Both the position numbers and the translations under genes were made by a program. A stretch of 64,000 nt of DNA from Lentibacillus sp. Marseille-P4043. Its GTDB lineage: Bacteria > Bacillota > Bacilli > Bacillales > Amphibacillaceae. The notes under the pieces are model-generated. The model worked only from the letters and a program-made list of their open reading frames with translations, did no database searches and had not been told where the DNA came from. Positions 1 through 64,000 of this stretch are shown here, piece by piece. Position 1 is the first letter of the stretch. Every line of letters starts with the position of its first letter. The DNA is taken from the NCBI RefSeq assembly GCF_900258515.1, contig NZ_LT984884.1, positions 3,470,499 through 3,534,498 on the forward strand. The letters run 5' to 3'.

Positions 1-292
1 CCAAGGCGATAACATCCGACCCATCGGTAACAATACAAGCATAATCCAATACAGTTCTTTCTTGCCCTTTGCGAATATATGCACGTTTATAAATACAATC
101 AAGCATTGGCTTTGGCAAATCATGCATATCATTTTCAATATAATCGTAAAGTGTTTCATTTATGTACAGCAATGGAACCTGATCCAGTAGCTCGATTCCA
201 TCTTCTTTACGCCATTCATGAAAATAACACACATTATAACCATTTTCTTCTCCTTCAAACCAATTCACCCACACATCGTGCAAATACAACAT
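1..292 (-). CDS. yjbA: YjbA-like protein (DUF3603), C-terminus beyond window
   Basis: Reading leftward from ATG at 292, the frame is open to the window edge and gives 97 residues beginning [20 protein letters not shown]. This closely resembles the start of B. subtilis YjbA, a conserved cytosolic Bacillaceae protein of unknown function. A GAGGG ribosome binding site lies just upstream of the ATG. Its neighbourhood with fabF and fabH also matches B. subtilis. The 3' part of the gene lies outside the window. No function can be assigned from the sequence. Confidence 0.8.
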
Positions 293-370
293 AAACAACC
301 CTCGCTTTTCAACTAACCTTTACCATTTATTATGACCATCCGTTTAGAAAATTATTCTGGGATTTTTATT

Positions 371-589
371 TCAATGTGTGTTTGGATATCGATAAATTGC
401 AATGGCCATAAGTAGAAAACCTACTGGTAAAAAATAACACTCCGGTCTTCCTGTTAAAAAAATGAGGTAATCTATCCAGCTTAATCCAGCTGGCAAAAAA
501 TTGGAATAGGCAATAATGCTAACACCGCCAGAAACCGCTAATCCAAATCCTAATAAAAAGATAAATATAAAGAACATGTCCAACCCCAC
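371..589 (-). CDS. Small two-helix membrane protein, unknown function
   Basis: This 72-residue protein has a hydrophobic N-terminal helix (about residues 5-27) and a second near the C-terminus (about 51-66), joined by a loop with GLSWIDYLIFLTGRPECYF. It sits between fabF and the yjbA-like gene on the same strand. The composition is that of an integral membrane protein with a short charged tail. I do not recognise the family. A good start context and the lack of an overlapping gene make it plausible, but it could be a Bacillaceae-restricted protein with no characterised relative. Confidence 0.55.
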   Translation of the reverse strand: MGLDMFFIFIFLLGFGLAVSGGVSIIAYSNFLPAGLSWIDYLIFLTGRPECYFLPVGFLLMAIAIYRYPNTH

Positions 590-702
590 CCATGCCTGTC
601 CTTCTTTTATTTCATTTTATGCAGTAAAGATTAAATACATGATTAGGGTCGTCCATTTTTAAGTAAATCGTGTTAATAGAAGATATCAAACATCATGGCA
701 AT

Positions 703-734
703 AAAAAAAGGCCAACCAGATAACTGGTTAGCCT
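703..734 (-). terminator. Terminator of the fabF transcript
   Basis: An inverted repeat with arms AGGCTAACCAG and CTGGTTGGCCT, read on the minus strand, is followed by a run of seven T. It lies 16 bases after the fabF stop codon, so it probably ends the fabH-fabF transcript. Confidence 0.85.
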
Positions 735-749
735 CTATCATCGAATTAT

Positions 750-1988
750 TTATTCATATTTTTTAAAAATCAAAGCGACATTATGTCCACCAAAACCAAG
801 TGAATTACTCATGACAACATCCACATTCTGTTTACGTGCTTTATTTGGGACATAATCCAAATCACATTCTGGATCTGATGTTTCATAATTGGTTGTTGCT
901 GGGATAACACTATCTTCAATCGACTTCACCGCAATAACCGATTCAATTCCACCTGCAGCACCTAATAAGTGACCTGTCATCGATTTCGTTGATGAAACAG
1001 CTACATCACCAGCATGGCCCCCGAATACGCTTTTGATCGCTACGGTTTCATACTTGTCATTAAGCTCTGTACTCGTACCATGTGCATTAATATAATCAAC
1101 ATCTGCTGGAGATAAGTTGGCATCATCCAAGGCTTGTTGCATAGCTCTCGCTGCACCTTCACCATCAAGCGCTGGCGCTGTAATATGGTAAGCATCACCT
1201 GTTGCACCATAGCCAACAATTTCACCATAAATACGTGCACCACGTTTTTGTGCTGATTCCAATGTTTCAAGAATTAAAATACCGGAACCTTCGCCCATAA
1301 CAAATCCGTCACGATTTTTATCAAATGGTCTGCTTGCTGATTGTGGGTCATCGTTTAATGACAATGCTTTCGCTGAACAGAATCCGGCAAAAGCCATGTT
1401 TGAAATCGGTGCCTCTGTGCCACCTGCGATCATGTAGTCTGCTCCACCGCGTTGAATGACCTTAAACGCATCGCCAATGGAATTAGCACCAGAAGCACAT
1501 GCAGTTGTTGAACATGAATTAATTCCTTTTGCACCTAGTTGAATCGAGACTTGACCTGCAGCCATATCAGGGATCATCATCGGTACAAAAAACGGACTGA
1601 CCCGTCGAGGACCCTTTTCCAAAAACTTCTTATGTTGGTCTTCCCAAGTCTGCATACCGCCAATTCCAGATCCGATCCAAACACCAACACGGTTCGCAAT
1701 ATCTTCATTGATCTCAAGTTTTGCATCTTCTACCGCCATTTTCGCAGCTGCTACAGCATATTGGGTGAATGGATCCATCTTTCTTGCATCTTTTTTATCC
1801 ATATAGGATGTTGGCTCGAAATCTTTCACCTCAGCAGCTACTTTTGCAGGAAAATCGTCTTTATTAACTTTTGTGACAAAATCAACGCCCGACTTCCCAG
1901 CTACAATGTTATCCCATGTTGACTTAACGTCATTGCCTAACGGAGAAACGGCTCCTAATCCAGTTATAACAACTCTTCTTTCCTCCAT
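750..1988 (-). CDS. fabF: 3-oxoacyl-[ACP] synthase II (KAS II)
   Basis: FabF condenses malonyl-ACP with growing acyl-ACP during elongation in type II fatty acid synthesis. The 412-residue length is typical. The nucleophile Cys lies in [15 protein letters not shown] (about residues 160-175), and the two active-site His lie in [11 protein letters not shown] and [14 protein letters not shown]. The C-terminal [15 protein letters not shown] is the family signature. The start has an AGGAGG site seven bases upstream. fabH lies upstream on the same strand, 228 bp away and separated by a repeat element, so the pair probably forms the FapR-controlled fabH-fabF operon. Confidence 0.97.
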
Positions 1989-2102
1989 TTTGGTAATTCC
2001 TCCTAATTCTCTTTTACTTATCTAATAACTATTATAATTGATTTTTAGTGTTCAGGAAATTATAAAGCAATAGGCTGTAGTAAAACTTATTCACCACAAT
2101 AA

Positions 2103-2214
2103 CCACGTCCAGCTCCAGCGCTTTAGGTGTTGCGTCAAATGTTTTTCTGTGGACGAATAATCGCACTTCCAGGACGTCGCGCTCTTAACCTGTAAGGGCG
2201 TTTTGCGCTTTTGC
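2103..2214. repeat. Dispersed repeat sharing its ends with the 4.35 and 17.1 kb elements
   Basis: Read on the minus strand, this element starts near AAAAGCGCAAAACGCCC and ends GCGCTGGAGCTGGACGTGG. These ends match the full-length elements at 4353 and 17100. The internal roughly 75 bp are different. It fills the gap between fabH and fabF, inside what should be one transcript. No coding capacity or transposase is visible. It could be a related family member with another core, or a recombinant copy. Confidence 0.6.
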
Positions 2215-2216
2215 TT

Positions 2217-3155
2217 TTATTTTCCCCAACGTAAAGCTACTGCACCCCATGTTAGGCCTCCACCGAAGCCGACTAAAACAAGTAAATCATTATCTTTTAT
2301 GTTGCCATTTTTAACAGCTTCTGATAATGCAATTGGGATCGAGGCAGCGGAATTATTTCCATATCTTTTAATTGATGTTGCCATTTTATCTTCGGAAATC
2401 CCTAACTTTTCACGGGCCGCGTCCATGATACGGATGTTAGCTTGGTGCGGAATTAGATAGTCAACATCTTCTTTATTGTAACCAATTTTTTCAATCACGT
2501 TTACAGCAGATTTCGGCATTTGTCTTACAGCAAACTTGAAGACTTCACGACCATTTTGGATAAGGTGATCATGTTCATCTTGATATAAATACTTGCCGCC
2601 AGAGCCATTAGCACCCAACTCAAATGATAAAATGCCTTTTCCTTCAGAAACTTCGCCGACTACAGCAGCACCGGCACCATCACCGAAAAGAACACACGTA
2701 TTGCGGTCTTCCCAATCCGTAATCTTAGACAGTTTTTCAACGCCAATTACTAAAATATGCTTATATGTTTTTGTATCGATAAATTGTTTTGCCGTAATCA
2801 GTCCATACATAAAACCGGAACACGCTGCACTCACATCCATTGCAGCAGCCTGTGTTGCACCCAATCGATCTTGTAAGCGACATGCAACAGATGGAAAAGG
2901 TGAATCTGGTGTAACCGTTGCAACCAATATCAAATCAAGCTCTTCTGCCTTCACATTGGCCTCTTCAAGCGCATTTTCAGCAGCAAAATAAGCCATGTCT
3001 GATGTATCCGTATCATCATCCGCTATTCGTCGCTCTTCAATACCCGTCCTCGTTCTAATCCATTCATCATTCGTATCAACGATTTTTTCCATATCCTTAT
3101 TTGTCACGACCTTGGTTGGAACGTAATGACCTGTACCTAGTATACCAACACTCAT
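2217..3155 (-). CDS. fabH: 3-oxoacyl-[ACP] synthase III (KAS III)
   Basis: FabH starts fatty acid synthesis by condensing an acyl-CoA primer with malonyl-ACP; in Bacillus the primers are mostly branched. The 312-residue protein has the active-site Cys in [13 protein letters not shown] (about residue 113), His in [13 protein letters not shown] and Asn in [10 protein letters not shown], completing the Cys-His-Asn triad. The C-terminal [15 protein letters not shown] is characteristic. An AAGGGGATGG ribosome binding site precedes the ATG. A FapR-like operator overlaps the promoter upstream (3194-3238). Only one fabH is present here; B. subtilis has two elsewhere in its genome. Confidence 0.97.
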
Positions 3156-3193
3156 GTTTCCATCCCCTTATGAACTATTATTAATATCAATTG

Positions 3194-3238
3194 TTATGAC
3201 TTGGTACTAATTTTAATGCATATTTTCCCCTGTTGCAA
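3194..3238 (-). promoter_or_regulatory. fabH promoter with FapR-like operator
   Basis: On the minus strand, TTGCAA (3238-3233), a 17-base spacer and TAAAAT (3215-3210) form a sigma-A-type promoter. Directly after the -10 lies TTAGTACCAAGTCATAA (3210-3194). Its left half matches the FapR consensus TTAGTACCTRNTACTAA perfectly and its right half is partly degenerate. FapR represses fab genes and is released by malonyl-CoA in B. subtilis. Position over the start site and identity of the downstream gene both support the call. Confidence 0.7.
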
Positions 3239-3248
3239 GAGAAAACAA

Positions 3249-3282
3249 AAACGGACGCTTCATTTTTAGGAAGCAACAAACG
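3249..3282 (-). terminator. Weak hairpin after the Med-like gene
   Basis: On the minus strand, GCTTC-ctaaaaat-GAAGC with a few extra pairs is followed by a T-rich stretch just past the stop codon of the Med-like gene. The stem is short, so this is a tentative terminator. Confidence 0.4.
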
Positions 3283-3283
3283 C

Positions 3284-4246
3284 TCACCCTTGTTCATTCG
3301 GTAGCAATCCAGTTTCCTTATAGTTCTCGATATCTTCCTCAACTTTTTCTTGAAATTCCTCTGGCACTTCAGGACTAAATTTACCTAATGTAATGACATC
3401 ATCTTGAAGATCAAACGTTAAAATTTCCCCAGCAAGTTTACCATTATTAAATTTTTCAGCTATTAACTCATATAACATATCAACATGTTGAACCGTACTT
3501 GTTAGGACTGCATGTTCATCAATTTGTGATTGATCGGAAACGTAACCAATCGCATAGATTCCATCATTGCTTGCTTGCTTAATCATTTGAGCACTAAATG
3601 CATCCCCAGCTGGATAGACGACATCAACATCCTCATTATACATTTTCTCATAACTGTCCAATGCATTTTTTTCATCGTTCCAATCATTAACATAGTCCAC
3701 ATGTACTTCTGCATCGGGGTTTTGATATTTTACCCCTTCATAAAAACCTTCCACCTCTGGCTGCCATTCATATGCTGCAACGATTCCGACATGGTTTGTT
3801 TTTGTCATTCGACCAGCAACCATTCCGCTAAAATACCCCATCGCATTCGCATTAAAATTTAAACTTGTTACATTTTCCGCGTAATATCCACCATTAAAAT
3901 AGACAAATTGGACATCGGGATATGACTCGGATATATCAACAAAATATTTACCGTATGTGCTGCTATGGCCAAAAATCAGATTTACTCCTTTTTGGACAAG
4001 CTCATCCACAGCATTAATGACATCTTGTTCTGTCTTAACGCCTTCTTTAAAATAAACATCAACATCAAATTCATCACGAATTGCCAATAGGCCCTTGTAC
4101 CCTTTTTTCCCCCATGATTGATCATGGATCGAGGTTTCTACCAACATGCCTACGCGCTGAATTTTACCTTCATCAAAATAATGATTGCAACCTGGCAATA
4201 GAACAATGATGCCGATTAGGACTAAGATGAATAGTTTTTTCAACAT
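3284..4246 (-). CDS. med: Med-like BMP-family lipoprotein
   Basis: This is a substrate-binding-protein-like lipoprotein of the basic membrane protein (BMP) family. The N-terminus is a lipoprotein signal peptide ending in a lipobox (LPGC). The body includes KVGMLVETSIHDQSWGKKGYKG, VNLIFGHSSTYG and DVVYPAGDAFSAQ, which resemble B. subtilis Med, a positive regulator of comK that also lies next to fabH. The ATG at 4246 is preferred because AGGAG lies five bases upstream; the GTG two codons earlier overlaps that site. No permease or ATPase gene is adjacent, so transport is unlikely to be its local role. The companion comZ is not seen between this gene and fabH. Confidence 0.8.
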   Translation of the reverse strand: MLKKLFILVLIGIIVLLPGCNHYFDEGKIQRVGMLVETSIHDQSWGKKGYKGLLAIRDEFDVDVYFKEGVKTEQDVINAVDELVQKGVNLIFGHSSTYGKYFVDISESYPDVQFVYFNGGYYAENVTSLNFNANAMGYFSGMVAGRMTKTNHVGIVAAYEWQPEVEGFYEGVKYQNPDAEVHVDYVNDWNDEKNALDSYEKMYNEDVDVVYPAGDAFSAQMIKQASNDGIYAIGYVSDQSQIDEHAVLTSTVQHVDMLYELIAEKFNNGKLAGEILTFDLQDDVITLGKFSPEVPEEFQEKVEEDIENYKETGLLPNEQG

Positions 4247-4352
4247 GTGCACTCCTATCCATGAACATTGGTGGGACTATTTTTCCACTATATTAATTGT
4301 ATCGTTAATCCTATCTATCGTAAATATTATCCATCATTACATTTATATTACA

Positions 4353-4557
4353 GAACAAAAGCGCAAGCGCCCGGTTAGCAACGTACGGACTGGACTGAGC
4401 CGTAGGAGATAAAGGAAACACGGTGAGCGAATGCGAAACGATGTTGACTTATCGTACGGAGGTGAGGGAAGTCTCGCTAGTCGCTGGGCGCTGGAGCTGG
4501 ACGCAGTTCATCATGCCGAAAGCAAATTAGAGCCAAATTTTTTACTTTCTTACTTTA
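4353..4557. repeat. Dispersed repeat of about 205 bp, copy 1
   Basis: This matches the copy at 17100-17306 over its full length, with about 150 bp very similar and a further 50 bp more diverged. It begins GAACAAAAGCGCAAGCGCCC, ends ...GCTGGGCGCTGGAGCTGGAC plus an AT-rich tail, and contains CGTACGG twice. The ends can pair (AGCGCCC with GGGCGCT). It fills most of the gene-free stretch 4247-4561. I see no open reading frame with a credible start and no target duplication. Confidence 0.8.
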
Positions 4558-4561
4558 GCTG

Positions 4562-5188
4562 TTACGATTCGTACAAGTCATGAAACCTATCGTAATGTTC
4601 TAGCACCTTTTTTACATTCTCCTCTATAGGGCTTACGTCACGCGGATAGATAGCTTTTTCCAGTTCTTTTTCTGCCCTTGTCTTATTGTTCGCTGATTTT
4701 ATTTCAATGAATGAAGGGAAGTGATTCGTTTGAATTAATTGCGCCAAGCAGTTGATAAAGTCTTCAATATAAACACCATTGTCTAAAAAATCAGCAGAGT
4801 CAAAAGGTATAAATTTATTTTGAGCATACATTCCCTTTTCATTCATCGGCATCCATTCACCAAAAAGCAATGGTAGTTTGATAATTGTTGTTCGCGACGG
4901 AAGTTTTTTATCTGGGAGACCCCAGCAAAGATGAATAGTTCTGTCTGCCTGTACAGCTGATTGTGACTCATGTGAACCATTTATGATCAACATGTCATAT
5001 GCCTTCTTCTGAACAGTTTCTGGTGTTACCAACGAAAATAAATCATTGCGCCCAACGAGCATCGATAAATTCTCTTGTTTACTTGTTTCAATTTCGTCAA
5101 AACCATCCACTTTGAAATCATGTTCAATTAAATAATTTACAATATGGAAACCAATCCATTGAAAACAATTTGTGACAAATAATGACAT
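4562..5188 (-). CDS. Putative NAD(P)-binding Rossmann-fold protein (YjaU-like position)
   Basis: The 208-residue protein opens MSLFVTNCFQWIGFHIVNYL, which resembles the first beta-alpha unit of an SDR/epimerase fold, although the usual GxxGxxG is degraded to NCFQWIG. Further on, IIKLPLLFGEWMPMNEKGM and a C-terminal DVSPIEENVKKVLEHYDRF look like the late part of extended SDR proteins. The length is short for an active epimerase, and no Tyr-x3-Lys motif is evident. The ATG at 5188 is chosen because AGGAAGG lies nine bases upstream. Its place between med and yjzD corresponds to yjaU/yjaV in B. subtilis, as I recall. Function is unknown and it may be catalytically inactive. Confidence 0.6.
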   Translation of the reverse strand: MSLFVTNCFQWIGFHIVNYLIEHDFKVDGFDEIETSKQENLSMLVGRNDLFSLVTPETVQKKAYDMLIINGSHESQSAVQADRTIHLCWGLPDKKLPSRTTIIKLPLLFGEWMPMNEKGMYAQNKFIPFDSADFLDNGVYIEDFINCLAQLIQTNHFPSFIEIKSANNKTRAEKELEKAIYPRDVSPIEENVKKVLEHYDRFHDLYES

Positions 5189-5305
5189 TACCATCATCCT
5201 TCCTACGATTTACTACTATATTATTCTATATGTAAAAGAAATACTTTTATTTTTTGAATCAATTTGGTAATATTAATGAAGAATGTAAAAAATGAGGTGT
5301 TACAA

Positions 5306-5497
5306 ATGCGGTTTATTTGGACGTTTGTTTGGGCATTGTTAATTAGTTGTGTTATTTCTTATATCTTAACTAGTATGGCTAGCGCTCCTTTCAATTTCAT
5401 TCATGCACTTATCCTTGCAGTTATTTTCACAGTAGCTATTCTACTCTTGGGAGAAGGCATATTAAAAGGTGAAAAAGAGGAACACGAATACAGCTAA
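5306..5497 (+). CDS. yjzD: YjzD-like small membrane protein (DUF2929)
   Basis: The 63-residue protein starts MRFIWTFVWALLISCVISY and has two transmembrane helices (about 3-22 and 31-50) with an acidic tail GEKEEHEYS. This matches the DUF2929 family that includes B. subtilis YjzD, also near med. The ATG at 5306 has GAGGTG seven bases upstream; an earlier in-frame ATG at 5264 lacks a site and would add non-conserved residues. It is divergent from the Rossmann-like gene. No function is known for the family. Confidence 0.75.
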   Translation: MRFIWTFVWALLISCVISYILTSMASAPFNFIHALILAVIFTVAILLLGEGILKGEKEEHEYS

Positions 5498-5516
5498 TCT
5501 GCTAGCTTTACACATA

Positions 5517-5549
5517 AACCCTTGCCAACAAGGAAATGGCAAGGGTTTT
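5517..5549. terminator. Terminator after yjzD
   Basis: ACCCTTGCCA and TGGCAAGGGT form a ten-pair stem around ACAAGGAAA, followed by TTTTC on the plus strand. It also sits beyond the 3' end of the opposing gene that stops at 5581, so it may serve both. Confidence 0.8.
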
Positions 5550-5580
5550 CGTATGAAAGATACTATTTAAACCGTTTTGC

Positions 5581-5934
5581 CTAATACCATGGCAATATAC
5601 TTAACGCGGTTAATGCTGCCAAAGGTAATACAAGGCGTCTAAATCGCCTTGGACGGCCGTATCCAGGACCATATCCGGCACCATACCCAGGACCATAACC
5701 GCCTGGATACCCATATCCCTGGTACCCATAACCGAATTGCCGTTCATGATAGTTTGGCATGTTTGGCTGTGTATGTTGTTCATGCTGTTCTAACGGAAGT
5801 GCTAAATAAACGTACTCATCGTCCAACCCAGTTACAATACCGTCAACTTTAGTACCATCAACCATCTCAGCAAGCACGTAAGAATGCATATGTTCCTTGC
5901 ATAATTCGTATATATGATGATAATTGTTTTTCAT
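5581..5934 (-). CDS. Small protein with an Sm-like segment and a Gly/Tyr-rich tail
   Basis: The 117-residue protein has three parts. Residues 1-50 include YVLAEMVDGTKVDGIVTGLDDEYVYLALP, which resembles the beta-strand pattern of Sm/LSm-like folds in small Bacillus proteins. About residues 62-95 are a GYGYPGGYGPGYG repeat region. The end, FRRLVLPLAALTALSILPWY, is basic and hydrophobic. The ATG at 5934 has GGAGG nine bases upstream; the earlier ATG at 5955 is poorly placed. The Gly-Tyr repeat recalls spore coat or surface proteins, but that is inference. No function is known to me. Confidence 0.7.
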   Translation of the reverse strand: MKNNYHHIYELCKEHMHSYVLAEMVDGTKVDGIVTGLDDEYVYLALPLEQHEQHTQPNMPNYHERQFGYGYQGYGYPGGYGPGYGAGYGPGYGRPRRFRRLVLPLAALTALSILPWY

Positions 5935-6039
5935 TTTCTTCAACCTCCTCACCAACTAGACTATTCATTAGCCTATAAGATGGTGACTTAAATCAAAAAG
6001 CAATACGTAGAAAAATACAATATTATAGGAGGCATTTTC

Positions 6040-6861
6040 ATGGATGGCATTACAGAATTTTGGTTACTAATTAAGTACACAGTATTAGGCCTTTTTCAAG
6101 GAATCACCGAACCAATCCCGATATCATCAAGTGGTCATTTAGTAATTTTACGGGAATTGTTTGGCTTAGAGATCAAGGGGCTTTCCTTTGAAATACTTGT
6201 AAACTTTGGTTCGCTTATTGCCGTGTTGGTCGTTTATCGGAAAGATATTATTCGTTTAATTGATCATTTCTTTCGGTTTATTTTCACCAGAGATGCAGCA
6301 GCAAAAAAAGATTTCCAATTTGTTATGTATCTGGTTGTTGCAACGATTCCAACCGGTATTATCGGGCTGTTGTTAGAAGATTACATTAGCAGTAAACTAA
6401 GTACTGTTGCTGTTGTTGGTATAACATTGCTTATCACAGGTGTTGCACTTTGGATCATTCGCAATTTGCGTGGTAATAAAAACGATGGCGATTTAACGGT
6501 AAAAGACGCTGTCATTGTTGGACTAGCACAATCTGTTGCCTTGGTTCCTGGGATTAGCCGGTCTGGTGCAACTATTGTCGCAGCAATGCTCCTTGGAATG
6601 AAACAAGAAACTGCATTACGATTTTCGTTCCTGCTATATATCCCGGTAAGTCTCGGCATAACTGTTATGTCTGTTGGCGACATTGTGAATGACAACAACT
6701 TTGACGCATTAATGATACCGTATCTATTAGCCTTTATGGCATCAATTATCGCATCCTATTTTGCATTAAAATGGTTTATCAATATTATGAGGCAAGGCAA
6801 TTTAAAATACTTCGCCTTTTATTGCTTTATTGTTGGGATACTTGTTATTATATTTCTTTAA
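6040..6861 (+). CDS. uppP: Undecaprenyl-diphosphatase
   Basis: UppP (BacA) removes a phosphate from undecaprenyl diphosphate outside the membrane, recycling the lipid carrier for peptidoglycan and giving intrinsic bacitracin tolerance. The 273-residue protein has about eight membrane helices. It shows the two family motifs, [14 protein letters not shown] (residues 21-34) and [10 protein letters not shown] (about 170-179), containing the catalytic Glu, Ser, His and Arg. The ATG follows AGGAGG. It is monocistronic, with a terminator directly downstream. Confidence 0.95.
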
Positions 6862-6875
6862 AAAGAAGATTTCTA

Positions 6876-6908
6876 AGCAGTGGGTTTCAAACTACTGCTT
6901 TTTTCTTG
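6876..6908 (+). terminator. uppP terminator
   Basis: AGCAGT and ACTGCT arms with extra internal pairing around GGGTTTCAAACT are followed by TTTTTTCTT, 15 bases past the uppP stop. Confidence 0.75.
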
Positions 6909-6978
6909 ACCATTCTATACCGATATACTTAAATGAAGGTATATGTGCAATTATCCCTTAAAAAGGTGGGTTTCAAGC

Positions 6979-7680
6979 ATGAAGAACACATACATCAAGC
7001 CAAACATATCTGATGAATTAAAAGGACTTTTAGATTCTGTTGACTACATTAAGCCAATCAAAAAAGGTAGCTTTTTATTTTCTGAGGGGGAAAGCGCTGA
7101 GGAGTTATACATTATCCAATCGGGAACAATCCAAATTGGTAAGCTATCACCTGATGGACGAGAGCTCACACTGCGGATTTGCGACAAAGGTGATATTGTT
7201 GGAGAACTTTCATTATACGATGATGTAAAATATATATTGAATGCGAAAGTATTAGCAGACGGTGAAGTCGCTGTTATAAAAAAATCCCATCTAGAAAATG
7301 AATTGGTAAATAACGGCAGCCTTGCAATTGAATTCATGAAAGTAATGAATCAGGCTTTCCGTCGTGATCAAACAAGGTTTCGTGATCTTGTTCTAAACGG
7401 AAAAAAAGGAGCGCTATTTTCCACATTAATTCGACTGTCTAATAGTTATGGCAAGAAACAAGATAACGGCAGTATTTATATTGATATGGTATTAACAAAT
7501 CAGGAACTGGCTAATTTTTGTGGGACATCCCGTGAAAGTGTTAACCGATTGTTAAATGAGCTGAAGCGAAGTACCATTATTTCAATGGAAAAAGGACACA
7601 TTATTATTCATAACTTACAATATTTAAAGGACGAGATAAACTGTGAAAACTGTCCGGTCGTATTGTGCAGCATCCATTAA
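6979..7680 (+). CDS. fnr: Fnr, oxygen-sensing [4Fe-4S] Crp/Fnr regulator
   Basis: Fnr activates anaerobic genes at TGTGA-N6-TCACA sites. This 233-residue protein has a cyclic-nucleotide-like beta barrel (about 25-110), a dimer helix and a Crp-type helix-turn-helix (LTNQELANFCGTSRESVNRLLNELKR). At the C-terminus is C222-x2-C225-x4-C230, the arrangement of the B. subtilis Fnr cluster ligands. Asp136 falls where the fourth ligand Asp of B. subtilis Fnr would be, by position. The ATG at 6979 has AAGGTGG eight bases upstream. Four Fnr-type sites found elsewhere in this window are its likely targets. Confidence 0.93.
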   Translation: MKNTYIKPNISDELKGLLDSVDYIKPIKKGSFLFSEGESAEELYIIQSGTIQIGKLSPDGRELTLRICDKGDIVGELSLYDDVKYILNAKVLADGEVAVIKKSHLENELVNNGSLAIEFMKVMNQAFRRDQTRFRDLVLNGKKGALFSTLIRLSNSYGKKQDNGSIYIDMVLTNQELANFCGTSRESVNRLLNELKRSTIISMEKGHIIIHNLQYLKDEINCENCPVVLCSIH

Positions 7681-7698
7681 CAAGTTCATAAAATCACA

Positions 7699-7725
7699 AA
7701 GCTTCTAGTGATATCCTAGAAGCTT
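7699..7725. terminator. Bidirectional terminator between fnr and the radical SAM gene
   Basis: A perfect ten-pair stem AAGCTTCTAG / CTAGAAGCTT with a seven-base loop lies between the convergent fnr and radical SAM stop codons, with T-rich DNA on the plus side. Confidence 0.8.
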
Positions 7726-7732
7726 CTTTACA

Positions 7733-8863
7733 TTACTTTTTCACTTTTCTTCTTCCACGCATCACTTTCGGAATATATACACAATATGGTTCTGATTCCA
7801 TATAATCCCCTGTAACACTATATGCTCTGGACCTTGAACCTCCGCAAACAAAGCGGAATTCACAGACTCCGCATTTTCCTTTATAGTTATCAGGATTCCG
7901 TAGATTTTTAAATATCTCCGATTCCCGGTAAATCGTTGCCAATGGTGTTGTTCTAACATTGCCAGCTTTTATAGGTAACAAACCACTCGGGTACACGTCA
8001 CCAGTATGGGAAATGAACACAAATCCATTCCCGTCATTTACCCCTTTTGGTGCGCGACCTAGACCATCAATTTGCCCGGTTTTTCCAGTCATTAATGCAT
8101 CCTCATAAAAAATCTGGTCGACATCGCTTCGCCCTTTATGTTCACGCATTTTACCTTGGATAACGACTCGACGGTAATGCTGTGCCGCTGTTGTCTTAAT
8201 ATCAAAAGATACACGTTTAGATAAGTTGTACAACCATCTTAGTGTTCGCTCATGTTCTGCTGGCGAGATCATATCCGATTCCTTTCCACGTCCTGTTGGA
8301 ACAAGGAAAAATACACTCCAAAGCACACAACCTAACCGTTCAACCATTTCCGCAAGCTTGTCTAGATAATCAACGTTGTAACGTGAAATAACAGTATTAA
8401 TTTGCAATGGCATCTCCAATTCATGCAAATAACGGATGGCATTCATTGTTAAATCGAACGAACCGGATGTGCCACGAAAATGATCATGAACTTCCGCACA
8501 GTGCCCATCAATACTAAAGGCCCAACGTGCTAACCCAACATCTTTCGCCTTCCGCATCGCTTCTTTTGTCACACTAGGGGTTGCGGATGGTGTCATTGAT
8601 ACTCGAACACCTTTTTTTACAGCGTATTCCGCAATTTCAAAAACATCCGGACGTTCTAATGGATCCCCACCAGTAAAGACAAGCATTGGATTATTCATTT
8701 CATAGATATCATCGATTAGTTTTCTCCCTTCATCCAATGTTAGTTCTCCTGGATGCCGATGATATTGAGCTTCAGCACGACAATGTAAACACTTTAATGC
8801 ACAAGCACGTGTTAATTCCCATATGACAATAAAGGGGTTTTCATTATAATCTTGTGAATACAT
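7733..8863 (-). CDS. Radical SAM/SPASM-type protein under Fnr-type control
   Basis: This 376-residue enzyme has the radical SAM cluster motif C21-x3-C25-x2-C28 in LTRACALKCLHCRAEA, followed by TGGDPLERPD (SAM binding). Near the C-terminus it has CGVCEFRFVCGGSRSRAYSVTGDYMESEPYC, a SPASM-like auxiliary cluster region. It resembles the NirJ/AhbC/AhbD haem-modifying group and the family I remember as TIGR04053; the substrate is unknown. The ATG follows AAGGAG. The Fnr-type promoter upstream (8899-8941) implies expression without oxygen. A haem, peptide or cofactor modification are all possible. Confidence 0.85.
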   Translation of the reverse strand: MYSQDYNENPFIVIWELTRACALKCLHCRAEAQYHRHPGELTLDEGRKLIDDIYEMNNPMLVFTGGDPLERPDVFEIAEYAVKKGVRVSMTPSATPSVTKEAMRKAKDVGLARWAFSIDGHCAEVHDHFRGTSGSFDLTMNAIRYLHELEMPLQINTVISRYNVDYLDKLAEMVERLGCVLWSVFFLVPTGRGKESDMISPAEHERTLRWLYNLSKRVSFDIKTTAAQHYRRVVIQGKMREHKGRSDVDQIFYEDALMTGKTGQIDGLGRAPKGVNDGNGFVFISHTGDVYPSGLLPIKAGNVRTTPLATIYRESEIFKNLRNPDNYKGKCGVCEFRFVCGGSRSRAYSVTGDYMESEPYCVYIPKVMRGRRKVKK

Positions 8864-8898
8864 GGTACCATCTCCTTATACGATAACTTAGCACTATT

Positions 8899-8941
8899 AC
8901 AATACTATCTTTCAACTGCGCGGGATGTGATGATATTCACA
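8899..8941 (-). promoter_or_regulatory. Fnr-type promoter of the radical SAM gene
   Basis: TGTGA-TGATAT-TCACA (8926-8941) is a perfect match to the B. subtilis Fnr consensus. On the minus strand, 21 bases separate it from TATTGT (8904-8899), a fair -10. The box centre would be at -41.5 from the expected start, as in Fnr-activated class II promoters. The translation start follows at 8863. Confidence 0.85.
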
Positions 8942-8963
8942 TGTATACGTCTTTACTCCGTTT

Positions 8964-8993
8964 AAAAGACTCCTGAATAGCTCAGAAGTCTTT
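8964..8993 (-). terminator. Terminator of the DUF2249 gene
   Basis: On the minus strand, AAGACTTCTGA and TCAGGAGTCTT form an 11-pair stem just after the stop of the gene ending at 9006, followed by TTTT. Confidence 0.7.
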
Positions 8994-9005
8994 CATAAAT
9001 AAAAA

Positions 9006-9239
9006 TCATTTTTTCCCGATTGCTACCCGCCAAAGTGATGGTCCTTCTTCCGTGTATTCCCATGTAAAGGTGTCTTCCCCTCGTTCAATCATTAACTGAT
9101 AGTGTAGTGGTTTTGGATTATGATCATTGGAAAGCTCCATATATTCACCTGACTTTAGACTATCAAATACTTCAAAAATCTTCGGGTGGCGGTGTCTTGG
9201 ATCAATATCTGGCGCATAAATTTTTGTTGTGTATTCCAT
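9006..9239 (-). CDS. DUF2249 protein (copy 1)
   Basis: The 77-residue protein is a single DUF2249 domain. It has the pattern DIDPRHRHPKIFEVFDSLKSG, a central strand, and HNPKPLHYQLMIERG, where the Pro-x-Pro-Leu-His is typical. The family occurs beside hemerythrins, NO reductases and nitrite reductases, and its biochemical role is not known. AGGAGG precedes the ATG. A degenerate Fnr site with correctly spaced TATGAT lies upstream. Two further copies are at 10370 and 10615. Confidence 0.88.
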   Translation of the reverse strand: MEYTTKIYAPDIDPRHRHPKIFEVFDSLKSGEYMELSNDHNPKPLHYQLMIERGEDTFTWEYTEEGPSLWRVAIGKK

Positions 9240-9282
9240 TTTGTTACCTCCTGTTTTTTACCGTATTTTCTGGATCATCTCT

Positions 9283-9325
9283 ATCATAAAGTCTTGCCGA
9301 TTCATACGTTGTGAGGATAAACACC
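9283..9325 (-). promoter_or_regulatory. Candidate Fnr-type promoter of DUF2249 copy 1
   Basis: On the minus strand, GGTGT-TTATCC-TCACA (9325-9310) matches 8 of 10 Fnr consensus positions. Exactly 21 bases later comes TATGAT (9288-9283). The spacing equals that of the stronger sites at 8926, 10273 and 37018, which is the main support. Confidence 0.5.
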
Positions 9326-9332
9326 CTTCAAC

Positions 9333-9373
9333 TATGATTTTTATCACGCTATCATATTCTGTTCACATATAAT
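9333..9373 (+). promoter_or_regulatory. Possible Crp/Fnr site and promoter of the second regulator gene
   Basis: TATGA-TTTTTA-TCACG (9333-9348) matches 8 of 10 Fnr positions and is followed 19 bases later by a perfect TATAAT (9368-9373). The spacing is two bases short of the other sites, so control by the gene's own product or by Fnr is uncertain. Confidence 0.35.
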
Positions 9374-9456
9374 TCGCTAGAACGTGATAGAATGAAGATG
9401 AATCATGTTAGTAAGCCTTTTGTACTAACGATTTACCAATGGAAAGGAGAATAATC

Positions 9457-10149
9457 ATGAACAGCCAATCCGTCCGAGAGCTTCTGCAAAAAGTCCCATT
9501 GTTCAAAGATTTAACCGAATATGAGATGGAGCCTATTGTGGATCTAGCGAAATCACGTATGTATCGACACGGGACACACATTTTCATGCAGGGCGACCCA
9601 TTAACAAATGTCTATTTTATTCGCCAGGGAAAAGTCAAAATATATAAGACAGATTTCCATGGGAAGGAGCAAATCGTCAATGTTCTTCAGCCGGATGATA
9701 TGTTTCCACATCAGGGCTTTTTCCGAAAAGATAGTTATCCGGCACATGCAGAAGTACTGGAGGATGCTATTCTGATCTATATTCCAATTCACTCCTTTGA
9801 AGACTTTCTCATTACGCATCCGGAAATTTGTATAAAATTATTCCGAGTTCTTGGTGACAAAATTGTTGATTTACAAAATAGATTAGAAGAAAAAATTTTG
9901 CATAATACATATGAGCAAATAATTATGCTCTTATTGCGTCTTGCCCGACATTACGGAAAAGAGATAAAGGACAATCAGACACGGATAAATACACATTTTA
10001 CGAACCGGGAACTTGCCAATATGATCGGATCCAGCCGAGAAACAGTTAGTCGCACACTAACACAATTGAAAAAACAACAATTAATAACGACAGATAAAGG
10101 TGGTTATTTTATTCTGCAAGCTAACAAGTTGGAAGATGAATTGTTTTAA
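9457..10149 (+). CDS. Crp/Fnr-family regulator without cysteine cluster
   Basis: The 230-residue protein has a Crp-type sensory barrel (about 10-115, with HGTHIFMQGDPLTNVYFIRQGKVKIY) and a C-terminal HTH (FTNRELANMIGSSRETVSRTLTQLKKQQL). It lacks the Cys pattern of the neighbouring Fnr and has no obvious cyclic-nucleotide phosphate-binding Arg-Ser pair. It may sense something other than oxygen through an Fe-S cluster; NO or haem, as in DNR/NnrR-type proteins, is a guess from context. The ATG at 9457 follows AAAGGAG; the upstream ATG at 9439 has no site. It lies between DUF2249 copies, divergent from the first. Confidence 0.88.
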   Translation: MNSQSVRELLQKVPLFKDLTEYEMEPIVDLAKSRMYRHGTHIFMQGDPLTNVYFIRQGKVKIYKTDFHGKEQIVNVLQPDDMFPHQGFFRKDSYPAHAEVLEDAILIYIPIHSFEDFLITHPEICIKLFRVLGDKIVDLQNRLEEKILHNTYEQIIMLLLRLARHYGKEIKDNQTRINTHFTNRELANMIGSSRETVSRTLTQLKKQQLITTDKGGYFILQANKLEDELF

Positions 10150-10153
10150 CATG

Positions 10154-10196
10154 AACAAGGTACCTCGGATTATCTTCGGGGTGCCTTGTTTTTTTG
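10154..10196 (+). terminator. Terminator of the Crp/Fnr gene
   Basis: AACAAGG-ta-CC... and GG-tg-CCTTGTT form a long stem with a short bulge, followed by seven T, four bases after the stop codon. Confidence 0.88.
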
Positions 10197-10272
10197 TTAG
10201 TTGAAAGATTTTCTATCCAACTACTCCCTATAATGCTTCATGTATTGCTTCCCCTCCCCCTGCTGCTATTAC

Positions 10273-10315
10273 TGTGACACAAATCACTACTTTTCTAATT
10301 GAAAATGATTATCAT
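10273..10315 (+). promoter_or_regulatory. Fnr-type promoter of the DUF2249 operon
   Basis: TGTGA-CACAAA-TCACT (10273-10288) matches 9 of 10 Fnr consensus positions. It is followed after 21 bases by TATCAT (10310-10315), a good -10, so the box centre lies at -41.5 from the expected start near 10322. The geometry matches the radical SAM and haem-copper operon promoters. Confidence 0.8.
10300..10314 (+). promoter_or_regulatory. Fur-box-like sequence over the DUF2249 -10
   Basis: TGAAAATGATTATCA matches the 7-1-7 Fur consensus TGATAATNATTATCA at all but one position. The identical 15-mer precedes the siderophore lipoprotein gene at 26742. It covers the -10 hexamer, so iron-bound Fur would be expected to block the Fnr-type promoter. 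Confidence 0.65.
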
Positions 10316-10369
10316 AAAAATAGAGGCAAACAGAAGCAGTTTCTGTAAATTTGAATGAGGTGATTTTTA

Positions 10370-10618
10370 GTGGATACAAATGAGGTTATCGAATTAGACG
10401 TTCGGGAAGATTTGCGTTTGAAGAAAGAACCTTTTGATAAAATCATGGGAACGGTAAAGCAATTGCAGAAAGGACAATCTTTTATTTTACATGCGCCATT
10501 TAATCCAGTTCCATTGCATGCAGTTTTAAAGCGAAGAGGCTTTGAACATGAAGTGGAAAAAGTGGAGAAAAAGCATTTTAAAGTTACCTATACCAAAAAG
10601 GAGGCAAAGGAAAAATGA
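10370..10618 (+). CDS. DUF2249 protein (copy 2)
   Basis: The 82-residue protein starts at GTG, with GAGGTG nine bases upstream. It has the DUF2249 signatures IELDVREDLRLKKEPFDKI and FNPVPLHAVLKRRGF. The lysine-rich C-terminus ends in the ATGA overlap with the next gene, so the two are translationally coupled. It heads a four-gene operon (DUF2249, DUF2249, polytopic membrane protein, SufT-like) behind an Fnr-type and Fur-like promoter. The molecular role is unknown; the repeated pairing with anaerobic nitrogen-oxide genes suggests a redox or metal-delivery accessory. Confidence 0.88.
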   Translation: MDTNEVIELDVREDLRLKKEPFDKIMGTVKQLQKGQSFILHAPFNPVPLHAVLKRRGFEHEVEKVEKKHFKVTYTKKEAKEK

Positions 10619-10830
10619 TTATTGATAATCGCGGGCTAGAACCACCACAACCAATGATGCGCACATTAAAAGCGTTGGACAAAATGAAAAGCGGACAATC
10701 CTTATCCATTATAAATGACCGTCGTCCCATGTTTTTATATGAAGAATTGAACGATCGCGGCTATCTGCATGAAACAGAAGCCCTAGATGATGGAAGCTTC
10801 AAAATTACGATAACAAAGACTGGTGATTAA
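10615..10830 (+). CDS. DUF2249 protein (copy 3)
   Basis: The 71-residue protein carries the same fold pattern (IIDNRGLEPPQPMMRTLKAL, GQSLSIINDRRPMFLYEELNDRGY). The Pro-x-Pro-Leu-His of the other copies is here RPMFLYEEL, so the conserved His is replaced by Tyr. This divergence between tandem copies may mean a heteromeric pair with one functional site. It overlaps copy 2 by four bases (ATGA) and ends three bases before the next start. Confidence 0.85.
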   Translation: MIIDNRGLEPPQPMMRTLKALDKMKSGQSLSIINDRRPMFLYEELNDRGYLHETEALDDGSFKITITKTGD

Positions 10831-10833
10831 CGT

Positions 10834-12081
10834 ATGATGCCCGGTATGAGCATGAAATCAGACACTAATATAAAACTACCGCTCGCTTTTATTCTGTATG
10901 CATTGGTAGCCTTAGTTGCCGCACAAGTTATTCTTTTATTCCATAATGACCTATTATTAGCGGGGCATTTCCGGATTCCGGATATTTGGATGGGAGCGCA
11001 TTTTCTTCTGTTAGGATATGCCGTCATGATTGCGATGGGAGCTATGTACCAACTTGTTCCTGTCGCCTTCTTAACACCGATTTGGAATCAAACATTTGGC
11101 TATATACAATTTATTTTTACTGCCGTTGGGATAACGATGTTTGCAATACTACTTGGAGTAAAGCCGGATAGTGCAATTTACGGAGGAATCCTCGCCATTA
11201 TCGGCATTATCATGTTTATCATCCAAATGACAAAAACAATTGATAAACAGCAGAAGAAAAATATGATGACCCTTTTTGTTTCTGGTGCAATTATATGTTT
11301 CTTTTTAACAATTGCTGCTGGATTTTTGCTAGCGTGGAATATTGCCTTTGGAGGGGTTGGTAGCTATAACACGATCTTACATTCACACATTGTTCTAGGT
11401 GTGGCGGGATGGTTTACACTGTTGATTTTTGGATTTTCTTATAAACTTGTCCCAATGTTCAGTTTGTCGCATGGATTTTCCATGAAATGGGCTAAACCTG
11501 CATTTTTCACCTATATTGTTGGATTAATCGTTTTGATCGGATCATTTTGGATTGAAAATTCACTTATAACTGGGTTAGGTTGGTTATTACTGCTAGCTGG
11601 ATTTAGCTTCTTTTTCCTTGATATTCGAGAAATCCTGGCAAAGCGAATCAAGAAGAAATTGGATCGCCCATTTTCGTTTTCAATTTTGGCCATTCATATC
11701 GGATTGGGTATCCATGTAGCAGCCTTTATCTTATTTCTTTTTGGTGTAAACGACCAATTGATTTGGAGTTGGTTAATTTTCCTTTATGTGATGGGCTGGA
11801 TCATTTTCAGTATTTTAGGGTATCTGTATAAAATTGTCCCATTCCTTTGGTGGACACACAAATACTCAGATAGGATCGGTAAAGAGGAAGTCCCAACACT
11901 AAAAGAGATGATTAATGAAAAATTAGCGGTTGTCTTATTTATCCTATTTATCATTAGTGTAGTCGGACTGCTAATCGGTGGGTTATTACAAATTGGTGTA
12001 ATTGTACTCATTTTTCAAAGTCTACTCACCGTAACATCACTATTTTACACACTGTCAATTATCCGTGTTCTGCTCGTTTAA
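10834..12081 (+). CDS. Polytopic His-rich membrane protein, haem-copper subunit I/NnrS-like
   Basis: This 415-residue protein has about 11-12 transmembrane helices. Histidines at helix ends recall haem-copper oxidase subunit I or NnrS-type proteins: HNDLLLAGHFRIPDIWMGAHF in helices 1-2 and LHSHIVLGVAGWF in a middle helix. It lacks the HHQ pair for CuB, so an active binuclear centre is unlikely. The N-terminus MMPGMSMKSD is Met-rich. It lies in the operon of DUF2249 proteins and SufT, suggesting a haem- or NO-related membrane role. A weak GGTGA site precedes the start. The exact function is unknown. Confidence 0.8.
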   Translation: MMPGMSMKSDTNIKLPLAFILYALVALVAAQVILLFHNDLLLAGHFRIPDIWMGAHFLLLGYAVMIAMGAMYQLVPVAFLTPIWNQTFGYIQFIFTAVGITMFAILLGVKPDSAIYGGILAIIGIIMFIIQMTKTIDKQQKKNMMTLFVSGAIICFFLTIAAGFLLAWNIAFGGVGSYNTILHSHIVLGVAGWFTLLIFGFSYKLVPMFSLSHGFSMKWAKPAFFTYIVGLIVLIGSFWIENSLITGLGWLLLLAGFSFFFLDIREILAKRIKKKLDRPFSFSILAIHIGLGIHVAAFILFLFGVNDQLIWSWLIFLYVMGWIIFSILGYLYKIVPFLWWTHKYSDRIGKEEVPTLKEMINEKLAVVLFILFIISVVGLLIGGLLQIGVIVLIFQSLLTVTSLFYTLSIIRVLLV

Positions 12082-12103
12082 TTGATGAAAGGAGATTATT
12101 ATT

Positions 12104-12406
12104 ATGTCACTTTTAACAAAAGTTGGTGCATCATTATTTGAAGTTATTGATCCGGAACTTGGTGTTAATATTATGGACTTGGGACTAATTTACGGTATTG
12201 TTTTAGATGACGATGATAATGTCAAGATAAACATGACACTTACAACTCCAGGCTGTCCCATGCATGACAGTATTGCTAAAGGTGTAAAATATCGTGTCAG
12301 TCAAATTGAAGGTGTCGGCGAAATCGACGTTAATCTGGTGTGGGAACCCGCCTGGTCACCTGATAAAATGAGCGATAAAGCAAAAGAAATGCTTGGCTTT
12401 AGATGA
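12104..12406 (+). CDS. SufT-like metal-sulfur cluster assembly protein (DUF59)
   Basis: This 100-residue DUF59/MIP18-family protein has the signatures VIDPELGVNIMDLGLIYGI and MTLTTPGCPMHDSIAKGVKYRV, including the conserved Cys, and ends with VWEPAWSPDKMSDKAKEMLGF. Family members help mature Fe-S proteins. It is the last gene of the DUF2249 operon, with AAAGGAG upstream. A paralogue lies at 14291 on the other strand. Location suggests service to an anaerobic Fe-S enzyme; that is inference. Confidence 0.9.
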   Translation: MSLLTKVGASLFEVIDPELGVNIMDLGLIYGIVLDDDDNVKINMTLTTPGCPMHDSIAKGVKYRVSQIEGVGEIDVNLVWEPAWSPDKMSDKAKEMLGFR

Positions 12407-12426
12407 TAAAAGGTTAGGCTGTTAAA

Positions 12427-12470
12427 AGAGAGTGTTTATGAAAACCCAATTAGTTCATGAAACACTCTCT
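12427..12470. terminator. Bidirectional terminator between convergent genes
   Basis: AGAGAGTGTTT...AAACACTCTCT with further pairing inside forms a long stem between the SufT-like gene (+) and the acetyltransferase gene (-). Confidence 0.75.
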
Positions 12471-12479
12471 ATTGCTGTT

Positions 12480-12989
12480 TTATATTTCATTTAAAAACAA
12501 AACCATATCAACTTCATCAACATATAAATCATTTATTTTCAAAGCCTCTTTTTCAACCCCATAGACTGTAAATCCACATTGCGTATAAAGGGTCTTTGCG
12601 GCTTCATTATTCGAGACAACCGTTAATTGCAATTGTTCTATTCCTAATTCTTTAGCTTTGTTAATGGTTTCCGTCAATAGAGCCCTGCCGATTCCCATAC
12701 CACGGGCATCGGGTGATACGTACATAGCTAATAGATGTGCTTTATGTTTCGTTTTCTTGAACGTTTCAAGTTGCAATGTTACAGTACCTACAAGTTTTTC
12801 CTTTTTAAATGCCCCAAAATGAATACTATTTTTATGTTTAAGTTTAGTGGCTGTTTCATGAATAGGATCTTTCTTACTCATTTCCTCTTCATATGTGGTC
12901 ACAAATGCCTCCGGACTGTCTAATAAAGCCTCTACGCGTAAACTTCTGTACGATTGTGCATCAGCAACATTCAACGTTCTGATATCCAT
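12480..12989 (-). CDS. GNAT-family N-acetyltransferase
   Basis: The 169-residue protein has the acetyl-CoA binding motif A, LAMYVSPDARGMGIGRALLTETINKAKELGI, and motif B, LTVVSNNEAAKTLYTQCGFTVYG. The N-terminus MDIRTLNVADAQSYRSLRVEAL is typical for small-molecule or amino-terminal GNATs. The substrate cannot be told. The ATG at 12989 gives a family-like N-terminus with GGAAGG upstream. It lies downstream of moaD on the same strand with a 25-base gap, possibly as a bystander in the molybdopterin operon. Confidence 0.88.
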   Translation of the reverse strand: MDIRTLNVADAQSYRSLRVEALLDSPEAFVTTYEEEMSKKDPIHETATKLKHKNSIHFGAFKKEKLVGTVTLQLETFKKTKHKAHLLAMYVSPDARGMGIGRALLTETINKAKELGIEQLQLTVVSNNEAAKTLYTQCGFTVYGVEKEALKINDLYVDEVDMVLFLNEI

Positions 12990-13014
12990 CTGGTTTCCAT
13001 CCTTCCCGTCAAAA

Positions 13015-13248
13015 TCAGCCGCCACTTACCGGTGGAATAAACGCCACCACATCACCACTGGAAATCTTGGCATCCTCTGTTGCATATTCCTCATTAATGG
13101 CAACCATTGCATTGTCGATTGTATCAAGTTCATAAGTTTTTAACAGCTTCTCCTTCAGCTCTTTCACTGTAGTGATATTGGCTTCAACAGAGATTTTCTC
13201 CTTGCCAACCACTTCCTGCAACTCGGCAAAAAATAATACATCAATCAT
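13015..13248 (-). CDS. moaD: Molybdopterin synthase small subunit
   Basis: The 77-residue protein has a ubiquitin-like fold and ends in the diagnostic GG (IPPVSGG), which is thiocarboxylated to donate sulfur to precursor Z. Conserved features include FFAELQEVVGKEK and MVAINEEYATEDAKISSGDVVAFIPP. It overlaps the end of moaE by eight bases, indicating translational coupling. MoaD and MoaE together make molybdopterin, needed for nitrate reductase and other Mo enzymes. Confidence 0.93.
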   Translation of the reverse strand: MIDVLFFAELQEVVGKEKISVEANITTVKELKEKLLKTYELDTIDNAMVAINEEYATEDAKISSGDVVAFIPPVSGG

Positions 13249-13714
13249 TGCGCATTTCCTCCTCACTAGGCAATCTGTCTTGATAAGATATCTGTTCTTT
13301 CTGATCACCCATCCACTTTGTCCCATCTTCCCAATGTTCTTTTTTCCAAATCGGCACAATTTCTTTGATTCGTTCAATTGCATACCTGCTTGCTTCAAAG
13401 GAATCATTTCGATGTGGGGTTGAGACAGCGATTGCGACAGCGATATCCGATATTTCCAATCGACCAATTCGATGTACGATAGCCGTTTTAGCATCAGGCC
13501 ATTTTTCGTCAATTTCTGCACCAATTTGCGCAAGCTTCTTCTCTGCCATTGCAACATACGCCTGGTACTCTAAATATAACGTTCGCTTGCCTTTCGTAAA
13601 CTCACGAACGGTTCCAATAAAGGTATTAATTGCCCCGGCCTCAGCACGAACAACTTTGGTGATACAATCATTTAACTGGATTGGTTGATCGGTAATCCAA
13701 AAGTTTCTTTCCAT
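13241..13714 (-). CDS. moaE: Molybdopterin synthase large subunit
   Basis: The 157-residue MoaE has the N-terminal WITDQPIQLNDC and EAGAINTFIGTVREFTKGK region, the central YEAY-like LEYQAYVAMAEKKL, and the late ISDIAVAIAVSTPHRNDSFEASRYAIERIKEIVPIWKKE with the catalytic Lys region. It lies ten bases after mobB and overlaps moaD, so mobB-moaE-moaD is one operon. AAGG lies just before the start. Confidence 0.95.
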   Translation of the reverse strand: MERNFWITDQPIQLNDCITKVVRAEAGAINTFIGTVREFTKGKRTLYLEYQAYVAMAEKKLAQIGAEIDEKWPDAKTAIVHRIGRLEISDIAVAIAVSTPHRNDSFEASRYAIERIKEIVPIWKKEHWEDGTKWMGDQKEQISYQDRLPSEEEMRND

Positions 13715-13724
13715 CCTTACACCT

Positions 13725-14216
13725 TCAGTCTAGTATGTATTCAGCTAGTTGGTTTAAATATGATTCCATTTTGGTAATTGGGAATATTGGATATTTCACA
13801 TTTTCCAGTAAGTTCTCATCCCATGAACCTACTGCGATTATATTGGAAAGCTCGTTTAATAGCGATTCATCTTCTTTTCCTTTTACTAAAACAATTTTAG
13901 GGAAGTCAGCTGTTTTAAATCCTTCTATAAATAAAATATCAATCGCCATTCGTTCATATAAACGGAAAACTTCTTCTATTTTAATATTGCTAAAGATCAA
14001 TTGTGTTGTTGTTTCCCCTTGCACACCACTCATGTAGGAACCTGCAGTATAGTGTTGGTGGCTATCGGTTGTCTTCACCACGTCTGGCTCCCCACCATGT
14101 CCATGATGTTTAAATGAACCAACTTTTTTATTTTGATTGGAAAAATAACGAATAAGCTCGTTCATAACCGTTGTTTTACCGGAATTTTTATAACCGACAA
14201 TTTGGCATATTTTCAT
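13725..14216 (-). CDS. mobB: Molybdopterin-guanine dinucleotide biosynthesis adaptor MobB
   Basis: The 163-residue GTP-binding protein has a P-loop GYKNSGKTT at residues 8-16, a switch-like GSFKHHGHGG, and IDILFIEGFKTADFPKIVLV near the middle. MobB assists MobA in attaching GMP to molybdopterin. It leads the mobB-moaE-moaD set, with GAGGG upstream of the ATG. Other moa/moe genes are not in the window. Confidence 0.93.
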   Translation of the reverse strand: MKICQIVGYKNSGKTTVMNELIRYFSNQNKKVGSFKHHGHGGEPDVVKTTDSHQHYTAGSYMSGVQGETTTQLIFSNIKIEEVFRLYERMAIDILFIEGFKTADFPKIVLVKGKEDESLLNELSNIIAVGSWDENLLENVKYPIFPITKMESYLNQLAEYILD

Positions 14217-14240
14217 GTGTTTCCCTCATTTTAAAAAAAC

Positions 14241-14274
14241 TAAAAAAGGCCGATCCATTACAATGAATCAACCT
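14241..14274 (-). terminator. Terminator of the minus-strand SufT-like gene
   Basis: On the minus strand, AGGTTGATTCA and TGGATCGGCCT pair fully (with G-U pairs) around TTGTAA, followed by TTTTTTAG. Confidence 0.85.
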
Positions 14275-14290
14275 CATTAAAAAATCTTGA

Positions 14291-14602
14291 TCAATCTGGA
14301 ATACCTAACGCGATTTTAGCATAACGTGACATTTTATCTTTGCCCCAAGGTGGATTCCATACGATGTTAACATCTATTTCTTTTATTTCTGGAATATCTG
14401 AAAGTGCACGTTTTATGTCAGCTTCGATATGTGCTGAAAGTGGACAGCCCATAGCTGTAAGTGTCATCGTAACGGTGCAAAGACCAGCATCATCCAAGTC
14501 CACACCATAAATAAGACCAAGATTGACAATATCAATGCCTAGTTCAGGGTCAATAACGTTTTCAAGTGCGCCTAGTATATTATCTTGTAACGCTTCCTCC
14601 AT
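14291..14602 (-). CDS. SufT-like metal-sulfur cluster assembly protein, second copy
   Basis: The 103-residue DUF59 protein has VIDPELGIDIVNLGLIYGVDLD and MTLTAMGCPLSAHIEADIKRAL with the conserved Cys, ending NPPWGKDKMSRYAKIALGIPD. It closely resembles the protein at 12104 but is more like the general housekeeping Bacillus paralogue. GGGAGG precedes the ATG. It stands alone, with its own terminator, next to the molybdopterin genes. Confidence 0.9.
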   Translation of the reverse strand: MEEALQDNILGALENVIDPELGIDIVNLGLIYGVDLDDAGLCTVTMTLTAMGCPLSAHIEADIKRALSDIPEIKEIDVNIVWNPPWGKDKMSRYAKIALGIPD

Positions 14603-14687
14603 GCCTATACCTCCCTAACTATTTCATACTTATATTTAAACATATTTTCCGGTATTTTAAAATGATTTACCTCACACTTTGACCGCT

Positions 14688-15449
14688 TTACAAATGTTTA
14701 TCAAACCATTTTACTGTTTCTAAGATCGCATAGCGGCTCACCTTGTGATCGCGATTTGCCTCCTTAAGAAAACAAATATTTTCTTGATTGGTATACTGAT
14801 GTTTTATGTCGTCATAGAATGTGTAGGAATGATCGAACGGAACAACAGAATCATTTTCCCCATGCCAAAATAATAATGGTCGGCCAGCAAGTTTCTCCGG
14901 TTGCTCAGATAAATCATACGCCTTAATTTCTTCATATAATTGATCAATCTCTTCATCTGTTACCGGTAAATTTCCCATGCGCTTAAAACTGTTCACCAAT
15001 GTTTTGGCATAAGTAGTGATCTTTGGTGAACCCATTAAAACTGCAGCCGCTTTTATCCACGGATACTGGGTTAATGCAGCCGAAGTAGTTATCCCGCCCA
15101 TGCTTGTTCCTGCAATCCCAATGCGTCCATCTAACAAAAGCCCTTCCTGATCAAGTACATCCCTGATTTCTTTTAATTCCTTTACATTTCGCATGACGAT
15201 GTCCCAAAATGAGATCTGCTTTTTTATTGTTGAAATCTCGATTTCACGCTCGCCATGGTATTCGCTGTCTGGTAATACAACACGATATCCTTTCTCAGCT
15301 AACAAATAAGCCAATGGCAAATTATGTTCCTTTGCACTTGTGAAACCATGGAAATATGTAACAACAGGTAACGCCTTTTTCTCTTTTTCTGAATCAACGA
15401 CAACTAATGCCGGAATTGTCTTAAATTCTTTATGATAAATCCCAATCAT
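14688..15449 (-). CDS. yitV: Alpha/beta hydrolase, YitV-like esterase
   Basis: The 253-residue hydrolase has VVTYFHGFTSAKEHNLPLAYLLAEKGYRVVLPD near the N-terminus, the nucleophile elbow GIAGTSMGGITTSAAL, LFWHGENDSVVPFDHS for the Asp, and a late DHKVSRYAI for the His. This is strongly like B. subtilis YitV. The ATG at 15449 has GAGAGGA nine bases upstream. The natural substrate is unknown. It lies near yitU, yitT and yitS relatives, as in B. subtilis, but the strands have been rearranged. Confidence 0.88.
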   Translation of the reverse strand: MIGIYHKEFKTIPALVVVDSEKEKKALPVVTYFHGFTSAKEHNLPLAYLLAEKGYRVVLPDSEYHGEREIEISTIKKQISFWDIVMRNVKELKEIRDVLDQEGLLLDGRIGIAGTSMGGITTSAALTQYPWIKAAAVLMGSPKITTYAKTLVNSFKRMGNLPVTDEEIDQLYEEIKAYDLSEQPEKLAGRPLLFWHGENDSVVPFDHSYTFYDDIKHQYTNQENICFLKEANRDHKVSRYAILETVKWFDKHL

Positions 15450-15516
15450 GTTAAAAGATCCTCTCGTAAAAAATAATGTATAATTTATCATAGTATTAAT
15501 TCCCAGCTTTTTGCAA

Positions 15517-15735
15517 CTAATACTGTATAATAGCTTGGGTATACTTTGAAAAGTCTTCTAAATGATCATCCAGTATTTTTTGTAAAATAGTTAGGTTAAT
15601 TTCTTGATAATCATGAACGGCAATGTTTCTAAAACCGACCATTGCTTTCATTTTTTGGGCAATAGATGAAGTAATAACACCTTCTGTCTGTATAAAGGAC
15701 ATCTCTATTGTTTTTTGAGGTCCTAATTGAACATT
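15517..15735 (-). pseudogene. HepT-type toxin remnant (DUF86), 5' truncated
   Basis: The frame ending at 15517 encodes VGFRNIAVHDYQEINLTIL, which carries the RNx3HxY motif of HepT RNases, preceded by FIQTEGVITSSIAQKM, typical of DUF86. The frame can be read back in register to LGPQKTIEMSF, then hits TGA (about 15741). The N-terminal half of a normal 130-145-residue HepT and any MntA-type antitoxin are absent. A 61-residue product from an ATG at 15702 is possible but would lack most of the domain. I read it as a decayed toxin-antitoxin locus. Confidence 0.65.
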
Positions 15736-15810
15736 TCACACATCTATCATCTTCCCCTTTACTTTCTTGAGATTCGCTTATACACTTAAGGGGAATACGA
15801 GGTGAATTCG

Positions 15811-16644
15811 ATGGAAAATAAACGGCATTTAATTGCTCTGGATTTAGATGGTACGCTATTGACAGACAAAAAAGAAATCAGTCCACGTACAAAACAAACA
15901 GTAGTAAAAGCAATCGAAGAAGGTCATGTTGTTGTCATTTCAACAGGAAGACCACACAGAGCAAGCATTAATTATTACAATGAACTTGGGTTGAATACCC
16001 CGATGGTCAATTTTAATGGTGCACTTATCCATCATCCATACGATGATAAATGGGATGCTTTACACAATCCAATGTCAAAAAGAACGGCACTTAAAATTGT
16101 TGATGCCAGTTATCAAATTGGCGTAAACAATATTTTGGCCGAAGTACAGGACAATATTTATCTTGATAAATATGATGAAGAAATTCTGGAAATATTTCAT
16201 ACAACCCAAAATGATCCACCATTTACCATTGGGAGTTTAAAAAATGAATTGAAAGATGATCCAACTTCATTACTAATTCATCCAAAGAAGGACCACATTC
16301 AGGAATTAAGAAAGCATTTAGATGACTACCACGCAGAATTAATTGAACACCGCAAATGGGGCGCACCATGGAATATAATTGAAATTGTAAAAAAAGGCAT
16401 GAACAAAGCAATTGGCCTGCAAAAGGTTGCGAATTATTATAATATCCCTCAAGATCAAATTATTGCATTCGGTGATGAAGACAATGATTTTGAAATGATT
16501 GAATATGCGGGTGTTGGTGTTGCGATGGGAAATGCGATTGATGAACTAAAATCACTTGCAAATCATGTGACAGATACAAATGAGCAAGATGGTATTGGTA
16601 CATTTTTGGAAAATTACTTACACCTTGAAGTAAAAGCTATCTAA
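15811..16644 (+). CDS. yitU: Cof-type HAD phosphatase, YitU-like
   Basis: The 277-residue hydrolase has HAD motif I LIALDLDGTLLTDKK (nucleophile Asp), motif II VISTGRP, Lys in the late KKGMNKAIGLQKV, and motif IV AFGDEDNDFEMIEYAGVGVAMGNA, with a Cof-type C2 cap between. It matches B. subtilis YitU closely. Such enzymes dephosphorylate sugar phosphates, FMN-pathway intermediates or similar; the substrate here is not known. The ATG at 15811 follows GAGGTG, and the GTG at 15802 lies inside that site. Confidence 0.93.
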   Translation: MENKRHLIALDLDGTLLTDKKEISPRTKQTVVKAIEEGHVVVISTGRPHRASINYYNELGLNTPMVNFNGALIHHPYDDKWDALHNPMSKRTALKIVDASYQIGVNNILAEVQDNIYLDKYDEEILEIFHTTQNDPPFTIGSLKNELKDDPTSLLIHPKKDHIQELRKHLDDYHAELIEHRKWGAPWNIIEIVKKGMNKAIGLQKVANYYNIPQDQIIAFGDEDNDFEMIEYAGVGVAMGNAIDELKSLANHVTDTNEQDGIGTFLENYLHLEVKAI

Positions 16645-16739
16645 TTTTACCGGCATTTACCTTCAATATTTAAAAGGGATCCATCCATACTATAAATGAA
16701 CGTAAATCACGTTCACTTATTTTGTTGGGAGGAATCATC

Positions 16740-16889
16740 ATGGGGAAGCGAAGCAAGTCAAAACGATTTACTCAACAGGGTTCTGATTCAGTAAAAAAAC
16801 ACGCTGAACGATTTCCTTACAGATCGCGTTTTTCAGATGTGGAACGGAAACAAGAAGAAGCCGACAATCATACAGTAGGAGGGTTTTAA
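16740..16889 (+). CDS. Small basic protein, unknown
   Basis: A strong GGGAGGA site eight bases upstream precedes an ATG at 16740 encoding 49 residues: MGKRSKSKRFTQQGSDSVKK, then a stretch rich in Arg, His and Glu, ending NHTVGGF. The next gene starts directly after its stop codon, so the two are co-translated. The small, hydrophilic, Lys/Arg-rich composition resembles minor spore proteins, but I recognise no specific family. Confidence 0.6.
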   Translation: MGKRSKSKRFTQQGSDSVKKHAERFPYRSRFSDVERKQEEADNHTVGGF

Positions 16890-17084
16890 TTGGAAAATAA
16901 TTTTTTTCAACAAGCAAAATCCGCTGTAAATCGCTTAACCAATGCTCAAGGTAATCCAAGTGCTCAAGATAAACAAGCTGCACAAAATGCTATCCAACAA
17001 GCATATTCAAATTCTACCGCAGAAGAGCAGCAGCATTTGCAACAGCTTGAGCAAACACTAAAACAAAAAAACCAACTGAGTTAA
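16890..17084 (+). CDS. DUF3813-like small helical protein
   Basis: The 64-residue protein starts at TTG directly after the preceding TAA, with AGGAGGG seven bases upstream. The sequence FFQQAKSAVNRLTNAQGNPS and AIQQAYSNSTAEEQQHLQQLEQTLKQ is Gln-rich and amphipathic and resembles DUF3813 proteins found near yitU in other Bacillus. It is predicted to be two or three helices. Function is unknown. Confidence 0.65.
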   Translation: MENNFFQQAKSAVNRLTNAQGNPSAQDKQAAQNAIQQAYSNSTAEEQQHLQQLEQTLKQKNQLS

Positions 17085-17099
17085 CCTCCGTCAAACAAA

Positions 17100-17306
17100 G
17101 AACAAAAGCGCAAGCGCCCGTTAAGCGACGTACGGGCTGGACTGAGCCGTAGGAGATAAAGGAAACACGGTAAGCGGAAGCGAACCGATGTTGACTTATC
17201 GTACGGAGGAGAGGGAAGTCTCGCTAGTCGCTGGGCGCTGGAGCTGGACGTGGCTCATCCTGTCAAGAACAAATCGTAGCCAAAATTTTATTTTCTTATC
17301 TTTTAA
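17100..17306. repeat. Dispersed repeat of about 205 bp, copy 2
   Basis: It is nearly identical to the copy at 4353 over the first 151 bp (both run from GAACAAAAGCGCAAGCGCCC to GAGCTGGACG, and both are exactly 151 bp). The following roughly 55 bp also align but are more diverged. It occupies most of the 390-bp gene-free gap before the Nfu-like gene; the rest of that gap holds the hairpin at 17373. Confidence 0.8.
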
Positions 17307-17372
17307 ATAAGCTTGACATAGTCAATAACTAATTCATTAACAACGATGAAACAGTATCGCTATGCTAAGCTG

Positions 17373-17403
17373 TTCCCCCGTCAATATGGCGGGGGATTTT
17401 AAT
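17373..17403 (+). terminator. Hairpin terminator upstream of the Nfu-like gene
   Basis: CCCCCGTC and GGCGGGGG pair around AATAT, followed by ATTTTAATT. It lies 75 bases before the next ATG and may end the yitU-small gene transcript. Confidence 0.6.
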
Positions 17404-17476
17404 TGTAATTCCTTTCTTACCAGAACCATTTCTGCTAATATGTATATAAGTAGGTAAATTTAGGAGGGATTGCAAA

Positions 17477-17746
17477 ATGGGATTACGAGCTGAAGCTACA
17501 CCAAACCCAAACGCATTAAAATTTTCAACTGATAAATTAATTTTTGAAGGAACTGCTAGCATTTCTGTCATGCCTGGGGATACAAGTGAACATGCAATAC
17601 TTAATGATTTAATGGAATTGGAAGGCGTTGATAACGTATTCGGTTACCAAAATTTCATTACCGTCAATAAACAATTTGACGCTGAATGGGACGACCTCCA
17701 GCCAAAAGTAGAAAACGTATTTGAAAAACACGGTTACTCGAATTAA
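17477..17746 (+). CDS. Nfu N-terminal-domain protein
   Basis: The 89-residue protein is a stand-alone Nfu_N domain: RAEATPNPNALKFSTDKLIFEG, then LMELEGVDNVFGYQNFITVNKQ. In larger Nfu proteins this domain accompanies the Cys-bearing Fe-S scaffold domain, which is absent here, so it cannot hold a cluster alone. AGGAGG precedes the ATG. It might assist Fe-S delivery. Confidence 0.85.
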   Translation: MGLRAEATPNPNALKFSTDKLIFEGTASISVMPGDTSEHAILNDLMELEGVDNVFGYQNFITVNKQFDAEWDDLQPKVENVFEKHGYSN

Positions 17747-17758
17747 ATAGCACATGTT

Positions 17759-17789
17759 AAAAGACAGCACAAGGCTGTCTTTTATTTTT
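17759..17789. terminator. Bidirectional terminator
   Basis: AAAGACAGC and GCTGTCTTT around ACAAG, followed by TATTTTTC, lie between the convergent Nfu-like gene and the lipoprotein gene. Confidence 0.85.
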
Positions 17790-18216
17790 CCACAACATCA
17801 ACTGGTATATAATTTGGATTAACCATTTCTCCCGCTTCATTTTTCACATAAAACGTAAATAGTGGGATTTCTTCCTTTGTTTCGGCATCTTTGGGTTGTT
17901 CGATTTCCAGCTCGAAGGTCCCCCAGCCGCTTTCATCTGTATCCAACTTCACTTTTGTTTCATCGACAACAACTTCTTCTCCATATTTTAACGTGAAATA
18001 AAACACATCATTGCTTGCTGTTGCATTTCCTTTCACAAGGATTTTTCCATCTGGTGTCGTTATATCGATATTATTAAATTGTACTGAAACGGCTTCCTCA
18101 TCTGTTGTAGTTACTTCATTGTCAGCTTTTGGTTCTGGTTTCGTTTCCTGCTCATCCTGACCACTACATCCTGCCAATAGAAACGTTGCAACAAAAAGAA
18201 ATACGTATTTTTTCAT
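17782..18216 (-). CDS. Small secreted lipoprotein
   Basis: The 144-residue protein has a lipoprotein signal MKKYVFLFVATFLLAGCSGQ with the lipobox LAGC (Cys17). An acidic linker (KPEPKADNEVTTTDEEAVS) is followed by a beta-rich domain, VQFNNIDITTPDGKILVKGNAT...FYFTLKYGEEVV...GWGTFELEIEQ, that looks like a small immunoglobulin-like fold. It lies 23 bases after yitT on the same strand, so the two are probably cotranscribed. No family is recognised. Confidence 0.75.
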   Translation of the reverse strand: MKKYVFLFVATFLLAGCSGQDEQETKPEPKADNEVTTTDEEAVSVQFNNIDITTPDGKILVKGNATASNDVFYFTLKYGEEVVVDETKVKLDTDESGWGTFELEIEQPKDAETKEEIPLFTFYVKNEAGEMVNPNYIPVDVVEK

Positions 18217-18239
18217 CGTTCATTTCCCCTAACCTATCG

Positions 18240-19085
18240 TTAATTATCTCGTCTAAAGAATCCGAAAATACCTGTTGTCTGAACAATATTTGTAAATGCG
18301 TTCGGATCAATTTCCGAAATGATTTTTTCCAAATCATATAATTCATAACGCGTTATGACAAGATAAAGCATATTTTTATCTTCATTTGTATAAGCACCTT
18401 TTGCAGGTAAAATGGTAATTCCCCGCACCATTTTATTGTGAATTGCCCGGTGCAGTTCATCCGCTTTTCGGGTGATGACCATCGCTGTAATTTTTTCATG
18501 GCGGGTATGAATAGCATCGATCACTCGTGTCGTTACATAGAGCGTCACCATTGTGTAAAGCGCATTTTCCGGTTCATAGAGTACGCCAGCCAACGCAATA
18601 ATGATAGCATTTAACAAGAGGAAATAAGTTCCAATTGGTCTATCCTTCATGCGCGAAAGTACCATTGCAACAATATCCATACCACCTGTTGACGCACCTA
18701 ATTTCAAGGTAATCCCGACACCCACCCCTGCGATGACACCGCCAAATACTGCGTTCAAAATGATATCTTCTGATAAATGAATAACCGGTAGTATCTCAAG
18801 GAATAGCGTCGTAAAAACAACCGAAATAGCACTATAAATGGTAAAGCCCTTCCCAACTTTGATCCACCCTAAAATGGCAACTGGAATATTTAGTAAAAAC
18901 AGTAACACACCAGTACTGATTCCTATACCAAGAAAGTCATTAAACACACTTGATATAAGCTGCGCAGCCCCAGTGAACCCGCTGGCATAAACATTTGCGC
19001 CAATGAGAAAGAAATTTAGTGATATTGCCCCTAACAAAGAACCAAAAATAACAATTAAAATACGTTTAGCCTCAAATAAAAACAT
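18240..19085 (-). CDS. yitT: YitT-family membrane protein
   Basis: The 281-residue protein has five or six N-terminal transmembrane helices (IFGSLLGAISLNFFLIGANVYASGFTGAAQL, then LGASTGGMDIVAMVLSRM) and a C-terminal DUF2179 domain (KITAMVITRKADELHRAIHNKMVRGITILPAKGAYTNEDKNMLYLVITRYE). This is the YitT/YpjC architecture. The soluble domain resembles small ligand-binding regulators. The transported or sensed ligand is unknown. GGGAGG precedes the ATG. Confidence 0.9.
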   Translation of the reverse strand: MFLFEAKRILIVIFGSLLGAISLNFFLIGANVYASGFTGAAQLISSVFNDFLGIGISTGVLLFLLNIPVAILGWIKVGKGFTIYSAISVVFTTLFLEILPVIHLSEDIILNAVFGGVIAGVGVGITLKLGASTGGMDIVAMVLSRMKDRPIGTYFLLLNAIIIALAGVLYEPENALYTMVTLYVTTRVIDAIHTRHEKITAMVITRKADELHRAIHNKMVRGITILPAKGAYTNEDKNMLYLVITRYELYDLEKIISEIDPNAFTNIVQTTGIFGFFRRDN

Positions 19086-19216
19086 AAGTACCTCCCTCTT
19101 AAGCTGTTGGCTATTATTCCATTTTTAAAATAATAAAGAAATATACTTTGACTAACCACCATGATAGCTATAAACTAAAAGAAAGAAAAGTTTATTATAG
19201 AATGCAGGTGATAGAA

Positions 19217-20077
19217 ATGAATGTTAAGATTCTTGCCGATTCAGCATGTGATCTATCAGAACAATATTATAACGAATTTGACATTGAAATGGTATCATTA
19301 ACCGTTCAATTAAACGAAAAAGAATACAAAGATGGAAAAGAAATTTCGCCAAAAACTATTTATGATGCCATGCGTCAGGGAAAAAGCCCAAAAACATCAC
19401 AAGTTTCTCCACAATCCTTTAAAACAATTTTTACATCGTATACAGAAGCAAATCAACCCTTAATTTATTTTGCATTCTCCTCTGAATTATCTGGTACATA
19501 TCAAGCAGCAAAGATGATCGAACAAGAGATTAAAGAGGAAAATCCCGATGCACCCATCCATGTTATCGATACAAAATGCGCATCAATTGGTTATGGTCTA
19601 GTTGTACTACGAGCAGCACAATTAGCAAAAAATGGGGCAAGCACAGAGGAAATTTTAGCAACTGGCGAATATGTCGCAGCACATATGGAACATATTTTTA
19701 CTGTGGATGATCTAGAATACCTTTACCGCGGCGGTCGGGTCAGCAAAACAGCTGCGTTCGTTGGTTCCTTATTAAAAATCAAACCAATCCTACATGTAGA
19801 TGACGGTAAATTAATTCCTCTCGAAAAAATTCGAGGATCCAAAAAATTACTTGGACGGATCATCGAAATTATGGAGAAACGTGGTACAGACTTAGAAAAT
19901 CAAGTCATTGGTATTAGTCATGGGGATGATTTAGAAAGGGCTGAAAAGCTGGCCGACATGATTAAACAGAAGTTCAATCCGAAAGATGTCATTATTGAGA
20001 TGGTCGGATCTGTCATTGGGGCACACTCCGGACCAGGTACAATCGCATTGTTCTTCTTGAATGAAAACGATAAATAA
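19217..20077 (+). CDS. yitS: DegV-family fatty-acid-binding protein, YitS-like
   Basis: The 286-residue protein starts MNVKILADSACDLSEQYYNE and contains the family features VSLTVQLNEKEYKDGKEI, KTSQVSPQSF, IYFAFSSELSGTYQAA and LEYLYRGGRVSKTAAFVGSLLKIKPIL. DegV/FakB proteins bind a fatty acid and present it to the kinase FakA. The ATG at 19217 follows AGGTGA. Earlier in-frame starts add non-conserved residues. It lies divergent from yitT. Confidence 0.93.
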   Translation: MNVKILADSACDLSEQYYNEFDIEMVSLTVQLNEKEYKDGKEISPKTIYDAMRQGKSPKTSQVSPQSFKTIFTSYTEANQPLIYFAFSSELSGTYQAAKMIEQEIKEENPDAPIHVIDTKCASIGYGLVVLRAAQLAKNGASTEEILATGEYVAAHMEHIFTVDDLEYLYRGGRVSKTAAFVGSLLKIKPILHVDDGKLIPLEKIRGSKKLLGRIIEIMEKRGTDLENQVIGISHGDDLERAEKLADMIKQKFNPKDVIIEMVGSVIGAHSGPGTIALFFLNENDK

Positions 20078-20088
20078 CCCGTTTAATC

Positions 20089-20122
20089 AGAGGCTGTCCG
20101 TTTGGGCGGCCTCTACTTTTTT
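20089..20122 (+). terminator. Terminator of yitS
   Basis: AGAGGC-tg-TCC...GGG-cg-GCCTCT forms a stem followed by ACTTTTTTA shortly after the stop codon. Confidence 0.8.
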
Positions 20123-20279
20123 AAAAGATTTTGTAAAAAAGCCACTCCCCCTCCACCTAATAATTTCTAAATTCGACATAAATATGTTATATTTTTTTGA
20201 CATTAAGCGGATAACTATTGCAACTTCCTGCCTATTCTAGGATGATAGAAGGAGTTAACTTACAGGAGGCGAGAGCGGA

Positions 20280-21509
20280 ATGCCACGACTCTTTGTTCAC
20301 TTTACATTTCTTTTATTTTTATTAACGGCTTTATCAGGGTTATGGATGCGATTCTTTCCGCTTTATCCAAAGATGGGCCTAGCATATACAAATGTTATGC
20401 ATGGGCATTCCCATTTAGCCATATTAGGTTGGGCATTTTTAGGGATACTTATTATATTTTTAACGCTTTTTTGGAAATCTATTAGGCAGAAGAAACAAGC
20501 AATTTGCCTAACCATCACACTTTTTATAACATCTTTTTTAATGTTTATTGCATTCCTTTACCAGGGTTATGGATTGTATTCGATTATTATGTCCAGCCTG
20601 CACATACTTACAGAGTATTGGGCGGCTATTTTTATTTATCGGCATATTCAATCATGTAAGGATCTTTCTAAAACAGGAGTATTATTTATCAAGGGATCCT
20701 TATTTGCATTAATCATCTCATCAATTGGTCCTTTTTCACTTGGATTTATTGCTGCAAACGGGTTGAGGAATAGCCAGATATTTGATATGGCCATATACTT
20801 TTATTTGCATTTTCAATACAATGGTTGGCTTTATTTATTTTTAATCGGTGCATTTATTTTCTTATTGCATCGTAAACGAATTCCATTTAATCATTCCATG
20901 TTACAAGCTGGATTCTGGTTTTATTTTCTCTCCTTATTCCCAGGGTATTTCTTATCGATTCTTTGGGTTGATTTAGGAAGTTATAGTAATGTCCTTGCGA
21001 CAATTGGTAGCATTGGTCAATGGATCGGTGTCATTTGTGTCATTATTGCCTTTAAAGGAATCTGGGTGCATTTATACAAAAAGTTCCATGAGGGCACCAT
21101 CATATGCCTTTGGATAACATTTTTCTTGTTGGTTGTAAAAAGCACAATGGAGCTTGGGCTAATTTCACCAATAATGGCAAATCTTGTCTATGAAACGAGA
21201 AGTATTATTATTGGCTACTTGCATTTTACATTATTAGGTTTTGTCAGTGTTTTTATATTGACGCAATTTCAATTAAACAATATTATCAACATCCGAAATA
21301 AAATCACACAAGCAGGGCTGCTGTTCTTCTTTATTGGCTTTCTGCTAAATGAATTCTTTTTATTTGGAGATGGGTTAGCTCGCTGGTGTGGATTTGGCAC
21401 GATGCCGTATATTTCACAGGGGTTGTTGGGTGCAAGCGTCCTGTTATTTCTAGGCATTTTAGTTATTTGGGCCTCTACTATATTTCAAAAAAAACATCAT
21501 GATGCATAA
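20280..21509 (+). CDS. Polytopic His-rich membrane protein, NnrS/haem-copper-like
   Basis: The 409-residue protein has 12 predicted helices. Histidines recur at helix starts in patterns seen in NnrS and cbb3-type relatives: NVMHGHSHLAILGWAFLG in helix 2, YFYLHFQYNGWLYLFLIG mid-protein and GYLHFTLLGFVSVF later. There is no CuB-type HH pair. AGGAGG lies ten bases upstream. It differs from the protein at 10834 but shares its general design. No Fnr site is seen in its 200-bp upstream region. Function is unknown; a haem- or NO-related role is inferred only from the family resemblance. Confidence 0.75.
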   Translation: MPRLFVHFTFLLFLLTALSGLWMRFFPLYPKMGLAYTNVMHGHSHLAILGWAFLGILIIFLTLFWKSIRQKKQAICLTITLFITSFLMFIAFLYQGYGLYSIIMSSLHILTEYWAAIFIYRHIQSCKDLSKTGVLFIKGSLFALIISSIGPFSLGFIAANGLRNSQIFDMAIYFYLHFQYNGWLYLFLIGAFIFLLHRKRIPFNHSMLQAGFWFYFLSLFPGYFLSILWVDLGSYSNVLATIGSIGQWIGVICVIIAFKGIWVHLYKKFHEGTIICLWITFFLLVVKSTMELGLISPIMANLVYETRSIIIGYLHFTLLGFVSVFILTQFQLNNIINIRNKITQAGLLFFFIGFLLNEFFLFGDGLARWCGFGTMPYISQGLLGASVLLFLGILVIWASTIFQKKHHDA

Positions 21510-21591
21510 AATGATCCGCCCCATCATATATTTTTAGAACCAATGATTATTAGGACAAGTTGTTTTTAAAAATAGGTGAAGGAGAGTGTCT

Positions 21592-21780
21592 ATGCAGTTG
21601 AATGAACTGATTAAAACCTATGAACAGGATCGCAAACAAGCTTACGGATCGATCAATCAGCTATTGGACTTTTATCAAAAGAAATATATCGCTGGAGAAA
21701 TTGACATCACTTCTTATCAAGAAATCTTTCATATTTTGCATGATAAAGGTGCAAAATCATCACATGAATATGCTTTGTAA
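21592..21780 (+). CDS. YppF-like small protein
   Basis: The 62-residue protein MQLNELIKTYEQDRKQAYGS continues INQLLDFYQKKYIAGEIDITSYQEIFHIL, a two-helix pattern close to the YppF family of Bacillus. AAGGAG lies seven bases before the ATG at 21592; the GTG six bases earlier is too close to it. Function is unknown. A terminator follows. Confidence 0.7.
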   Translation: MQLNELIKTYEQDRKQAYGSINQLLDFYQKKYIAGEIDITSYQEIFHILHDKGAKSSHEYAL

Positions 21781-21790
21781 GTTCCATTCT

Positions 21791-21831
21791 AAAGAAAAAG
21801 AAGCCAAAATTTAATGGCTTCTTTTTCTTTG
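21791..21831. terminator. Bidirectional terminator, overlaps the 3' end of the amylase-like gene
   Basis: AAAGAAAAAGAAGCCA and TGGCTTCTTTTTCTTT form a 16-pair stem with a short AT loop. It lies between the YppF-like gene and the amylase-like gene and includes the latter's last codons. Confidence 0.85.
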
Positions 21832-23286
21832 TTTTACACTTAAATAGACGATTCCAAGGATAAATACTACAAAAATACCAACAACCATTAGAATGAATGG
21901 CCAGTTTAAACCCTTATCTGGTTCTGCTACATATATCTCTACTGATTCACGGTCAATTCCAATCTGGTACTCACCATTTTCATCTGCGCGAACAATATTA
22001 TCACCTAGTAAACCAGTCAACTGCATGCCTTCAGGTACAGCTGTGGTTGTAATAGATTTCGTTCCTGTATCATTATTAATGGCAATAAATATCGTCGTGT
22101 CTTCGTCAAAACGTTTAAATACACTCATTGCCCCGGATGATCCTACAAATTCAAATTCACCATAAGCTAATGCAGGAAATTGTGAGCGAATGGTCGCGAT
22201 TTTATTAAAATAGTTTTGTAAATCTTGATCTTTATTATTAAATTGGACTAATTGCTGTACCTCTGCGTGTGTTTCGCCATCCATTGGAATAGCGGATCCC
22301 TGATAGACTACCGGCACGCCAGGTGTTGTATACATATAAACGAGCGCCAGTTTCCAAGTCGTTAGAGGGTTTTGCCCGTTTTCAACGATTTTTCTAGTAA
22401 AGCGCTCGGTAAACTTATCGTCAATCGACAATAAGCCTGTTCGTTTACCAGACTCTTCCCACACTTGATAAATTTTCTCAGGTGGTGTACCAATTTCTGT
22501 TAGAACATTTGCTAACGTTGCTTGCATTGTGGAATTTTCGATCAATGGAATGCCTGTATGTAAATAGTTATCTGTTACATCGTCTTCCTTTAGAACGCTG
22601 CCGGTTAAATAGATATCCGGTTTGACGCTCTTTACATGATCAACGAATTCCGTTAAAAATGAGACTGGCGTTTGTTCAATTGCATGCACATTATAGCCGT
22701 CAATATTTGCTTCTTCAAGCCAGTAGTCTGCAGCCTTAAATAGCATGTCCCTCACTTCCGAATTTTTCACATTCAATGTTACTGCTTGATCTAACCACAA
22801 TGTATCTGTGACTGTTGTTGGGATTGTTTTATCGGGATCGTCTGCGAAAGGATGTGACGGCGCAGCATAATTCGGCACAAATTCAAGCATAACTTTCATA
22901 TCCCGTTTGTGTGCTTCCTTTACCAACTTCTTTAAATCATCCAACGTTCCAAACTGCTCCTCTACTTTAAAGAAATCCTCAATCCAGTAACCGTGATATC
23001 CATCGGGTGCATTTTTCATAATAGAGGATAAGGAAATCGTTGTAAAACCTAACTCTTTAATGTAGTCTAGTTTATTTGTAATCCCTTCAATGTCCCCGCC
23101 ATGATATGCCTCCGGATCATCAACGTTTACCTGATCACCAAGTTGTTGATCCCCATTGTTAAAACGGTCAACAAAAATAGAATAGATCATTTCCTCATTG
23201 ATGGATTCCTTCTCTTCCGCATGTATCGGGTTAATCCCACTGATCAAGAGAGGGATAATAAATATAACTGATAATAACTTTTTCAT
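21811..23286 (-). CDS. Membrane-anchored amylase-like protein, catalytic residues lost
   Basis: The 491-residue protein has a signal peptide (residues 1-23), a GH13 alpha-amylase barrel (from EEMIYSIFVDRFNNGD), a C-terminal beta domain, and a C-terminal membrane helix with a basic tail (WPFILMVVGIFVVFILGIVYL...KQRKRSH). The conserved regions are altered. Region I is MLEFVPNYAA instead of DxxxNH; region II is DGYNVHAIE, with Asn and His replacing the Arg and nucleophile Asp; region III is YLTGSVLKE, with Ser where the acid Glu is expected; region IV is LLSIDDKFTERF. It is therefore probably a non-hydrolytic surface protein, perhaps glycan binding. The ATG at 23286 follows GGAGG. Confidence 0.85.
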   Translation of the reverse strand: MKKLLSVIFIIPLLISGINPIHAEEKESINEEMIYSIFVDRFNNGDQQLGDQVNVDDPEAYHGGDIEGITNKLDYIKELGFTTISLSSIMKNAPDGYHGYWIEDFFKVEEQFGTLDDLKKLVKEAHKRDMKVMLEFVPNYAAPSHPFADDPDKTIPTTVTDTLWLDQAVTLNVKNSEVRDMLFKAADYWLEEANIDGYNVHAIEQTPVSFLTEFVDHVKSVKPDIYLTGSVLKEDDVTDNYLHTGIPLIENSTMQATLANVLTEIGTPPEKIYQVWEESGKRTGLLSIDDKFTERFTRKIVENGQNPLTTWKLALVYMYTTPGVPVVYQGSAIPMDGETHAEVQQLVQFNNKDQDLQNYFNKIATIRSQFPALAYGEFEFVGSSGAMSVFKRFDEDTTIFIAINNDTGTKSITTTAVPEGMQLTGLLGDNIVRADENGEYQIGIDRESVEIYVAEPDKGLNWPFILMVVGIFVVFILGIVYLSVKQRKRSH

Positions 23287-23445
23287 ACAATTTTTCCTCC
23301 AAAATAGTAGTTGCCTAGTACTATTATTACCTATTTCAATCAATAGTCAACGATCTCCATTGTATTGTTGAAAATACTTCATAAAATAAAGGTTAATTAA
23401 GTGGGAATCCAGCACCGTAAACAAGCAAAATGTGTAAAAAATAAC

Positions 23446-23474
23446 GGCTGTACCCCTCTATTAGGGATACAGCC
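23446..23474 (-). terminator. Terminator of the ferredoxin-NADP reductase gene
   Basis: On the minus strand, GGCTGTATCCCT and AGGGGTACAGCC pair around AATAG, followed by GTTATTTTTT. It begins within the stop codon region. Confidence 0.85.
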
Positions 23475-24481
23475 TAATTGTTAAACGTATCCATATTCGT
23501 TGAAAACAGTGCCTCTAGTTCCTCATTTGGTGCAATATGCTGTTTCGCTCTATTTACTGCAATCGGTCCTTCATTAAATCCACCAGCAATTAAATGCAGT
23601 TTATTTGGGTAATTGGCAATATCGCCAACAGCAAAAATTCCTGGAATCGACGTTTGCATCGTGCTATCCACTTTCATTGTTCCGTCAGCCATGTCGCACC
23701 CCCACGCTGCAATAGCACCTAAATCAATCTCGAATCCATGATTAACGATAAGATCATCAAGTGGTATCGTCCGCTGCTCACCCGTTTCTATGTGTTCGAC
23801 AATTATTTCTGAAACTGTTTTGCCGTCCCCAATCAGGTTGACTATTTTGTAAGGGGTATAAAGTTTAACTGTTGAATTTTTCATTTGTGATACATTGCTT
23901 TCCATCCCAGAAAATATGTCTTTCCGGTAAATCAGGGATACTTCATCAGCAATTGGTTCCAACTCATTTGCCCAATCAATTGCCGTATTTCCACCACCGG
24001 ACAGCACAACTTTTTTTCCACGAAACTTGTTAAGTTCACGTACAAAGTAGTGTAGGTTCCCTTGTTCATAATTGGGTGCTTCAGGTAAGTCCAGCTTCAT
24101 TGTTTTTAACATTCCAAATCCGGTTGCTAAGATGATCGTCCGAGTATAGTGTTCTTCCCCATTATGTGTGCGTACGATGAAATTGCCGTCTTTCATTTTT
24201 TTTAATGTTGTTACTTGTTGCCCAAGAACGACTGTTGGATCAAACGTTTTTGCTTGTTCAACTAATTGGGTTGTCAAATCTTCTCCAGTTATTTTAGCAA
24301 TCCCACCGATATCACGAATGATCTTTTCTGGGTAAAAATAAGGTACCTTTCCACCAAGAAACGGAAGGTATTCAATTATTTTTGTTTTCATCTCCCGCAT
24401 ACCACTATAAAATGCGGTAAATAGGCCAACAGGTCCTCCACCGATAATTGTTACATCATAAAGCTCTAGTTGTTTATTTAT
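23474..24481 (-). CDS. Ferredoxin--NADP reductase, YcgT/YumC type, apparent ATA start
   Basis: The flavoenzyme passes electrons between NADPH and ferredoxin or flavodoxin. Read from 24481, the 335-residue frame opens (I)NKQLELYDVTIIGGGPVGLF, with the FAD GxGxxG, and later VVLSGGGNTAIDWANEL for NADPH and GIFAVGDIANYPNK. The length fits the family. The codon at the expected start is ATA, with GGAGGG seven bases upstream, and a TAA lies in frame four codons earlier. The first in-frame ATG (24400) would delete the FAD motif. Either AUA is used or the start was lost. It lies beside siderophore uptake genes, consistent with iron release from siderophores. Confidence 0.8.
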   Translation of the reverse strand: MNKQLELYDVTIIGGGPVGLFTAFYSGMREMKTKIIEYLPFLGGKVPYFYPEKIIRDIGGIAKITGEDLTTQLVEQAKTFDPTVVLGQQVTTLKKMKDGNFIVRTHNGEEHYTRTIILATGFGMLKTMKLDLPEAPNYEQGNLHYFVRELNKFRGKKVVLSGGGNTAIDWANELEPIADEVSLIYRKDIFSGMESNVSQMKNSTVKLYTPYKIVNLIGDGKTVSEIIVEHIETGEQRTIPLDDLIVNHGFEIDLGAIAAWGCDMADGTMKVDSTMQTSIPGIFAVGDIANYPNKLHLIAGGFNEGPIAVNRAKQHIAPNEELEALFSTNMDTFNN

Positions 24482-24571
24482 GGTAAACCCTCCTTACTAA
24501 CTTGTCCTGGTTTAATACCAAACAATACTATTTTTAAGGCTGTTTTGTTGCTTTCTTTCCCGCCGCTAGTT

Positions 24572-25594
24572 CTACTTTGTCTTCATCAACAAATACACGA
24601 AATAGGGTGTGCTAAGAATAGCAACAACAACACCGACTGGAATTTCAGTAGGTGTAAGAACATTTTTCCCAATTACATCCGCTGCCATCAGTAATAATGC
24701 GCCAATCAACGTTGAAACAGGTATAATCCGTTGATGTGTTGGACCAACAATTCGTCTTGCAATGTGTGGGACAACCAAACCAAGAAAGGCAATCCCTCCT
24801 CCAGCAGCGACACAGGCTCCAGCAAGCGCTACGGCAAGCAGTAACAGGATTCGCCGTTCATGCTCTACTTTTGATCCGAGGCCCGCTGCAATGTCATCAC
24901 CCAAATTCAGTACGTTCAAACTGTAGGCTTTATGTAATGTGAAAGGAATCAAAATTAAAATCCAAGGTAACAGAGCATACACAAAACTCCAATTTGCATT
25001 CCAAATATCACCAGCAAGCCAAACCGTTGCCTGGCGAAAATCTTGTGGATCCATTTTTAATTGAAAAATGATTAATGCTGCACTAAACGCGGCGTTAACT
25101 CCAATTCCTACTAAAATTAACCGTACAGGGTTGACGCCGTCTTTCCATGACAACGTATAAATTAGAAATGCTGCAAAAACCGCACCAACAAGAGCAAATA
25201 ATGGCATGATAAACGCTGAGATTGAGCTTTCCATATTTATCGTGTCCTGGAAAAAGTAGATAAATAACACAACCGCAAGACCTGCACCCGTATTAATTCC
25301 CAATATACCAGGATCAGCAAGTTCATTTTGGGTTACACCTTGTAAAATGACACCTGATACAGCAAGACCCGCACCAATCAATAGGGCTAAAACAATCCCG
25401 GGTAAACGGAAATCAAATAGAACCAATTCCTGCCTTTCTGTACCGTTACCAACAAGCGTTTTTATTACATCAAGTGGTGCTATTTGAATGACACCTGTGC
25501 TTAAACTAACAAAAAACATCGCAATGATTAGCAAGACTAACAGCACCATTACAGCTTGGAAGCTTTTTCGTTTTATCGATTTCTCTGATGTCAT
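24572..25594 (-). CDS. FecCD-family siderophore ABC permease (second subunit)
   Basis: The 340-residue permease has nine or ten helices and the BtuC/FecCD signatures DFRLPGIVLALLIGAGLAVSGVILQGVTQNELADPGILGINTGAGL and FLGLVVPHIARRIVGPTHQRIIPVSTLIGALLLMAADVIGK. It overlaps the upstream permease by four bases (ATGA). Together they would form the heterodimeric channel for an iron-siderophore importer. No ATPase is encoded nearby. The reductase gene follows 90 bases downstream on the same strand. Confidence 0.95.
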   Translation of the reverse strand: MTSEKSIKRKSFQAVMVLLVLLIIAMFFVSLSTGVIQIAPLDVIKTLVGNGTERQELVLFDFRLPGIVLALLIGAGLAVSGVILQGVTQNELADPGILGINTGAGLAVVLFIYFFQDTINMESSISAFIMPLFALVGAVFAAFLIYTLSWKDGVNPVRLILVGIGVNAAFSAALIIFQLKMDPQDFRQATVWLAGDIWNANWSFVYALLPWILILIPFTLHKAYSLNVLNLGDDIAAGLGSKVEHERRILLLLAVALAGACVAAGGGIAFLGLVVPHIARRIVGPTHQRIIPVSTLIGALLLMAADVIGKNVLTPTEIPVGVVVAILSTPYFVYLLMKTK

Positions 25595-26607
25595 GATTTA
25601 GCCCCTCCATTGCCACGTGCCAAATATAAAAAGAATGGAACACCAATAAGTGATGTTATAGCCCCTACTGGTGTCTCAAATGGGGCGTTAACCAAACGTG
25701 CGGTCACGTCAGATAAAACAAGCAAAAGTGCTCCAAATAATGCTGATGATGGTATGATCCAGCGGTAATCTGTGCCCATAATAAATCTAGTTATATGGGG
25801 AATAATTAAGCCAACAAATGCAACTGTTCCTGCAATTGATACAGCTGCACCGGTCAACACCAACACGGCTACAATACCAATAATCTTTGTGACAAGGTTG
25901 TTTTGCCCCAAACCAGTTGAAACATCTTCACCTAAGCTAAGTAATGTGATCGATCTCGAAATGGCCAACGCAAAAAACAGACCTACCCCACCAGAAATAA
26001 GCAGAATCATAACGGATGTCCAATCTGTTCCAGCCAATCCTCCAGCAAACCAAAAACTCATTTGTTTCTCAAGTTGAAAATGGAGGGAAATGACAGAAGA
26101 AATAGAACTGAGCAGCGTGCCTATCGCTACACCTGCCAATGCTAATTTAACAGGTGTTAATCCGCTTGTCGAAAAGGACCCAACCATGAAGACGAGTACG
26201 ACTGCAATTCCTGCACCAACAAAGGATGCGACCGTAAATCCCAAGTTACCAGCACTTGGAAAAAATGCGAGCATAACAACAAGGGTAAATGCCGCACCAT
26301 CCGTTACCCCCATGATTGATGGAGATGCTAGGGGATTACGTGTCAATCCTTGCATGATCGCACCTGATACTGCTAGAAACGCCCCAACTAATGCCGCACT
26401 TATAGCACGCGGCAAACGCAGTTCCTGAATAACCTGATGTTCTGTGATGTTCGTATTGAAATGAAAAACCGCTTGCCAAACAGTCGAAAGATTAATGTCG
26501 ACAGCCCCATATGAAACAGATAATCCAATTGAAAAAATTAAAGCGATTAATGTAATAATATTGATAATACTTTTTAATAGATTTGATTTTTTAATAAGTG
26601 TTACCAT
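25591..26607 (-). CDS. FecCD-family siderophore ABC permease (first subunit)
   Basis: The 338-residue permease has the matching motifs LRLPRAISAALVGAFLAVSGAIMQGLTRNPLASPSIMGVTDGAA and FVGLIIPHITRFIMGTDYRWIIPSSALFGALLLVLSDVTARL. AGGGGAATAGG precedes the ATG. It is transcribed divergently from the binding-protein gene at 26800. A partial Fur box lies 43-58 bases upstream. It is similar to FeuB/YfiZ-type permeases of B. subtilis; the siderophore is not identifiable by eye. Confidence 0.95.
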   Translation of the reverse strand: MVTLIKKSNLLKSIINIITLIALIFSIGLSVSYGAVDINLSTVWQAVFHFNTNITEHQVIQELRLPRAISAALVGAFLAVSGAIMQGLTRNPLASPSIMGVTDGAAFTLVVMLAFFPSAGNLGFTVASFVGAGIAVVLVFMVGSFSTSGLTPVKLALAGVAIGTLLSSISSVISLHFQLEKQMSFWFAGGLAGTDWTSVMILLISGGVGLFFALAISRSITLLSLGEDVSTGLGQNNLVTKIIGIVAVLVLTGAAVSIAGTVAFVGLIIPHITRFIMGTDYRWIIPSSALFGALLLVLSDVTARLVNAPFETPVGAITSLIGVPFFLYLARGNGGAKS

Positions 26608-26649
26608 CCTATTCCCCTGACTTCACCAATTGTACGAAATAAATCGGTT

Positions 26650-26665
26650 AAGAATCATTATCAAT
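26650..26665 (-). promoter_or_regulatory. Partial Fur box of the permease operon
   Basis: On the minus strand, ATTGATAATGATTCTT contains TGATAATGATTCTTA, matching about 12 of 15 positions of the 7-1-7 Fur consensus, upstream of the divergent permease gene. Confidence 0.5.
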
Positions 26666-26728
26666 TAAAAGTATAATCGTAAACGTCTTGCACTGCAATG
26701 ATATTTGTTTAATCTATTTGACAAATAA

Positions 26729-26757
26729 TTGACATTACAATTGAAAATGATTATCAT
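26729..26757 (+). promoter_or_regulatory. Fur-controlled promoter of the siderophore lipoprotein gene
   Basis: TTGACA (26729-26734), a 17-base spacer and TATCAT (26752-26757) form a strong sigma-A promoter. TGAAAATGATTATCA (26742-26756) overlaps the -10 and matches the Fur consensus at 14 of 15 positions. Iron-bound Fur should therefore repress the gene. Confidence 0.88.
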
Positions 26758-26799
26758 TACCGTTAGAAACATAACTTTTTTAAAAAAGGAGAAATACAT

Positions 26800-27771
26800 A
26801 TGATTACAAAAACAAAGTCAAGCATTCTGGCAATAAGTGTTATTTTCATCCTATCAATAGTAATGTCGGCATGTGGCAATGATGATGATTCAGATAAATC
26901 AACCGATGAATCCAACTCAGAATCAGACGGTAACACAGAGATAACCCTTGACAGTAAAATGGGTGAAGTAACGATTCCGGGAGATATTGAAAACGTTATC
27001 GCCCCCTACCATGAAGATGCCCTTTTAGCTTTAGGAATAACACCAGTTACCAAATGGTCAATCGGAGAAAGCATCCAAAATTATTTAGAAGCTGATCTAA
27101 AAGATGTGCCAAAAATTGAATGGAATCTTCCACAAGAGCAAGTGCTTGAACAAAACCCAGATTTAATTATACTAGAAAGTAATCTTGACAGTTATGATGG
27201 AAGCTATGAAGATTATCAAAAAATCGCACCTACTTATGTTATGACGGAAGAAGTCAGCAACGATTGGCGAAAACAAATAGAAACGTTTGGAAAATTACTT
27301 GGGAAAGAAGCCAAAGCTGACGAGGTTCTCAAGCAATACGATCAAAAAGTTTCCGATGCCAAAGAAAAATTAAACGAAGCAATAGGCGATGAAACCGTTG
27401 CACTTATTTGGACCATGGGAGATCAATTTTACCTATTCGAACATGACCGCCATATAGCCGAAGTGGTATATTCTCAACTTGAGATCAACCAACCAGCATT
27501 GGTTGAAAACTTAGGTAATGCTGATGCAGCACAATGGAACCCTATCTCAGTAGAAAAGTTATCTGAACTTCAAGCAGACCATGTATTTTTACTTGCTGAA
27601 GAAGGGGAACAAGGAATCGATACATTAAAAAATAGTAGTGTATGGCAAAGCACCCCTGCTGCCCAAAATAATCAAGTCTATGTGATGAACGATCCAAGTC
27701 ATTGGACGAACAAAGGACTAATTGCATCGGAGAAAACCATTGACGCAGTAGTAGATACTCTTACAAAATAA
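26800..27771 (+). CDS. Iron-siderophore-binding lipoprotein
   Basis: The 323-residue protein has a lipoprotein signal with lipobox MSAC (Cys25), an acidic Ser/Asp linker (about 26-48), and a helical-bridge binding fold: GEVTIPGDIENVIAPYHEDALLALGI, EQVLEQNPDLIILESNLDSYDG and ISVEKLSELQADHVFLLAEEG. This is the FeuA/FhuD/YfiY class that delivers ferric siderophores to FecCD permeases. Because no ATPase lies here, one encoded elsewhere must energise it, as YusV does for several B. subtilis systems. AAAGGAG precedes the ATG. Confidence 0.93.
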   Translation: MITKTKSSILAISVIFILSIVMSACGNDDDSDKSTDESNSESDGNTEITLDSKMGEVTIPGDIENVIAPYHEDALLALGITPVTKWSIGESIQNYLEADLKDVPKIEWNLPQEQVLEQNPDLIILESNLDSYDGSYEDYQKIAPTYVMTEEVSNDWRKQIETFGKLLGKEAKADEVLKQYDQKVSDAKEKLNEAIGDETVALIWTMGDQFYLFEHDRHIAEVVYSQLEINQPALVENLGNADAAQWNPISVEKLSELQADHVFLLAEEGEQGIDTLKNSSVWQSTPAAQNNQVYVMNDPSHWTNKGLIASEKTIDAVVDTLTK

Positions 27772-27817
27772 AAAAAGGGATCTGACCTTTTAGAGGATCA
27801 GATCCTTTTTTTATTTT
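27772..27817. terminator. Bidirectional terminator
   Basis: GGATCTGA and TCAGATCC flank CCTTTTAGAGGA, followed by TTTTTTTATTTT on the plus strand and AAAAAAGG on the other side. It serves the lipoprotein gene and the convergent yisL. Confidence 0.88.
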
Positions 27818-28181
27818 ATGCAAACCCGCCCGGCAGACGGCCAAAGCCTAATATCATTGTCAATAATACAGCTATTACAAGTTGAATCCACCAGCTTTTC
27901 GTTGGCTCTTCTCTTCCTGATTTCAAGCTAATCATTTCCATTGCAAAGATTGCCCAAATACCCGCAAGTCCTTTAAAAATTGCCTCACCCATCATCGAGC
28001 TTCCACCAAAATAATTGGCAAGTAATGATCCGCCTGAATATAGAATCAATAAATAATCCAAGCGAAGAATCATTTGTACAATTTTTGCACCTTTTGCTTT
28101 ACCTGTTTTATGTAGAATAACAACAATAATAAACAGAATAAATGCTAGTGCCCACGCTGTTACATGTAAATGTGTATTCAT
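27816..28181 (-). CDS. yisL: YisL-family membrane protein (UPF0344)
   Basis: The 121-residue protein has four membrane helices. It starts MNTHLHVTAWALAFILFIIVV, has AKGAKIVQMILRLDYLLILYSGGSLL, and ends LTMILGFGRLPGGFA. This matches B. subtilis YisL, another gene near gerP and addAB. AGGAGG precedes the ATG. Function is unknown. Confidence 0.88.
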   Translation of the reverse strand: MNTHLHVTAWALAFILFIIVVILHKTGKAKGAKIVQMILRLDYLLILYSGGSLLANYFGGSSMMGEAIFKGLAGIWAIFAMEMISLKSGREEPTKSWWIQLVIAVLLTMILGFGRLPGGFA

Positions 28182-28429
28182 TTAAGTACCTCCTATTATT
28201 TCCTAAATCGTTTTCCAACTATACATTGCAATAAGACTATCATATCATGTCCGACCTATAAATTCATTTGAAATTTATATGAACATTTTTTACAGGGGAG
28301 AAAAATATACTGAAAACTGTTATAATAAGAATTGTGCTTTATTTGCGTTTTTATTAAAAAGTACAAATAAAAAATAGGAAAAATACGTAGGCAAGAGCAC
28401 AATATTTTTCCAAACTTTGGAGGGTTACT

Positions 28430-29626
28430 ATGTCACAATCTAGTCAACAAATTATCGACCAAACACAGGAATATGGTGCAAAGAACTATCACCCGCTCCC
28501 TGTTGTGATAACAAAAGCAGATGGTGTCTGGGTTGAGGATCCAGAAGGCAACCGCTACATGGATATGTTAAGTGCTTATTCTGCAGTTAACCAAGGGCAC
28601 CGTCATCCAAAAATTGTCGATGCACTAAAGGAACAAGCAGACAGGGTAACACTAACTTCTCGGGCATTTCACAATGACCAGTTAGGCCCATGGTATGAAA
28701 AAATTTGCAAACTAACAAACAAAGAAAATGCACTACCAATGAACACAGGCGCTGAAGCAGTTGAAACGGCAATAAAGGCTGCTAGAAGATGGGCTTATGA
28801 TGTTAAAGGTGTTGCCGAAAACAAAGCGGAAATCATTGCTTGTGAAGGAAACTTCCACGGCCGGACAATGACAGCGGTTTCTTTGTCATCAGAAGCGGAA
28901 TATCAACGTGGATTTGGTCCAATGTTACCAGGTATTAAACTCATCCCATACGGTGATATTGATGCACTAAAAGCAGCAATCAACGAAAACACAGCAGGCT
29001 TTTTGTTTGAACCAATCCAAGGAGAAGCTGGTATTGTTATTCCTCCTGAAGGATTTTTGAAAGAAGCGTACGATCTTTGTAAAGCAAACAATGTATTGTA
29101 TATAGCCGATGAAATTCAGGCAGGACTAGCCCGTACAGGTAAAATGTTCGCTTGTGACTGGGAAAATGTTACGCCAGATATTCTTATTTTAGGTAAAGCC
29201 CTTGGTGGTGGCGTTATGCCAATTTCATGCATTGTTGCGAACAGCGACATTCTCGGTGTATTTAACCCCGGTTCACACGGATCTACATTCGGTGGCAACC
29301 CATTAGCATGTGCCGTTTCTGTTGCTTCACTTGAAGTTATCGAAGAAGAACATTTGGCAGACCGTTCATTAGAGCTCGGAAACTACATGATGGAAGAACT
29401 GCGAAAAATCGATAATCCTGCAATTAAAGAAGTACGTGGAAAAGGACTATTTATTGGTGTTGAGCTAAATGAAGCAGCCCGCCCATATTGTGAGGCATTA
29501 AAAGAAAAAGGTTTATTATGCAAAGAAACACACGAAAATGTTATCCGTTTCGCCCCACCACTCATTATTGAAAAAGAAGATTTGGATTGGGCGATTGGAC
29601 ATATTAAAGATGTTTTAAGAGGATAA
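28430..29626 (+). CDS. rocD: Ornithine aminotransferase
   Basis: RocD converts ornithine and 2-oxoglutarate to glutamate semialdehyde and glutamate in arginine catabolism. The 398-residue class III aminotransferase has [49 protein letters not shown], and the PLP Lys in [14 protein letters not shown] (about residue 254). It ends [25 protein letters not shown] precedes the ATG. A TATAAT lies at 28321, about 110 bases upstream, without a clear -35. It stands alone, with its own terminator. Confidence 0.95.
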
Positions 29627-29652
29627 ACTAATTGTTAAAAGATAAAGTAAGT

Positions 29653-29686
29653 AAAAACGGCTTTCCATTATGGAAAGCCGTTTTTA
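29653..29686 (+). terminator. rocD terminator
   Basis: AAAAACGGCTTTCC and GGAAAGCCGTTTTT pair around ATTAT, with the T-run forming the descending arm. Confidence 0.9.
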
Positions 29687-29720
29687 TCCCAAACATTTGA
29701 TAAAGATGGAGATGATCAAT

Positions 29721-29963
29721 TTGTCTGCTGCAACTAAACCTATAGGCGTTGCTATTATAACTGGTGTTATTGTGGTTTTACTAGGTTTCATTCAAGATAT
29801 CTCATCGATTATATATACTATTTGTATTTCGGTGGCATATTTAATTGGTATTATCAGTTTTGTTAAATCAAAGAAGGACAAGATTAATATTTTCTTCTTT
29901 GTCATTATTACCATCTTATATATTGCTTTTTTATTTCGATTTAATGTTTTTGATTTCCTTTAA
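29721..29963 (+). CDS. Small three-helix membrane protein, unknown
   Basis: The 80-residue product from TTG at 29721 (GGAG nine bases upstream) is LSAATKPIGVAIITGVIVVL..., followed by two more hydrophobic helices and a short KSKKDK loop. ATG codons at 29706 and 29712 are alternatives with a poorer site. It begins inside the descending DNA of the rocD terminator region and ends four bases into the convergent DUF418 gene. No family is recognised; coding status is likely but not certain. Confidence 0.5.
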   Translation: MSAATKPIGVAIITGVIVVLLGFIQDISSIIYTICISVAYLIGIISFVKSKKDKINIFFFVIITILYIAFLFRFNVFDFL

Positions 29964-31150
29964 TACATTTGTTTAACATTTCTTTTCCATAATGGCTGTC
30001 TTTTCCCATATGTCAGACTCCGCCACACCCACTCAAGTGGCCCAAACAGAAAATGAGTAAACCACCATCTGCTAAGGAAAATTTGCCCGATGAACACAAC
30101 TAAGACGATAACAACACCAATACTAGGATTAACCGAACCGTACAATCCAAACCCAATCCCATAAAATAGAACAAAACTGATCAATGATTGCGTAATATAA
30201 TTTGTCAACGACATTCTGCCAACATAGGAAAATGGTTTGATGCATTTTAATCCTATGTTTGTTTGCGCCAGTAAAACAATAGAGACAACATAAAACAATG
30301 CCGATGCCGTGCCACCAATATTATCCTGAACATAAGAAAACCAGGTTGGATTCCCATAAAGGTATGGGCCCATTTTTATTGCGATAAACACCATTAAACT
30401 TACAACCCAAAAAATTTTAAGTAGACTTATTTTTACACTTGGCTGATGGAGCCAGCGTTTTCTAGCAATATACATACCAAGCAAAAACAATGGCAGTAAT
30501 GACGTAACCGATAGGAAATACGAAAATAAGCCATTTGCATAAAACCAGTCATTCACATTTTGGGCCAAAATAACGGATAACTCACTACTGCTATAGTGGG
30601 CTTTGGCTAAATAGATCGCCGCGACATCGTAATAATCTAGATACCCTCTGAAGTCATATAAAAACCGTGTATATAAAAATGCGCTTCCACCCAGCAAAAG
30701 ACAGGACCATACTAGCAATGTTTTATTCGAACGGTTGATAAAAGCTAATAAAAATAATCCAATGATTCCATAGGATAATAAAATATCGCCATGCCAAATG
30801 AAAAAAGCATGAATAAATCCGAAACCGATTAAAATTAGTAACCTACGAAACAAAAAAGAATGTACGTTAATTCCTTTTGCTGTTAGCCGTTCTTTCAACA
30901 GTTGAAACCCGAACCCAAACAAAAACGAAAATAGCGTATAAAAACTAGCTTGAAAAAAAATATCGATAACCGTTTGCGTGTAGTGATCAACAGGCTCCGT
31001 CCAAGCGTCCTCAGCGCCGCCATATAAAAAATATGGTGCCGAAAATGCTCCAATATTCACCATAAAAATACCAAAAATCGCAAATCCCCTTGCCGCGTCC
31101 ATCCATATAAGGCGATGCGTTTCTTTAACTGGCTCCACACGATTGTCCAT
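29960..31150 (-). CDS. DUF418-family membrane protein
   Basis: The 396-residue protein has about ten helices. It begins with RLIWMDAARGFAIFGIFMVNI, the acyltransferase-3-like D-x-x-R-G signature of DUF418/YeiB proteins, and ends with the DUF418 pattern SYVGRMSLTNYITQSLISFVLFYG...GPLEWVWRSLTYGKRQPLW. B. subtilis YxaH and YrkO belong here. An acyl transfer role is suspected for the family. GGGAAGG precedes the ATG. It is divergent from gerPA. Confidence 0.88.
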   Translation of the reverse strand: MDNRVEPVKETHRLIWMDAARGFAIFGIFMVNIGAFSAPYFLYGGAEDAWTEPVDHYTQTVIDIFFQASFYTLFSFLFGFGFQLLKERLTAKGINVHSFLFRRLLILIGFGFIHAFFIWHGDILLSYGIIGLFLLAFINRSNKTLLVWSCLLLGGSAFLYTRFLYDFRGYLDYYDVAAIYLAKAHYSSSELSVILAQNVNDWFYANGLFSYFLSVTSLLPLFLLGMYIARKRWLHQPSVKISLLKIFWVVSLMVFIAIKMGPYLYGNPTWFSYVQDNIGGTASALFYVVSIVLLAQTNIGLKCIKPFSYVGRMSLTNYITQSLISFVLFYGIGFGLYGSVNPSIGVVIVLVVFIGQIFLSRWWFTHFLFGPLEWVWRSLTYGKRQPLWKRNVKQMY

Positions 31151-31261
31151 CCATTCTCACCTTCCCTCGTGAGCAAATCAACTTCTAAGCGTATAACTTC
31201 AAAAATATATGTATTCAATCTATTATTCGCCCTCGTCATCCAAACTTCCTTCTTGCTTTCA

Positions 31262-31287
31262 ACAATTTAGGAAAATCACATAAACTA
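31262..31287 (+). promoter_or_regulatory. Sigma-K-type promoter of gerPA
   Basis: CATAAACTA (31279-31287) fits the sigma-K -10 consensus CATANNNTA, with an AC dinucleotide 15 bases upstream as a minimal -35. In B. subtilis, gerP is a late mother-cell operon transcribed by sigma-K. Confidence 0.7.
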
Positions 31288-31308
31288 AACAAAGAAGGAG
31301 GAATAAGT

Positions 31309-31521
31309 ATGCCAGCACAAGTGGGAGCGGTCAAAGTTATCACGGTATCCTCTTCAAGCATTCTAAATATTGGAGACGTGTATTCGATGTGCCCAGAAAG
31401 TTCTGCAAAAACTTATGCTGGTGGAGGTTCCTTTAATACAGGTGACGGAATTCGTATAAAATTAGCAGATTCTAATACGTACGTTTACGATAAAGATCAC
31501 ATTGACCAACCAGTCGATTAA
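31309..31521 (+). CDS. gerPA: Spore germination protein GerPA
   Basis: The 70-residue protein MPAQVGAVKVITVSSSSILN continues IGDVYSMCPESSAKTYAGGGSFNTGD, the GerPA/GerPF family signature. GerP proteins are made in the mother cell, sit in the coat and let germinants reach the inner receptors. GGAGG precedes the ATG. It is the first of six genes in the B. subtilis order. Confidence 0.92.
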   Translation: MPAQVGAVKVITVSSSSILNIGDVYSMCPESSAKTYAGGGSFNTGDGIRIKLADSNTYVYDKDHIDQPVD

Positions 31522-31538
31522 TTAGTGGAGTGAGCAGC

Positions 31539-31757
31539 ATGAACATGACGATCCATCAATCGATCAACATTTATATGATCAAAATCGGTTCCATAACCAA
31601 TTCTTCCGTTTTGCAAATCGGCAGCACTGGAAGTATCCAGGCCCAAGCGGATATTCATAATACCGGAGGATATACGGAACCAGCTGAAGAAGCTATACCA
31701 CTAGGAAAACGTTCTACCCCATTAATTCCACTTTCCCAAACAAAGCACGATTTTTAA
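31539..31757 (+). CDS. gerPB: Spore germination protein GerPB
   Basis: The 72-residue protein contains IHQSINIYMIKIGSITNSSVLQIGSTGSI and NTGGYTEPAEEA, which resemble B. subtilis GerPB. The ATG at 31539 has GGAG eight bases upstream. It lies 17 bases after gerPA. The C-terminal 20 residues are Pro/Ser-rich and variable in the family. Confidence 0.9.
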   Translation: MNMTIHQSINIYMIKIGSITNSSVLQIGSTGSIQAQADIHNTGGYTEPAEEAIPLGKRSTPLIPLSQTKHDF

Positions 31758-31773
31758 GCATTCACATAAACTA
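31747..31773 (+). promoter_or_regulatory. Internal sigma-K-type promoter before gerPC
   Basis: A second CATAAACTA (31765-31773), with AC 16 bases upstream at 31747-31748, lies between gerPB and gerPC. The 11-mer CACATAAACTA is identical to that at the gerPA promoter. Confidence 0.6.
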
Positions 31774-31834
31774 ACATAGGCCTTAACCTAAATACAAACC
31801 GATTTTTTTACCAAGCGTGAGAGGGGATTTTTTT

Positions 31835-32416
31835 ATGAATGGAAACGAATGGACTACTTACTTTTATGACCTTCACCAGCATATTCAGGAACAAGGTAAA
31901 AAAATAAAAGAATTGGAATCAAAATTGGACCAGGTAGAAACGATTTCCAAAGAAAAAAATAAAAATACAATCGAAAAAATCGAATACAATTTTGACCAAT
32001 TAAAAATTGAACGATTGGAAGGAACACTTCATATCGGGTTGTCACCTAGTGATTTAGCAAACATTGATGATCTAGGAATCAATCAAACAAATCCTGCCAA
32101 TTTCCAGCCCCCAATGAAGCAGTCGTTATTATCAGACCTAAGCCAACACATAAACCAAGAAGGTCCTGCATTAATCCAAGATTTAGCAAATCAATATCGA
32201 AAGCCTGTGGACGAAGGCTTTCAGTCGATCATGCTACAAGATATTGAAAAACAACTCCCTCAGCGAATTGCTTTTTACGAACAGGAAGCGAAGGATCAAA
32301 ACATAAACTCAGAAGATCAATTAACAGCTTACATCACGGAACAAATTAAAAACGAAATTTATCAATCACTTGTTAATTATATGCAAAATAACGAACAAAA
32401 AGGAGCAGATCAATGA
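31835..32416 (+). CDS. gerPC: Spore germination protein GerPC
   Basis: The 193-residue hydrophilic protein starts with a coiled coil (YDLHQHIQEQGKKIKELESKLDQVETISKEK), then IEKIEYNFDQLKIERLEGTLHIGLSPSDLANIDDLGI, as in GerPC. GerPC is the one GerP protein with a distinct structure and stabilises the others. The ATG at 31835 follows GAGGGG. It overlaps gerPD by four bases. Confidence 0.92.
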   Translation: MNGNEWTTYFYDLHQHIQEQGKKIKELESKLDQVETISKEKNKNTIEKIEYNFDQLKIERLEGTLHIGLSPSDLANIDDLGINQTNPANFQPPMKQSLLSDLSQHINQEGPALIQDLANQYRKPVDEGFQSIMLQDIEKQLPQRIAFYEQEAKDQNINSEDQLTAYITEQIKNEIYQSLVNYMQNNEQKGADQ

Positions 32417-32586
32417 ATTTAGAAGTTCACAACTGGGGATTAAATGTCGGAAATGTAGAAGTTGATGCAATCACAGCTTCCTCAGTATTCTTGATCGGTG
32501 ACAATGACGAAATGATGCTGGCATCGTTTTTCGATACACCACCAGAAGCGTTCACTGTCGGGAATGTTGTTCCATTAGCACCATAA
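32413..32586 (+). CDS. gerPD: Spore germination protein GerPD
   Basis: The 57-residue protein MNLEVHNWGLNVGNVEVDAI continues TASSVFLIGDNDEMMLASFFDTPPEAF, like B. subtilis GerPD (SSSVFHIGD, FDTPPE). It starts in the ATGA overlap with gerPC; AAGGAG lies eight bases before the ATG. Confidence 0.92.
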   Translation: MNLEVHNWGLNVGNVEVDAITASSVFLIGDNDEMMLASFFDTPPEAFTVGNVVPLAP

Positions 32587-32614
32587 AATAATAGTTTCAG
32601 AAGGTGATGACAGC

Positions 32615-33010
32615 ATGGAAAAGAGGAATGTACGCGTCAAACATATTAAGGGGAACTCCGTGTCATTTAGTTCAATTTTTTCGATTGGTGATACAGCAAC
32701 TGCCGGACCAAAATCAAATGTGATAGCGGTACAAAAAGAGGGAGCTATATTTACGAAAAAAGATGATGTAGAATTTACGAACTATCGATTATTTAATCAA
32801 GCCGTTAAATGGCCAAAAAATGGTAAACACGTTAAGCAGCAAATTAATCATCACACAAACAATATCAATGTGCATCATGCATCTTTTATTGGTGTAGAAA
32901 CCTCGTCTATCTTTCAGGTAGGAAGTATTGGCAATATATCCACTGAAGCACGCATTAAACACTTCCGAATATTGCATGATGAAGACAGGAATGCTGCACA
33001 AAGCACATAA
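32615..33010 (+). CDS. gerPE: Spore germination protein GerPE
   Basis: The 131-residue protein carries two family segments, VRVKHIKGNSVSFSSIFSIGDTATAGPKSNVIAVQKEGAIF and a late HASFIGVETSSIFQVGSIGNISTEARIKHFRIL. This matches GerPE in length and position. AGAAGGTG precedes the ATG. Confidence 0.9.
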   Translation: MEKRNVRVKHIKGNSVSFSSIFSIGDTATAGPKSNVIAVQKEGAIFTKKDDVEFTNYRLFNQAVKWPKNGKHVKQQINHHTNNINVHHASFIGVETSSIFQVGSIGNISTEARIKHFRILHDEDRNAAQST

Positions 33011-33061
33011 GACATTCATACTTTATTCTATATAATAAAAAAATCTCGAGAAGGTGTTAGG

Positions 33062-33280
33062 ATGCCATCGATAGTAGGTCCTTTAAAGGTTAACAGCATT
33101 GATGGTGGGGTTGTCAATTTTGGAGATTCGTTTTACCTATCTCCAAAAAGCACCTCAAAAACCAGTGCTGGTTCGGGTTCGTTCAATACTGGAGACTTTA
33201 TCAATACAAATACTGGCTACAGTTCTACAAACCCATTTGACCAAGACGCATATGATCAACTAATAACGTCGAACGCGTAA
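33062..33280 (+). CDS. gerPF: Spore germination protein GerPF
   Basis: The 72-residue protein starts MPSIVGPLKVNSIDGGVVNF and continues GDSFYLSPKSTSKTSAGSGSFNTGDF, nearly the family consensus. It is the last gene of the operon, with AGAAGGTG upstream and a strong hairpin after the stop. Confidence 0.93.
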   Translation: MPSIVGPLKVNSIDGGVVNFGDSFYLSPKSTSKTSAGSGSFNTGDFINTNTGYSSTNPFDQDAYDQLITSNA

Positions 33281-33285
33281 ACGGT

Positions 33286-33317
33286 ATCAGCCCCCTGCTA
33301 GCGTGGCAGGGGGCTGA
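33286..33317. terminator. Terminator of gerP, shared with the convergent operon
   Basis: ATCAGCCCCCTGC and GCAGGGGGCTGAT form a perfect 13-pair stem with loop TAGCGT. T-runs are weak on both sides. It lies between gerPF and the end of the haem-copper operon. Confidence 0.8.
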
Positions 33318-33321
33318 TCCG

Positions 33322-33879
33322 TTATTTATATTGTGATTGATCCACAACCATTAATTGTATGCCATATATGATCATACAGGCGGACATTGCTAGTGACCCC
33401 CAACCAAGTGTTTTTTGGTCAACCTCCAGATAGTTGTTACAAATCTGGTCATCCGAACCGATATACAACCATGCCATTACCATAAGAACCAACATGATAT
33501 ATACATAGATAATGCCTTTTCCAATTCCCCCTAGTCTACTCCAACTATCACGGAGAGGAACTCCCACCAAAAATGGTAAACTAATAAATTTAAATATTTC
33601 CACTGCCTGCACTGTAATTGCTTCATCCATTGCTCGTGGTATCATCCAATAACTCCAGACAATCATCAATAAGAGCATTCCCGCCACTCCATTGCTGTTC
33701 CATTTCCCGAAGAAGTGCGGAAATTTTCGTTGGAGGAATGGCGCCATCAAAAAACCTGAAATAACGAGTAGCGGTATTTGCATGTGCATATGCACGATCA
33801 TAATTGATTCTAATAGATTCGCAACCGGGGGAAGAATTAAGAAAACATATAGCAATAAACCATACATAGCCTGTTTCAT
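33322..33879 (-). CDS. Membrane protein of the haem-copper operon, unknown
   Basis: The 185-residue protein has five or six helices with His-Met-His-Met in IMIVHMHMQIPLLVISGFLM, LQRKFPHFFGKW and a conserved-looking SYWMIPRAMDEA. It starts within a few bases of the sco stop and is the last gene of the operon. The HxHxM segment suggests metal or haem handling, somewhat like CtaG/CaaG-type assembly factors. No firm family is recognised. Confidence 0.75.
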   Translation of the reverse strand: MKQAMYGLLLYVFLILPPVANLLESIMIVHMHMQIPLLVISGFLMAPFLQRKFPHFFGKWNSNGVAGMLLLMIVWSYWMIPRAMDEAITVQAVEIFKFISLPFLVGVPLRDSWSRLGGIGKGIIYVYIMLVLMVMAWLYIGSDDQICNNYLEVDQKTLGWGSLAMSACMIIYGIQLMVVDQSQYK

Positions 33880-33882
33880 TGA

Positions 33883-34515
33883 TTATTCCCCCGCTTCAAT
33901 TAGTATTTTGTTCACTGTGTTCGCGGCTTCATCTGTTTTAGTGAAATCCAATACTTCCAACAAATGTCCCTGCTTGCCGATCAAATAAAATGCTGTATTA
34001 TGGGTGAAATTCCCATTTCCATCTGGGATCACAACAACGCCCAATTTATTTAATAGTGTATCTAACTCCGTTTTATTCTTAACCCTCGCCATTCGCCACG
34101 TTTCTCCATCACTGCCGAAATAGGTGCGATACTTTGTCAGTGTTTCTGGATTATCCCGCTCCGGATCAAAACTAATGCTTAAAAATACAATGTCCTCTCC
34201 AATATATTTTTGCGGGATCATCTTATAAACATTAGCCATATTCATCTCTAATTGTGGACAAACGGTTGTACAACTCGTATACATAAACGTTAAAAACACA
34301 AATTTCCCCTCGGCAAACGAATCAAATGTATAGGTCCTTTCTCTACTATCTTGCAGTGTGACACTAGGAAATGTCGGCTTGTTTTTTATTAATTCATATG
34401 TTCTAGCACTTTCCGCAGTAAAAGCGTGAAATCCATCTGTACCAATATAAAACAAGATACTGCCAAAAATAATAACGATTGTTATAGCCAATGCATTACG
34501 CCGATTTTCGATCAT
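33883..34515 (-). CDS. Sco/SenC copper chaperone
   Basis: The 210-residue protein has one N-terminal helix (about 8-28) and a thioredoxin-like domain. It carries the copper motif C-x3-C in FMYTSCTTVCPQLEMNM and a late His in GNFTHNTAFYLIG. Sco proteins deliver copper to CuA. The ATG at 34515 has AAGGAAG eight bases upstream. Its place after subunits II and I with a CuA site is functionally coherent. Confidence 0.93.
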   Translation of the reverse strand: MIENRRNALAITIVIIFGSILFYIGTDGFHAFTAESARTYELIKNKPTFPSVTLQDSRERTYTFDSFAEGKFVFLTFMYTSCTTVCPQLEMNMANVYKMIPQKYIGEDIVFLSISFDPERDNPETLTKYRTYFGSDGETWRMARVKNKTELDTLLNKLGVVVIPDGNGNFTHNTAFYLIGKQGHLLEVLDFTKTDEAANTVNKILIEAGE

Positions 34516-34635
34516 TACCATCACTTCCTTAAGCAGAAGTTAGAGACTAGATGTCGGCAGGCAAGCATTGGAAAGGGAACTTGCTAATTTGCAAATACCC
34601 TTCCCAATCACCGACCCTTTATATCTCCCTTCGTA

Positions 34636-36315
34636 TTACCAAGTCTTAATTGGTGGTGATCCTGGTGGTGCATTGACAATAAAATCAACAATTGGTACAA
34701 CATACGCCATTGCAACAACCATCAGCATTAATACAATCCATAACCCCCACCGCTCTGTCCACAATGGAGTTGGCTGTGCATCAGCTTCCACCTCACCAAT
34801 TGGAAATTCTGTATTTCCTTTTGGTGCAAAAAACATCATGTTGAACACAGCGTAAACTTGAATGATGACACCCAAAAGCAGTAATGTTGCTCCAATTCCC
34901 ATTACATATTCGTATGGTATCCAGCTTAGTGCTGTTCCATGGTCGCCATATGTCGTATATGCAGTTCGTCTAGGATCACCTAATAATCCGACTAGATGTT
35001 GAGAGCCAGACATCAGGATCATCCCAACAGTCCAAATAATGGTTTGCACGATACCTAGTTTATTCATTTTTGATGTTAATTCTCGTTTTGATAAATACGG
35101 GATTAACCAATAACAAATCCCAAAGAAAGTTAAAACAACGGATGTGCCAACAGTTAAATGAAAGTGGCCAACTACCCACATAGTGTTATGAATAACCTGG
35201 TTCATCTGATTACTTGTATTTACAATTCCCCCAGCACCTGCAGGAATAAAGGCGATCATTGCGATCATCGGTGCTAAGAAACGTACGTCTCCCCATGGAA
35301 GTTTCTTAAACCAGCCAAGCAACCCTTTTCCACCTAATCTTCTTCCTGTCCGTTCAAAGAGCGCAAACATCGCAAATGCAGTCATGAGCGAAGGAAACGC
35401 AATCGAAATACTCATAAATACATGTAAAAATTTAATAGATTCCGAGATCCCTGGGTCAATGATTTGATGATGGAATCCACCAGGAATATTTAAAATGACT
35501 AATAGAATTACAACAACCCGTGCTAATTTATCATTAAATACACGGCCGCCAATGACTTTCGGTACAACGACATACCAGGCAGACGTTGCTACAATATACC
35601 AAATGTTTACGAGTGTATGGCCGAAGCTCCAAAATAGTGTACGACTTACCATAACGTTAATCGTTTCTTTCCACCCTAAAGACCAAGGAATAAGTGTTAG
35701 CACTTCAATTGTGACACCGATACTGCCGAAGAACCAAAGTACAAACACCCCCATCGCAAAAAATGCTAACAATGGTGTTACTTCCCCGCGATGATGTTTT
35801 CTCCAATGAAAATAATTGATGAAAGCACCAAAACAACAAGACCAAATCCCGAGTACAACAAACACTAATCCGATATAAAACACGGGAGAAGCTGCTAATG
35901 GCGGATAAAATGTATATAGTACAGATGCTTCATTCATTAAAATTGTAATAATTACTAATGCAACTCCAACCATCATCAAGCCAAATCCGATCCAGGCCAG
36001 TTTCCGAACCTTAGGTAGGAGTCCGCCGAGTGTGTGTGAAAGTCCTGCGTATAGATAACCAATGGTAAAAGTAGTTGTAAAAATAAGGATTAATAAAATT
36101 CCGTGTGCTGTTAACACTTGATAGTAATTTAACCATACTGGCAATTCCAACAAACCTGCACGTTGTAACCCCTGCAATAATCCTAAAATACCGCCAATGA
36201 GCAACGTGATAAATGATACAGTTAAATATGCCTTTGATAGTTTGGCATCTTGAAGGTTAACACCTAAAGCTTTTCGGGCTTCTTTGCGAATAGTTGTTTT
36301 TACTGCTCGTTCCAT
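34636..36315 (-). CDS. B-family haem-copper subunit I lacking the active-site Tyr (putative NO reductase)
   Basis: The 559-residue protein has about 13 helices and aligns with ba3-type oxidase subunit I, with identical numbering through the core. Metal ligands are present: His71 (TAHGILL), His233 (SFGHTLVN), His282-His283 (GFHHQIIDPG), His384 and His386 (GHFHLTV). In ba3 oxidase the helix VI motif is GHPIVY, with Tyr237 cross-linked to His233; here it is GHTLVN, so residue 237 is Asn. Tyr244 is Thr, and the 309-312 K-channel segment is altered. Absence of the Tyr is a hallmark of NO-reducing relatives such as CuA-type NORs. Upstream tandem Fnr boxes support anaerobic use. GGAGGG precedes the ATG. 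Confidence 0.88.
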   Translation of the reverse strand: MERAVKTTIRKEARKALGVNLQDAKLSKAYLTVSFITLLIGGILGLLQGLQRAGLLELPVWLNYYQVLTAHGILLILIFTTTFTIGYLYAGLSHTLGGLLPKVRKLAWIGFGLMMVGVALVIITILMNEASVLYTFYPPLAASPVFYIGLVFVVLGIWSCCFGAFINYFHWRKHHRGEVTPLLAFFAMGVFVLWFFGSIGVTIEVLTLIPWSLGWKETINVMVSRTLFWSFGHTLVNIWYIVATSAWYVVVPKVIGGRVFNDKLARVVVILLVILNIPGGFHHQIIDPGISESIKFLHVFMSISIAFPSLMTAFAMFALFERTGRRLGGKGLLGWFKKLPWGDVRFLAPMIAMIAFIPAGAGGIVNTSNQMNQVIHNTMWVVGHFHLTVGTSVVLTFFGICYWLIPYLSKRELTSKMNKLGIVQTIIWTVGMILMSGSQHLVGLLGDPRRTAYTTYGDHGTALSWIPYEYVMGIGATLLLLGVIIQVYAVFNMMFFAPKGNTEFPIGEVEADAQPTPLWTERWGLWIVLMLMVVAMAYVVPIVDFIVNAPPGSPPIKTW

Positions 36316-36330
36316 TTATGTTTCCCTCCT

Positions 36331-36792
36331 TTACTTCACCGTAATTGTTGTAGACATTAACTGATGTCCTGTTCCACAATATTCATTACATAGCACTAAA
36401 TAGCTGCCAGGTTCATCAAATGTATGTGCTATTTTCTGAATATGTCCTGGCATAACCATTGCATTTATATTTGTTCCAGCAACTTGAAATCCATGTGTTA
36501 CATCCTTAGAAGTCATGGTAAAGTTAATTTTTGCTCCAGCTGGGACTTCAATATTTCCAGGGGTAAAACCGAATGCTTGTAACGTCATGACTACTTCATA
36601 TTCATTTTTGCCAATCTGCTTAATCCCTGGCTCGTCAAATGGAGCAGTTTGGTCTACCTTTTGTGGATCAATTGTATCTTTATCACTCGGCGGCCCCATT
36701 TCAAGTGCAAATGTTTGATACCCAACGACGACCATAAATAATATTAAAATACCGGCACTTAAAGCAAGCCAGATTTCTTCAAATCGATGCAT
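36331..36792 (-). CDS. CuA-bearing subunit II
   Basis: The 153-residue protein has one N-terminal anchor (about 8-29) and a cupredoxin domain with an intact CuA site: VTHGFQV for the first His and LCNEYCGTGHQLM for two Cys, His and Met. This is the ba3-type subunit II that accepts electrons from cytochrome c or another donor. AGGAGGG precedes the ATG. It is followed 15 bases later by subunit I. Confidence 0.95.
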   Translation of the reverse strand: MHRFEEIWLALSAGILILFMVVVGYQTFALEMGPPSDKDTIDPQKVDQTAPFDEPGIKQIGKNEYEVVMTLQAFGFTPGNIEVPAGAKINFTMTSKDVTHGFQVAGTNINAMVMPGHIQKIAHTFDEPGSYLVLCNEYCGTGHQLMSTTITVK

Positions 36793-36803
36793 GTCATTCC
36801 CTC

Positions 36804-36950
36804 CTATACTCTAGCCATATATATCCAAAATACTGCCACCCACATGATGACGATAACAGCTCCGACAATGCCTACTGAGATTAATGTGCCTCGTAATGAT
36901 TTCTCGTCTTCAGTTTGTTTTTCAGAAAGATTCGTTTTGGTCGTTTCCAT
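36804..36950 (-). CDS. Small subunit IIa-like protein of the ba3-type complex
   Basis: The 48-residue protein METTKTNLSEKQTEDEKSLR continues GTLISVGIVGAVIVIMWVAVFWIYMARV: a soluble acidic N-terminus and one helix, as in cytochrome c oxidase subunit IIa of B-family enzymes. It lies just upstream of subunit II, with AAGGAGG seven bases before the ATG. It heads the operon of small subunit, II, I, Sco and a membrane protein. Confidence 0.85.
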   Translation of the reverse strand: METTKTNLSEKQTEDEKSLRGTLISVGIVGAVIVIMWVAVFWIYMARV

Positions 36951-36990
36951 TTCCACCCCTCCTTCGCTTCGTACTATCTATTACACTTAC

Positions 36991-37055
36991 ATCATAATCT
37001 GGGAGATAATGTGGAGAAGTGAAATGAATCACAAGCAACTGTGATTTTTCTTACA
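36991..37055 (-). promoter_or_regulatory. Tandem Fnr-type boxes and promoter of the haem-copper operon
   Basis: On the minus strand, TGTGA-TTCATT-TCACT (37033-37018) matches 9 of 10 Fnr positions. Exactly 21 bases later is TATGAT (36996-36991), placing the box at -41.5 from the expected start. A second box, TGTAA-GAAAAA-TCACA (37055-37040), also matches 9 of 10 positions and lies 22 bases further upstream, two helical turns away. The same geometry is seen at 8926 and 10273. Confidence 0.82.
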
Positions 37056-37202
37056 ATCGCTTTCAACAATTTAACCAGAACAAACGATTTTTCATAAAGG
37101 CTGTTTCAAATAGATTGTTGTTTTTGACACAACAGATATATAATACGACGTAACTTTAGTGTGACTTTCTCTCGTCCTATCTAAAATGAGTGCTAATCCA
37201 GC

Positions 37203-37321
37203 GCTGCGGGAAAATACTCGCTTTCCATGGGGAACGCTTCAGCCTCCTCGGAAGAAAACCACTTCCTGCGGGGTCTTCAGACTGTTCCTTTTCCCATAGG
37301 AGTCTCGCATTTTCCCGCAGC
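37203..37321. repeat. Inverted-pair repeat element, copy 1
   Basis: The core runs CGCTTTCC...CTTCAGCCTCCTCGG...CTGCGGGGTCTTCAGAC...CCCATAGGAGTCTCG. It is bounded by a copy-specific perfect 13-bp inverted pair, GCTGCGGGAAAAT and ATTTTCCCGCAGC. It pairs with copy 2 in opposite orientation about 100 bp away, and the flanks are also partly inverted. Together they fill the 927-bp gap 36951-37877, in which I see no credible gene. Confidence 0.8.
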
Positions 37322-37421
37322 TTAGAATAATTTTCTATTCAACTGATAAGAACTATTCTAAACGTTGATTTTATGGGCAATAACCAAACCACTCTATATT
37401 CAGAAATTTCCTATCAGCGCA

Positions 37422-37530
37422 GGCAGAATACGTAGACTCCTGCGGGAAAAGCACGTGTCTGAAGACCCCGCAGCGGCGGTTTCCCGCGAGGAGGCTGAAG
37501 CCGTGCCCGCGGAAAGCGAAGTATTCTGCC
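37422..37530. repeat. Inverted-pair repeat element, copy 2
   Basis: This is the reverse orientation of copy 1, with core GACTCCTGCGGG...GTCTGAAGACCCCGCAG...GAGGAGGCTGAAG...GGAAAGCG. The outer inverted pair is GGCAGAATAC and GTATTCTGCC, perfect over ten bases and different from that of copy 1. Confidence 0.8.
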
Positions 37531-37656
37531 GGAGCGAAATCTAAGCACTCAATCATCATTAGAACCGGAATAAAAGTCACAAAATAGAAATTTCATTACG
37601 TCGCATTCTATATCAACTACGCAATTAAACTTAACAAACATTACGAATAGAGCCTT

Positions 37657-37702
37657 CAAAAAAAACGAGCATAACCCCTTGGATTAATAGGGTTTGCTCG
37701 TT
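37657..37702 (-). terminator. Orphan minus-strand terminator
   Basis: On the minus strand, AACGAGCA...CCC and GGG...TGCTCGTT pair, followed by eight T. No minus-strand gene lies directly upstream: the next is addA, 813 bases away across two plus-strand genes. It may end a small or antisense RNA, or be left over from a rearrangement. Confidence 0.55.
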
Positions 37703-37822
37703 ATGGATACTGATTATAAATAGCAACAAATCCGTCACAATTAGAAATCCAATCCTTGTGATTATTGTTGAATAAGTTATTGCTTTAGGGTGACAAAAAG
37801 ATCAACTTAATCACATTGGTTC

Positions 37823-37850
37823 ACTTTCTATCGATCTTTCTCATACGCTA
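37823..37850 (+). promoter_or_regulatory. Sigma-K-type promoter of the GerP-like pair
   Basis: CATACGCTA (37842-37850) fits CATANNNTA, with AC 17 bases upstream at 37823-37824. It is 28 bases before the first GerP-like ATG. Confidence 0.6.
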
Positions 37851-37877
37851 AAGTATATCTTAATTAAAGGAAAGAAT

Positions 37878-38195
37878 ATGATGAACAATCCATTAATTCG
37901 GATCGGAAGTATTAAAATTACCAATATGACCGGAAATGCATCAATTACAATTGGGGAAATGACACAGCTAAATCCTAAATATGAAGATCAATCTCAAGGA
38001 ACCAATTGTGCAATAGGAGATTCTTCCTCATCAGCCTCCATCATGGAAAACAAACAAACGAATGAAGAAAGTAAGGGAAACGATTCATCATCACAATCCG
38101 AGAACAAAGTCAATTCTGGCCAAGAGGAAGCCACTATAGGGAGTGCAGCTAGGAGGATAAACAATGAACGATCATTTTATGGTTGGCCCGATTAA
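37878..38195 (+). CDS. GerPA/PF-like spore protein with a hydrophilic tail
   Basis: The 105-residue protein has an N-terminal GerPA/PF-like domain (IRIGSIKITNMTGNASITIGEMTQLNPKYEDQSQGTNCAIGD, residues 7-48) and a low-complexity Ser/Asn/Glu-rich tail (about 50-95). AAAGG precedes the ATG. The last 32 bases overlap the next gene in another frame. It lies between a sigma-K-type promoter and a terminator, and so is probably a two-gene late sporulation unit separate from gerPA-F. Confidence 0.78.
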   Translation: MMNNPLIRIGSIKITNMTGNASITIGEMTQLNPKYEDQSQGTNCAIGDSSSSASIMENKQTNEESKGNDSSSQSENKVNSGQEEATIGSAARRINNERSFYGWPD

Positions 38196-38406
38196 AATTG
38201 ACTCGCAAGCGGGGAACTCCTCCGTTAATTTTGGCGATACTTCCTTTTCAGGTAATACGGTTTACAATAAAAGTCAGGGGAATGCAATCGGAATTGGTGA
38301 TCCTTCTTCCGTATTTGCCCCAACTAAAAACGGCTGGCTAGATAACGATGCAAATGATCAAGATTCAGGAGGGAGTCCAACGATATCAAATCCTAATCAA
38401 CCGTAA
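38164..38406 (+). CDS. GerPA/PF-like spore protein, second of pair
   Basis: The 80-residue protein MNDHFMVGPIKIDSQAGNSS continues VNFGDTSFSGNTVYNKSQGNAIGIGDPSSVF, a diverged GerPF pattern (GPIKI, VNFGD, IGD). It overlaps the upstream gene by 32 bases; AGGAGG lies about seven bases before its ATG, within the upstream gene. The tail is Asp/Asn/Ser-rich. It probably localises to the coat. Confidence 0.8.
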   Translation: MNDHFMVGPIKIDSQAGNSSVNFGDTSFSGNTVYNKSQGNAIGIGDPSSVFAPTKNGWLDNDANDQDSGGSPTISNPNQP

Positions 38407-38470
38407 ACGCATGTATGATTTCTTAATGGTTTGAAGGGATAGGACTCATTTATATATATTCCCAAAACTA

Positions 38471-38516
38471 AACAGACCTGCTCCAATGAATGGGGCAGGT
38501 CTGTTAAAACTTTTTT
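38471..38516. terminator. Terminator between the GerP-like pair and addA
   Basis: AACAGACCTGC and GCAGGTCTGTT form an 11-pair stem with an internal CC/GG extension, followed by AAAACTTTTTT. It serves the plus strand and possibly the convergent addA. Confidence 0.88.
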
Positions 38517-41500
38517 ATGAAATAGGTGGGACCTCCAAAACGAGTTGCTTATCAAAGAAATAAAGATACGTTTCTTTTACCGGCTGGTGCCAAATGGTTT
38601 CAATTGCTTGCCGGTACAGATTCATTTGTGTCGCATACCGCTTCATAAGTTTCTCTTTCACTTGTTCCGTAACATCGCCATCAATTGCATCTGTCTTGTA
38701 GTCTATGATGATCCAGCCATCATCTTTTGGAATAATGCAGTCAATAACACCTTGTACTAACACTTGCTCGTCAGTCTCACTTGCCCATGATGCATATACT
38801 GTACTAGCTGGTAATGAGAGGCTAAAGGGTACTTCCCGATGATGATTGGATACCGAAAGCACATACTGACCAATTTCCGTTGCGAAAAACTGTGCAACTG
38901 CATGATAATCAATAACCGCTGCCTCATCGTTCGTGAGTATTTCTTTCTCGACAAGTACCTCAACAAATTCCTCTAGCTCAACATCACTTAAAGCCTTTGT
39001 AAGTGGAAGATGCTGCATAACGGTATGCATAGCTGTTCCTCGTTCAGCAGCTGAAATGGTTTTCTCCTGTTGCATAAACTTCGGTCGCTTCACAATCGGC
39101 GCTTGAAAGGTCTGGACAAGCTGTTCACTGCTATATTCATCCTTTAATTCACGCTGTCGTTTTAGTTCAGTCACTGTTTGCTTTGCCCTTGCCGTTTGAG
39201 CTTGCTGGAACGGATATTGATAAGAAAGTCGATTATCAACTGTTTCTGCCAAATCGTCATCCGTTAATGTTAATGGCTGCCAGTTGACGATCGTTTCTCT
39301 TAACTTCACATCTGCTTCCGTTGTTACTTCATCCAAATTAGCATATTCACTGCCATGGACAACCGAAACGTTCCATGAAGAAGGGTCAACTTTAATTTCA
39401 TCCAATATCGCGTCACTTAACTCTTCCGTTCGTAAAACGTCATTTTTTTGATGACGGATTAACGCAGGACCAACCCAATCTAAATAGGTTTTTGATTCCA
39501 TTCTGAAATGTGCTGGTAAAATCCATCCAGCATGATCAACAATCTTTTGCCACTTCGCTTGTTTCTTTTCAAATGATGCAACATTTGCAACCATCACCAA
39601 TTTTTCCTTGGCCCTTGTTAAAGCAACATACAAAACTCGCATTTCTTCCGCCAAAAGTTCCCGTAGTTTTTCTTTTTGAAATGCATGGAACAGTAACGTT
39701 GGGTAAGTGATACGCTTAATCGGATCAATATATTTACTGGCAAATCCAAGGTCTTTATGCAGCAAATAACGTTGTTTTAAATCCTGCAAGTTAAACTGTT
39801 TATCCATCGCACCTAAAATAACGATCGGAAACTCAAGACCTTTACTTTTATGAATCGTCATAATGCGAACAACGTCTTCTTGTTCACTAAGTGCTCGCGC
39901 TGCACCAAGATCCTCTCCACGCTCTTCCATTCGTTCGATAAACCGTAAAAAGCGAAATAGCCCACGAAACGAGGTTGTTTCATAACCGCGCGCTCGATCA
40001 TATAATGCTCTTAAATTTGCTTGGCGTTGCCTTCCACCAGGCATACCGCCAACAAAATCATAAAAACCAGTTTCTCGATAAATTTGCCAGATTAATTCTG
40101 ATAAGGCCCCTTGCCTGGAAGCAACCCGAAAACTCCCCAATTGTTCAAGGAAGTTCGTAACCTTTTCCGCTGTTTCGCCCATTTCGCGCTTGTAAAACTT
40201 TTTCAGTGCATCATAATACGTATGGCGTTTGTCTGCTAATCGGATCAACGCTAATTCCTCTTCATTCAGTCCAACAATTGGGGAACGCAGAACAGATGCA
40301 AGCGGAATATCTTGTCTTGGGTTATCAATTATTTTCAGTAGGCTTAGCATGATTTTTACTTCAATTGCCTCAAAGTAACCTGTAGATAATTCCGCATAAA
40401 CAGGAATTCCTTGTTTTTTCAACTCATCCGTAATTGTTGGCGCCCACGTCATCGACCTTAGTAAAATGACAATGTCACGATATTGCAGATCGCGTTGGCT
40501 TTGTGTTGCTTTATCAACAACTTGTAGGGGCTGGCTATCTTTTTGACCAATCCAGCCTTTGATTTTCTCGGCATATGCGCGCGCTTCTAACTGTGCTTTC
40601 TCCAAGTCTTGATAATTTTCATCTTCATCAGCCTGTCCCAACGTCTCTTCTTCCGGTGCTTCACGATCGATAATCAATAATTCCGGATCAGCATCAGGAA
40701 AATCTTGCGTTTCATACATGTTATTTGCATAGATTAGCTCAGCATCTTTGTCATAGTCGATCTCCCCTACATCCTCATCAAGAATTTGCCTAAAAATATA
40801 GTTGGCACCACTTAAAACTTGTTCCCTGCTGCGAAAATTACTTGCCAGGTCAATTCGTTTTGCTTGATCCTCTTCAGTAGCAAAGCGTTTATATTTTTCA
40901 ATAAATAGTGATGGCTCAGCATGGCGAAAACGGTAAATACTTTGTTTCACATCACCAACCATGAACATATTACCAGGACCCTCCTGATCACTAATCAATG
41001 TCAAAATGGTCTCTTGCACAAGGTTCGTATCCTGATATTCATCCACTAATAATTCAGTGAAGTTACTTTTCAAATGATTTGCAACACTGGACGGGATTGG
41101 CTGATCAACACTTGAGGCCTCATCAATCAATAGCTGCAAGCAATAATGTTCCAAGTCGGAAAAGTCGACAATCGCCTTTTCGCGCTTTTGTTTCGTGAAC
41201 CGTGTTTTAAATTGTTTGACTAATTCGGTTAACTGCTTAATAACTGGTGCAAGTTCTTGCATGTCCTCAATGTGACTTGCCAAATCTCTTGTAAACCAGC
41301 TTTGCTTCATATCGTTCCAGCGTTTTTTATAGCTATCCCGCAATGCTTTGACTTTTGCCTTTTTCTCTTCATTGCAATCTACCTTTTTGGACGATAATTT
41401 TACAAATGAGCTCTCTTGCATGAATGCTTGAAGATCATTCCATGAATCAAGGTGTGCGATGAAGTTTTGCAAATTTTCCTTGTCCGCATCTATCGCATCT

Positions 41501-42249
41501 GCATAATGATATGGGCCGTCACTTTCACGTGTAAGGTTCAAAGCAAGCTCCATCTCTTCTTCCATTGCCGCCAATTGACTCTTTACTTCCCGTTTGATGA
41601 TCCCAAGCCATGGTAATTCGTCCTCTGTCCAGTTTTCGGGAACATTATATACATCAGCTAATCTATCAAGCCATACTTCCGGCCATGGATTCTGCACAGC
41701 AAAAGTATACAAATCAAGCACCAGATTTTCCACGTCCACATCACTGCGATCACTGGAAAAACGATCGACAACAGCGAAGAAATGTCCTTGTTCTTCCCCT
41801 TCTTTGCCATACCATTCTTCAAATAAGTCAGCGATTACTTCCTGCTTCAATAAATCTGCTTCCATATCATTGGCAATTCGAAAGCCTGGGTCAATATCAA
41901 GCAAGTATGCATATTGTTTCACGACATCTAAGCAGAAGGAATGTAACGTCGAAATCGAAGCACGTTGCAATAAGGATAATTGCTTTTTCAAATGATTAGA
42001 TGTTGGATTTTCAGCAAGCGCTTGTTCCAACGCAAGCCCTACCCGATTGCGCATTTCTTGTGCTGCTGCATTAGTAAAGGTAACGACGAGTAATGTATCG
42101 ATATCAACTGGATTGTCCTGTTTAATTAACTTTTGAATAATCCGTTCCACAAGCACAGCTGTTTTTCCCGATCCTGCCGCTGCTGCAACAAGTACATCAC
42201 TTCCATCGGTGTAAATTGCCTCTGCTTGTTCCTTTGTCCAGTCAACCAT
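38515..42249 (-). CDS. addA: ATP-dependent helicase/nuclease subunit A
   Basis: AddA is the 3'-5' helicase and nuclease of the AddAB complex, which resects double-strand breaks until Chi. The 1244-residue protein has Walker A LVAAAAGSGKTAVLVERI (about 18-35), LLVDEYQDTN (Walker B), QSIYRFRHAEP, IHKSKGLEFPIVIL, VALTRAKEKL, and the C-terminal RecB-type nuclease QGVIDCIIPKDDGWIIIDYKTD. The length is normal. The ATG abuts the addB stop, so the two are coupled. Confidence 0.97.
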   Translation of the reverse strand: MVDWTKEQAEAIYTDGSDVLVAAAAGSGKTAVLVERIIQKLIKQDNPVDIDTLLVVTFTNAAAQEMRNRVGLALEQALAENPTSNHLKKQLSLLQRASISTLHSFCLDVVKQYAYLLDIDPGFRIANDMEADLLKQEVIADLFEEWYGKEGEEQGHFFAVVDRFSSDRSDVDVENLVLDLYTFAVQNPWPEVWLDRLADVYNVPENWTEDELPWLGIIKREVKSQLAAMEEEMELALNLTRESDGPYHYADAIDADKENLQNFIAHLDSWNDLQAFMQESSFVKLSSKKVDCNEEKKAKVKALRDSYKKRWNDMKQSWFTRDLASHIEDMQELAPVIKQLTELVKQFKTRFTKQKREKAIVDFSDLEHYCLQLLIDEASSVDQPIPSSVANHLKSNFTELLVDEYQDTNLVQETILTLISDQEGPGNMFMVGDVKQSIYRFRHAEPSLFIEKYKRFATEEDQAKRIDLASNFRSREQVLSGANYIFRQILDEDVGEIDYDKDAELIYANNMYETQDFPDADPELLIIDREAPEEETLGQADEDENYQDLEKAQLEARAYAEKIKGWIGQKDSQPLQVVDKATQSQRDLQYRDIVILLRSMTWAPTITDELKKQGIPVYAELSTGYFEAIEVKIMLSLLKIIDNPRQDIPLASVLRSPIVGLNEEELALIRLADKRHTYYDALKKFYKREMGETAEKVTNFLEQLGSFRVASRQGALSELIWQIYRETGFYDFVGGMPGGRQRQANLRALYDRARGYETTSFRGLFRFLRFIERMEERGEDLGAARALSEQEDVVRIMTIHKSKGLEFPIVILGAMDKQFNLQDLKQRYLLHKDLGFASKYIDPIKRITYPTLLFHAFQKEKLRELLAEEMRVLYVALTRAKEKLVMVANVASFEKKQAKWQKIVDHAGWILPAHFRMESKTYLDWVGPALIRHQKNDVLRTEELSDAILDEIKVDPSSWNVSVVHGSEYANLDEVTTEADVKLRETIVNWQPLTLTDDDLAETVDNRLSYQYPFQQAQTARAKQTVTELKRQRELKDEYSSEQLVQTFQAPIVKRPKFMQQEKTISAAERGTAMHTVMQHLPLTKALSDVELEEFVEVLVEKEILTNDEAAVIDYHAVAQFFATEIGQYVLSVSNHHREVPFSLSLPASTVYASWASETDEQVLVQGVIDCIIPKDDGWIIIDYKTDAIDGDVTEQVKEKLMKRYATQMNLYRQAIETIWHQPVKETYLYFFDKQLVLEVPPIS

Positions 42250-45200
42250 TTATTTCCCCTCCTCTTTACGCAGCTTTTCAATTATTTCATCGTCTTTTAA
42301 ATCCGTTAATTTCCGGTAATTATTTTCCTCCAAAATTGGGTCAAATTGACAAACGGAATGGAACGGGCAAAATGTACATGCAACATTTTGCTTATGTTGA
42401 TAAGGGTTTAAATGCACCCCGCCTGCAGTCATATCAATCCCTGCGTTTACCATCAACTGGTGGATGTGACCTTGAAGAACCTGGAACGTATCCTGATCCG
42501 CAACCTTTGAACTGTTGTAAAATCCACCGTTTTTCTTCACTCCTGCAGGAACGATTTGACTTGTCCCAGAATCAAGTGATGTATCCATTAGTTTAACGAC
42601 ATCTTCATTGGAAAGAAGTAATCCTTGCATTTTATATTTCTTAAAAATTTCATAATTAATATCTTGATCCGACATCTTTTGTTTTGCAGAAATCATTGGG
42701 TTGTGCACGTGAAAATATAGTACCCCTGCTGGTGTTGCCTTCGCACCAAGCCATTGCTCTGACTGGGATAACACCACATCTAAATAGGCAAGCATTTGTA
42801 GTGCAAGCCCATAATAGACTTCAACAAGGTTCAGTCCCTTGGCACTCGATTTATAATCAATAATTCGTAAAAATAAACTTTCCTGATCTACCGCCTTATC
42901 AATTCGGTCAATTCGCCCGCGCAACATCAATTCAAAACCGTTTGGCAATGATAATGTTATCGGTGAGAGTGTTTGATTCTCACCAAAGCCAAGCTCCAGT
43001 CCAACTGGTGAAAAACTACTTTGTCTTGCTTGCTCACTTAATACATAAGCAGCTCTTGCAATAACTTCCTGTAATTTTTGCTGGATGTATTTATAGCGGT
43101 TGGAGCTATGCAATATTTGGTGCTGTAAAATCGGCGCCAAATTAGTAACGGCCTTGTGTGCATAGTTATCGGTATCCGTCTTACTCAACTTAGCAAAATC
43201 CTTGCCTTCTGCTTGGATCCATTCGGTAATCTTTTTCAATGCTTCATGGAAAAGCTGGCCAATATCCGGTGCATCCAATTTATACGTTTTTCGCTCTTCA
43301 AGCCCAAGACTATACTTAGCAAAATGCTGGTAGGAACAGCGATGATACATTTCAAGCCTGGAAACACTTGCTTTTACCTGTTTAGGATACAATTTTTCGG
43401 TTGTTTCCTCTGATAGATTAATCGGCCTATTTTGGTAGTACAAACTCTGTAAAATGGTATAAGTTGTCCTGTGTTTTTTGTTATTAGTAATATACCAATT
43501 TAACACATGCCACCAAATCGGTTGCACCGGGTAGCCTTTTCGCTGACGGGCAAGTTGAGCTGTTAATGCGGATCTAGTTTTAACCGGTGTGGTAATAAAA
43601 CGATCTGCTTCGATTAACTCATCTGGATCCTGTAATAACAAGTGCTCACAACAGACAGGGAATAAATCCTCTATACGTTTGATAAGCTGGGACGGCATTT
43701 TAGCTTTTCCTTCTTCATCACTTAATGGATAGCTTATCCACATTTGATCACTTACCGCTGTAAAAGCAAGGTACATGTAAAACCAGTCATCAAGCAACTG
43801 GCGTTTACTGCTATCCGCTAATTGCAACCCGTGCTCCGCCAGCAATTCACGTTCCCGTTCATTGATCATTCCATCAGACGACGGTTTCATCGGCCAAACA
43901 CCATCATTAACGCCGAGTAAAAATGCACATTTCATGCCGCTAATCCGCGATCGATCAATCGTCCCGACAATAACATGATCAATACTTGGCGGCACATGAG
44001 CAAATTTCAGCGAATCAAAACCTGCATCCAATGTGGAACGAAACGTTGTTAATGACATCGCCTCATCTCCAGCAATTTCCACCATTTCATCAAATAGCTG
44101 GATAACAGCGTTCCAAACCTGGTCTTGCTCACGTCCTTTTTCAATTTGTCCAGTATCATCAAAACGGTCTCGAAGGTTTTCCAAACGCCGTGGTACCTGA
44201 AGTCTCTCCAACCATTCAAAGAGAACCTGACACATCTCCCTTACCGTCTTCACTTGGCGAATTTGCTCATCAAACGGCCCTACCGCATGAACAACCTGTT
44301 TACGGTACGCATTTATTCGTTGCTCGATTTCTTTTTCCGCATCTGTTTGGGCAGCTTGATCAAAACCGCGGAATCGTCTAAATTCCCAATCCTTATCGCT
44401 TGTCCACTTGCTTCTTGAACGGATCCCATATTCTAAAACATAATTTTCCAATTCATCGATTGCATCATTTGTTAATGGATACGTTTTGTCAGATGATGGA
44501 ATAAATCCAGTTTTTAACACCCGAAAAATTGCATCATAACGCCAATTCCCTTCCACGATATCCAATGCTGATCGAATGAGTTCAATTAGTGAATGGTTAA
44601 GCATGGTGCGTTTTTCATCAATAAAGACTGGGATATCATAATCACGAAAAATAGTCTCAATCAGATCATGATAACTGTCCGTCTGTCTGATAAAAACAGC
44701 TATATCTTGGAAACGATAATTTTCTTCTCGTACCAACCGAATAATTTCCTGTGCAGCTCCCTCCACTTCTGCCCTTGGATGGACTGCCTCAGCAATTTGG
44801 ATTGGTACATCACCTTGAAATTCAGGGGCTGGACGAACATCGAAATTTGCTTCTAAATGTGCGAAGTGAGGTCTTGCTTTAAAACGTCCCTTCGCTGGAT
44901 CCAGTACAATCGATTCTTCAAGCGGAATTTGATTTTCTTGGGCAATCGTTTGTAATAATTGATGTGTCTCTTTTGTCTGATAAAATAAATCCAATTCCGA
45001 AACAGCCGTATCTTCCGAATTGTCAACTGTTAAGGAAACCGTTACATGGTTAGCCTTTTTCATCAAAGCTTCAACAACATACAGTTCTTTTGGTGTAAAG
45101 CGATGAAATCCATCAAAATAGATCTCTGCATCATTCAGTGATGGTGCTTCTTTCACTTTTTCTGCCAATAATTGTAGTTGGTCTTCACTATCAATATATT

Positions 45201-45741
45201 TGTCTTGCAGATACATCACTAATTTTTCATAGAGGTATGTTAAATCTTCTAGTTTATTCGTTAACGCCACTTCACCTGGTTGTTTGTGGCTAAATTGATT
45301 GATTTGTTCCATTTCCATTCTTAATATTTCAGGGGTAATGCTGTATCGTTTGAACTCGGTAATCATTTTTTCTAATTGATCGAGAAACCCTTGCTTTTCC
45401 ATCGCCTTTTGAAAGACACGCCAGTCCGATGTCTTTTCTTCAATGATTTTCCGAAGCATCATTTGAACACCGACTGAACTAATGAACTGTTTTGTCCCTC
45501 CACCAGTTTCTTGTAAAACACGCCAAGCAAGCCGTGAAAAACTCACAACATGGGCACGCGTACTCCCTTGAACCTTCTCATCACGAAACAAAGCATATTC
45601 CTGCTGAAAAGTCATTTGATCGGGAACAACATAAAAAATTGGTGACCCTTGTGGATCATCTATCAGCTTTTGTTTGATTTCATCAAGTATCCTGCCACTT
45701 TTACCTGTACCGGCTTTCCCCAGTACAAAACGGATCCCCAC
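42250..45741 (-). CDS. addB: ATP-dependent helicase/nuclease subunit B
   Basis: AddB is the Chi-recognising partner with its own nuclease domain. The 1163-residue protein has Walker A FVLGKAGTGKSG near the N-terminus and a RecB nuclease motif (LRGRIDRID...LRIIDYKSS). Four Cys make an Fe-S staple: one in YHRCSYQHFAKYSLGL and three in CTFCPFHSVC near the end. It starts at GTG, with AAGGGGG eight bases upstream. A terminator for the preceding gene lies just upstream, so the addBA promoter must lie within about 50 bp of the start. Confidence 0.97.
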   Translation of the reverse strand: MGIRFVLGKAGTGKSGRILDEIKQKLIDDPQGSPIFYVVPDQMTFQQEYALFRDEKVQGSTRAHVVSFSRLAWRVLQETGGGTKQFISSVGVQMMLRKIIEEKTSDWRVFQKAMEKQGFLDQLEKMITEFKRYSITPEILRMEMEQINQFSHKQPGEVALTNKLEDLTYLYEKLVMYLQDKYIDSEDQLQLLAEKVKEAPSLNDAEIYFDGFHRFTPKELYVVEALMKKANHVTVSLTVDNSEDTAVSELDLFYQTKETHQLLQTIAQENQIPLEESIVLDPAKGRFKARPHFAHLEANFDVRPAPEFQGDVPIQIAEAVHPRAEVEGAAQEIIRLVREENYRFQDIAVFIRQTDSYHDLIETIFRDYDIPVFIDEKRTMLNHSLIELIRSALDIVEGNWRYDAIFRVLKTGFIPSSDKTYPLTNDAIDELENYVLEYGIRSRSKWTSDKDWEFRRFRGFDQAAQTDAEKEIEQRINAYRKQVVHAVGPFDEQIRQVKTVREMCQVLFEWLERLQVPRRLENLRDRFDDTGQIEKGREQDQVWNAVIQLFDEMVEIAGDEAMSLTTFRSTLDAGFDSLKFAHVPPSIDHVIVGTIDRSRISGMKCAFLLGVNDGVWPMKPSSDGMINERERELLAEHGLQLADSSKRQLLDDWFYMYLAFTAVSDQMWISYPLSDEEGKAKMPSQLIKRIEDLFPVCCEHLLLQDPDELIEADRFITTPVKTRSALTAQLARQRKGYPVQPIWWHVLNWYITNNKKHRTTYTILQSLYYQNRPINLSEETTEKLYPKQVKASVSRLEMYHRCSYQHFAKYSLGLEERKTYKLDAPDIGQLFHEALKKITEWIQAEGKDFAKLSKTDTDNYAHKAVTNLAPILQHQILHSSNRYKYIQQKLQEVIARAAYVLSEQARQSSFSPVGLELGFGENQTLSPITLSLPNGFELMLRGRIDRIDKAVDQESLFLRIIDYKSSAKGLNLVEVYYGLALQMLAYLDVVLSQSEQWLGAKATPAGVLYFHVHNPMISAKQKMSDQDINYEIFKKYKMQGLLLSNEDVVKLMDTSLDSGTSQIVPAGVKKNGGFYNSSKVADQDTFQVLQGHIHQLMVNAGIDMTAGGVHLNPYQHKQNVACTFCPFHSVCQFDPILEENNYRKLTDLKDDEIIEKLRKEEGK

Positions 45742-45798
45742 TGTAAAATCCCCCTTACATGCATCTATCTATCTGAATTTACTTTTTTAGACAAAAAT

Positions 45799-45837
45799 AA
45801 AACTCCTCTCTCATTTTATCAGAGAGAGGAGTTTTAT
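45799..45837 (-). terminator. Terminator of the signal peptidase gene
   Basis: On the minus strand, AAACTCCTCTCTC and GAGAGAGGAGTTT pair around a nine-base loop, followed by TATTTTTG. Confidence 0.88.
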
Positions 45838-45895
45838 TATAGCTATTTGCTAAGGCTTTAAACTTGTCACTAACCGGGCACTTTTGCTTTTGACA

Positions 45896-46447
45896 CTATT
45901 TGCCAAGGCTGAAACTTGCTTGGGAAAGTGGCCAGTATTTGACGTCTACTTTTCCGACAAGTTGTTCAACCGAGATGAAACCAAATGCTCGACTGTCTAG
46001 GCTATTCTCCCGGTTATCTCCCATCACGAACAATTTATCGTGTGGGACTTGGCTTGATCCGGTTGTTTCCATTAATGAGAAATCCTTTGTAAACGGCTTT
46101 TTTTCACTAGCATCTTTAAAAGAATCAAGGAAATCCTCTTCAACATATTCACCGTTAATGTATAGCTTATCATTTTTATATTTTATCTTATCTCCAGGTA
46201 GCCCAATTACTCGTTTCACATAATCATCTTGTTTGTTAGCATGAAACACGATAACATCAAAACGATCAACATCTTTCAAATCATAAATTACCTTATTAAC
46301 CATTAATAAATTTCCATCGTAAAGTGTTGGTTCCATTGATTCACCATCGACAACATAGCTAGCGAATAATACAGTTCGAAAAATAATCGCTAATACGATA
46401 GCAAAGAAAACAACTGGAATAATTCTACGATAATTAAACTTTTTCAT
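45896..46447 (-). CDS. lepB: Type I signal peptidase
   Basis: This SipS/T/V-type enzyme cleaves signal peptides on the outer face of the membrane. The 183-residue protein has one N-terminal helix (about 8-30), catalytic Ser37 in VDGESMEPTL, Lys78 in DDYVKRVIGLPGD, and the box E GDNRENSLDSRAFG. TGGAGG precedes the ATG. It follows the TVP38-family gene by 55 bases, as sipV follows yhjE in B. subtilis. Confidence 0.95.
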   Translation of the reverse strand: MKKFNYRRIIPVVFFAIVLAIIFRTVLFASYVVDGESMEPTLYDGNLLMVNKVIYDLKDVDRFDVIVFHANKQDDYVKRVIGLPGDKIKYKNDKLYINGEYVEEDFLDSFKDASEKKPFTKDFSLMETTGSSQVPHDKLFVMGDNRENSLDSRAFGFISVEQLVGKVDVKYWPLSQASFSLGK

Positions 46448-46502
46448 GTTTGTTTCCTCCAGGGTTATTCTCTTTCTACATCATACCCTGTTCGGAAATC
46501 AT

Positions 46503-47165
46503 TTAATCATCATTATCGCTATTGGAAAATTCCTTTATGGTAGTGGTTTTGTGCTGTAACCTTTTTTCAATGTATTTACCCAGTATCCAAAACAATGTAA
46601 TACATATCCCGACGACTATTGTCCGGACTGGGTTCTCAGCAAACGACATGATACTTACACCAACATATGCCATCGTAAATATCATCACCGATTTTCCTAA
46701 TATGACAGCTAAGACAAATTGCTGCAGGCTGATTTTTGATAATCCAGATACAATGTTAATGACCGATGAGGGTGAAAACGGGAAACACATAAGTAAAAAT
46801 AATGGTCCAAACCCATGCTTTTCAAACCACTTAGTTACTTTATGTACCTGTTTGTTTTTTCGTATTGCTTTAAATATCCGCTTATCACCAAGCCTGCGAA
46901 CGATCATAAAAACAAGAATTGCCCCTAGACTGGACCCTAACCATGATAATAAAAAGCCTTCTAATAGACCATACGCAGCAGAATTTGCAAAAACAAAGAC
47001 AACTAACGGTAAAAACGGCAAAAAAGCTTCAAGAAAAGGCAACAAGATACCTGGTAGCGGTCCCAATTTTTCATAATCACTCAAAAGTTGTTCAATATAT
47101 TCATCTAATAAATCATTTTCAATTATCATTCTCCAATTAGCTATGCTGATGTTTAATACATACAT
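46503..47165 (-). CDS. TVP38/TMEM64-family (DedA-like) membrane protein
   Basis: The 220-residue protein has five or six helices and the VTT-domain signatures GPLPGILLPFLEAFLPFLPLVVFVFANSAAYG and FGPLFLLMCFPFSPSSVINIVSGLSKIS, the second being the typical re-entrant F-P-x-x-P element. Family members are thought to move lipids across the bilayer. Its place before the signal peptidase gene matches B. subtilis yhjE. GAGGGG lies 11 bases upstream. Confidence 0.88.
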   Translation of the reverse strand: MYVLNISIANWRMIIENDLLDEYIEQLLSDYEKLGPLPGILLPFLEAFLPFLPLVVFVFANSAAYGLLEGFLLSWLGSSLGAILVFMIVRRLGDKRIFKAIRKNKQVHKVTKWFEKHGFGPLFLLMCFPFSPSSVINIVSGLSKISLQQFVLAVILGKSVMIFTMAYVGVSIMSFAENPVRTIVVGICITLFWILGKYIEKRLQHKTTTIKEFSNSDNDD

Positions 47166-47386
47166 TTAGTTAAGATCCCCTCACACATATTACGAGCATG
47201 AATTTTACTGTTTTTTAGCTTTACATACTTTTATTTTAATGTAAACAGTGAAATATGCATAGCAAAATCCAACGTTTTTGCCTCTTTCTTTCCATTATTA
47301 ACAACTTTGCTATTTTTAAATTGTATTTTTAATTCATTTTATCATATAATATAAATAGAACAACTGTTCCTTATGGAGGGGATTTT

Positions 47387-47776
47387 TTGCGCTATCTTAA
47401 TGATGAAGAATTAGAGGTTGCTTCGCGCTTTTTGTTTCTGTCAATGGCAATTATCGTGATTCAACAAGATGTTCAGCATATCCAGACGGGGTCGTTTAAA
47501 ATTAAGGAGCCCTACTTAAAACTATTGGAGAAGATGACTACTGAAGCAACAAATGAACGAAGAAAATTACGCAATGAGATGACGAAAAAAAATATATCAA
47601 TTGTTACCTTAAACCACAATGATTCCTTTTCTTCTTATCTTTTCGTTTGTCAAGGTCGTGAAGAGCAACGAAACTATTTTAATCCAGCAATTCGTAAAAA
47701 AGTTGAAGGAATTATTCAGGAACTTATGCATAAGGTTCTGCCACGATATCAACAGCATGCTTCCGTAAATACCTGA
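47387..47776 (+). CDS. yhjD: YhjD-like protein
   Basis: The 129-residue protein starts at TTG, with GGAGGG six bases upstream. The sequence YLNDEELEVASRFLFLSMAIIVIQQDVQHIQTGSFKIKEPYLKLLEKM is mostly helical and resembles B. subtilis YhjD, which neighbours yhjE. Its last 53 bases overlap the 3' end of comK on the other strand. Function is unknown. Confidence 0.7.
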   Translation: MRYLNDEELEVASRFLFLSMAIIVIQQDVQHIQTGSFKIKEPYLKLLEKMTTEATNERRKLRNEMTKKNISIVTLNHNDSFSSYLFVCQGREEQRNYFNPAIRKKVEGIIQELMHKVLPRYQQHASVNT

Positions 47777-48248
47777 ACCGATTATCAAGTAAATAGCGAA
47801 ATTGTGCTGTTCGTTGTACCTGATTCAATACCGAACCATATGAAATATCCAAAATAACTTTTTTGCCTGTTTTAAACAACAATTCTGTATGTTGATTCGA
47901 AGCTTTATTTACTTGGTCAATATGGGAATGTGCAATCCATGAACATTTAGGACTTGACGGTGATGTTGTTGGAAAAAAATACATGCCGCTAGCCGGATCA
48001 ATAGCAATCGGTGCTTTATGGGTAATACCACAAATATCTCGAGTTCCGTCTTGTCTGCCTTTTAGACTAGCACCAAAGAATTTACAGGCGTAATCAACGA
48101 TTTTTGTAGGGCTTTGTTCAGCAAATATTTCTTCTTGTTCTTCTAAAATACATGTTGAAACTTTCCCTGCTTCACCCTTTTGGACCAAAATCGCCATTGT
48201 TAGAGGAGTAATTTCGTATGCAGGTTCATCGTAATAATTATTCATCAT
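47724..48248 (-). CDS. comK: Competence transcription factor ComK
   Basis: ComK switches on late competence genes for DNA uptake. The 174-residue protein has YEITPLTMAILV at the start, the central THKAPIAIDPASGMYFFPTTSPSSPKCSWIAHSHI, and LFKTGKKVILDISYGSVLNQVQRTAQFRYLLDNR, all characteristic. The gene looks intact, with AAAGGA upstream. The Med-like gene at 3284 may act on it. An AT-box lies 83 bases upstream. It is convergent and overlapping with the YhjD-like gene. Confidence 0.92.
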   Translation of the reverse strand: MMNNYYDEPAYEITPLTMAILVQKGEAGKVSTCILEEQEEIFAEQSPTKIVDYACKFFGASLKGRQDGTRDICGITHKAPIAIDPASGMYFFPTTSPSSPKCSWIAHSHIDQVNKASNQHTELLFKTGKKVILDISYGSVLNQVQRTAQFRYLLDNRFRYLRKHAVDIVAEPYA

Positions 48249-48330
48249 TTTTTACATCCTTTCCATGTTAAATGAAAAAGAAAGAGGCTTATTTACTAAT
48301 TTAGCAAATTTTCTAGTAAAAAGGTACCAA

Positions 48331-48343
48331 AAAAGCTAATTTT
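48331..48343 (-). promoter_or_regulatory. ComK AT-box candidate upstream of comK
   Basis: AAAA-GCTAA-TTTT (48331-48343) matches the AT-box AAAAN5TTTT. K-boxes need a second AT-box at a set distance, and I see only a degenerate one nearby. Autoregulation of comK makes this plausible, but the motif is common in AT-rich DNA. Confidence 0.4.
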
Positions 48344-48465
48344 CGAAAAAGTTCACAAAGTGTTCACAAGTTCGTATTAGTTAAAGGCAATGTTTGTTGC
48401 TTTTTAAATTTCGTAGTTGATAGAAAATACGACACAGATTGTGATGGTTGCTGGATTGCCGTTCC

Positions 48466-48517
48466 GGAAATACACTTCGCTTTCCGCGGGCGGCCGCTGG
48501 AGTCTACGCATATTTCC
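48466..48517. repeat. Inverted-pair repeat element, copy 3 (short)
   Basis: CTTCGCTTTCCGCGGGC joined to GCTGGAGTCTACG shows the two ends of the element core with the middle deleted. The outer inverted pair is GGAAATA and TATTTCC. It lies in the 569-bp gene-free gap between comK and lcfB. Confidence 0.7.
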
Positions 48518-48594
48518 TCCACTGTTTTATCTTTTCGACTACCATCTATTACTCATGGAATATAAATACGAATAAGATAGGTGATTGGAGCGGA

Positions 48595-48697
48595 GGGCAG
48601 TCGACTCCTGCGGGAACAGCACGTATCTGAAGACCCCGCAGGAAGCGGTTTTTACTTCCGAGGAGGCTGAAGCCGTGCCCGCGGAAAGCGACTGCCC
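48595..48697. repeat. Inverted-pair repeat element, copy 4
   Basis: The core is the same as copy 2 (GACTCCTGCGGGAACAGCAC...CTGAAGACCCCGCAGG...GAGGAGGCTGAAGCCGTGCCC). The outer inverted pair is GGGCAGTCG and CGACTGCCC, perfect over nine bases. It faces copy 3 in opposite orientation. Confidence 0.8.
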
Positions 48698-48817
48698 GCA
48701 GTGGAAATCACGTTGCTGTTATTTCACAATTTATATCTATTGAGAAAAAACAGCATTAAAAACGGCTTAGTAAAATAACGATGCTCTGGCACAACAATAT
48801 CCAGAGCATCGCTTCTC

Positions 48818-50371
48818 TTACATTTCGACCTTTTCTCTAAGGTTTTTTCGTAAAATTTTTCCTGTTGTATTCTTCGGAAGTTCCTCTAAAAACACTATTT
48901 TAGTCGGAACTTTATATTTTGCCAAGTGACTTTCGCAAAACTCATGTAGTGCTTCTTCTGTTAGTGAAGGGTCGTTTGCTACGACAAAGCTGATAACCGC
49001 TTCCCCTGAATCTGGATCTGGCATACCAACAACGGCTACTTCTGAAATACTAGGATGTTCGTACAATACTTCCTCCACTTCACGTGGATAAACATTATAG
49101 CCACCAACTAAAATCAGGTCTTTTTTACGATCCACGATGTAAAAGTAACCCTCATCATCCATTCGTGCCATATCCCCAGTGTAAAGCCAACCATCCTTTA
49201 ATGTAACAGCCGTTTCTTCAGGCATTTTATAGTAACCTTTCATCACGTTAGGGCCTTGAACAACTAACTCACCAACTTCCCCAACTTCCACTTCTTCGCC
49301 AAATTCATCAACTACCTTATTTTCAACATTTATAATATTTTTCCCAATTGACCCAGGCTTTCTTGGCTGATCTAATGGATTAAAACACGTAACTGGAGAT
49401 GCTTCAGATAATCCGTATCCTTCTGAAACAACAACATTAAATTCTTTTTCAAATTCTTTTAATAAAGCAACTGGCATTGCTGAACCGCCGGAAATACATA
49501 AACGAATCCCTTCTAGATCTACATTGCTTCCTTTGGCCTTCATTCCTTGTGCGGTTTGAAGCAAATAATTATACATTGTTGGTACACCAGCAAAGATCGT
49601 TGGTTGATGCTCTTTCGTAATTTGGAACACTTCTTGAGGTGAAAATTTCGGCATAATAATTACTGTTCCACCATTCATGAGCGGTGCATTTAATGCAACT
49701 GTTAAACAAAAGACATGAAACATTGGTAATGCTGCAATAACGCGATCCTCACCATTAATCGTTAAATAATCTGCTACATCCTTTGCATTGGAATAGAGGT
49801 TTTTATGGGTCAACATCGCACCCTTAGGCTTTCCAGTGGTTCCAGACGTGTATAATACAATCGCCATATCGTCCTCATCAAGTTCTGGTGCGGAGAATTC
49901 AAAGCTTCCTTCTTCAATTAATTGTGTAAACGATTTCAATTTTGTTGACAGCGGGCTACCTTCAAGCGTTATCTCCGGGTTCGTTTCACAAGATATGTAA
50001 TGTGTGACATCTGGTAATTTATCAGCTATTGCCGCAAACTTGTCCAGTAATACATCCATTGTAATGACCGCTTTCACGTCACCGTTTTTTAAAATATAGG
50101 ATAGTTCATGTGGGGTGTACAACGGATTTATCGGAATAACAACAGCACCAAGGCGAAGTGCACCATACAACCCAATAACATAATATGGACTGTTGCCTAC
50201 TACGAGCGCAATATGATCACCTTTTCGATATCCTAACTCATGTAAACGAGAAGCAAATTTTGCCACCGCCCCCTCTAGTTCCTGGTAGCTTGTTTTGTTG
50301 TCTTGAAATACAAATGCCGTTTTCTTTGGATGATTTTTTGCTGTAATTGCCAATTGATCACTTAAATTCAC
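48818..50371 (-). CDS. lcfB: Long-chain fatty-acid--CoA ligase
   Basis: The 517-residue AMP-forming acyl-CoA synthetase activates fatty acids for beta-oxidation. It has the AMP motif IVLYTSGTTGKPKGAMLTHKNL (about 174-195), the YGLSEASP motif, GWLYTGDMARMDDEGYFYIVDRKKDLILVGGYNVYPREVEE, and the C-terminal KNTTGKILRKNL with the adenylation Lys. Its position beside lplJ and yhfI matches B. subtilis yhfL/lcfB. A FadR operator lies just upstream of the start. Confidence 0.95.
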   Translation of the reverse strand: MNLSDQLAITAKNHPKKTAFVFQDNKTSYQELEGAVAKFASRLHELGYRKGDHIALVVGNSPYYVIGLYGALRLGAVVIPINPLYTPHELSYILKNGDVKAVITMDVLLDKFAAIADKLPDVTHYISCETNPEITLEGSPLSTKLKSFTQLIEEGSFEFSAPELDEDDMAIVLYTSGTTGKPKGAMLTHKNLYSNAKDVADYLTINGEDRVIAALPMFHVFCLTVALNAPLMNGGTVIIMPKFSPQEVFQITKEHQPTIFAGVPTMYNYLLQTAQGMKAKGSNVDLEGIRLCISGGSAMPVALLKEFEKEFNVVVSEGYGLSEASPVTCFNPLDQPRKPGSIGKNIINVENKVVDEFGEEVEVGEVGELVVQGPNVMKGYYKMPEETAVTLKDGWLYTGDMARMDDEGYFYIVDRKKDLILVGGYNVYPREVEEVLYEHPSISEVAVVGMPDPDSGEAVISFVVANDPSLTEEALHEFCESHLAKYKVPTKIVFLEELPKNTTGKILRKNLREKVEM

Positions 50372-50393
50372 TTTTAAGCCTCCTCAATAACTA

Positions 50394-50411
50394 TGAATGA
50401 GTAATCATTCA
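50394..50411 (-). promoter_or_regulatory. FadR operator of lcfB
   Basis: TGAATGA-GTAA-TCATTCA is a perfect palindrome of the B. subtilis FadR type (TGAATGANTANTCATTCA), 22 bases before the lcfB ATG. FadR, released by long-chain acyl-CoA, represses lcfB in B. subtilis. Confidence 0.9.
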
Positions 50412-50500
50412 TTATATGCGATAAAATTCATATTAATTATAAAATACAGACAACATTTTTTCAAGTGTAAGCGATCCCAGTCGATGGTAAAAGTTCATGA

Positions 50501-50537
50501 AAAGGCCTGTCCTCCCGATTCGGAAAGACAGGCCTTT
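50501..50537 (-). terminator. lplJ terminator
   Basis: On the minus strand, AAAGGCCTGTCTTTCCG and the complementary ...GGACAGGCCTTTT arms form a long stem directly after the stop codon. Confidence 0.88.
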
Positions 50538-50544
50538 GGTAAAC

Positions 50545-51540
50545 TTAATACAGCAAATTAATAAAGTCTTCTTTTGTTATTTTTCCAAGATAGTGTGGTA
50601 CATCAACATCAGCTAAGGCTTCTTCGATCGCCTTCCGTTCATGACGAACACCGATTAATTTCTTTTCTACTTCTGATACCTCACCGATACCGAAGAAATC
50701 ACCATAAATTTTACAGTTCTCAATAATGCCCTTTTTGACATCTAAACGGATATCGACCAGCCCAGCAGGAAATTTATGTGAAGCTTGAACGTTAAATGAT
50801 GGTGATTTACCAAAGTTCCAATCCCAATTTTGATAACGTTCTTTGGAAATTTGATAAACATTTTCCCAGTCTTCTTCCGTTAATTCATATCGAGGAACAT
50901 CTTTAACATCTTCTACATCAAAAATGTACCTTAGAATCAGCTCTTTAAATTCATCCATGGTAATTTTTTCATCAAGAAACTCAGAAATATTGGCAACACG
51001 ACTGCGAATCGATTTAATCCCTTTTGACTCAATTTTTTCTTGCTTAACATTTAATGCAGAAACAACATTTTCAATTTCTGAGTCAAGCATTAACGTGCCA
51101 TGGCTGAACATGCGCCCCTTTGTTGAGAACATGGCGTTACCGGAAATTTTACGTCCATCAGCTGCAAGGTCATTTCTCCCTTTTAACTCTGCTGGAACAC
51201 CAATCTTATTCAGTGCTTCTACTACCGGTTGCGTAAATTTTGCAAAGTTTTGGAAGCTATCCCCATCATCTTTTGTAATAAAACTGAAATTCAAATTCCC
51301 TTCATCATGGTAAACTGCTCCACCGCCGGATAAGCGACGAACTACTTTTATACCATTTTCGTCAACATAATTGGTGTTGATTTCTTCAACTGTGTTTTGG
51401 TTTCGACCAATGATAATTGATGGACTATTAATATAAAAGAGTAAATATGTATCTTTTTCCCCGAAGTTTTGCAAAATATATTCCTCTAACGCCAAGTTGA
51501 TACTTGCGTCTGTAATCCCTTTATTGTCGATAAATTTCAT
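50545..51540 (-). CDS. lplJ: Lipoate--protein ligase
   Basis: LplJ activates free lipoate with ATP and attaches it to lipoyl domains. The 331-residue protein has the LplA signatures NTVEEINTNYVDENGIKVVRRLSGGGAVYHDEGNLNFSFI and GRNDLAADGRKISGNAMFSTKGRMFSHGTLML (with the catalytic Lys), plus the C-terminal accessory domain (FNVQASHKFPAGLVDIRLDVKKG). GGGAGGG precedes the ATG. It lies between lcfB and yhfI, as in B. subtilis. Confidence 0.95.
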   Translation of the reverse strand: MKFIDNKGITDASINLALEEYILQNFGEKDTYLLFYINSPSIIIGRNQNTVEEINTNYVDENGIKVVRRLSGGGAVYHDEGNLNFSFITKDDGDSFQNFAKFTQPVVEALNKIGVPAELKGRNDLAADGRKISGNAMFSTKGRMFSHGTLMLDSEIENVVSALNVKQEKIESKGIKSIRSRVANISEFLDEKITMDEFKELILRYIFDVEDVKDVPRYELTEEDWENVYQISKERYQNWDWNFGKSPSFNVQASHKFPAGLVDIRLDVKKGIIENCKIYGDFFGIGEVSEVEKKLIGVRHERKAIEEALADVDVPHYLGKITKEDFINLLY

Positions 51541-51618
51541 TGCTTAAACCCTCCCGCAAATATTTGTCCAAATCTATTGTAATCCAATTTTGACGGGCAA
51601 TCAAAAGATAGATACGCG

Positions 51619-52350
51619 CTATTTTTTCCAAACGAGTCCTTCATCGGCCAACTGGATGGTACCGTTATAATATTGTTTGGCTTCACGTACTAATTCTGTT
51701 ACATCTCCATAGTGTGGCAAATGGCTCAACATCAGTTCACCAACACCAGCTTCATTGGCGATTGTGGCCCCATCCTTGCTATTCATATGACCAGCATTTG
51801 AACCATCTTGATCGGCATAGAAGTTACAATCAGTAATCAACAAATCAGCACCATTGGCAAAATCGCTCCATGCCTCTTTATACGTCGTGTCCGCGGTATA
51901 AACGATTACATTTTCACCATCCGTGATTCGCATACCATAACACGGAACAGGGTGGTCTGTTTTAAAAAATGTAATGGAAAACGGCCCTACCTTAAGCTCT
52001 TTATTTGGATCATAAGCAATGCCTTCCGTACATTCATGTGTTAATGATGCAAATCCTTGCTGATCCTCCATATGCCCATAAATTGGTAAAATCTCCTTTG
52101 CTTCACGCAAATACGACTGGACAAGCCATGCATATTGCAACACACCAATATCTGCTACATGATCATGATGATAATGGGATAACACCACCGCATCAAGATC
52201 CATCACATTTTTGTAATTTTGCAGTTTAGCTAAGGAACCACTTCCAGCATCAATTAATAATGTAAAATCATCTTTTTCCACCATATAAGCGGATGTCGCA
52301 CCATTTGCTGCAGGGTATCCACCCCAAAAACCTAAAACAGTTAATTTCAT
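51619..52350 (-). CDS. yhfI: Metallo-beta-lactamase-fold hydrolase, YhfI-like
   Basis: The 243-residue protein MKLTVLGFWGGYPAANGATS has the metal motif LSHYHHDHVADIGVLQYAW (about 57-75), a further His in FFKTDHPVPCYGMRI, Asp in VYTADTTYKEAW, and GHMNSKDGATIANEAGVGELMLSHL. This is the RNase Z/phosphodiesterase branch of the MBL fold and resembles B. subtilis YhfI. The ATG at 52350 has GAGGTG six bases upstream. The substrate is unknown. Confidence 0.9.
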   Translation of the reverse strand: MKLTVLGFWGGYPAANGATSAYMVEKDDFTLLIDAGSGSLAKLQNYKNVMDLDAVVLSHYHHDHVADIGVLQYAWLVQSYLREAKEILPIYGHMEDQQGFASLTHECTEGIAYDPNKELKVGPFSITFFKTDHPVPCYGMRITDGENVIVYTADTTYKEAWSDFANGADLLITDCNFYADQDGSNAGHMNSKDGATIANEAGVGELMLSHLPHYGDVTELVREAKQYYNGTIQLADEGLVWKK

Positions 52351-52446
52351 TAAAAACACCTCAATTTAAAATTTGTTGTAACACACTATTGACAGCCTGC
52401 ATACTGTTATAATACAATACAGTTACTAATACAAAGGAGGATGAAC

Positions 52447-52575
52447 ATGGAAAACATCGTTGAATTTTATAAAAACTTACCAAAGAAGAAATGCCAACAA
52501 TGTGGTGGCGATATCAACGAAAAGGCAGATTGCTATGGCAACATCTGTGACGAATGTGATCATCCAGCACGCTAG
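52447..52575 (+). CDS. yhfH: YhfH-like zinc-ribbon protein
   Basis: The 42-residue protein MENIVEFYKNLPKKKCQQCG continues GDINEKADCYGNICDECDHPAR. The paired C-x2-C motifs suggest one zinc site. It matches B. subtilis YhfH in sequence and place beside yhfI. AAGGAGG lies six bases before the ATG. Function is unknown. Confidence 0.9.
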   Translation: MENIVEFYKNLPKKKCQQCGGDINEKADCYGNICDECDHPAR

Positions 52576-52647
52576 TATTAAATAATCGCAATAATAAACA
52601 AATCGTGTACGACACACTGTACTATAACATTATAACCATTCCTACTG

Positions 52648-52678
52648 AGCAGCTATCCATTTAGCTGTTTATTTTTTT
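52648..52678 (+). terminator. yhfH terminator
   Basis: AGCAGCTA and TAGCTGT arms around TCCATT, followed by TTATTTTTTTG, 73 bases past the stop. Confidence 0.7.
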
Positions 52679-52864
52679 GTACTAAATTCTTATAAAAACT
52701 CGGCAGTTACCTCGACTTTAACAGATACAGGCTTATTCTTATACTTTAGTCCTATGGAATTTTATACTTTCATTAAAATGTGAAAAATCATACCATTCAT
52801 GCAAATTTTGTATTATACTATTAATTAGGGTATCGAAATAATAGAATTGGAAGGGGAAACGAAT

Positions 52865-54682
52865 ATGACAACAACAACTAGCGCAAAAAGATTGCAACGA
52901 TCTGAAGTTTCGATTGAGCAGACATGGGATTTAAGCGATTTATTTTCATCGGAAAAGACTTGGGAAGACGAATTAACAGCTATCCAATCAGATATTCATA
53001 ACGTTACCAACTACAAGGGCAAATTAGGAACCGATGCTGATACATTGTTTAACGGACTTACAACACTTGAAAACATGGAAAAAAGGATCATACGTGTGGC
53101 AACATATGCTAACTTACGTGCAAGCGCTGATGGATCCAATCCGGAAAATCAAGCTAATTCCGCAAAAGTTTCGTCCATGTTAGCAACAATTGGCGCTGAA
53201 TTATCATTTTTTGATTCCGAATTATTAACGTTACCAAAAGCAACAATTGAACAATTTATGCAGGAAAAAACAGAACTGAAAACATTTGAGAAAAAGTTAA
53301 CGGATTTGCAAGAAAAAAAACCATATACCCTTGCACCCGAAATTGAAGAAACCTTAGCAGCTCTTAGCGAGGTTCATGATGCACCATATATGATTTATCA
53401 ACGCAGCAAATCATCCGATATGGAGTTTGCCTCCATACAGGATGAAGATGGAAACGAACTTCCAATGTCGGCTGCACTTTATGAAGATCGTTATGAATTT
53501 ACCGCTGATACGGGTGTTCGCAGGCAGGCCTACCAATCATTCACCAATACGTTGAATCAATACAAAAATACATATGCAGCAACATATGCTACCGAAGTTA
53601 CAAGGCAAGTAACCATGTCACGGTTACGCGGATATGAATCAGTGACCGATATGCTTTTACACGGGCAACAGGTCACCCAAGAAATGTATCATAACCAGTT
53701 AGATGTCATTCAAAAGGAATTAGCGCCACATATGCGCAAATTCGCCAAATTAAAGCAACAGGATCTTGGTTTGGAAGAAATGCGTTATTGTGATTTAAAG
53801 GCACCACTAGATCCAGAATTTAACCCAAAAACAACTTATGAAGAAGCTACATCGACAATTGTTGAGGCACTAAAAGTCATGGGTCCTGAATATAGCGAAA
53901 TCATAAAAAAAGGTATCAATGATCGTTGGGTCGATCGTTCCGATAACGTTGGAAAAGCGAATGGTGCATTTTGCTCAAGTCCATACGGTGTACATCCATA
54001 TATTTTAGTAACATGGACAGACATGATGCGTGGCACATTTATATTAGCACATGAATTAGGACATGCTGGTCATTTTTACCTTGCCGGGAAAAACCAATCG
54101 CTCGTTAATACACGCCCATCAACTTATTTTGTTGAAGCACCATCAACTTTGAATGAATTACTACTTGCCAATCACTTAATCGAGAAGTCAGATGACAAAC
54201 GGATGAAACGTTGGGTAATCAGCCAGCTACTTGGTACCTACTATCATAATTTTGTTACCCATTTACTAGAAGGAGAGTTTCAACGTCGCATTTATGCTCT
54301 TGCTGAAGCTGGCACACCATTAACTGCAAGTGTTTTATGCCAACAAAAGAAAGAAACAATCGAAAACTTTTGGGGTGATACAGTTAAGGTTGATGAAGGT
54401 GCAGGCTTAACTTGGATGCGCCAGCAACACTATTACATGGGACTGTATCCATACACCTATTCAGCCGGGTTAACTGTTTCTACTGCAATGGCACAGATGA
54501 TTCAAGAGGAAGGAAAACCTGCTGTTGATCGCTGGTTAAACGTTCTAAAATTAGGCGGAACCATGAAACCACTTGATTTAATCAAACAAGCTGGTGTCGA
54601 TATGTCTAAGCCCGATGCAATTAGAAATGCAGTCGCATATGTTGGAAATCTTGTGGATGAATTAGAAAAAAGTTTTGACTGA
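52865..54682 (+). CDS. pepF: Oligoendopeptidase F
   Basis: This cytosolic M3-family zinc peptidase trims peptides of about 6-20 residues. The 605-residue protein has the motif LAHELGHAGHFYLAGKNQ (HExxH), with SYGVHPYILVTW-like CSSPYGVHPYILVTW before it and a late EGAGLTWMRQQHYY. The ATG at 52865 follows GGAAGGGG; the TTG at 52847 is an unlikely alternative. A terminator and the tandem array follow. Confidence 0.95.
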   Translation: MTTTTSAKRLQRSEVSIEQTWDLSDLFSSEKTWEDELTAIQSDIHNVTNYKGKLGTDADTLFNGLTTLENMEKRIIRVATYANLRASADGSNPENQANSAKVSSMLATIGAELSFFDSELLTLPKATIEQFMQEKTELKTFEKKLTDLQEKKPYTLAPEIEETLAALSEVHDAPYMIYQRSKSSDMEFASIQDEDGNELPMSAALYEDRYEFTADTGVRRQAYQSFTNTLNQYKNTYAATYATEVTRQVTMSRLRGYESVTDMLLHGQQVTQEMYHNQLDVIQKELAPHMRKFAKLKQQDLGLEEMRYCDLKAPLDPEFNPKTTYEEATSTIVEALKVMGPEYSEIIKKGINDRWVDRSDNVGKANGAFCSSPYGVHPYILVTWTDMMRGTFILAHELGHAGHFYLAGKNQSLVNTRPSTYFVEAPSTLNELLLANHLIEKSDDKRMKRWVISQLLGTYYHNFVTHLLEGEFQRRIYALAEAGTPLTASVLCQQKKETIENFWGDTVKVDEGAGLTWMRQQHYYMGLYPYTYSAGLTVSTAMAQMIQEEGKPAVDRWLNVLKLGGTMKPLDLIKQAGVDMSKPDAIRNAVAYVGNLVDELEKSFD

Positions 54683-54699
54683 GTAGTAAAATGAAGTTG

Positions 54700-54744
54700 T
54701 CCCATTTAATGAAGGTGATTTCCTTTATTAGGTGGGATTTTTTT
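54700..54744 (+). terminator. pepF terminator
   Basis: TCCCA-tt-TAATGAAGG pairs with CCTTTATTAGGTGGGA with few mismatches around TGATTT, followed by seven T. Confidence 0.8.
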
Positions 54745-54749
54745 GGGGA

Positions 54750-55190
54750 AGATGTTCTTCGGTCATGGGTTGATGTTCCCGCTCTCGGGTTGATGTTTCC
54801 TCGCTCGGGCTGATGTTTCTCCATTCGGGTTGATGTTTTCTCCCTGGGGTCGATGTTTTCTCCCTGGGGTCGATGTTTCTCTGCTCGGGTCGATGTTTCC
54901 TCGCTCGGGTTGATGTTTTCTCCCTGGGGTTGATGTTTCCCTGCTCGGGCTGATGTTTCTCCATTCGGGTTGATGTTTTCTCCCTGGGGTCGATGTTTTC
55001 TCCCTGGGGTTGATGTTTCCTCGCTCGGGCTGATGTTTCTCCATTCGGGTTGATGTTTTCTCCCTGGGGTCGATGTTTTCTCCCTGGGGTTGATGTTTCT
55101 CTGCTCGGGTTGATGTTCCCGCTCTCGGGTTGATGTTTTCTCCGTGGGGTTGATGTTTCCTCGCTCCCGCCGATGTTCCTGCTCTCAGGC
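54750..55190. repeat. Tandem array of a 20-bp unit, about 22 copies
   Basis: From 54771 to 55190 the motif YGATGTTYYY recurs exactly every 20 bases, alternating with a variable ten-base half such as TCCCTGGGGT, TCGCTCGGGC, CCATTCGGGT or CTGCTCGGGT. A degenerate copy starts the array 21 bases earlier. A longer block order (TCGCTCGGGC, CCATTCGGGT, TCCCTGGGGT twice) recurs at 54801, 54941 and 55021. The unit is not a multiple of three and lacks stops, so long minus-strand frames here are artefacts. It lies between convergent pepF and hemY. Confidence 0.95.
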
Positions 55191-55195
55191 AACAT

Positions 55196-55228
55196 AAAAA
55201 AACAGCAGCACCTAAAAAGTGCTGCTGC
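55196..55228 (-). terminator. hemY terminator
   Basis: On the minus strand, CAGCAGCAC and GTGCTGCTG pair around TTTTTAG, followed by TTTTTTTATG, directly after hemY. Confidence 0.9.
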
Positions 55229-55231
55229 CTC

Positions 55232-56629
55232 TTATTTCAAAAATGTTAACACATCTGCAACTGCTTTTTCACCTTGTTCGATACAATCAGGCACACCGAT
55301 ACCTTCATAAGAGCTACCAGTTAAAAATACTCCAGGCAATTGCTCGTTCGCTTGATCACGAATTTCAGCGATTCGTTCTTTATGCCCTACTGTGTACTGT
55401 GGCATTGCATTTTTCCATCTTGAAATAACACTGAACTCAGGTTCTTGCGTTATATTCATTGTTTTGTTCAAATCATTTAGAACAATATCAACGATTTCCT
55501 CATCCGATAAATCTACTACTGACTGATCGTTCGGTCTACCAACATAACAGCGCAATAAAACTTTTCCATCTGGTGTTGATGATGGCCACTTTTTGTGTGT
55601 CCATGTACAGGCAGTAATTCGAAAGTCGCTATTTCGCGATACAACGAATCCAGTTCCATCAATATCTTTCTTAATTGCTGATTTATCAAAAGCTAACGCG
55701 ACATTTGCGACAGAGGTTGCTGGGATATCATTAAATATCTTAAAGAAATCATATTGACTAAACATTTTTGGTACCGTATAATGCGGTGTCGCCATTACAA
55801 CAGCGTCAGCTTTGCATACTTCTCCATTGCTAAGCAACACGTGATAGCCATGATCTTTCTTTTCAATATGATCCACTGCCGTATTCAGTGAAACGATATC
55901 GCCCAACTGTGATTGAAGTTCTTCAATCAATGTCTCAAATCCACCATCAAACGATAAAAACATTCCTTGCTTTTTCTTCTTTTTCTTAGTTGGTTTAGGG
56001 GATGTTTCCCGTAACCCTTTAATCAAGCTACCATACTGTTGCTCCAGCTGATAAAAGTTAGGGAATGTTGCCATCAAACTCATGTCATCTATATCCCCAG
56101 CATAAATACCTGATAATAGTGGTTCAATCACATTCTCTAATAACTCATTCCCAAACCGGTGCCGGAAAAATTGACCAAGTGATTGATCGCCTTGTTCCTT
56201 CCCTTTTGGCAATGTGTAGTCCAAGCTAGCACGCATTTTCCCTTTCCAGGAAAACATTCCAGATAGAAGAAACGGACGGATTTGTGTTGGGATCCCCATA
56301 TTAAAACCGCTTGGCATTTTATGAAGCTTATTCCCTATTAATATATAGGATTGACCTGTTCCATTTCGTACAAGTTTATCACTAATTCCCAGGTTCTCAA
56401 CAAGTTTTACTGCAGGTTTTTTTCGTTCTAAAAACGAGTCTGGACCTTGTTCAATTGTAAAGCCATCACGTCTATATGTTTTAATTTTTCCACCTAATCG
56501 ATGACTTGCTTCTACTAACTTCACATCATATGGTAATTTATTTGCTTCAATTTCTTTTTGCAAATAATAAGCCGCGGTTAACCCTGTAATGCCGCCACCG
56601 ACAATCACGATTTGTTTACGATCGCTCAT
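55232..56629 (-). CDS. hemY: Coproporphyrinogen III oxidase (HemY/CgoX)
   Basis: In Gram-positive bacteria HemY oxidises coproporphyrinogen III to coproporphyrin III in the coproporphyrin-dependent haem route. The 465-residue flavoprotein has [18 protein letters not shown] (FAD) at residues 6-23, [22 protein letters not shown], and a C-terminal [25 protein letters not shown]. It overlaps hemH by four bases. A Lys run ([11 protein letters not shown], about residue 215) is unusual but within a loop. Confidence 0.95.
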
Positions 56630-57567
56630 TCCGCTTCACTTCTTACTTTTTTCTTCACAACATTAGCTAGTGTATCGATAAATTTCGGATGCGCATTTGG
56701 CATTTCCGGACGATAGTAGTTTGCACCTAATTCTTCACAGACTACTTTGCACTCATAATCATTATCATATAAGACTTCCAAATGATTGGCGATAAATCCT
56801 ACAGGTGCGTAAACAAAAGTACGATACCCTTTTTGTTCGTAAAGTTCTCTTGTTAGATCTTGAACATCTGGTCCAAGCCAAGGATCAGGTGTGTTTCCTT
56901 CACTTTGCCAGCCGATTTCATAATTATTTATCCCTGTACGTTCTGAGATTAATTTAGCTGTTTCTTTTAATTGATCTGGGTATGGATCACCATTTTGTAA
57001 AATTTTCTCTGGTAAGCTATGAGCAGAAACAACCAAAACAGCATTTTCTTTTTGATCTGCTGGCATCTTGTCATAAACAGCATTAATTTGCATTGCCCAA
57101 AAGTCGATAAAGGCAGGTTCGTCATACCAACTTTCCACAGATACAATACTAGGTTTGCCATATTTTTTAGCTGCTTCGTTTGCTCTTGAGTTATATGATT
57201 TAACACTAAAAGTTGAATAATGTGGTGCTAAAACAAGTGATACAGCTTCTTCTATTCCATCGTTTGCCATTTGTTCCACTGCATCTTCAATAAATGGTTC
57301 GATGTGCTTCAATCCAATATATGCATGAAACTCGTATTCTTCCTGGGATTCATTTAATTTTGTTTCCAGCGCCTTTGCTTGATCCTCGGTGATTTTGGCT
57401 AATGGGGAAATACCACCAATTGCTTTATACCGATCTTTTAAATCCTGTAGCATTTCATCCGTTGGTTTTCTTCCGTGACGAATATCGGTATAATATCGTT
57501 CAATATCCTCTTCTTTGTACGGTGTTCCATATGCCATAACTAGTAATCCCATTTTCTTTCTTTCCAT
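56626..57567 (-). CDS. hemH: Coproporphyrin III ferrochelatase
   Basis: HemH/CpfC inserts Fe(II) into coproporphyrin III. The 313-residue protein has [45 protein letters not shown], and [14 protein letters not shown] with the catalytic His, plus [25 protein letters not shown] with Glu. AGGAAGGG precedes the ATG. It lies between hemE and hemY in the usual Bacillus operon. Confidence 0.96.
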
Positions 57568-57611
57568 TTTCTACACCCTTCCTAATCTATATCCCAACTA
57601 TCCCATATTGG

Positions 57612-58646
57612 TTACACACGTGAGTACGTTTGAATAAGTTTGGTTAACTTTTTCAGTGTTGCTGGTTCAATATCTGGTGTTACACCATGACCTAAGTTAA
57701 AGACATGGCCATTGGCAGTCTTGCCTTCATCTAAAATTGCTTTTGTGCGCTCTTCAATTGTTTGCCAATCAGATAGCAATATTGCTGGATCCAAATTACC
57801 TTGTAAAACCTTGGTAACTCCCATTTGTCTTGCTTCTGTAATGGATGTTCGCCAATCTAATCCAATCACATCAACAGGCAAATCATTCCACTCTAATAGC
57901 AAATGCCTTGCACCTACACCAAATAAAATTAATGGGACATTTTCCTGTTTTAGCTCTGTAAAAATCCGCTGCATCACTGGTTTGATATATTTTCGATAAT
58001 CAGCTGCATTTAGTGCACCTACCCACGAATCAAAAATCTGAATCGCTCTTGCACCTGCGTGGATTTGTGCTTTTACATACGCGATAATCATATCAGCCAA
58101 CTTATCCATCAGCGGAAACCAAACATCAGGGCTTTTATACATAAATGCCTTCGTCTTATTATAATTTTTTGATGGGCCACCTTCAATCATGTAGCTTGCT
58201 AGCGTAAATGGTGCACCACTAAAACCAATTAACGGGACGCTTAGTTGTTCTTCCGTAAGCAAACGAATCGTGTCCAATACATATGGCACATCCGCTTCAG
58301 GGTTGATCGCACCCAATTTTTCGACATCCTGAAAATTTCGGATTGGATTGTGAATAACTGGTCCCACGTTCTTTTTTATCTCGACATCGATACCAATCGC
58401 TGGAAGTGGTGACATGATGTCTTTGTACAAGATAGCCGCATCTGTATGATAATGTTCGACAGGCAGGCGTGTTACATAGGCACATAATTCAGGCTGATGG
58501 GTAATTTCAAATAACGAGTATTTTTCCTTTAGTTCACGGTATTCTTTTTGGGACCTACCAGCTTGCCGCATATACCAGGCCGGTGTATAATCCGTTTTTT
58601 CACCTTGATATGCTCTAATTATCGTGTCATTCATTTGTTTTGACAT
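57612..58646 (-). CDS. hemE: Uroporphyrinogen decarboxylase
   Basis: HemE decarboxylates uroporphyrinogen III to coproporphyrinogen III. The 344-residue protein has the N-terminal signature [11 protein letters not shown], the second motif [18 protein letters not shown], and [13 protein letters not shown]. The ATG at 58646 has AAAGGA eight bases upstream; an in-frame start at 58706 would add a non-conserved extension. It is first of hemE-hemH-hemY. Confidence 0.96.
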
Positions 58647-58795
58647 TTTATTCATCCTTTTCACATCTTTTGCTTGTAAATGACAGAAATTATTCCAATT
58701 ACACATTGTGACTTATTGAACATCTAGCATTTACTATAGCGATTTCCAATCTTTCTGTATAGCGAAGCACGTTAATTGTCATTAATTTGTCTCAA

Positions 58796-60973
58796 TTATA
58801 AGGTCAGTTCAACTGTGTTCGATTTTTTTCCTTCGACTTTTGTTAGCGGATCATATGGGACCACATAATAACGTTCGGATCGAAGTAAGGACATATTATC
58901 AATAATGAATTCATTCCCATCCTTCACAACTCCGATTCGTTTATCAATCCCTTCCTCATTTTCCTGGTAAATATGGTAAACAACCCGGTCGTCCTCAGCA
59001 TCAGACCACGATAATCTACCTTTCACAAGCGAAAGACCACCAAACGTATAATCTGCCTTAGCAGTAATAGATTCTGGCAAATTAATTGGCCTTGGTACAT
59101 CCTCCACATTGTCCGGTTGCTTAAAAGTTGTTTGTAATGATACTTGCTTATCTAATTCGCTTAATATCTTTTTTGTCAGTTCTGTGGGATATTCACTACC
59201 GCCAGTTAGATAATGATTTGCATCTGACTTATCATATCCCATCCATAATGCACTAACATATTGTGGTGTATACCCAACAAACCAAGCATCTTTATTTTTA
59301 CCTTCAACATATGGGTGTTGCGTCGAACCAGTCTTTCCGGCTAGCGCATTTGCATATTCACCCTTACTTGCCGTTCCATTAGCAACAGTTTCCTGTAAGA
59401 TCTCAGTTATATTCCACGCAACTTGTCTGTTAAATACCGTTTTTCCAGAAGGCTCTGCTTGAAAAATCAAATCATTTTCCTGATTGTAAATTCGGTCAAT
59501 CGAATTCGTTTCGATTATTTTTCCATCATGTGCAAAGGTGCGATAGCTTTTCACCATATCAAGTGGCGTCAAACCCTGTTCCAACCCACCAAGTGCAATA
59601 GCTAAACCATCATCCGGTAGCGTAATATCCATTTTTTCCAAATAATCTTTTGCATACGGTATACCAATTTGATCAAGTAGCCAGACAGCAGGAGCATTTT
59701 TTGATTCAACAAGCGCTTCATATATCGACACCGCTCCATCATATTGATCATCATAATTCGTTGCAGTATACCCGTTACGTTCGATTTTTTGATCGGGTAT
59801 CAAGGAATATGGTTGATAGTTACCTTTCATCATCGCCGGTGCATATACTGCAATTGGCTTCATTGTGGAACCGGGTTGACGTTTAACTGTCACGCGATTA
59901 AGTTCTCCTAATTGATAATCCCTACCACCAATCGCTGCGACAATTTCCCCATTACTTTGATCCATCATGACAAAAGCACCTTGTACACCTGTCGTATTTC
60001 CCGGGAAATAGTCATCGTTTTTAAATTGTTCATAGGCAATTTGTTGGACTGCCTCGTCCATATTCACCACAATTCGATAGCCACCACGCTTTAATTCATT
60101 GATTGACAGTTGATACTCTTCTGCGGCTTCTTTCATTACTAAGTCAACATAGCTGTCAACAGACGGATTTTCTGTTTGTTTTTTCACATTCAAGCCTAAT
60201 GTTTTCCCTTGCTCTTGAACACGTTTCTTCGTTGACATCATACCTGCATCATCCATTGCTTTTAATACGATATTTCTTCGTGTTAATGCCTTTTCTGGAT
60301 GGTCAATCGGGGAATAACCATTCGGCGCTTTTGCCATTCCAGCTAAAAGTGCGCCTTCTGATACAGACAACTCTGTAGCTGGTTTAGAAAAAAACAATTG
60401 TGATGCTGTTTCAATTCCATAGACACCACGACCGAAATACATTTGATTCAAATATAATTCCAGTATTTTTTCTTTTGAAAAATTGCGTTCTAAGTATATT
60501 GCTGCCATGACTTCTTTTGTTTTACGCATCCATGTTTTGTCATTGGATAAGAACAAATTTTTGGACACTTGCTGGGTTATCGTGCTCGCACCTTCAACCT
60601 TACTCATTGCGATAATATCTTTAAATACAGCCCGAAATGCTGATTTAAAATCGACACCAGCATGCTCGTAAAATCTTCTGTCCTCGATAGCGATAAACGC
60701 ATTTTCCACATGATCAGGTACATCTTCAATTGCTATCAAATTTCTGTTTTCATGATATAATGAAGCTATAACTTCCCCTTCTTGTGTCTCAATTGTTGTC
60801 GTCGAATCCAACAGCAAATCTTGTTCATCGACAACTAGGCTTCCACCGAATAAAATAACTAGGTAGCCAAGTAATCCAAAAAATAAAATAAATCCAACAA
60901 TGAAAGTTGGCCACTTTATATGATTCGGTATTGCTTTCAGCCGTTTCATTACCGTGTTATTCTTACTGTTCAT
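58796..60973 (-). CDS. pbpF: Class A penicillin-binding protein (PBP1A/2C type)
   Basis: This bifunctional enzyme polymerises and cross-links peptidoglycan. The 725-residue protein has a cytosolic start, one anchor (about 20-45), and a GT51 transglycosylase (AFIAIEDRRFYEHAGVDFKSAFRAVFKDI, EGASTITQQVSKNLFLS). The transpeptidase has RQPGSTMKPIAVYAP (active Ser in STMK), SKN in VESKNAPAVW and KTG in LAGKTGSTQH. A fibronectin-like C-terminal segment follows. Its place beside hemE and hmoB matches B. subtilis pbpF, where expression is late and forespore-linked. Confidence 0.95.
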   Translation of the reverse strand: MNSKNNTVMKRLKAIPNHIKWPTFIVGFILFFGLLGYLVILFGGSLVVDEQDLLLDSTTTIETQEGEVIASLYHENRNLIAIEDVPDHVENAFIAIEDRRFYEHAGVDFKSAFRAVFKDIIAMSKVEGASTITQQVSKNLFLSNDKTWMRKTKEVMAAIYLERNFSKEKILELYLNQMYFGRGVYGIETASQLFFSKPATELSVSEGALLAGMAKAPNGYSPIDHPEKALTRRNIVLKAMDDAGMMSTKKRVQEQGKTLGLNVKKQTENPSVDSYVDLVMKEAAEEYQLSINELKRGGYRIVVNMDEAVQQIAYEQFKNDDYFPGNTTGVQGAFVMMDQSNGEIVAAIGGRDYQLGELNRVTVKRQPGSTMKPIAVYAPAMMKGNYQPYSLIPDQKIERNGYTATNYDDQYDGAVSIYEALVESKNAPAVWLLDQIGIPYAKDYLEKMDITLPDDGLAIALGGLEQGLTPLDMVKSYRTFAHDGKIIETNSIDRIYNQENDLIFQAEPSGKTVFNRQVAWNITEILQETVANGTASKGEYANALAGKTGSTQHPYVEGKNKDAWFVGYTPQYVSALWMGYDKSDANHYLTGGSEYPTELTKKILSELDKQVSLQTTFKQPDNVEDVPRPINLPESITAKADYTFGGLSLVKGRLSWSDAEDDRVVYHIYQENEEGIDKRIGVVKDGNEFIIDNMSLLRSERYYVVPYDPLTKVEGKKSNTVELTL

Positions 60974-61153
60974 AGTTCACCCCTAAAATGATTGCATCAC
61001 GCAATCGCTTTGTATAGTATACGACATATTTCAACAAACCGAAAGTAATAATACTTACTATTAGATAATAATTATTATAATTATATAGGAGATTAATCAC
61101 CAATTGTAAAGGGTATAATGTGGACGAAACATTTTTTGAGAGGAGAATGTAAC

Positions 61154-61654
61154 ATGAATGCTTATATGACAAATGGAACGTATGACTTTTTAACAAAACT
61201 ACAGGAAAAATATCCGAAGATCAACTTCTTTTATATGTCCAGTGGTTCAAGTACGCTTGCTTATTACGAAGGACAGCAGAAGGATGTTTTTGCTGCCGGC
61301 AGGGAATATGAAGCTATCGAAACTAACGGAGAGGTCAAACAAAGCGGATTCATTGTGATGAACAATATTCCGGTAACTGATGATGGAACTGCCATGTTTG
61401 AGGAACGTTTTAAACAGCGGCAAAGTGAACTTAACAAAATGCCTGGTTTCCAAGCATTTCGTCTATTAAGGCCTAAAAAAGGAAACACATATGTTGTTTT
61501 AACACAATGGGCATCAGAGAACGACTTCAATAACTGGAAAAACTCCGATTCATTTAAAAAACAGCACCAAGCTGGGCCTACAAAACCACCTGCATTTTTT
61601 GCAGATAAACCATTTATTACGAGTTATCATATGATTGATCCTAATAAAAACTAG
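61154..61654 (+). CDS. hmoB: Haem-degrading monooxygenase HmoB-like
   Basis: The 166-residue protein has a C-terminal ABM domain (FIVMNNIPVTDDGTAMFEERFKQRQSELNKMPGFQAFRLLRPKKGNTYVVLTQWASENDFNNWKNSDSFKKQH) with the likely haem-ligand His, and an N-terminal domain like that of B. subtilis HmoB (YhgC). The length matches. Such enzymes open haem to staphylobilin-like products and release iron. The ATG at 61154 has GGAG eight bases upstream. It is divergent from pbpF, as in B. subtilis. No Fur box was seen in its short upstream region. Confidence 0.9.
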   Translation: MNAYMTNGTYDFLTKLQEKYPKINFFYMSSGSSTLAYYEGQQKDVFAAGREYEAIETNGEVKQSGFIVMNNIPVTDDGTAMFEERFKQRQSELNKMPGFQAFRLLRPKKGNTYVVLTQWASENDFNNWKNSDSFKKQHQAGPTKPPAFFADKPFITSYHMIDPNKN

Positions 61655-61681
61655 TTGATAGTTATGAATAAAAAACAAAAA

Positions 61682-61715
61682 TGGCTTCACATATAACTGT
61701 GCAGCCGTTTTTTAT
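61682..61715. terminator. Bidirectional terminator between hmoB and liaR
   Basis: GGCTTCACA and TGTGCAGCC pair around TATAAC, followed by GTTTTTTATT. Confidence 0.8.
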
Positions 61716-61733
61716 TCTAATTATTTTTCAAAC

Positions 61734-62363
61734 TCAACGTATCAACTTATTCCGATGCACATAAACTGCTGCCTGTGTGCGGTCGTTGACAGCTAATTTT
61801 CCCAATATGTTGCTGACGTGCGTTTTGACTGTTTTCGTACCAATATACAATTTTTCACTAATTTCCTGATTGGTCATTCCATTTCCGATACAAAGAAGTA
61901 CCTCCAATTCCCTATCTGTCAGATCTTCGTGAGGCTTTTTTGCTGCCGAACGAAAAGTTGTCATCATCTTGCTGGCAACTTTTGATTCGATCACTGTTTC
62001 ACCCTTGGCCGCCTTTTTGATTGCTTTTGTAATCTCCTCGGCTGACGAAGTTTTTAAAATATAACTGAATGCGCCTGCTTCAATCGCTGGGAAAACCTGC
62101 TCATCGTCATAATAGCTTGTGAGAATAATAATCTTACAATCAGGTAATTCATCCATAATTTGTTGTGTTGCTTCAATACCCGTACCATTTTCCATGATTA
62201 AATCCATTAAGACAACATCCGGCTTTTCCTCCAAGACGATCCTTGCCCCTTCATTCCCACTTGCTGCCTCACCGATCACTTCAAGCGCATCATCTGTTCG
62301 TAAATAAGCGATAATTCCTTTACGGACAATTTCATGATCATCAACAACTACTACTCGAATCAT
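61734..62363 (-). CDS. liaR: LiaR-like response regulator
   Basis: The 209-residue NarL/LuxR-type regulator has a receiver with Asp54 in VVLMDLIMENG, Thr in IILTSYYDD and Lys in YILKTSSAEE. A C-terminal HTH follows (LTDRELEVLLCIGNGMTNQEISEKLYIGTKTVKTHVSNILGKL). With the upstream LiaS and LiaF it forms the cell-envelope stress system triggered by lipid II-cycle antibiotics. GAAGGAGG precedes the ATG. The usual target operon liaIH is not seen here. Confidence 0.92.
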   Translation of the reverse strand: MIRVVVVDDHEIVRKGIIAYLRTDDALEVIGEAASGNEGARIVLEEKPDVVLMDLIMENGTGIEATQQIMDELPDCKIIILTSYYDDEQVFPAIEAGAFSYILKTSSAEEITKAIKKAAKGETVIESKVASKMMTTFRSAAKKPHEDLTDRELEVLLCIGNGMTNQEISEKLYIGTKTVKTHVSNILGKLAVNDRTQAAVYVHRNKLIR

Positions 62364-62378
62364 ACTACTTCCTCCTTC

Positions 62379-63419
62379 TTAACAAGGAATACGGATATCA
62401 ATATAAGTACCTTCTCCCTCGTTTGACCGTACAACAAACGTACCACCTAATTCCTCAGCACGTTCCTTCATGGTTTTTAATCCGTATGACGTCTTTCGAT
62501 CCGTATCCTGCTCAATAGTAAAACCAGTGCCATTGTCACCGATATGCAAAAATAATTCATTTTCCCTCTTGTTCAACTGTAAGGTAACCTCAGTCGCATT
62601 CGCATGTCGCAATATGTTTGAGATTGATTCTTGAATAATTCGAAACACATGCTCTTCCGTTGTTTCGGATAATGTCAGGTCATCATCTATGAACAGACGG
62701 AAATCAATGGTGCTTTTTTGCTTCAACTCGTTAATTAGTTTTTTCACACCTGTGGAAAGAGCTTCTCCTGATAAATGTACAGGACGAAGGTGTAACAATA
62801 ATGCCCGCATTTCTGTTTGTGCTTTTAATGCTGCAGTCGCTACCTCCTGCATCTGTTCTTTAGCAATTTCCGGCTTTTTCTCCATTTGCCTTACCGCTGC
62901 TTCTGACATCATCGTCAGCGCAAATAATTGCTGGCTAACAGCATCATGAAGGTCGCGTGCTAATCGTTGACGCTCTTCAATCACTGCAGCTTTATGTGCT
63001 GATTTTGCAAAATCTGCCTTTTCATCGGCCATTCGCTGCAAGGATTTTACTTGGTTTTGCAATTTTTCGCCTAACGCATTCAGTTCATTAGCGATTCTCG
63101 TAATTTCGTCTCCTTCATTAAAGTAGATCATTCGTGAACTATAGTTTCCGTTAGCAAATTGCGTAATCAAAACAGATAGATAATCGACACGTTCCTTTAT
63201 ATCACTGCTAGATTTAAATCCGGCATAAAAGGAAATAATAATACCTAAAAAAATGTACAATAATACATAAACAAAAATACTTGTTGCATTTAACCAAGCT
63301 GGTGCAAATAATACATATATCGACAATAATAACGATAAAAGTGTAACCGTTGTTAAAAATAAACCATATAAATGGGAGCGAATATAACTAAAGCGTATGC
63401 TGCTAAGCCGTTTAATCAT
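62379..63419 (-). CDS. liaS: LiaS-like sensor histidine kinase
   Basis: The 346-residue kinase has two N-terminal helices with a short outer loop (about 20-68), a HAMP-like linker, His158 in EERQRLARDLHDAVSQQLFAL (HisKA_3), and the ATPase motifs NILRHANATEV, GDNGTGF and YGLKTMKERAEELGG. The tiny outer loop makes it an intramembrane sensor, as in LiaS/VraS. It lies 15 bases before liaR. Confidence 0.93.
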   Translation of the reverse strand: MIKRLSSIRFSYIRSHLYGLFLTTVTLLSLLLSIYVLFAPAWLNATSIFVYVLLYIFLGIIISFYAGFKSSSDIKERVDYLSVLITQFANGNYSSRMIYFNEGDEITRIANELNALGEKLQNQVKSLQRMADEKADFAKSAHKAAVIEERQRLARDLHDAVSQQLFALTMMSEAAVRQMEKKPEIAKEQMQEVATAALKAQTEMRALLLHLRPVHLSGEALSTGVKKLINELKQKSTIDFRLFIDDDLTLSETTEEHVFRIIQESISNILRHANATEVTLQLNKRENELFLHIGDNGTGFTIEQDTDRKTSYGLKTMKERAEELGGTFVVRSNEGEGTYIDIRIPC

Positions 63420-63433
63420 GATTTCTCCCCCTT

Positions 63434-64000
63434 TTACACCACATCAACACGGATGGATCCTGCTTTTAACTTTAACTTAATATCTAACTTGCGGATTGCC
63501 GTTTCATAATTCGTTGACTCATACAAAATGCTGCGGTTCATTCCATCAGCTGTCTGGTCAAGGATGTTAATTTCCCCGGCTTTCACTGATGCGTCAACAC
63601 GAAATGCGACATGTTCCGGTAACAAAATTTGTACATCACCAGCCCAACTGTTGATGGTAATCGGAATCTCTTTTTCAGGAATAAACGCTTTGGAAAAGTC
63701 AATATAATAATCTCCCGCCGCATTCCATAAATCCATTGGTTCTACTTTCCAATTTTGTTTCTTAAATTCATAATCACCAATTGAAAATCGATGTGTCCGC
63801 TTATTATAAGTTTCTTTCTTATCATCTTTCACGTGAACATGAGGCCTATGTTTCCTTCTTGGCTTAATAATACTGTAACCAATATAAATAATTAATAATG
63901 GCCAAAGCTTTATAATGTCGGAAAATGTAAAATCAATAATTGCTAATTCACCTAAAAGTAAGAGACCGCCAAAGATAACGAATAAAGAACCAAAAATCCA
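63434..64000 (-). CDS. liaF: LiaF-like regulator, N-terminus beyond window
   Basis: The frame is open to the window edge and gives the last 188 residues: hydrophobic helices (IFGSLFVIFGGLLLLG, WPLLIIYIGYSII), a basic HRPHVHV linker, then a soluble domain (SIGDYEFKKQNWKVEPMDLWNAAGDYYIDFSKAFIPEKEIPITINSWAGDVQILLPEHVAFRV) as in LiaF. LiaF keeps LiaS inactive without stress. It is 14 bases upstream of liaS, and the operon is liaF-liaS-liaR. The start codon and promoter are outside the window. Confidence 0.92.
   Translation of the reverse strand, partial: WIFGSLFVIFGGLLLLGELAIIDFTFSDIIKLWPLLIIYIGYSIIKPRRKHRPHVHVKDDKKETYNKRTHRFSIGDYEFKKQNWKVEPMDLWNAAGDYYIDFSKAFIPEKEIPITINSWAGDVQILLPEHVAFRVDASVKAGEINILDQTADGMNRSILYESTNYETAIRKLDIKLKLKAGSIRVDVV

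Follow-up and report, generated by a model that had tools for sequence, protein, structure and literature searches.

The window, a stretch of 64,000 nucleotides from Lentibacillus sp. Marseille-P4043, contains a five-gene operon preceded by two Fnr/Crp-type boxes and a -10 element, and additionally encodes two regulators of the Crp/Fnr family (Table 1). In this analysis, the anatomy of the operon, its key residues, its descent, the linkage of its genes and the conservation of its promoter were determined.

Table 1. Features of the window discussed in the text, with the basis of each assignment.
Feature	Position	Strand	Basis or remark
cbaC-cbaB-cbaA-senC-cbaD operon, five genes		-	
cbaD, helical membrane protein, 185 residues, probable assembly factor	33322..33879	-	linkage, alignment, AlphaFold model
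senC, SCO1-type copper chaperone, 213 residues from GTG (start uncertain)	33883..34524	-	Pfam SCO1-SenC, 64.9 bits
cbaA, subunit I, 559 residues, Asn at Tyr237 position	34636..36315	-	Pfam COX1, 275 bits
cbaB, CuA subunit II, 153 residues	36331..36792	-	Pfam COX2; 69% identical to B. azotoformans cbaB1
cbaC, one-helix subunit IIa-like peptide, 48 residues	36804..36950	-	Pfam CoxIIa, 22.6 bits (cut-off 20.7)
-10 element TATGAT	36991..36996	-	class II distance from proximal box
Proximal Fnr/Crp-type box TGTGATTCATTTCACT	37018..37033	-	centre -41.5, class II position
Distal Fnr/Crp-type box TGTAAGAAAAATCACA	37040..37055	-	centre -63.5 from inferred start
Crp/Fnr-family regulator, C-terminal C-x2-C-x4-C, start codon uncertain	6943..7680	+	Pfam cNMP_binding and HTH_Crp_2
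Second Crp/Fnr-family regulator, single Cys	9439..10149	+	Pfam

Subunit I was compared to 60 other proteins of the CuA-type NO reductase (bNOR) group and 22 B-family b(o/a)3 oxidases; a further oxidase locus (L153) was left out, its ORF extraction having yielded 154 residues. As the original prediction had stated, the metal-ligand histidines (H71, H233, H282, H283, H384 and H386 in ba3 numbering) are all present, position 244, a Tyr in the oxidases, is Thr, and the Tyr237 that can be cross-linked to His233 in ba3-type oxygen reductases is replaced by Asn. The combination of Asn237 with an intact set of six histidines was found in all 61 bNOR sequences, including those of the window, Bacillus azotoformans (L191) and N. 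bataviensis (L052), whereas Tyr237 was present in 22/22 oxidases. In addition, a new Tyr occupies position 240 in at least 95% of the 61 sequences, as opposed to Leu in every oxidase. The predicted change of the K-channel segment 309–312 was in part wrong and is the one detail in which the earlier sequence observations had to be corrected: S309 and T312 are kept in 61/61 sequences, as is Y248, and it is T315 that has become Ala (60/61). The oxidases likewise keep T312 and Y248, and S309 in 21 of 22 sequences. Since the Tyr-bearing relatives retain most of the other active-site residues, much of the functional conclusion hangs on a single substitution. One bNOR-like locus (L183, genome G362) seemed to have Tyr237, but its gene reaches the contig end and has odd adjacent residues, and another contig (L198) matches query residues 218–559 at 70%; the Tyr was dismissed as a probable contig-end artefact.

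Subunit II, encoded by its own gene, has the CuA motif C135-NEY-C139-GTG-H143-QL-M146 together with H100, in line with the CuA site that had been predicted. H100 and C139 are common to bNOR (60/60 loci) and oxidases (23/23 loci), and E5, which went unmentioned in the prediction, is present in all 60 bNOR loci. The small CoxIIa-like gene cbaC had been overlooked. A linked IIa peptide was detected in 34/60 bNOR loci, 69/80 named bNOR loci and 19/23 oxidase loci, and is thus not diagnostic of bNOR.

The two downstream genes show a different distribution. An SCO gene is linked to 59 of the 60 bNOR loci and 76 of the 80 named loci, and cbaD to 58 and 76, respectively, while neither is linked to any of the 23 oxidase loci. 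The cbaD product is the HxHxM membrane protein noted earlier; E24, M27, H30, M31, H32, Q34 and C147 are invariant in a 53-row alignment, and its AlphaFold model has a mean pLDDT of 93.2. CbaD-type proteins are described in PMC3475470 as having six helices. CbaD is probably a helper in metal insertion or assembly, and SenC probably loads CuA.

In a phylogenetic tree, the window subunit I grouped with the 60 other Asn-bearing proteins and a single branch (SH-aLRT 100) parted them from the 22 Tyr-bearing b(o/a)3 oxidases, placing it outside the ba3 clade and beside the genes of a purified NO reductase. As the branches of the two outgroups were very long (4.0 and about 10), with a risk of long-branch meeting, the split was used and the root ignored; relatives at 47–55% identity were represented by the 22 of 82 rows that were fetched. 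All 20 PDB sequences matched by subunit I at E <= 0.001 bear the label cytochrome c oxidase subunit I or ba3-type oxidase (best 2.1e-99, Thermus ba3); none is labelled an NO reductase, and kinship to the NorB-type enzymes of the C-family side (cNOR/qNOR) was hence not seen among these matches. The purified enzyme is that of B. azotoformans, to which Heylen and Keltjens (2012) assigned the CuA-NOR/bNOR cluster, including the Tyr-to-Asn exchange (PMC3475470). The corresponding locus in our set (L182/L191, genome G336) carries the published N-termini of subunit II and the small peptide of the purified preparation, and its subunit II starts at C42:105051, as does cbaB1 in the gene table of PMC3475470. 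The window shares with it the five genes, their order, the Asn in place of Tyr237, the CuA subunit II and the small IIa peptide, with sequence identities of 65% (I), 69% (II), 49% (IIa), 62% (SCO) and 55% (CbaD). By descent and diagnostic residue the operon is thus classified as encoding a CuA-type NO reductase, as the original prediction had proposed, and we put the probability at about 0.93 that it is a bNOR (CuA-NOR, qCuANOR type I), a B-family NO reductase of the haem-copper superfamily of the B. azotoformans kind. The assignment of this cluster type is not new, having been in print since 2012 (PMC3475470).

The predicted promoter elements were recovered, with two Fnr-type boxes, each with one mismatch to TGTGA-N6-TCACA, centred 22 bp apart, and TATGAT at the class II distance. 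Across 60 bNOR loci (59 from the family of the host plus B. azotoformans), a box with at most one mismatch was found in 53 upstream regions, compared to 1.1 expected from mononucleotide shuffles. A proximal box with a TAnnnT -10 element at the exact class II offset was present in 56/57 loci; the other three of the 60, which held no box within the range considered, were left out. An independent set, made up of the 80 named loci minus 21 with upstream DNA identical to a family locus, showed this arrangement in 48/59 cases. A second box 21–23 bp further upstream was found in 48 of the 60 loci, but in 0/59 of the independent set and 0/23 oxidase loci, and the B. azotoformans locus has one box where the window has two. 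Boxes of the Fnr type are not by themselves a mark of bNOR, as oxidase loci have them too (13/23 upstream regions; at most one mismatch in 7/23 vs 0.3 expected), but none of the 12 oxidase loci scored has TAnnnT at the class II offset. This conservation supports a putative class II control of the operon by an Fnr/Crp-type factor.

The genomic surroundings point to nitrate metabolism. Within the family of the host, 59/159 genomes encode bNOR; NarG scored over the cut-off in 52/59 of these vs 16/100 others, and a NirK-like match was found in 33/59 vs 2/100, by Fisher tests that ignore phylogeny. All NirK-like matches fall below the NCBIfam cut-off (best 206.7 vs 296.3 bits), and 26 of the 59 bNOR genomes have none. 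The host genome encodes NarG, while NirK gave no match and neither NosZ nor NirB exceeded the cut-off, a difference from B. azotoformans in NirK and NosZ; nor was a qNOR-type protein seen among its three COX1-family matches over the cut-off, of which the two besides cbaA (about 520 bits) were left unclassified. As NirK was not matched, the host has no known dedicated NO source, with NirS, NrfA and NO synthase lying outside the search, and this pattern makes NO from nitrate respiration the likely substrate. Its probable task is to clear the NO generated in that process.

The B. azotoformans enzyme is reported to be an NO reductase using menaquinol and cytochrome c551 as donors (PMC3475470, PMC5826923), and PMC5826923 ascribes to it high activity, electrogenic turnover and the retention of many K-pathway features. 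For the Lentibacillus host we infer activity, electron donors and regulation. Electrons would enter at CuA and pass via a low-spin haem (H71, H386) to a high-spin haem (H384), beside which the three-His metal site (H233, H282, H283) would convert 2 NO to N2O and water. N237 cannot act as the cross-linked Tyr that gives an electron and a proton in O2 cleavage, a role that is dispensable here because the reduction of two NO takes only two electrons. Protons would be drawn from the cytoplasm via a modified K-type path (E5 of subunit II, Y248, T312, S309 and perhaps Y240), so turnover would be electrogenic. With SenC and CbaD probably acting as described above, an Fnr/Crp-family protein at the class II site would probably switch on transcription, the second upstream site being a feature of the host's family, and the likely role would be to respire or remove NO from nitrate respiration, releasing N2O.

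The enzyme resembles Tyr-bearing b(o/a)3 oxidases in its six histidines, CuA and most of its K-path, and the conserved Tyr240 could be imagined to supply the function of Tyr237 in a true B-family terminal oxidase. We consider this highly improbable. Tyr240 lies at i+7 from H233, by reasoning about 10 Å away on an ideal helix and out of reach for a cross-link, and the sequence of subunit I has no Tyr around H282/H283, so an oxidase with a relocated Tyr was rejected on alignment and sequence; moreover, the clade holds the gene of the purified NO reductase and the gene linkage is unlike that of oxidases. An NO reductase serving mainly to detoxify NO with some oxygen present, rather than anaerobic respiration, is a tentative alternative that we regard as somewhat doubtful. 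The lack of matches for NirK, and of NosZ or NirB over the cut-off, in the host genome speaks for it, as does a suggestion on bNOR cited in PMC11388526, but anoxia is suggested by the co-occurrence with NarG and by the class II promoter of Fnr/Crp type, and the two roles do not exclude each other.

Which factor reads the boxes is a related question. The product of 6943–7680 is a candidate oxygen-sensing Fnr, its C-x2-C-x4-C presumably resembling the cluster signature of Bacillus Fnr. A different Crp-family factor, such as the 9439–10149 regulator or an ArcR-type protein, might read the boxes in its place, although we lean against this. The cysteine-poor second regulator is found in 57/59 bNOR genomes vs 13/100 others of the family, in 16 of those genomes within 6 kb of subunit I, and both window regulators have R-E-x-V-x-R in the helix-turn-helix, so the motif alone cannot separate them. 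On the other hand, besides the Fnr-like cysteines encoded in the same window, one bNOR genome (G030) that lacks a second-regulator match at E <= 1e-40 keeps a perfect box and TATGCT at the class II offset, and a relative of this regulator was found in 17 of the 80 named loci (fetched stretches only), compared to the class II site in 48/59 independent loci. A two-input promoter in the host's family, with Fnr at the class II site responding to oxygen lack and the cysteine-poor protein, haem- or NO-responsive like DNR, at the upstream site, is a rather unlikely arrangement; if true, the 9439–10149 protein would be a Gram-positive activator of a kind so far undescribed, sensing NO and dedicated to bNOR. 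No description of the conserved promoter design, the second box or the co-occurring cysteine-poor regulator was found in the bNOR literature searched, and this design and a candidate dedicated regulator are what is added here.

The predicted mis-annotation as terminal oxidase was borne out by the names of relatives, which, where given in the source, are cbb3-type, b(o/a)3-type or plain cytochrome c oxidase subunit I. Such naming conceals an NO-reducing, N2O-releasing step; the same general point was already made in PMC11388526, which reports bNOR in 123/433 Bacillota genomes with NOR or Nos.

Beyond this group, the b(o/a)3/ba3 oxidases (Thermus thermophilus 2qpd; Bacillaceae) have a B-family subunit I and a IIa peptide in common with the window, to which they are 45–55% identical. 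A candidate qCuANOR type II from N. bataviensis (L178, for which no published locus was matched) also has Asn four residues past the helix VI His, but has 488 residues as called and can be aligned in part, at 23% identity. Finally, Bacillus licheniformis has fnr2 beside qnorB according to PMC4719734, and so resembles the window in having a second Crp/Fnr gene by an NO reductase gene, albeit for a different NO reductase.

The operon very probably encodes a CuA-containing NO reductase (bNOR) with a subunit I that the original prediction had set apart from the terminal oxidases, a largely correct reading of an enzyme family that has already been described. In PMC3475470, the CuA NO reductase isolated from Bacillus azotoformans was traced to its genes through N-terminal sequences; asparagine replaces the cross-linking tyrosine, and genes for SenC and a six-helix protein adjoin those of the enzyme. 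The subunit II N-terminus pattern matched in two of 397 genomes, one being that of B. azotoformans, where the match lies at C42:105051, the coordinate of cbaB1 in the gene table of that paper. This locus encodes the published small-peptide sequence ahead of subunit II, followed by a subunit I with GHTAVN, and the window proteins share 65% (subunit I), 69% (subunit II), 49% (subunit IIa), 62% (SCO) and 55% (six-helix protein) identity with its products. Subunit I of N. bataviensis LMG 21833 (locus L052), the second organism in PMC3475470, is 68% identical to that of the window. What is new is the bNOR member of the window, a conserved class II promoter with a lineage-specific second site, and the association with a regulator.

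Features of the window discussed in the text
Feature	Position	Strand
Operon, five genes	37055 to 33322	minus
CoxIIa-like peptide (IIa), 48 residues	36804-36950	minus
CuA subunit II	36331-36792	minus
Subunit I	34636-36315	minus
SCO1/SenC protein	33883-34524	minus
Membrane protein (six-helix), 185 residues	33322-33879	minus
Crp/Fnr-family gene, C-terminal C-x2-C-x4-C	6943-7680	
Second Crp/Fnr-family gene, one Cys	9439-10149	
TIGR04053 radical SAM/SPASM gene	7733-8863	
TGTGA-N6-TCACA palindrome	8926-8941	
Fnr-type box	10273-10288	
Gene for 415-residue protein	10834-12081	
moaD, moaE-like and mobB genes	13015-14216	
Inverted-repeat element	37195-37535	
Third copy of inverted-repeat motif	48629-48641	

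A search for subunit I relatives in 159 genomes of the window's bacterial family returned a first set with 62–100% identity (59 rows, 59 genomes) and, apart from it, a second set with 47–55% identity (82 rows, 79 genomes). The motif GH-x-x-V-N was found in the window, in each of the 58 first-set members that were fetched and in all of 80 named loci, which partly overlap with the genomes of the family search; of 22 second-set rows fetched, all 21 that were readable had GH-[PA]-L-V-Y, as did locus L176. In a tree of 85 subunit I rows, one branch (SH-aLRT 100) split 61 Asn from 22 Tyr rows; the root was left unused, because the branches leading to both outgroups were very long and the software warned of long-branch joins. 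A bNOR-like gene with GHTAVY near a contig end (L183/L192, contig 306 of genome G362) is probably an assembly artefact; the 3' part of a bNOR-like gene lies on another contig (L198) of this genome.

Aligned to Thermus ba3, the window subunit I retains all six histidine ligands and has Asn in place of Tyr at position 237. The predicted loss of this tyrosine and of Tyr244 held (the window has Thr at position 244, where bNOR rows vary among Thr, Ile, Val, Leu and Ala), but the proposed change at 309–312 did not, as S309 and T312, together with Y248, are conserved in 61/61 bNOR rows. T315 is replaced by Ala in 60 of the 61. Columns separating the groups include Y240, N276, G279 and S302; position 240 is Leu in 22/22 oxidase rows, and Phe in one named locus (L083). 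All 60 bNOR and 23 oxidase loci encode Glu at subunit II position 5, which from its motif we take to be the equivalent of the ba3 K-path entry Glu15. Most of the K-pathway analogue is present in the window's subunits. Electrons would pass from CuA through the low-spin haem to the binuclear site, where two NO would be reduced to N2O; loss of the tyrosine is expected, since the O–O bond cleavage that needs it is absent in NO reduction. The B. azotoformans enzyme is described as electrogenic, with a largely conserved K-pathway analogue, in PMC5826923. A paper title in the reference list of PMC4719734 names a diiron site in the same enzyme, so the metal beside the high-spin haem may be iron, not copper.

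The gaps within the operon are 3–15 bp, except for 111 bp ahead of the SCO gene. Of 60 bNOR loci (that of B. azotoformans and 59 from the window's family), 59 have the SCO gene and 58 the six-helix gene, L128 stopping short of the latter and the fetched stretch of L151 having neither; each occurs in 76/80 named loci, and neither in any of the 23 oxidase loci. Subunit IIa was detected in 34/60 bNOR, 69/80 named and 19/23 oxidase loci, and is therefore not discriminating. Family and fold searches named no function for the six-helix protein. Its invariant residues across 53 aligned sequences (E24, M27, H30, M31, H32, Q34 and C147) fit a putative metal-handling assembly factor dedicated to bNOR, as originally suggested.

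Within 500 bp ahead of subunit II, Fnr/Crp-type boxes with at most one mismatch were found in 53/60 bNOR regions (1.1 expected from shuffling) and 7/23 oxidase regions (0.3 expected), so that boxes alone are not specific to bNOR. Pairs 21–23 bp apart occurred in 48/60 bNOR and 0/23 oxidase regions. Relative to the box nearest subunit II, TAnnnT in 56/57 loci lay exactly at the class II offset, against 6 at the best other of 16 offsets listed. An independent set of 59 named loci, with upstream DNA absent from the first set and a slightly wider position range, gave 48/59 at this offset (best other of 13 offsets listed, 3) and box pairs in 0/59; the 12 box-bearing oxidase loci scored 0 at the class II offset and 2 at the next. 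Because the offset is kept in both sets and the pairs are not, the predicted class II site can be taken as common to bNOR loci across those examined, and the distal box seems particular to the family that the window comes from. Just 5' of the operon promoter lies an inverted-repeat element whose 40-nt arms form two pairs, one 85% and the other 80% complementary; with a third copy elsewhere, its motif GAAGACCCCGCAG occurs 3 times in the window against an expectation of 0.02.

Uncorrected for relatedness, NarG scored above cut-off in 52/59 bNOR genomes versus 16/100 others, and NirK-like matches at E <= 1e-33, all below the family cut-off, in 33/59 versus 2/100. NarG lies <15 kb from bNOR in 11 genomes; in G097, G098 and G100 the distance between subunit I and a NirK-like gene is about 1.1, 1.4 and 3.3 kb, respectively. 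The window's own genome has NarG and three COX1-family matches above cut-off, the operon's subunit I among them. It gave no NirK match at E <= 0.001, no NosZ above cut-off (the better of two matches being the operon's CuA subunit) and no NirB above cut-off (five weak matches). The nearest published parallel noted for bNOR beyond canonical denitrification is Bacillus vireti, which reduces nitrite to ammonium and makes N2O by bNOR (PMC4719734).

Two Crp/Fnr-family genes lie in the window, the first with a C-terminal cysteine motif that resembles Bacillus Fnr. The second, scored present at E <= 1e-40, was found in 57/59 bNOR genomes versus 13/100 others, and among NarG-positive genomes in 51/52 versus 5/16 (counts uncorrected for relatedness); in 16 genomes it lies <6 kb from subunit I. 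It is a candidate NO-responsive activator. The bNOR genomes without it (G030 and G115) also lack the box pair, which carries little weight because other pair-less genomes have the regulator. In 11 family loci with a copy in the fetched stretch, ten copies have no cysteine and one partial copy has one; more distant copies in 17 named loci have 0–4, and given this range some may hold a metal site. A perfect palindrome lies between this regulator and the radical SAM/SPASM gene, upstream of the latter. Downstream of the regulator and of an Fnr-type box, the 415-residue protein matches COX1 weakly, at 33.3 bits against a cut-off of 34.8, and is possibly a degenerate haem-copper relative. The stretch that holds the two regulators also carries three molybdopterin genes in a row; NarG requires the molybdenum cofactor.
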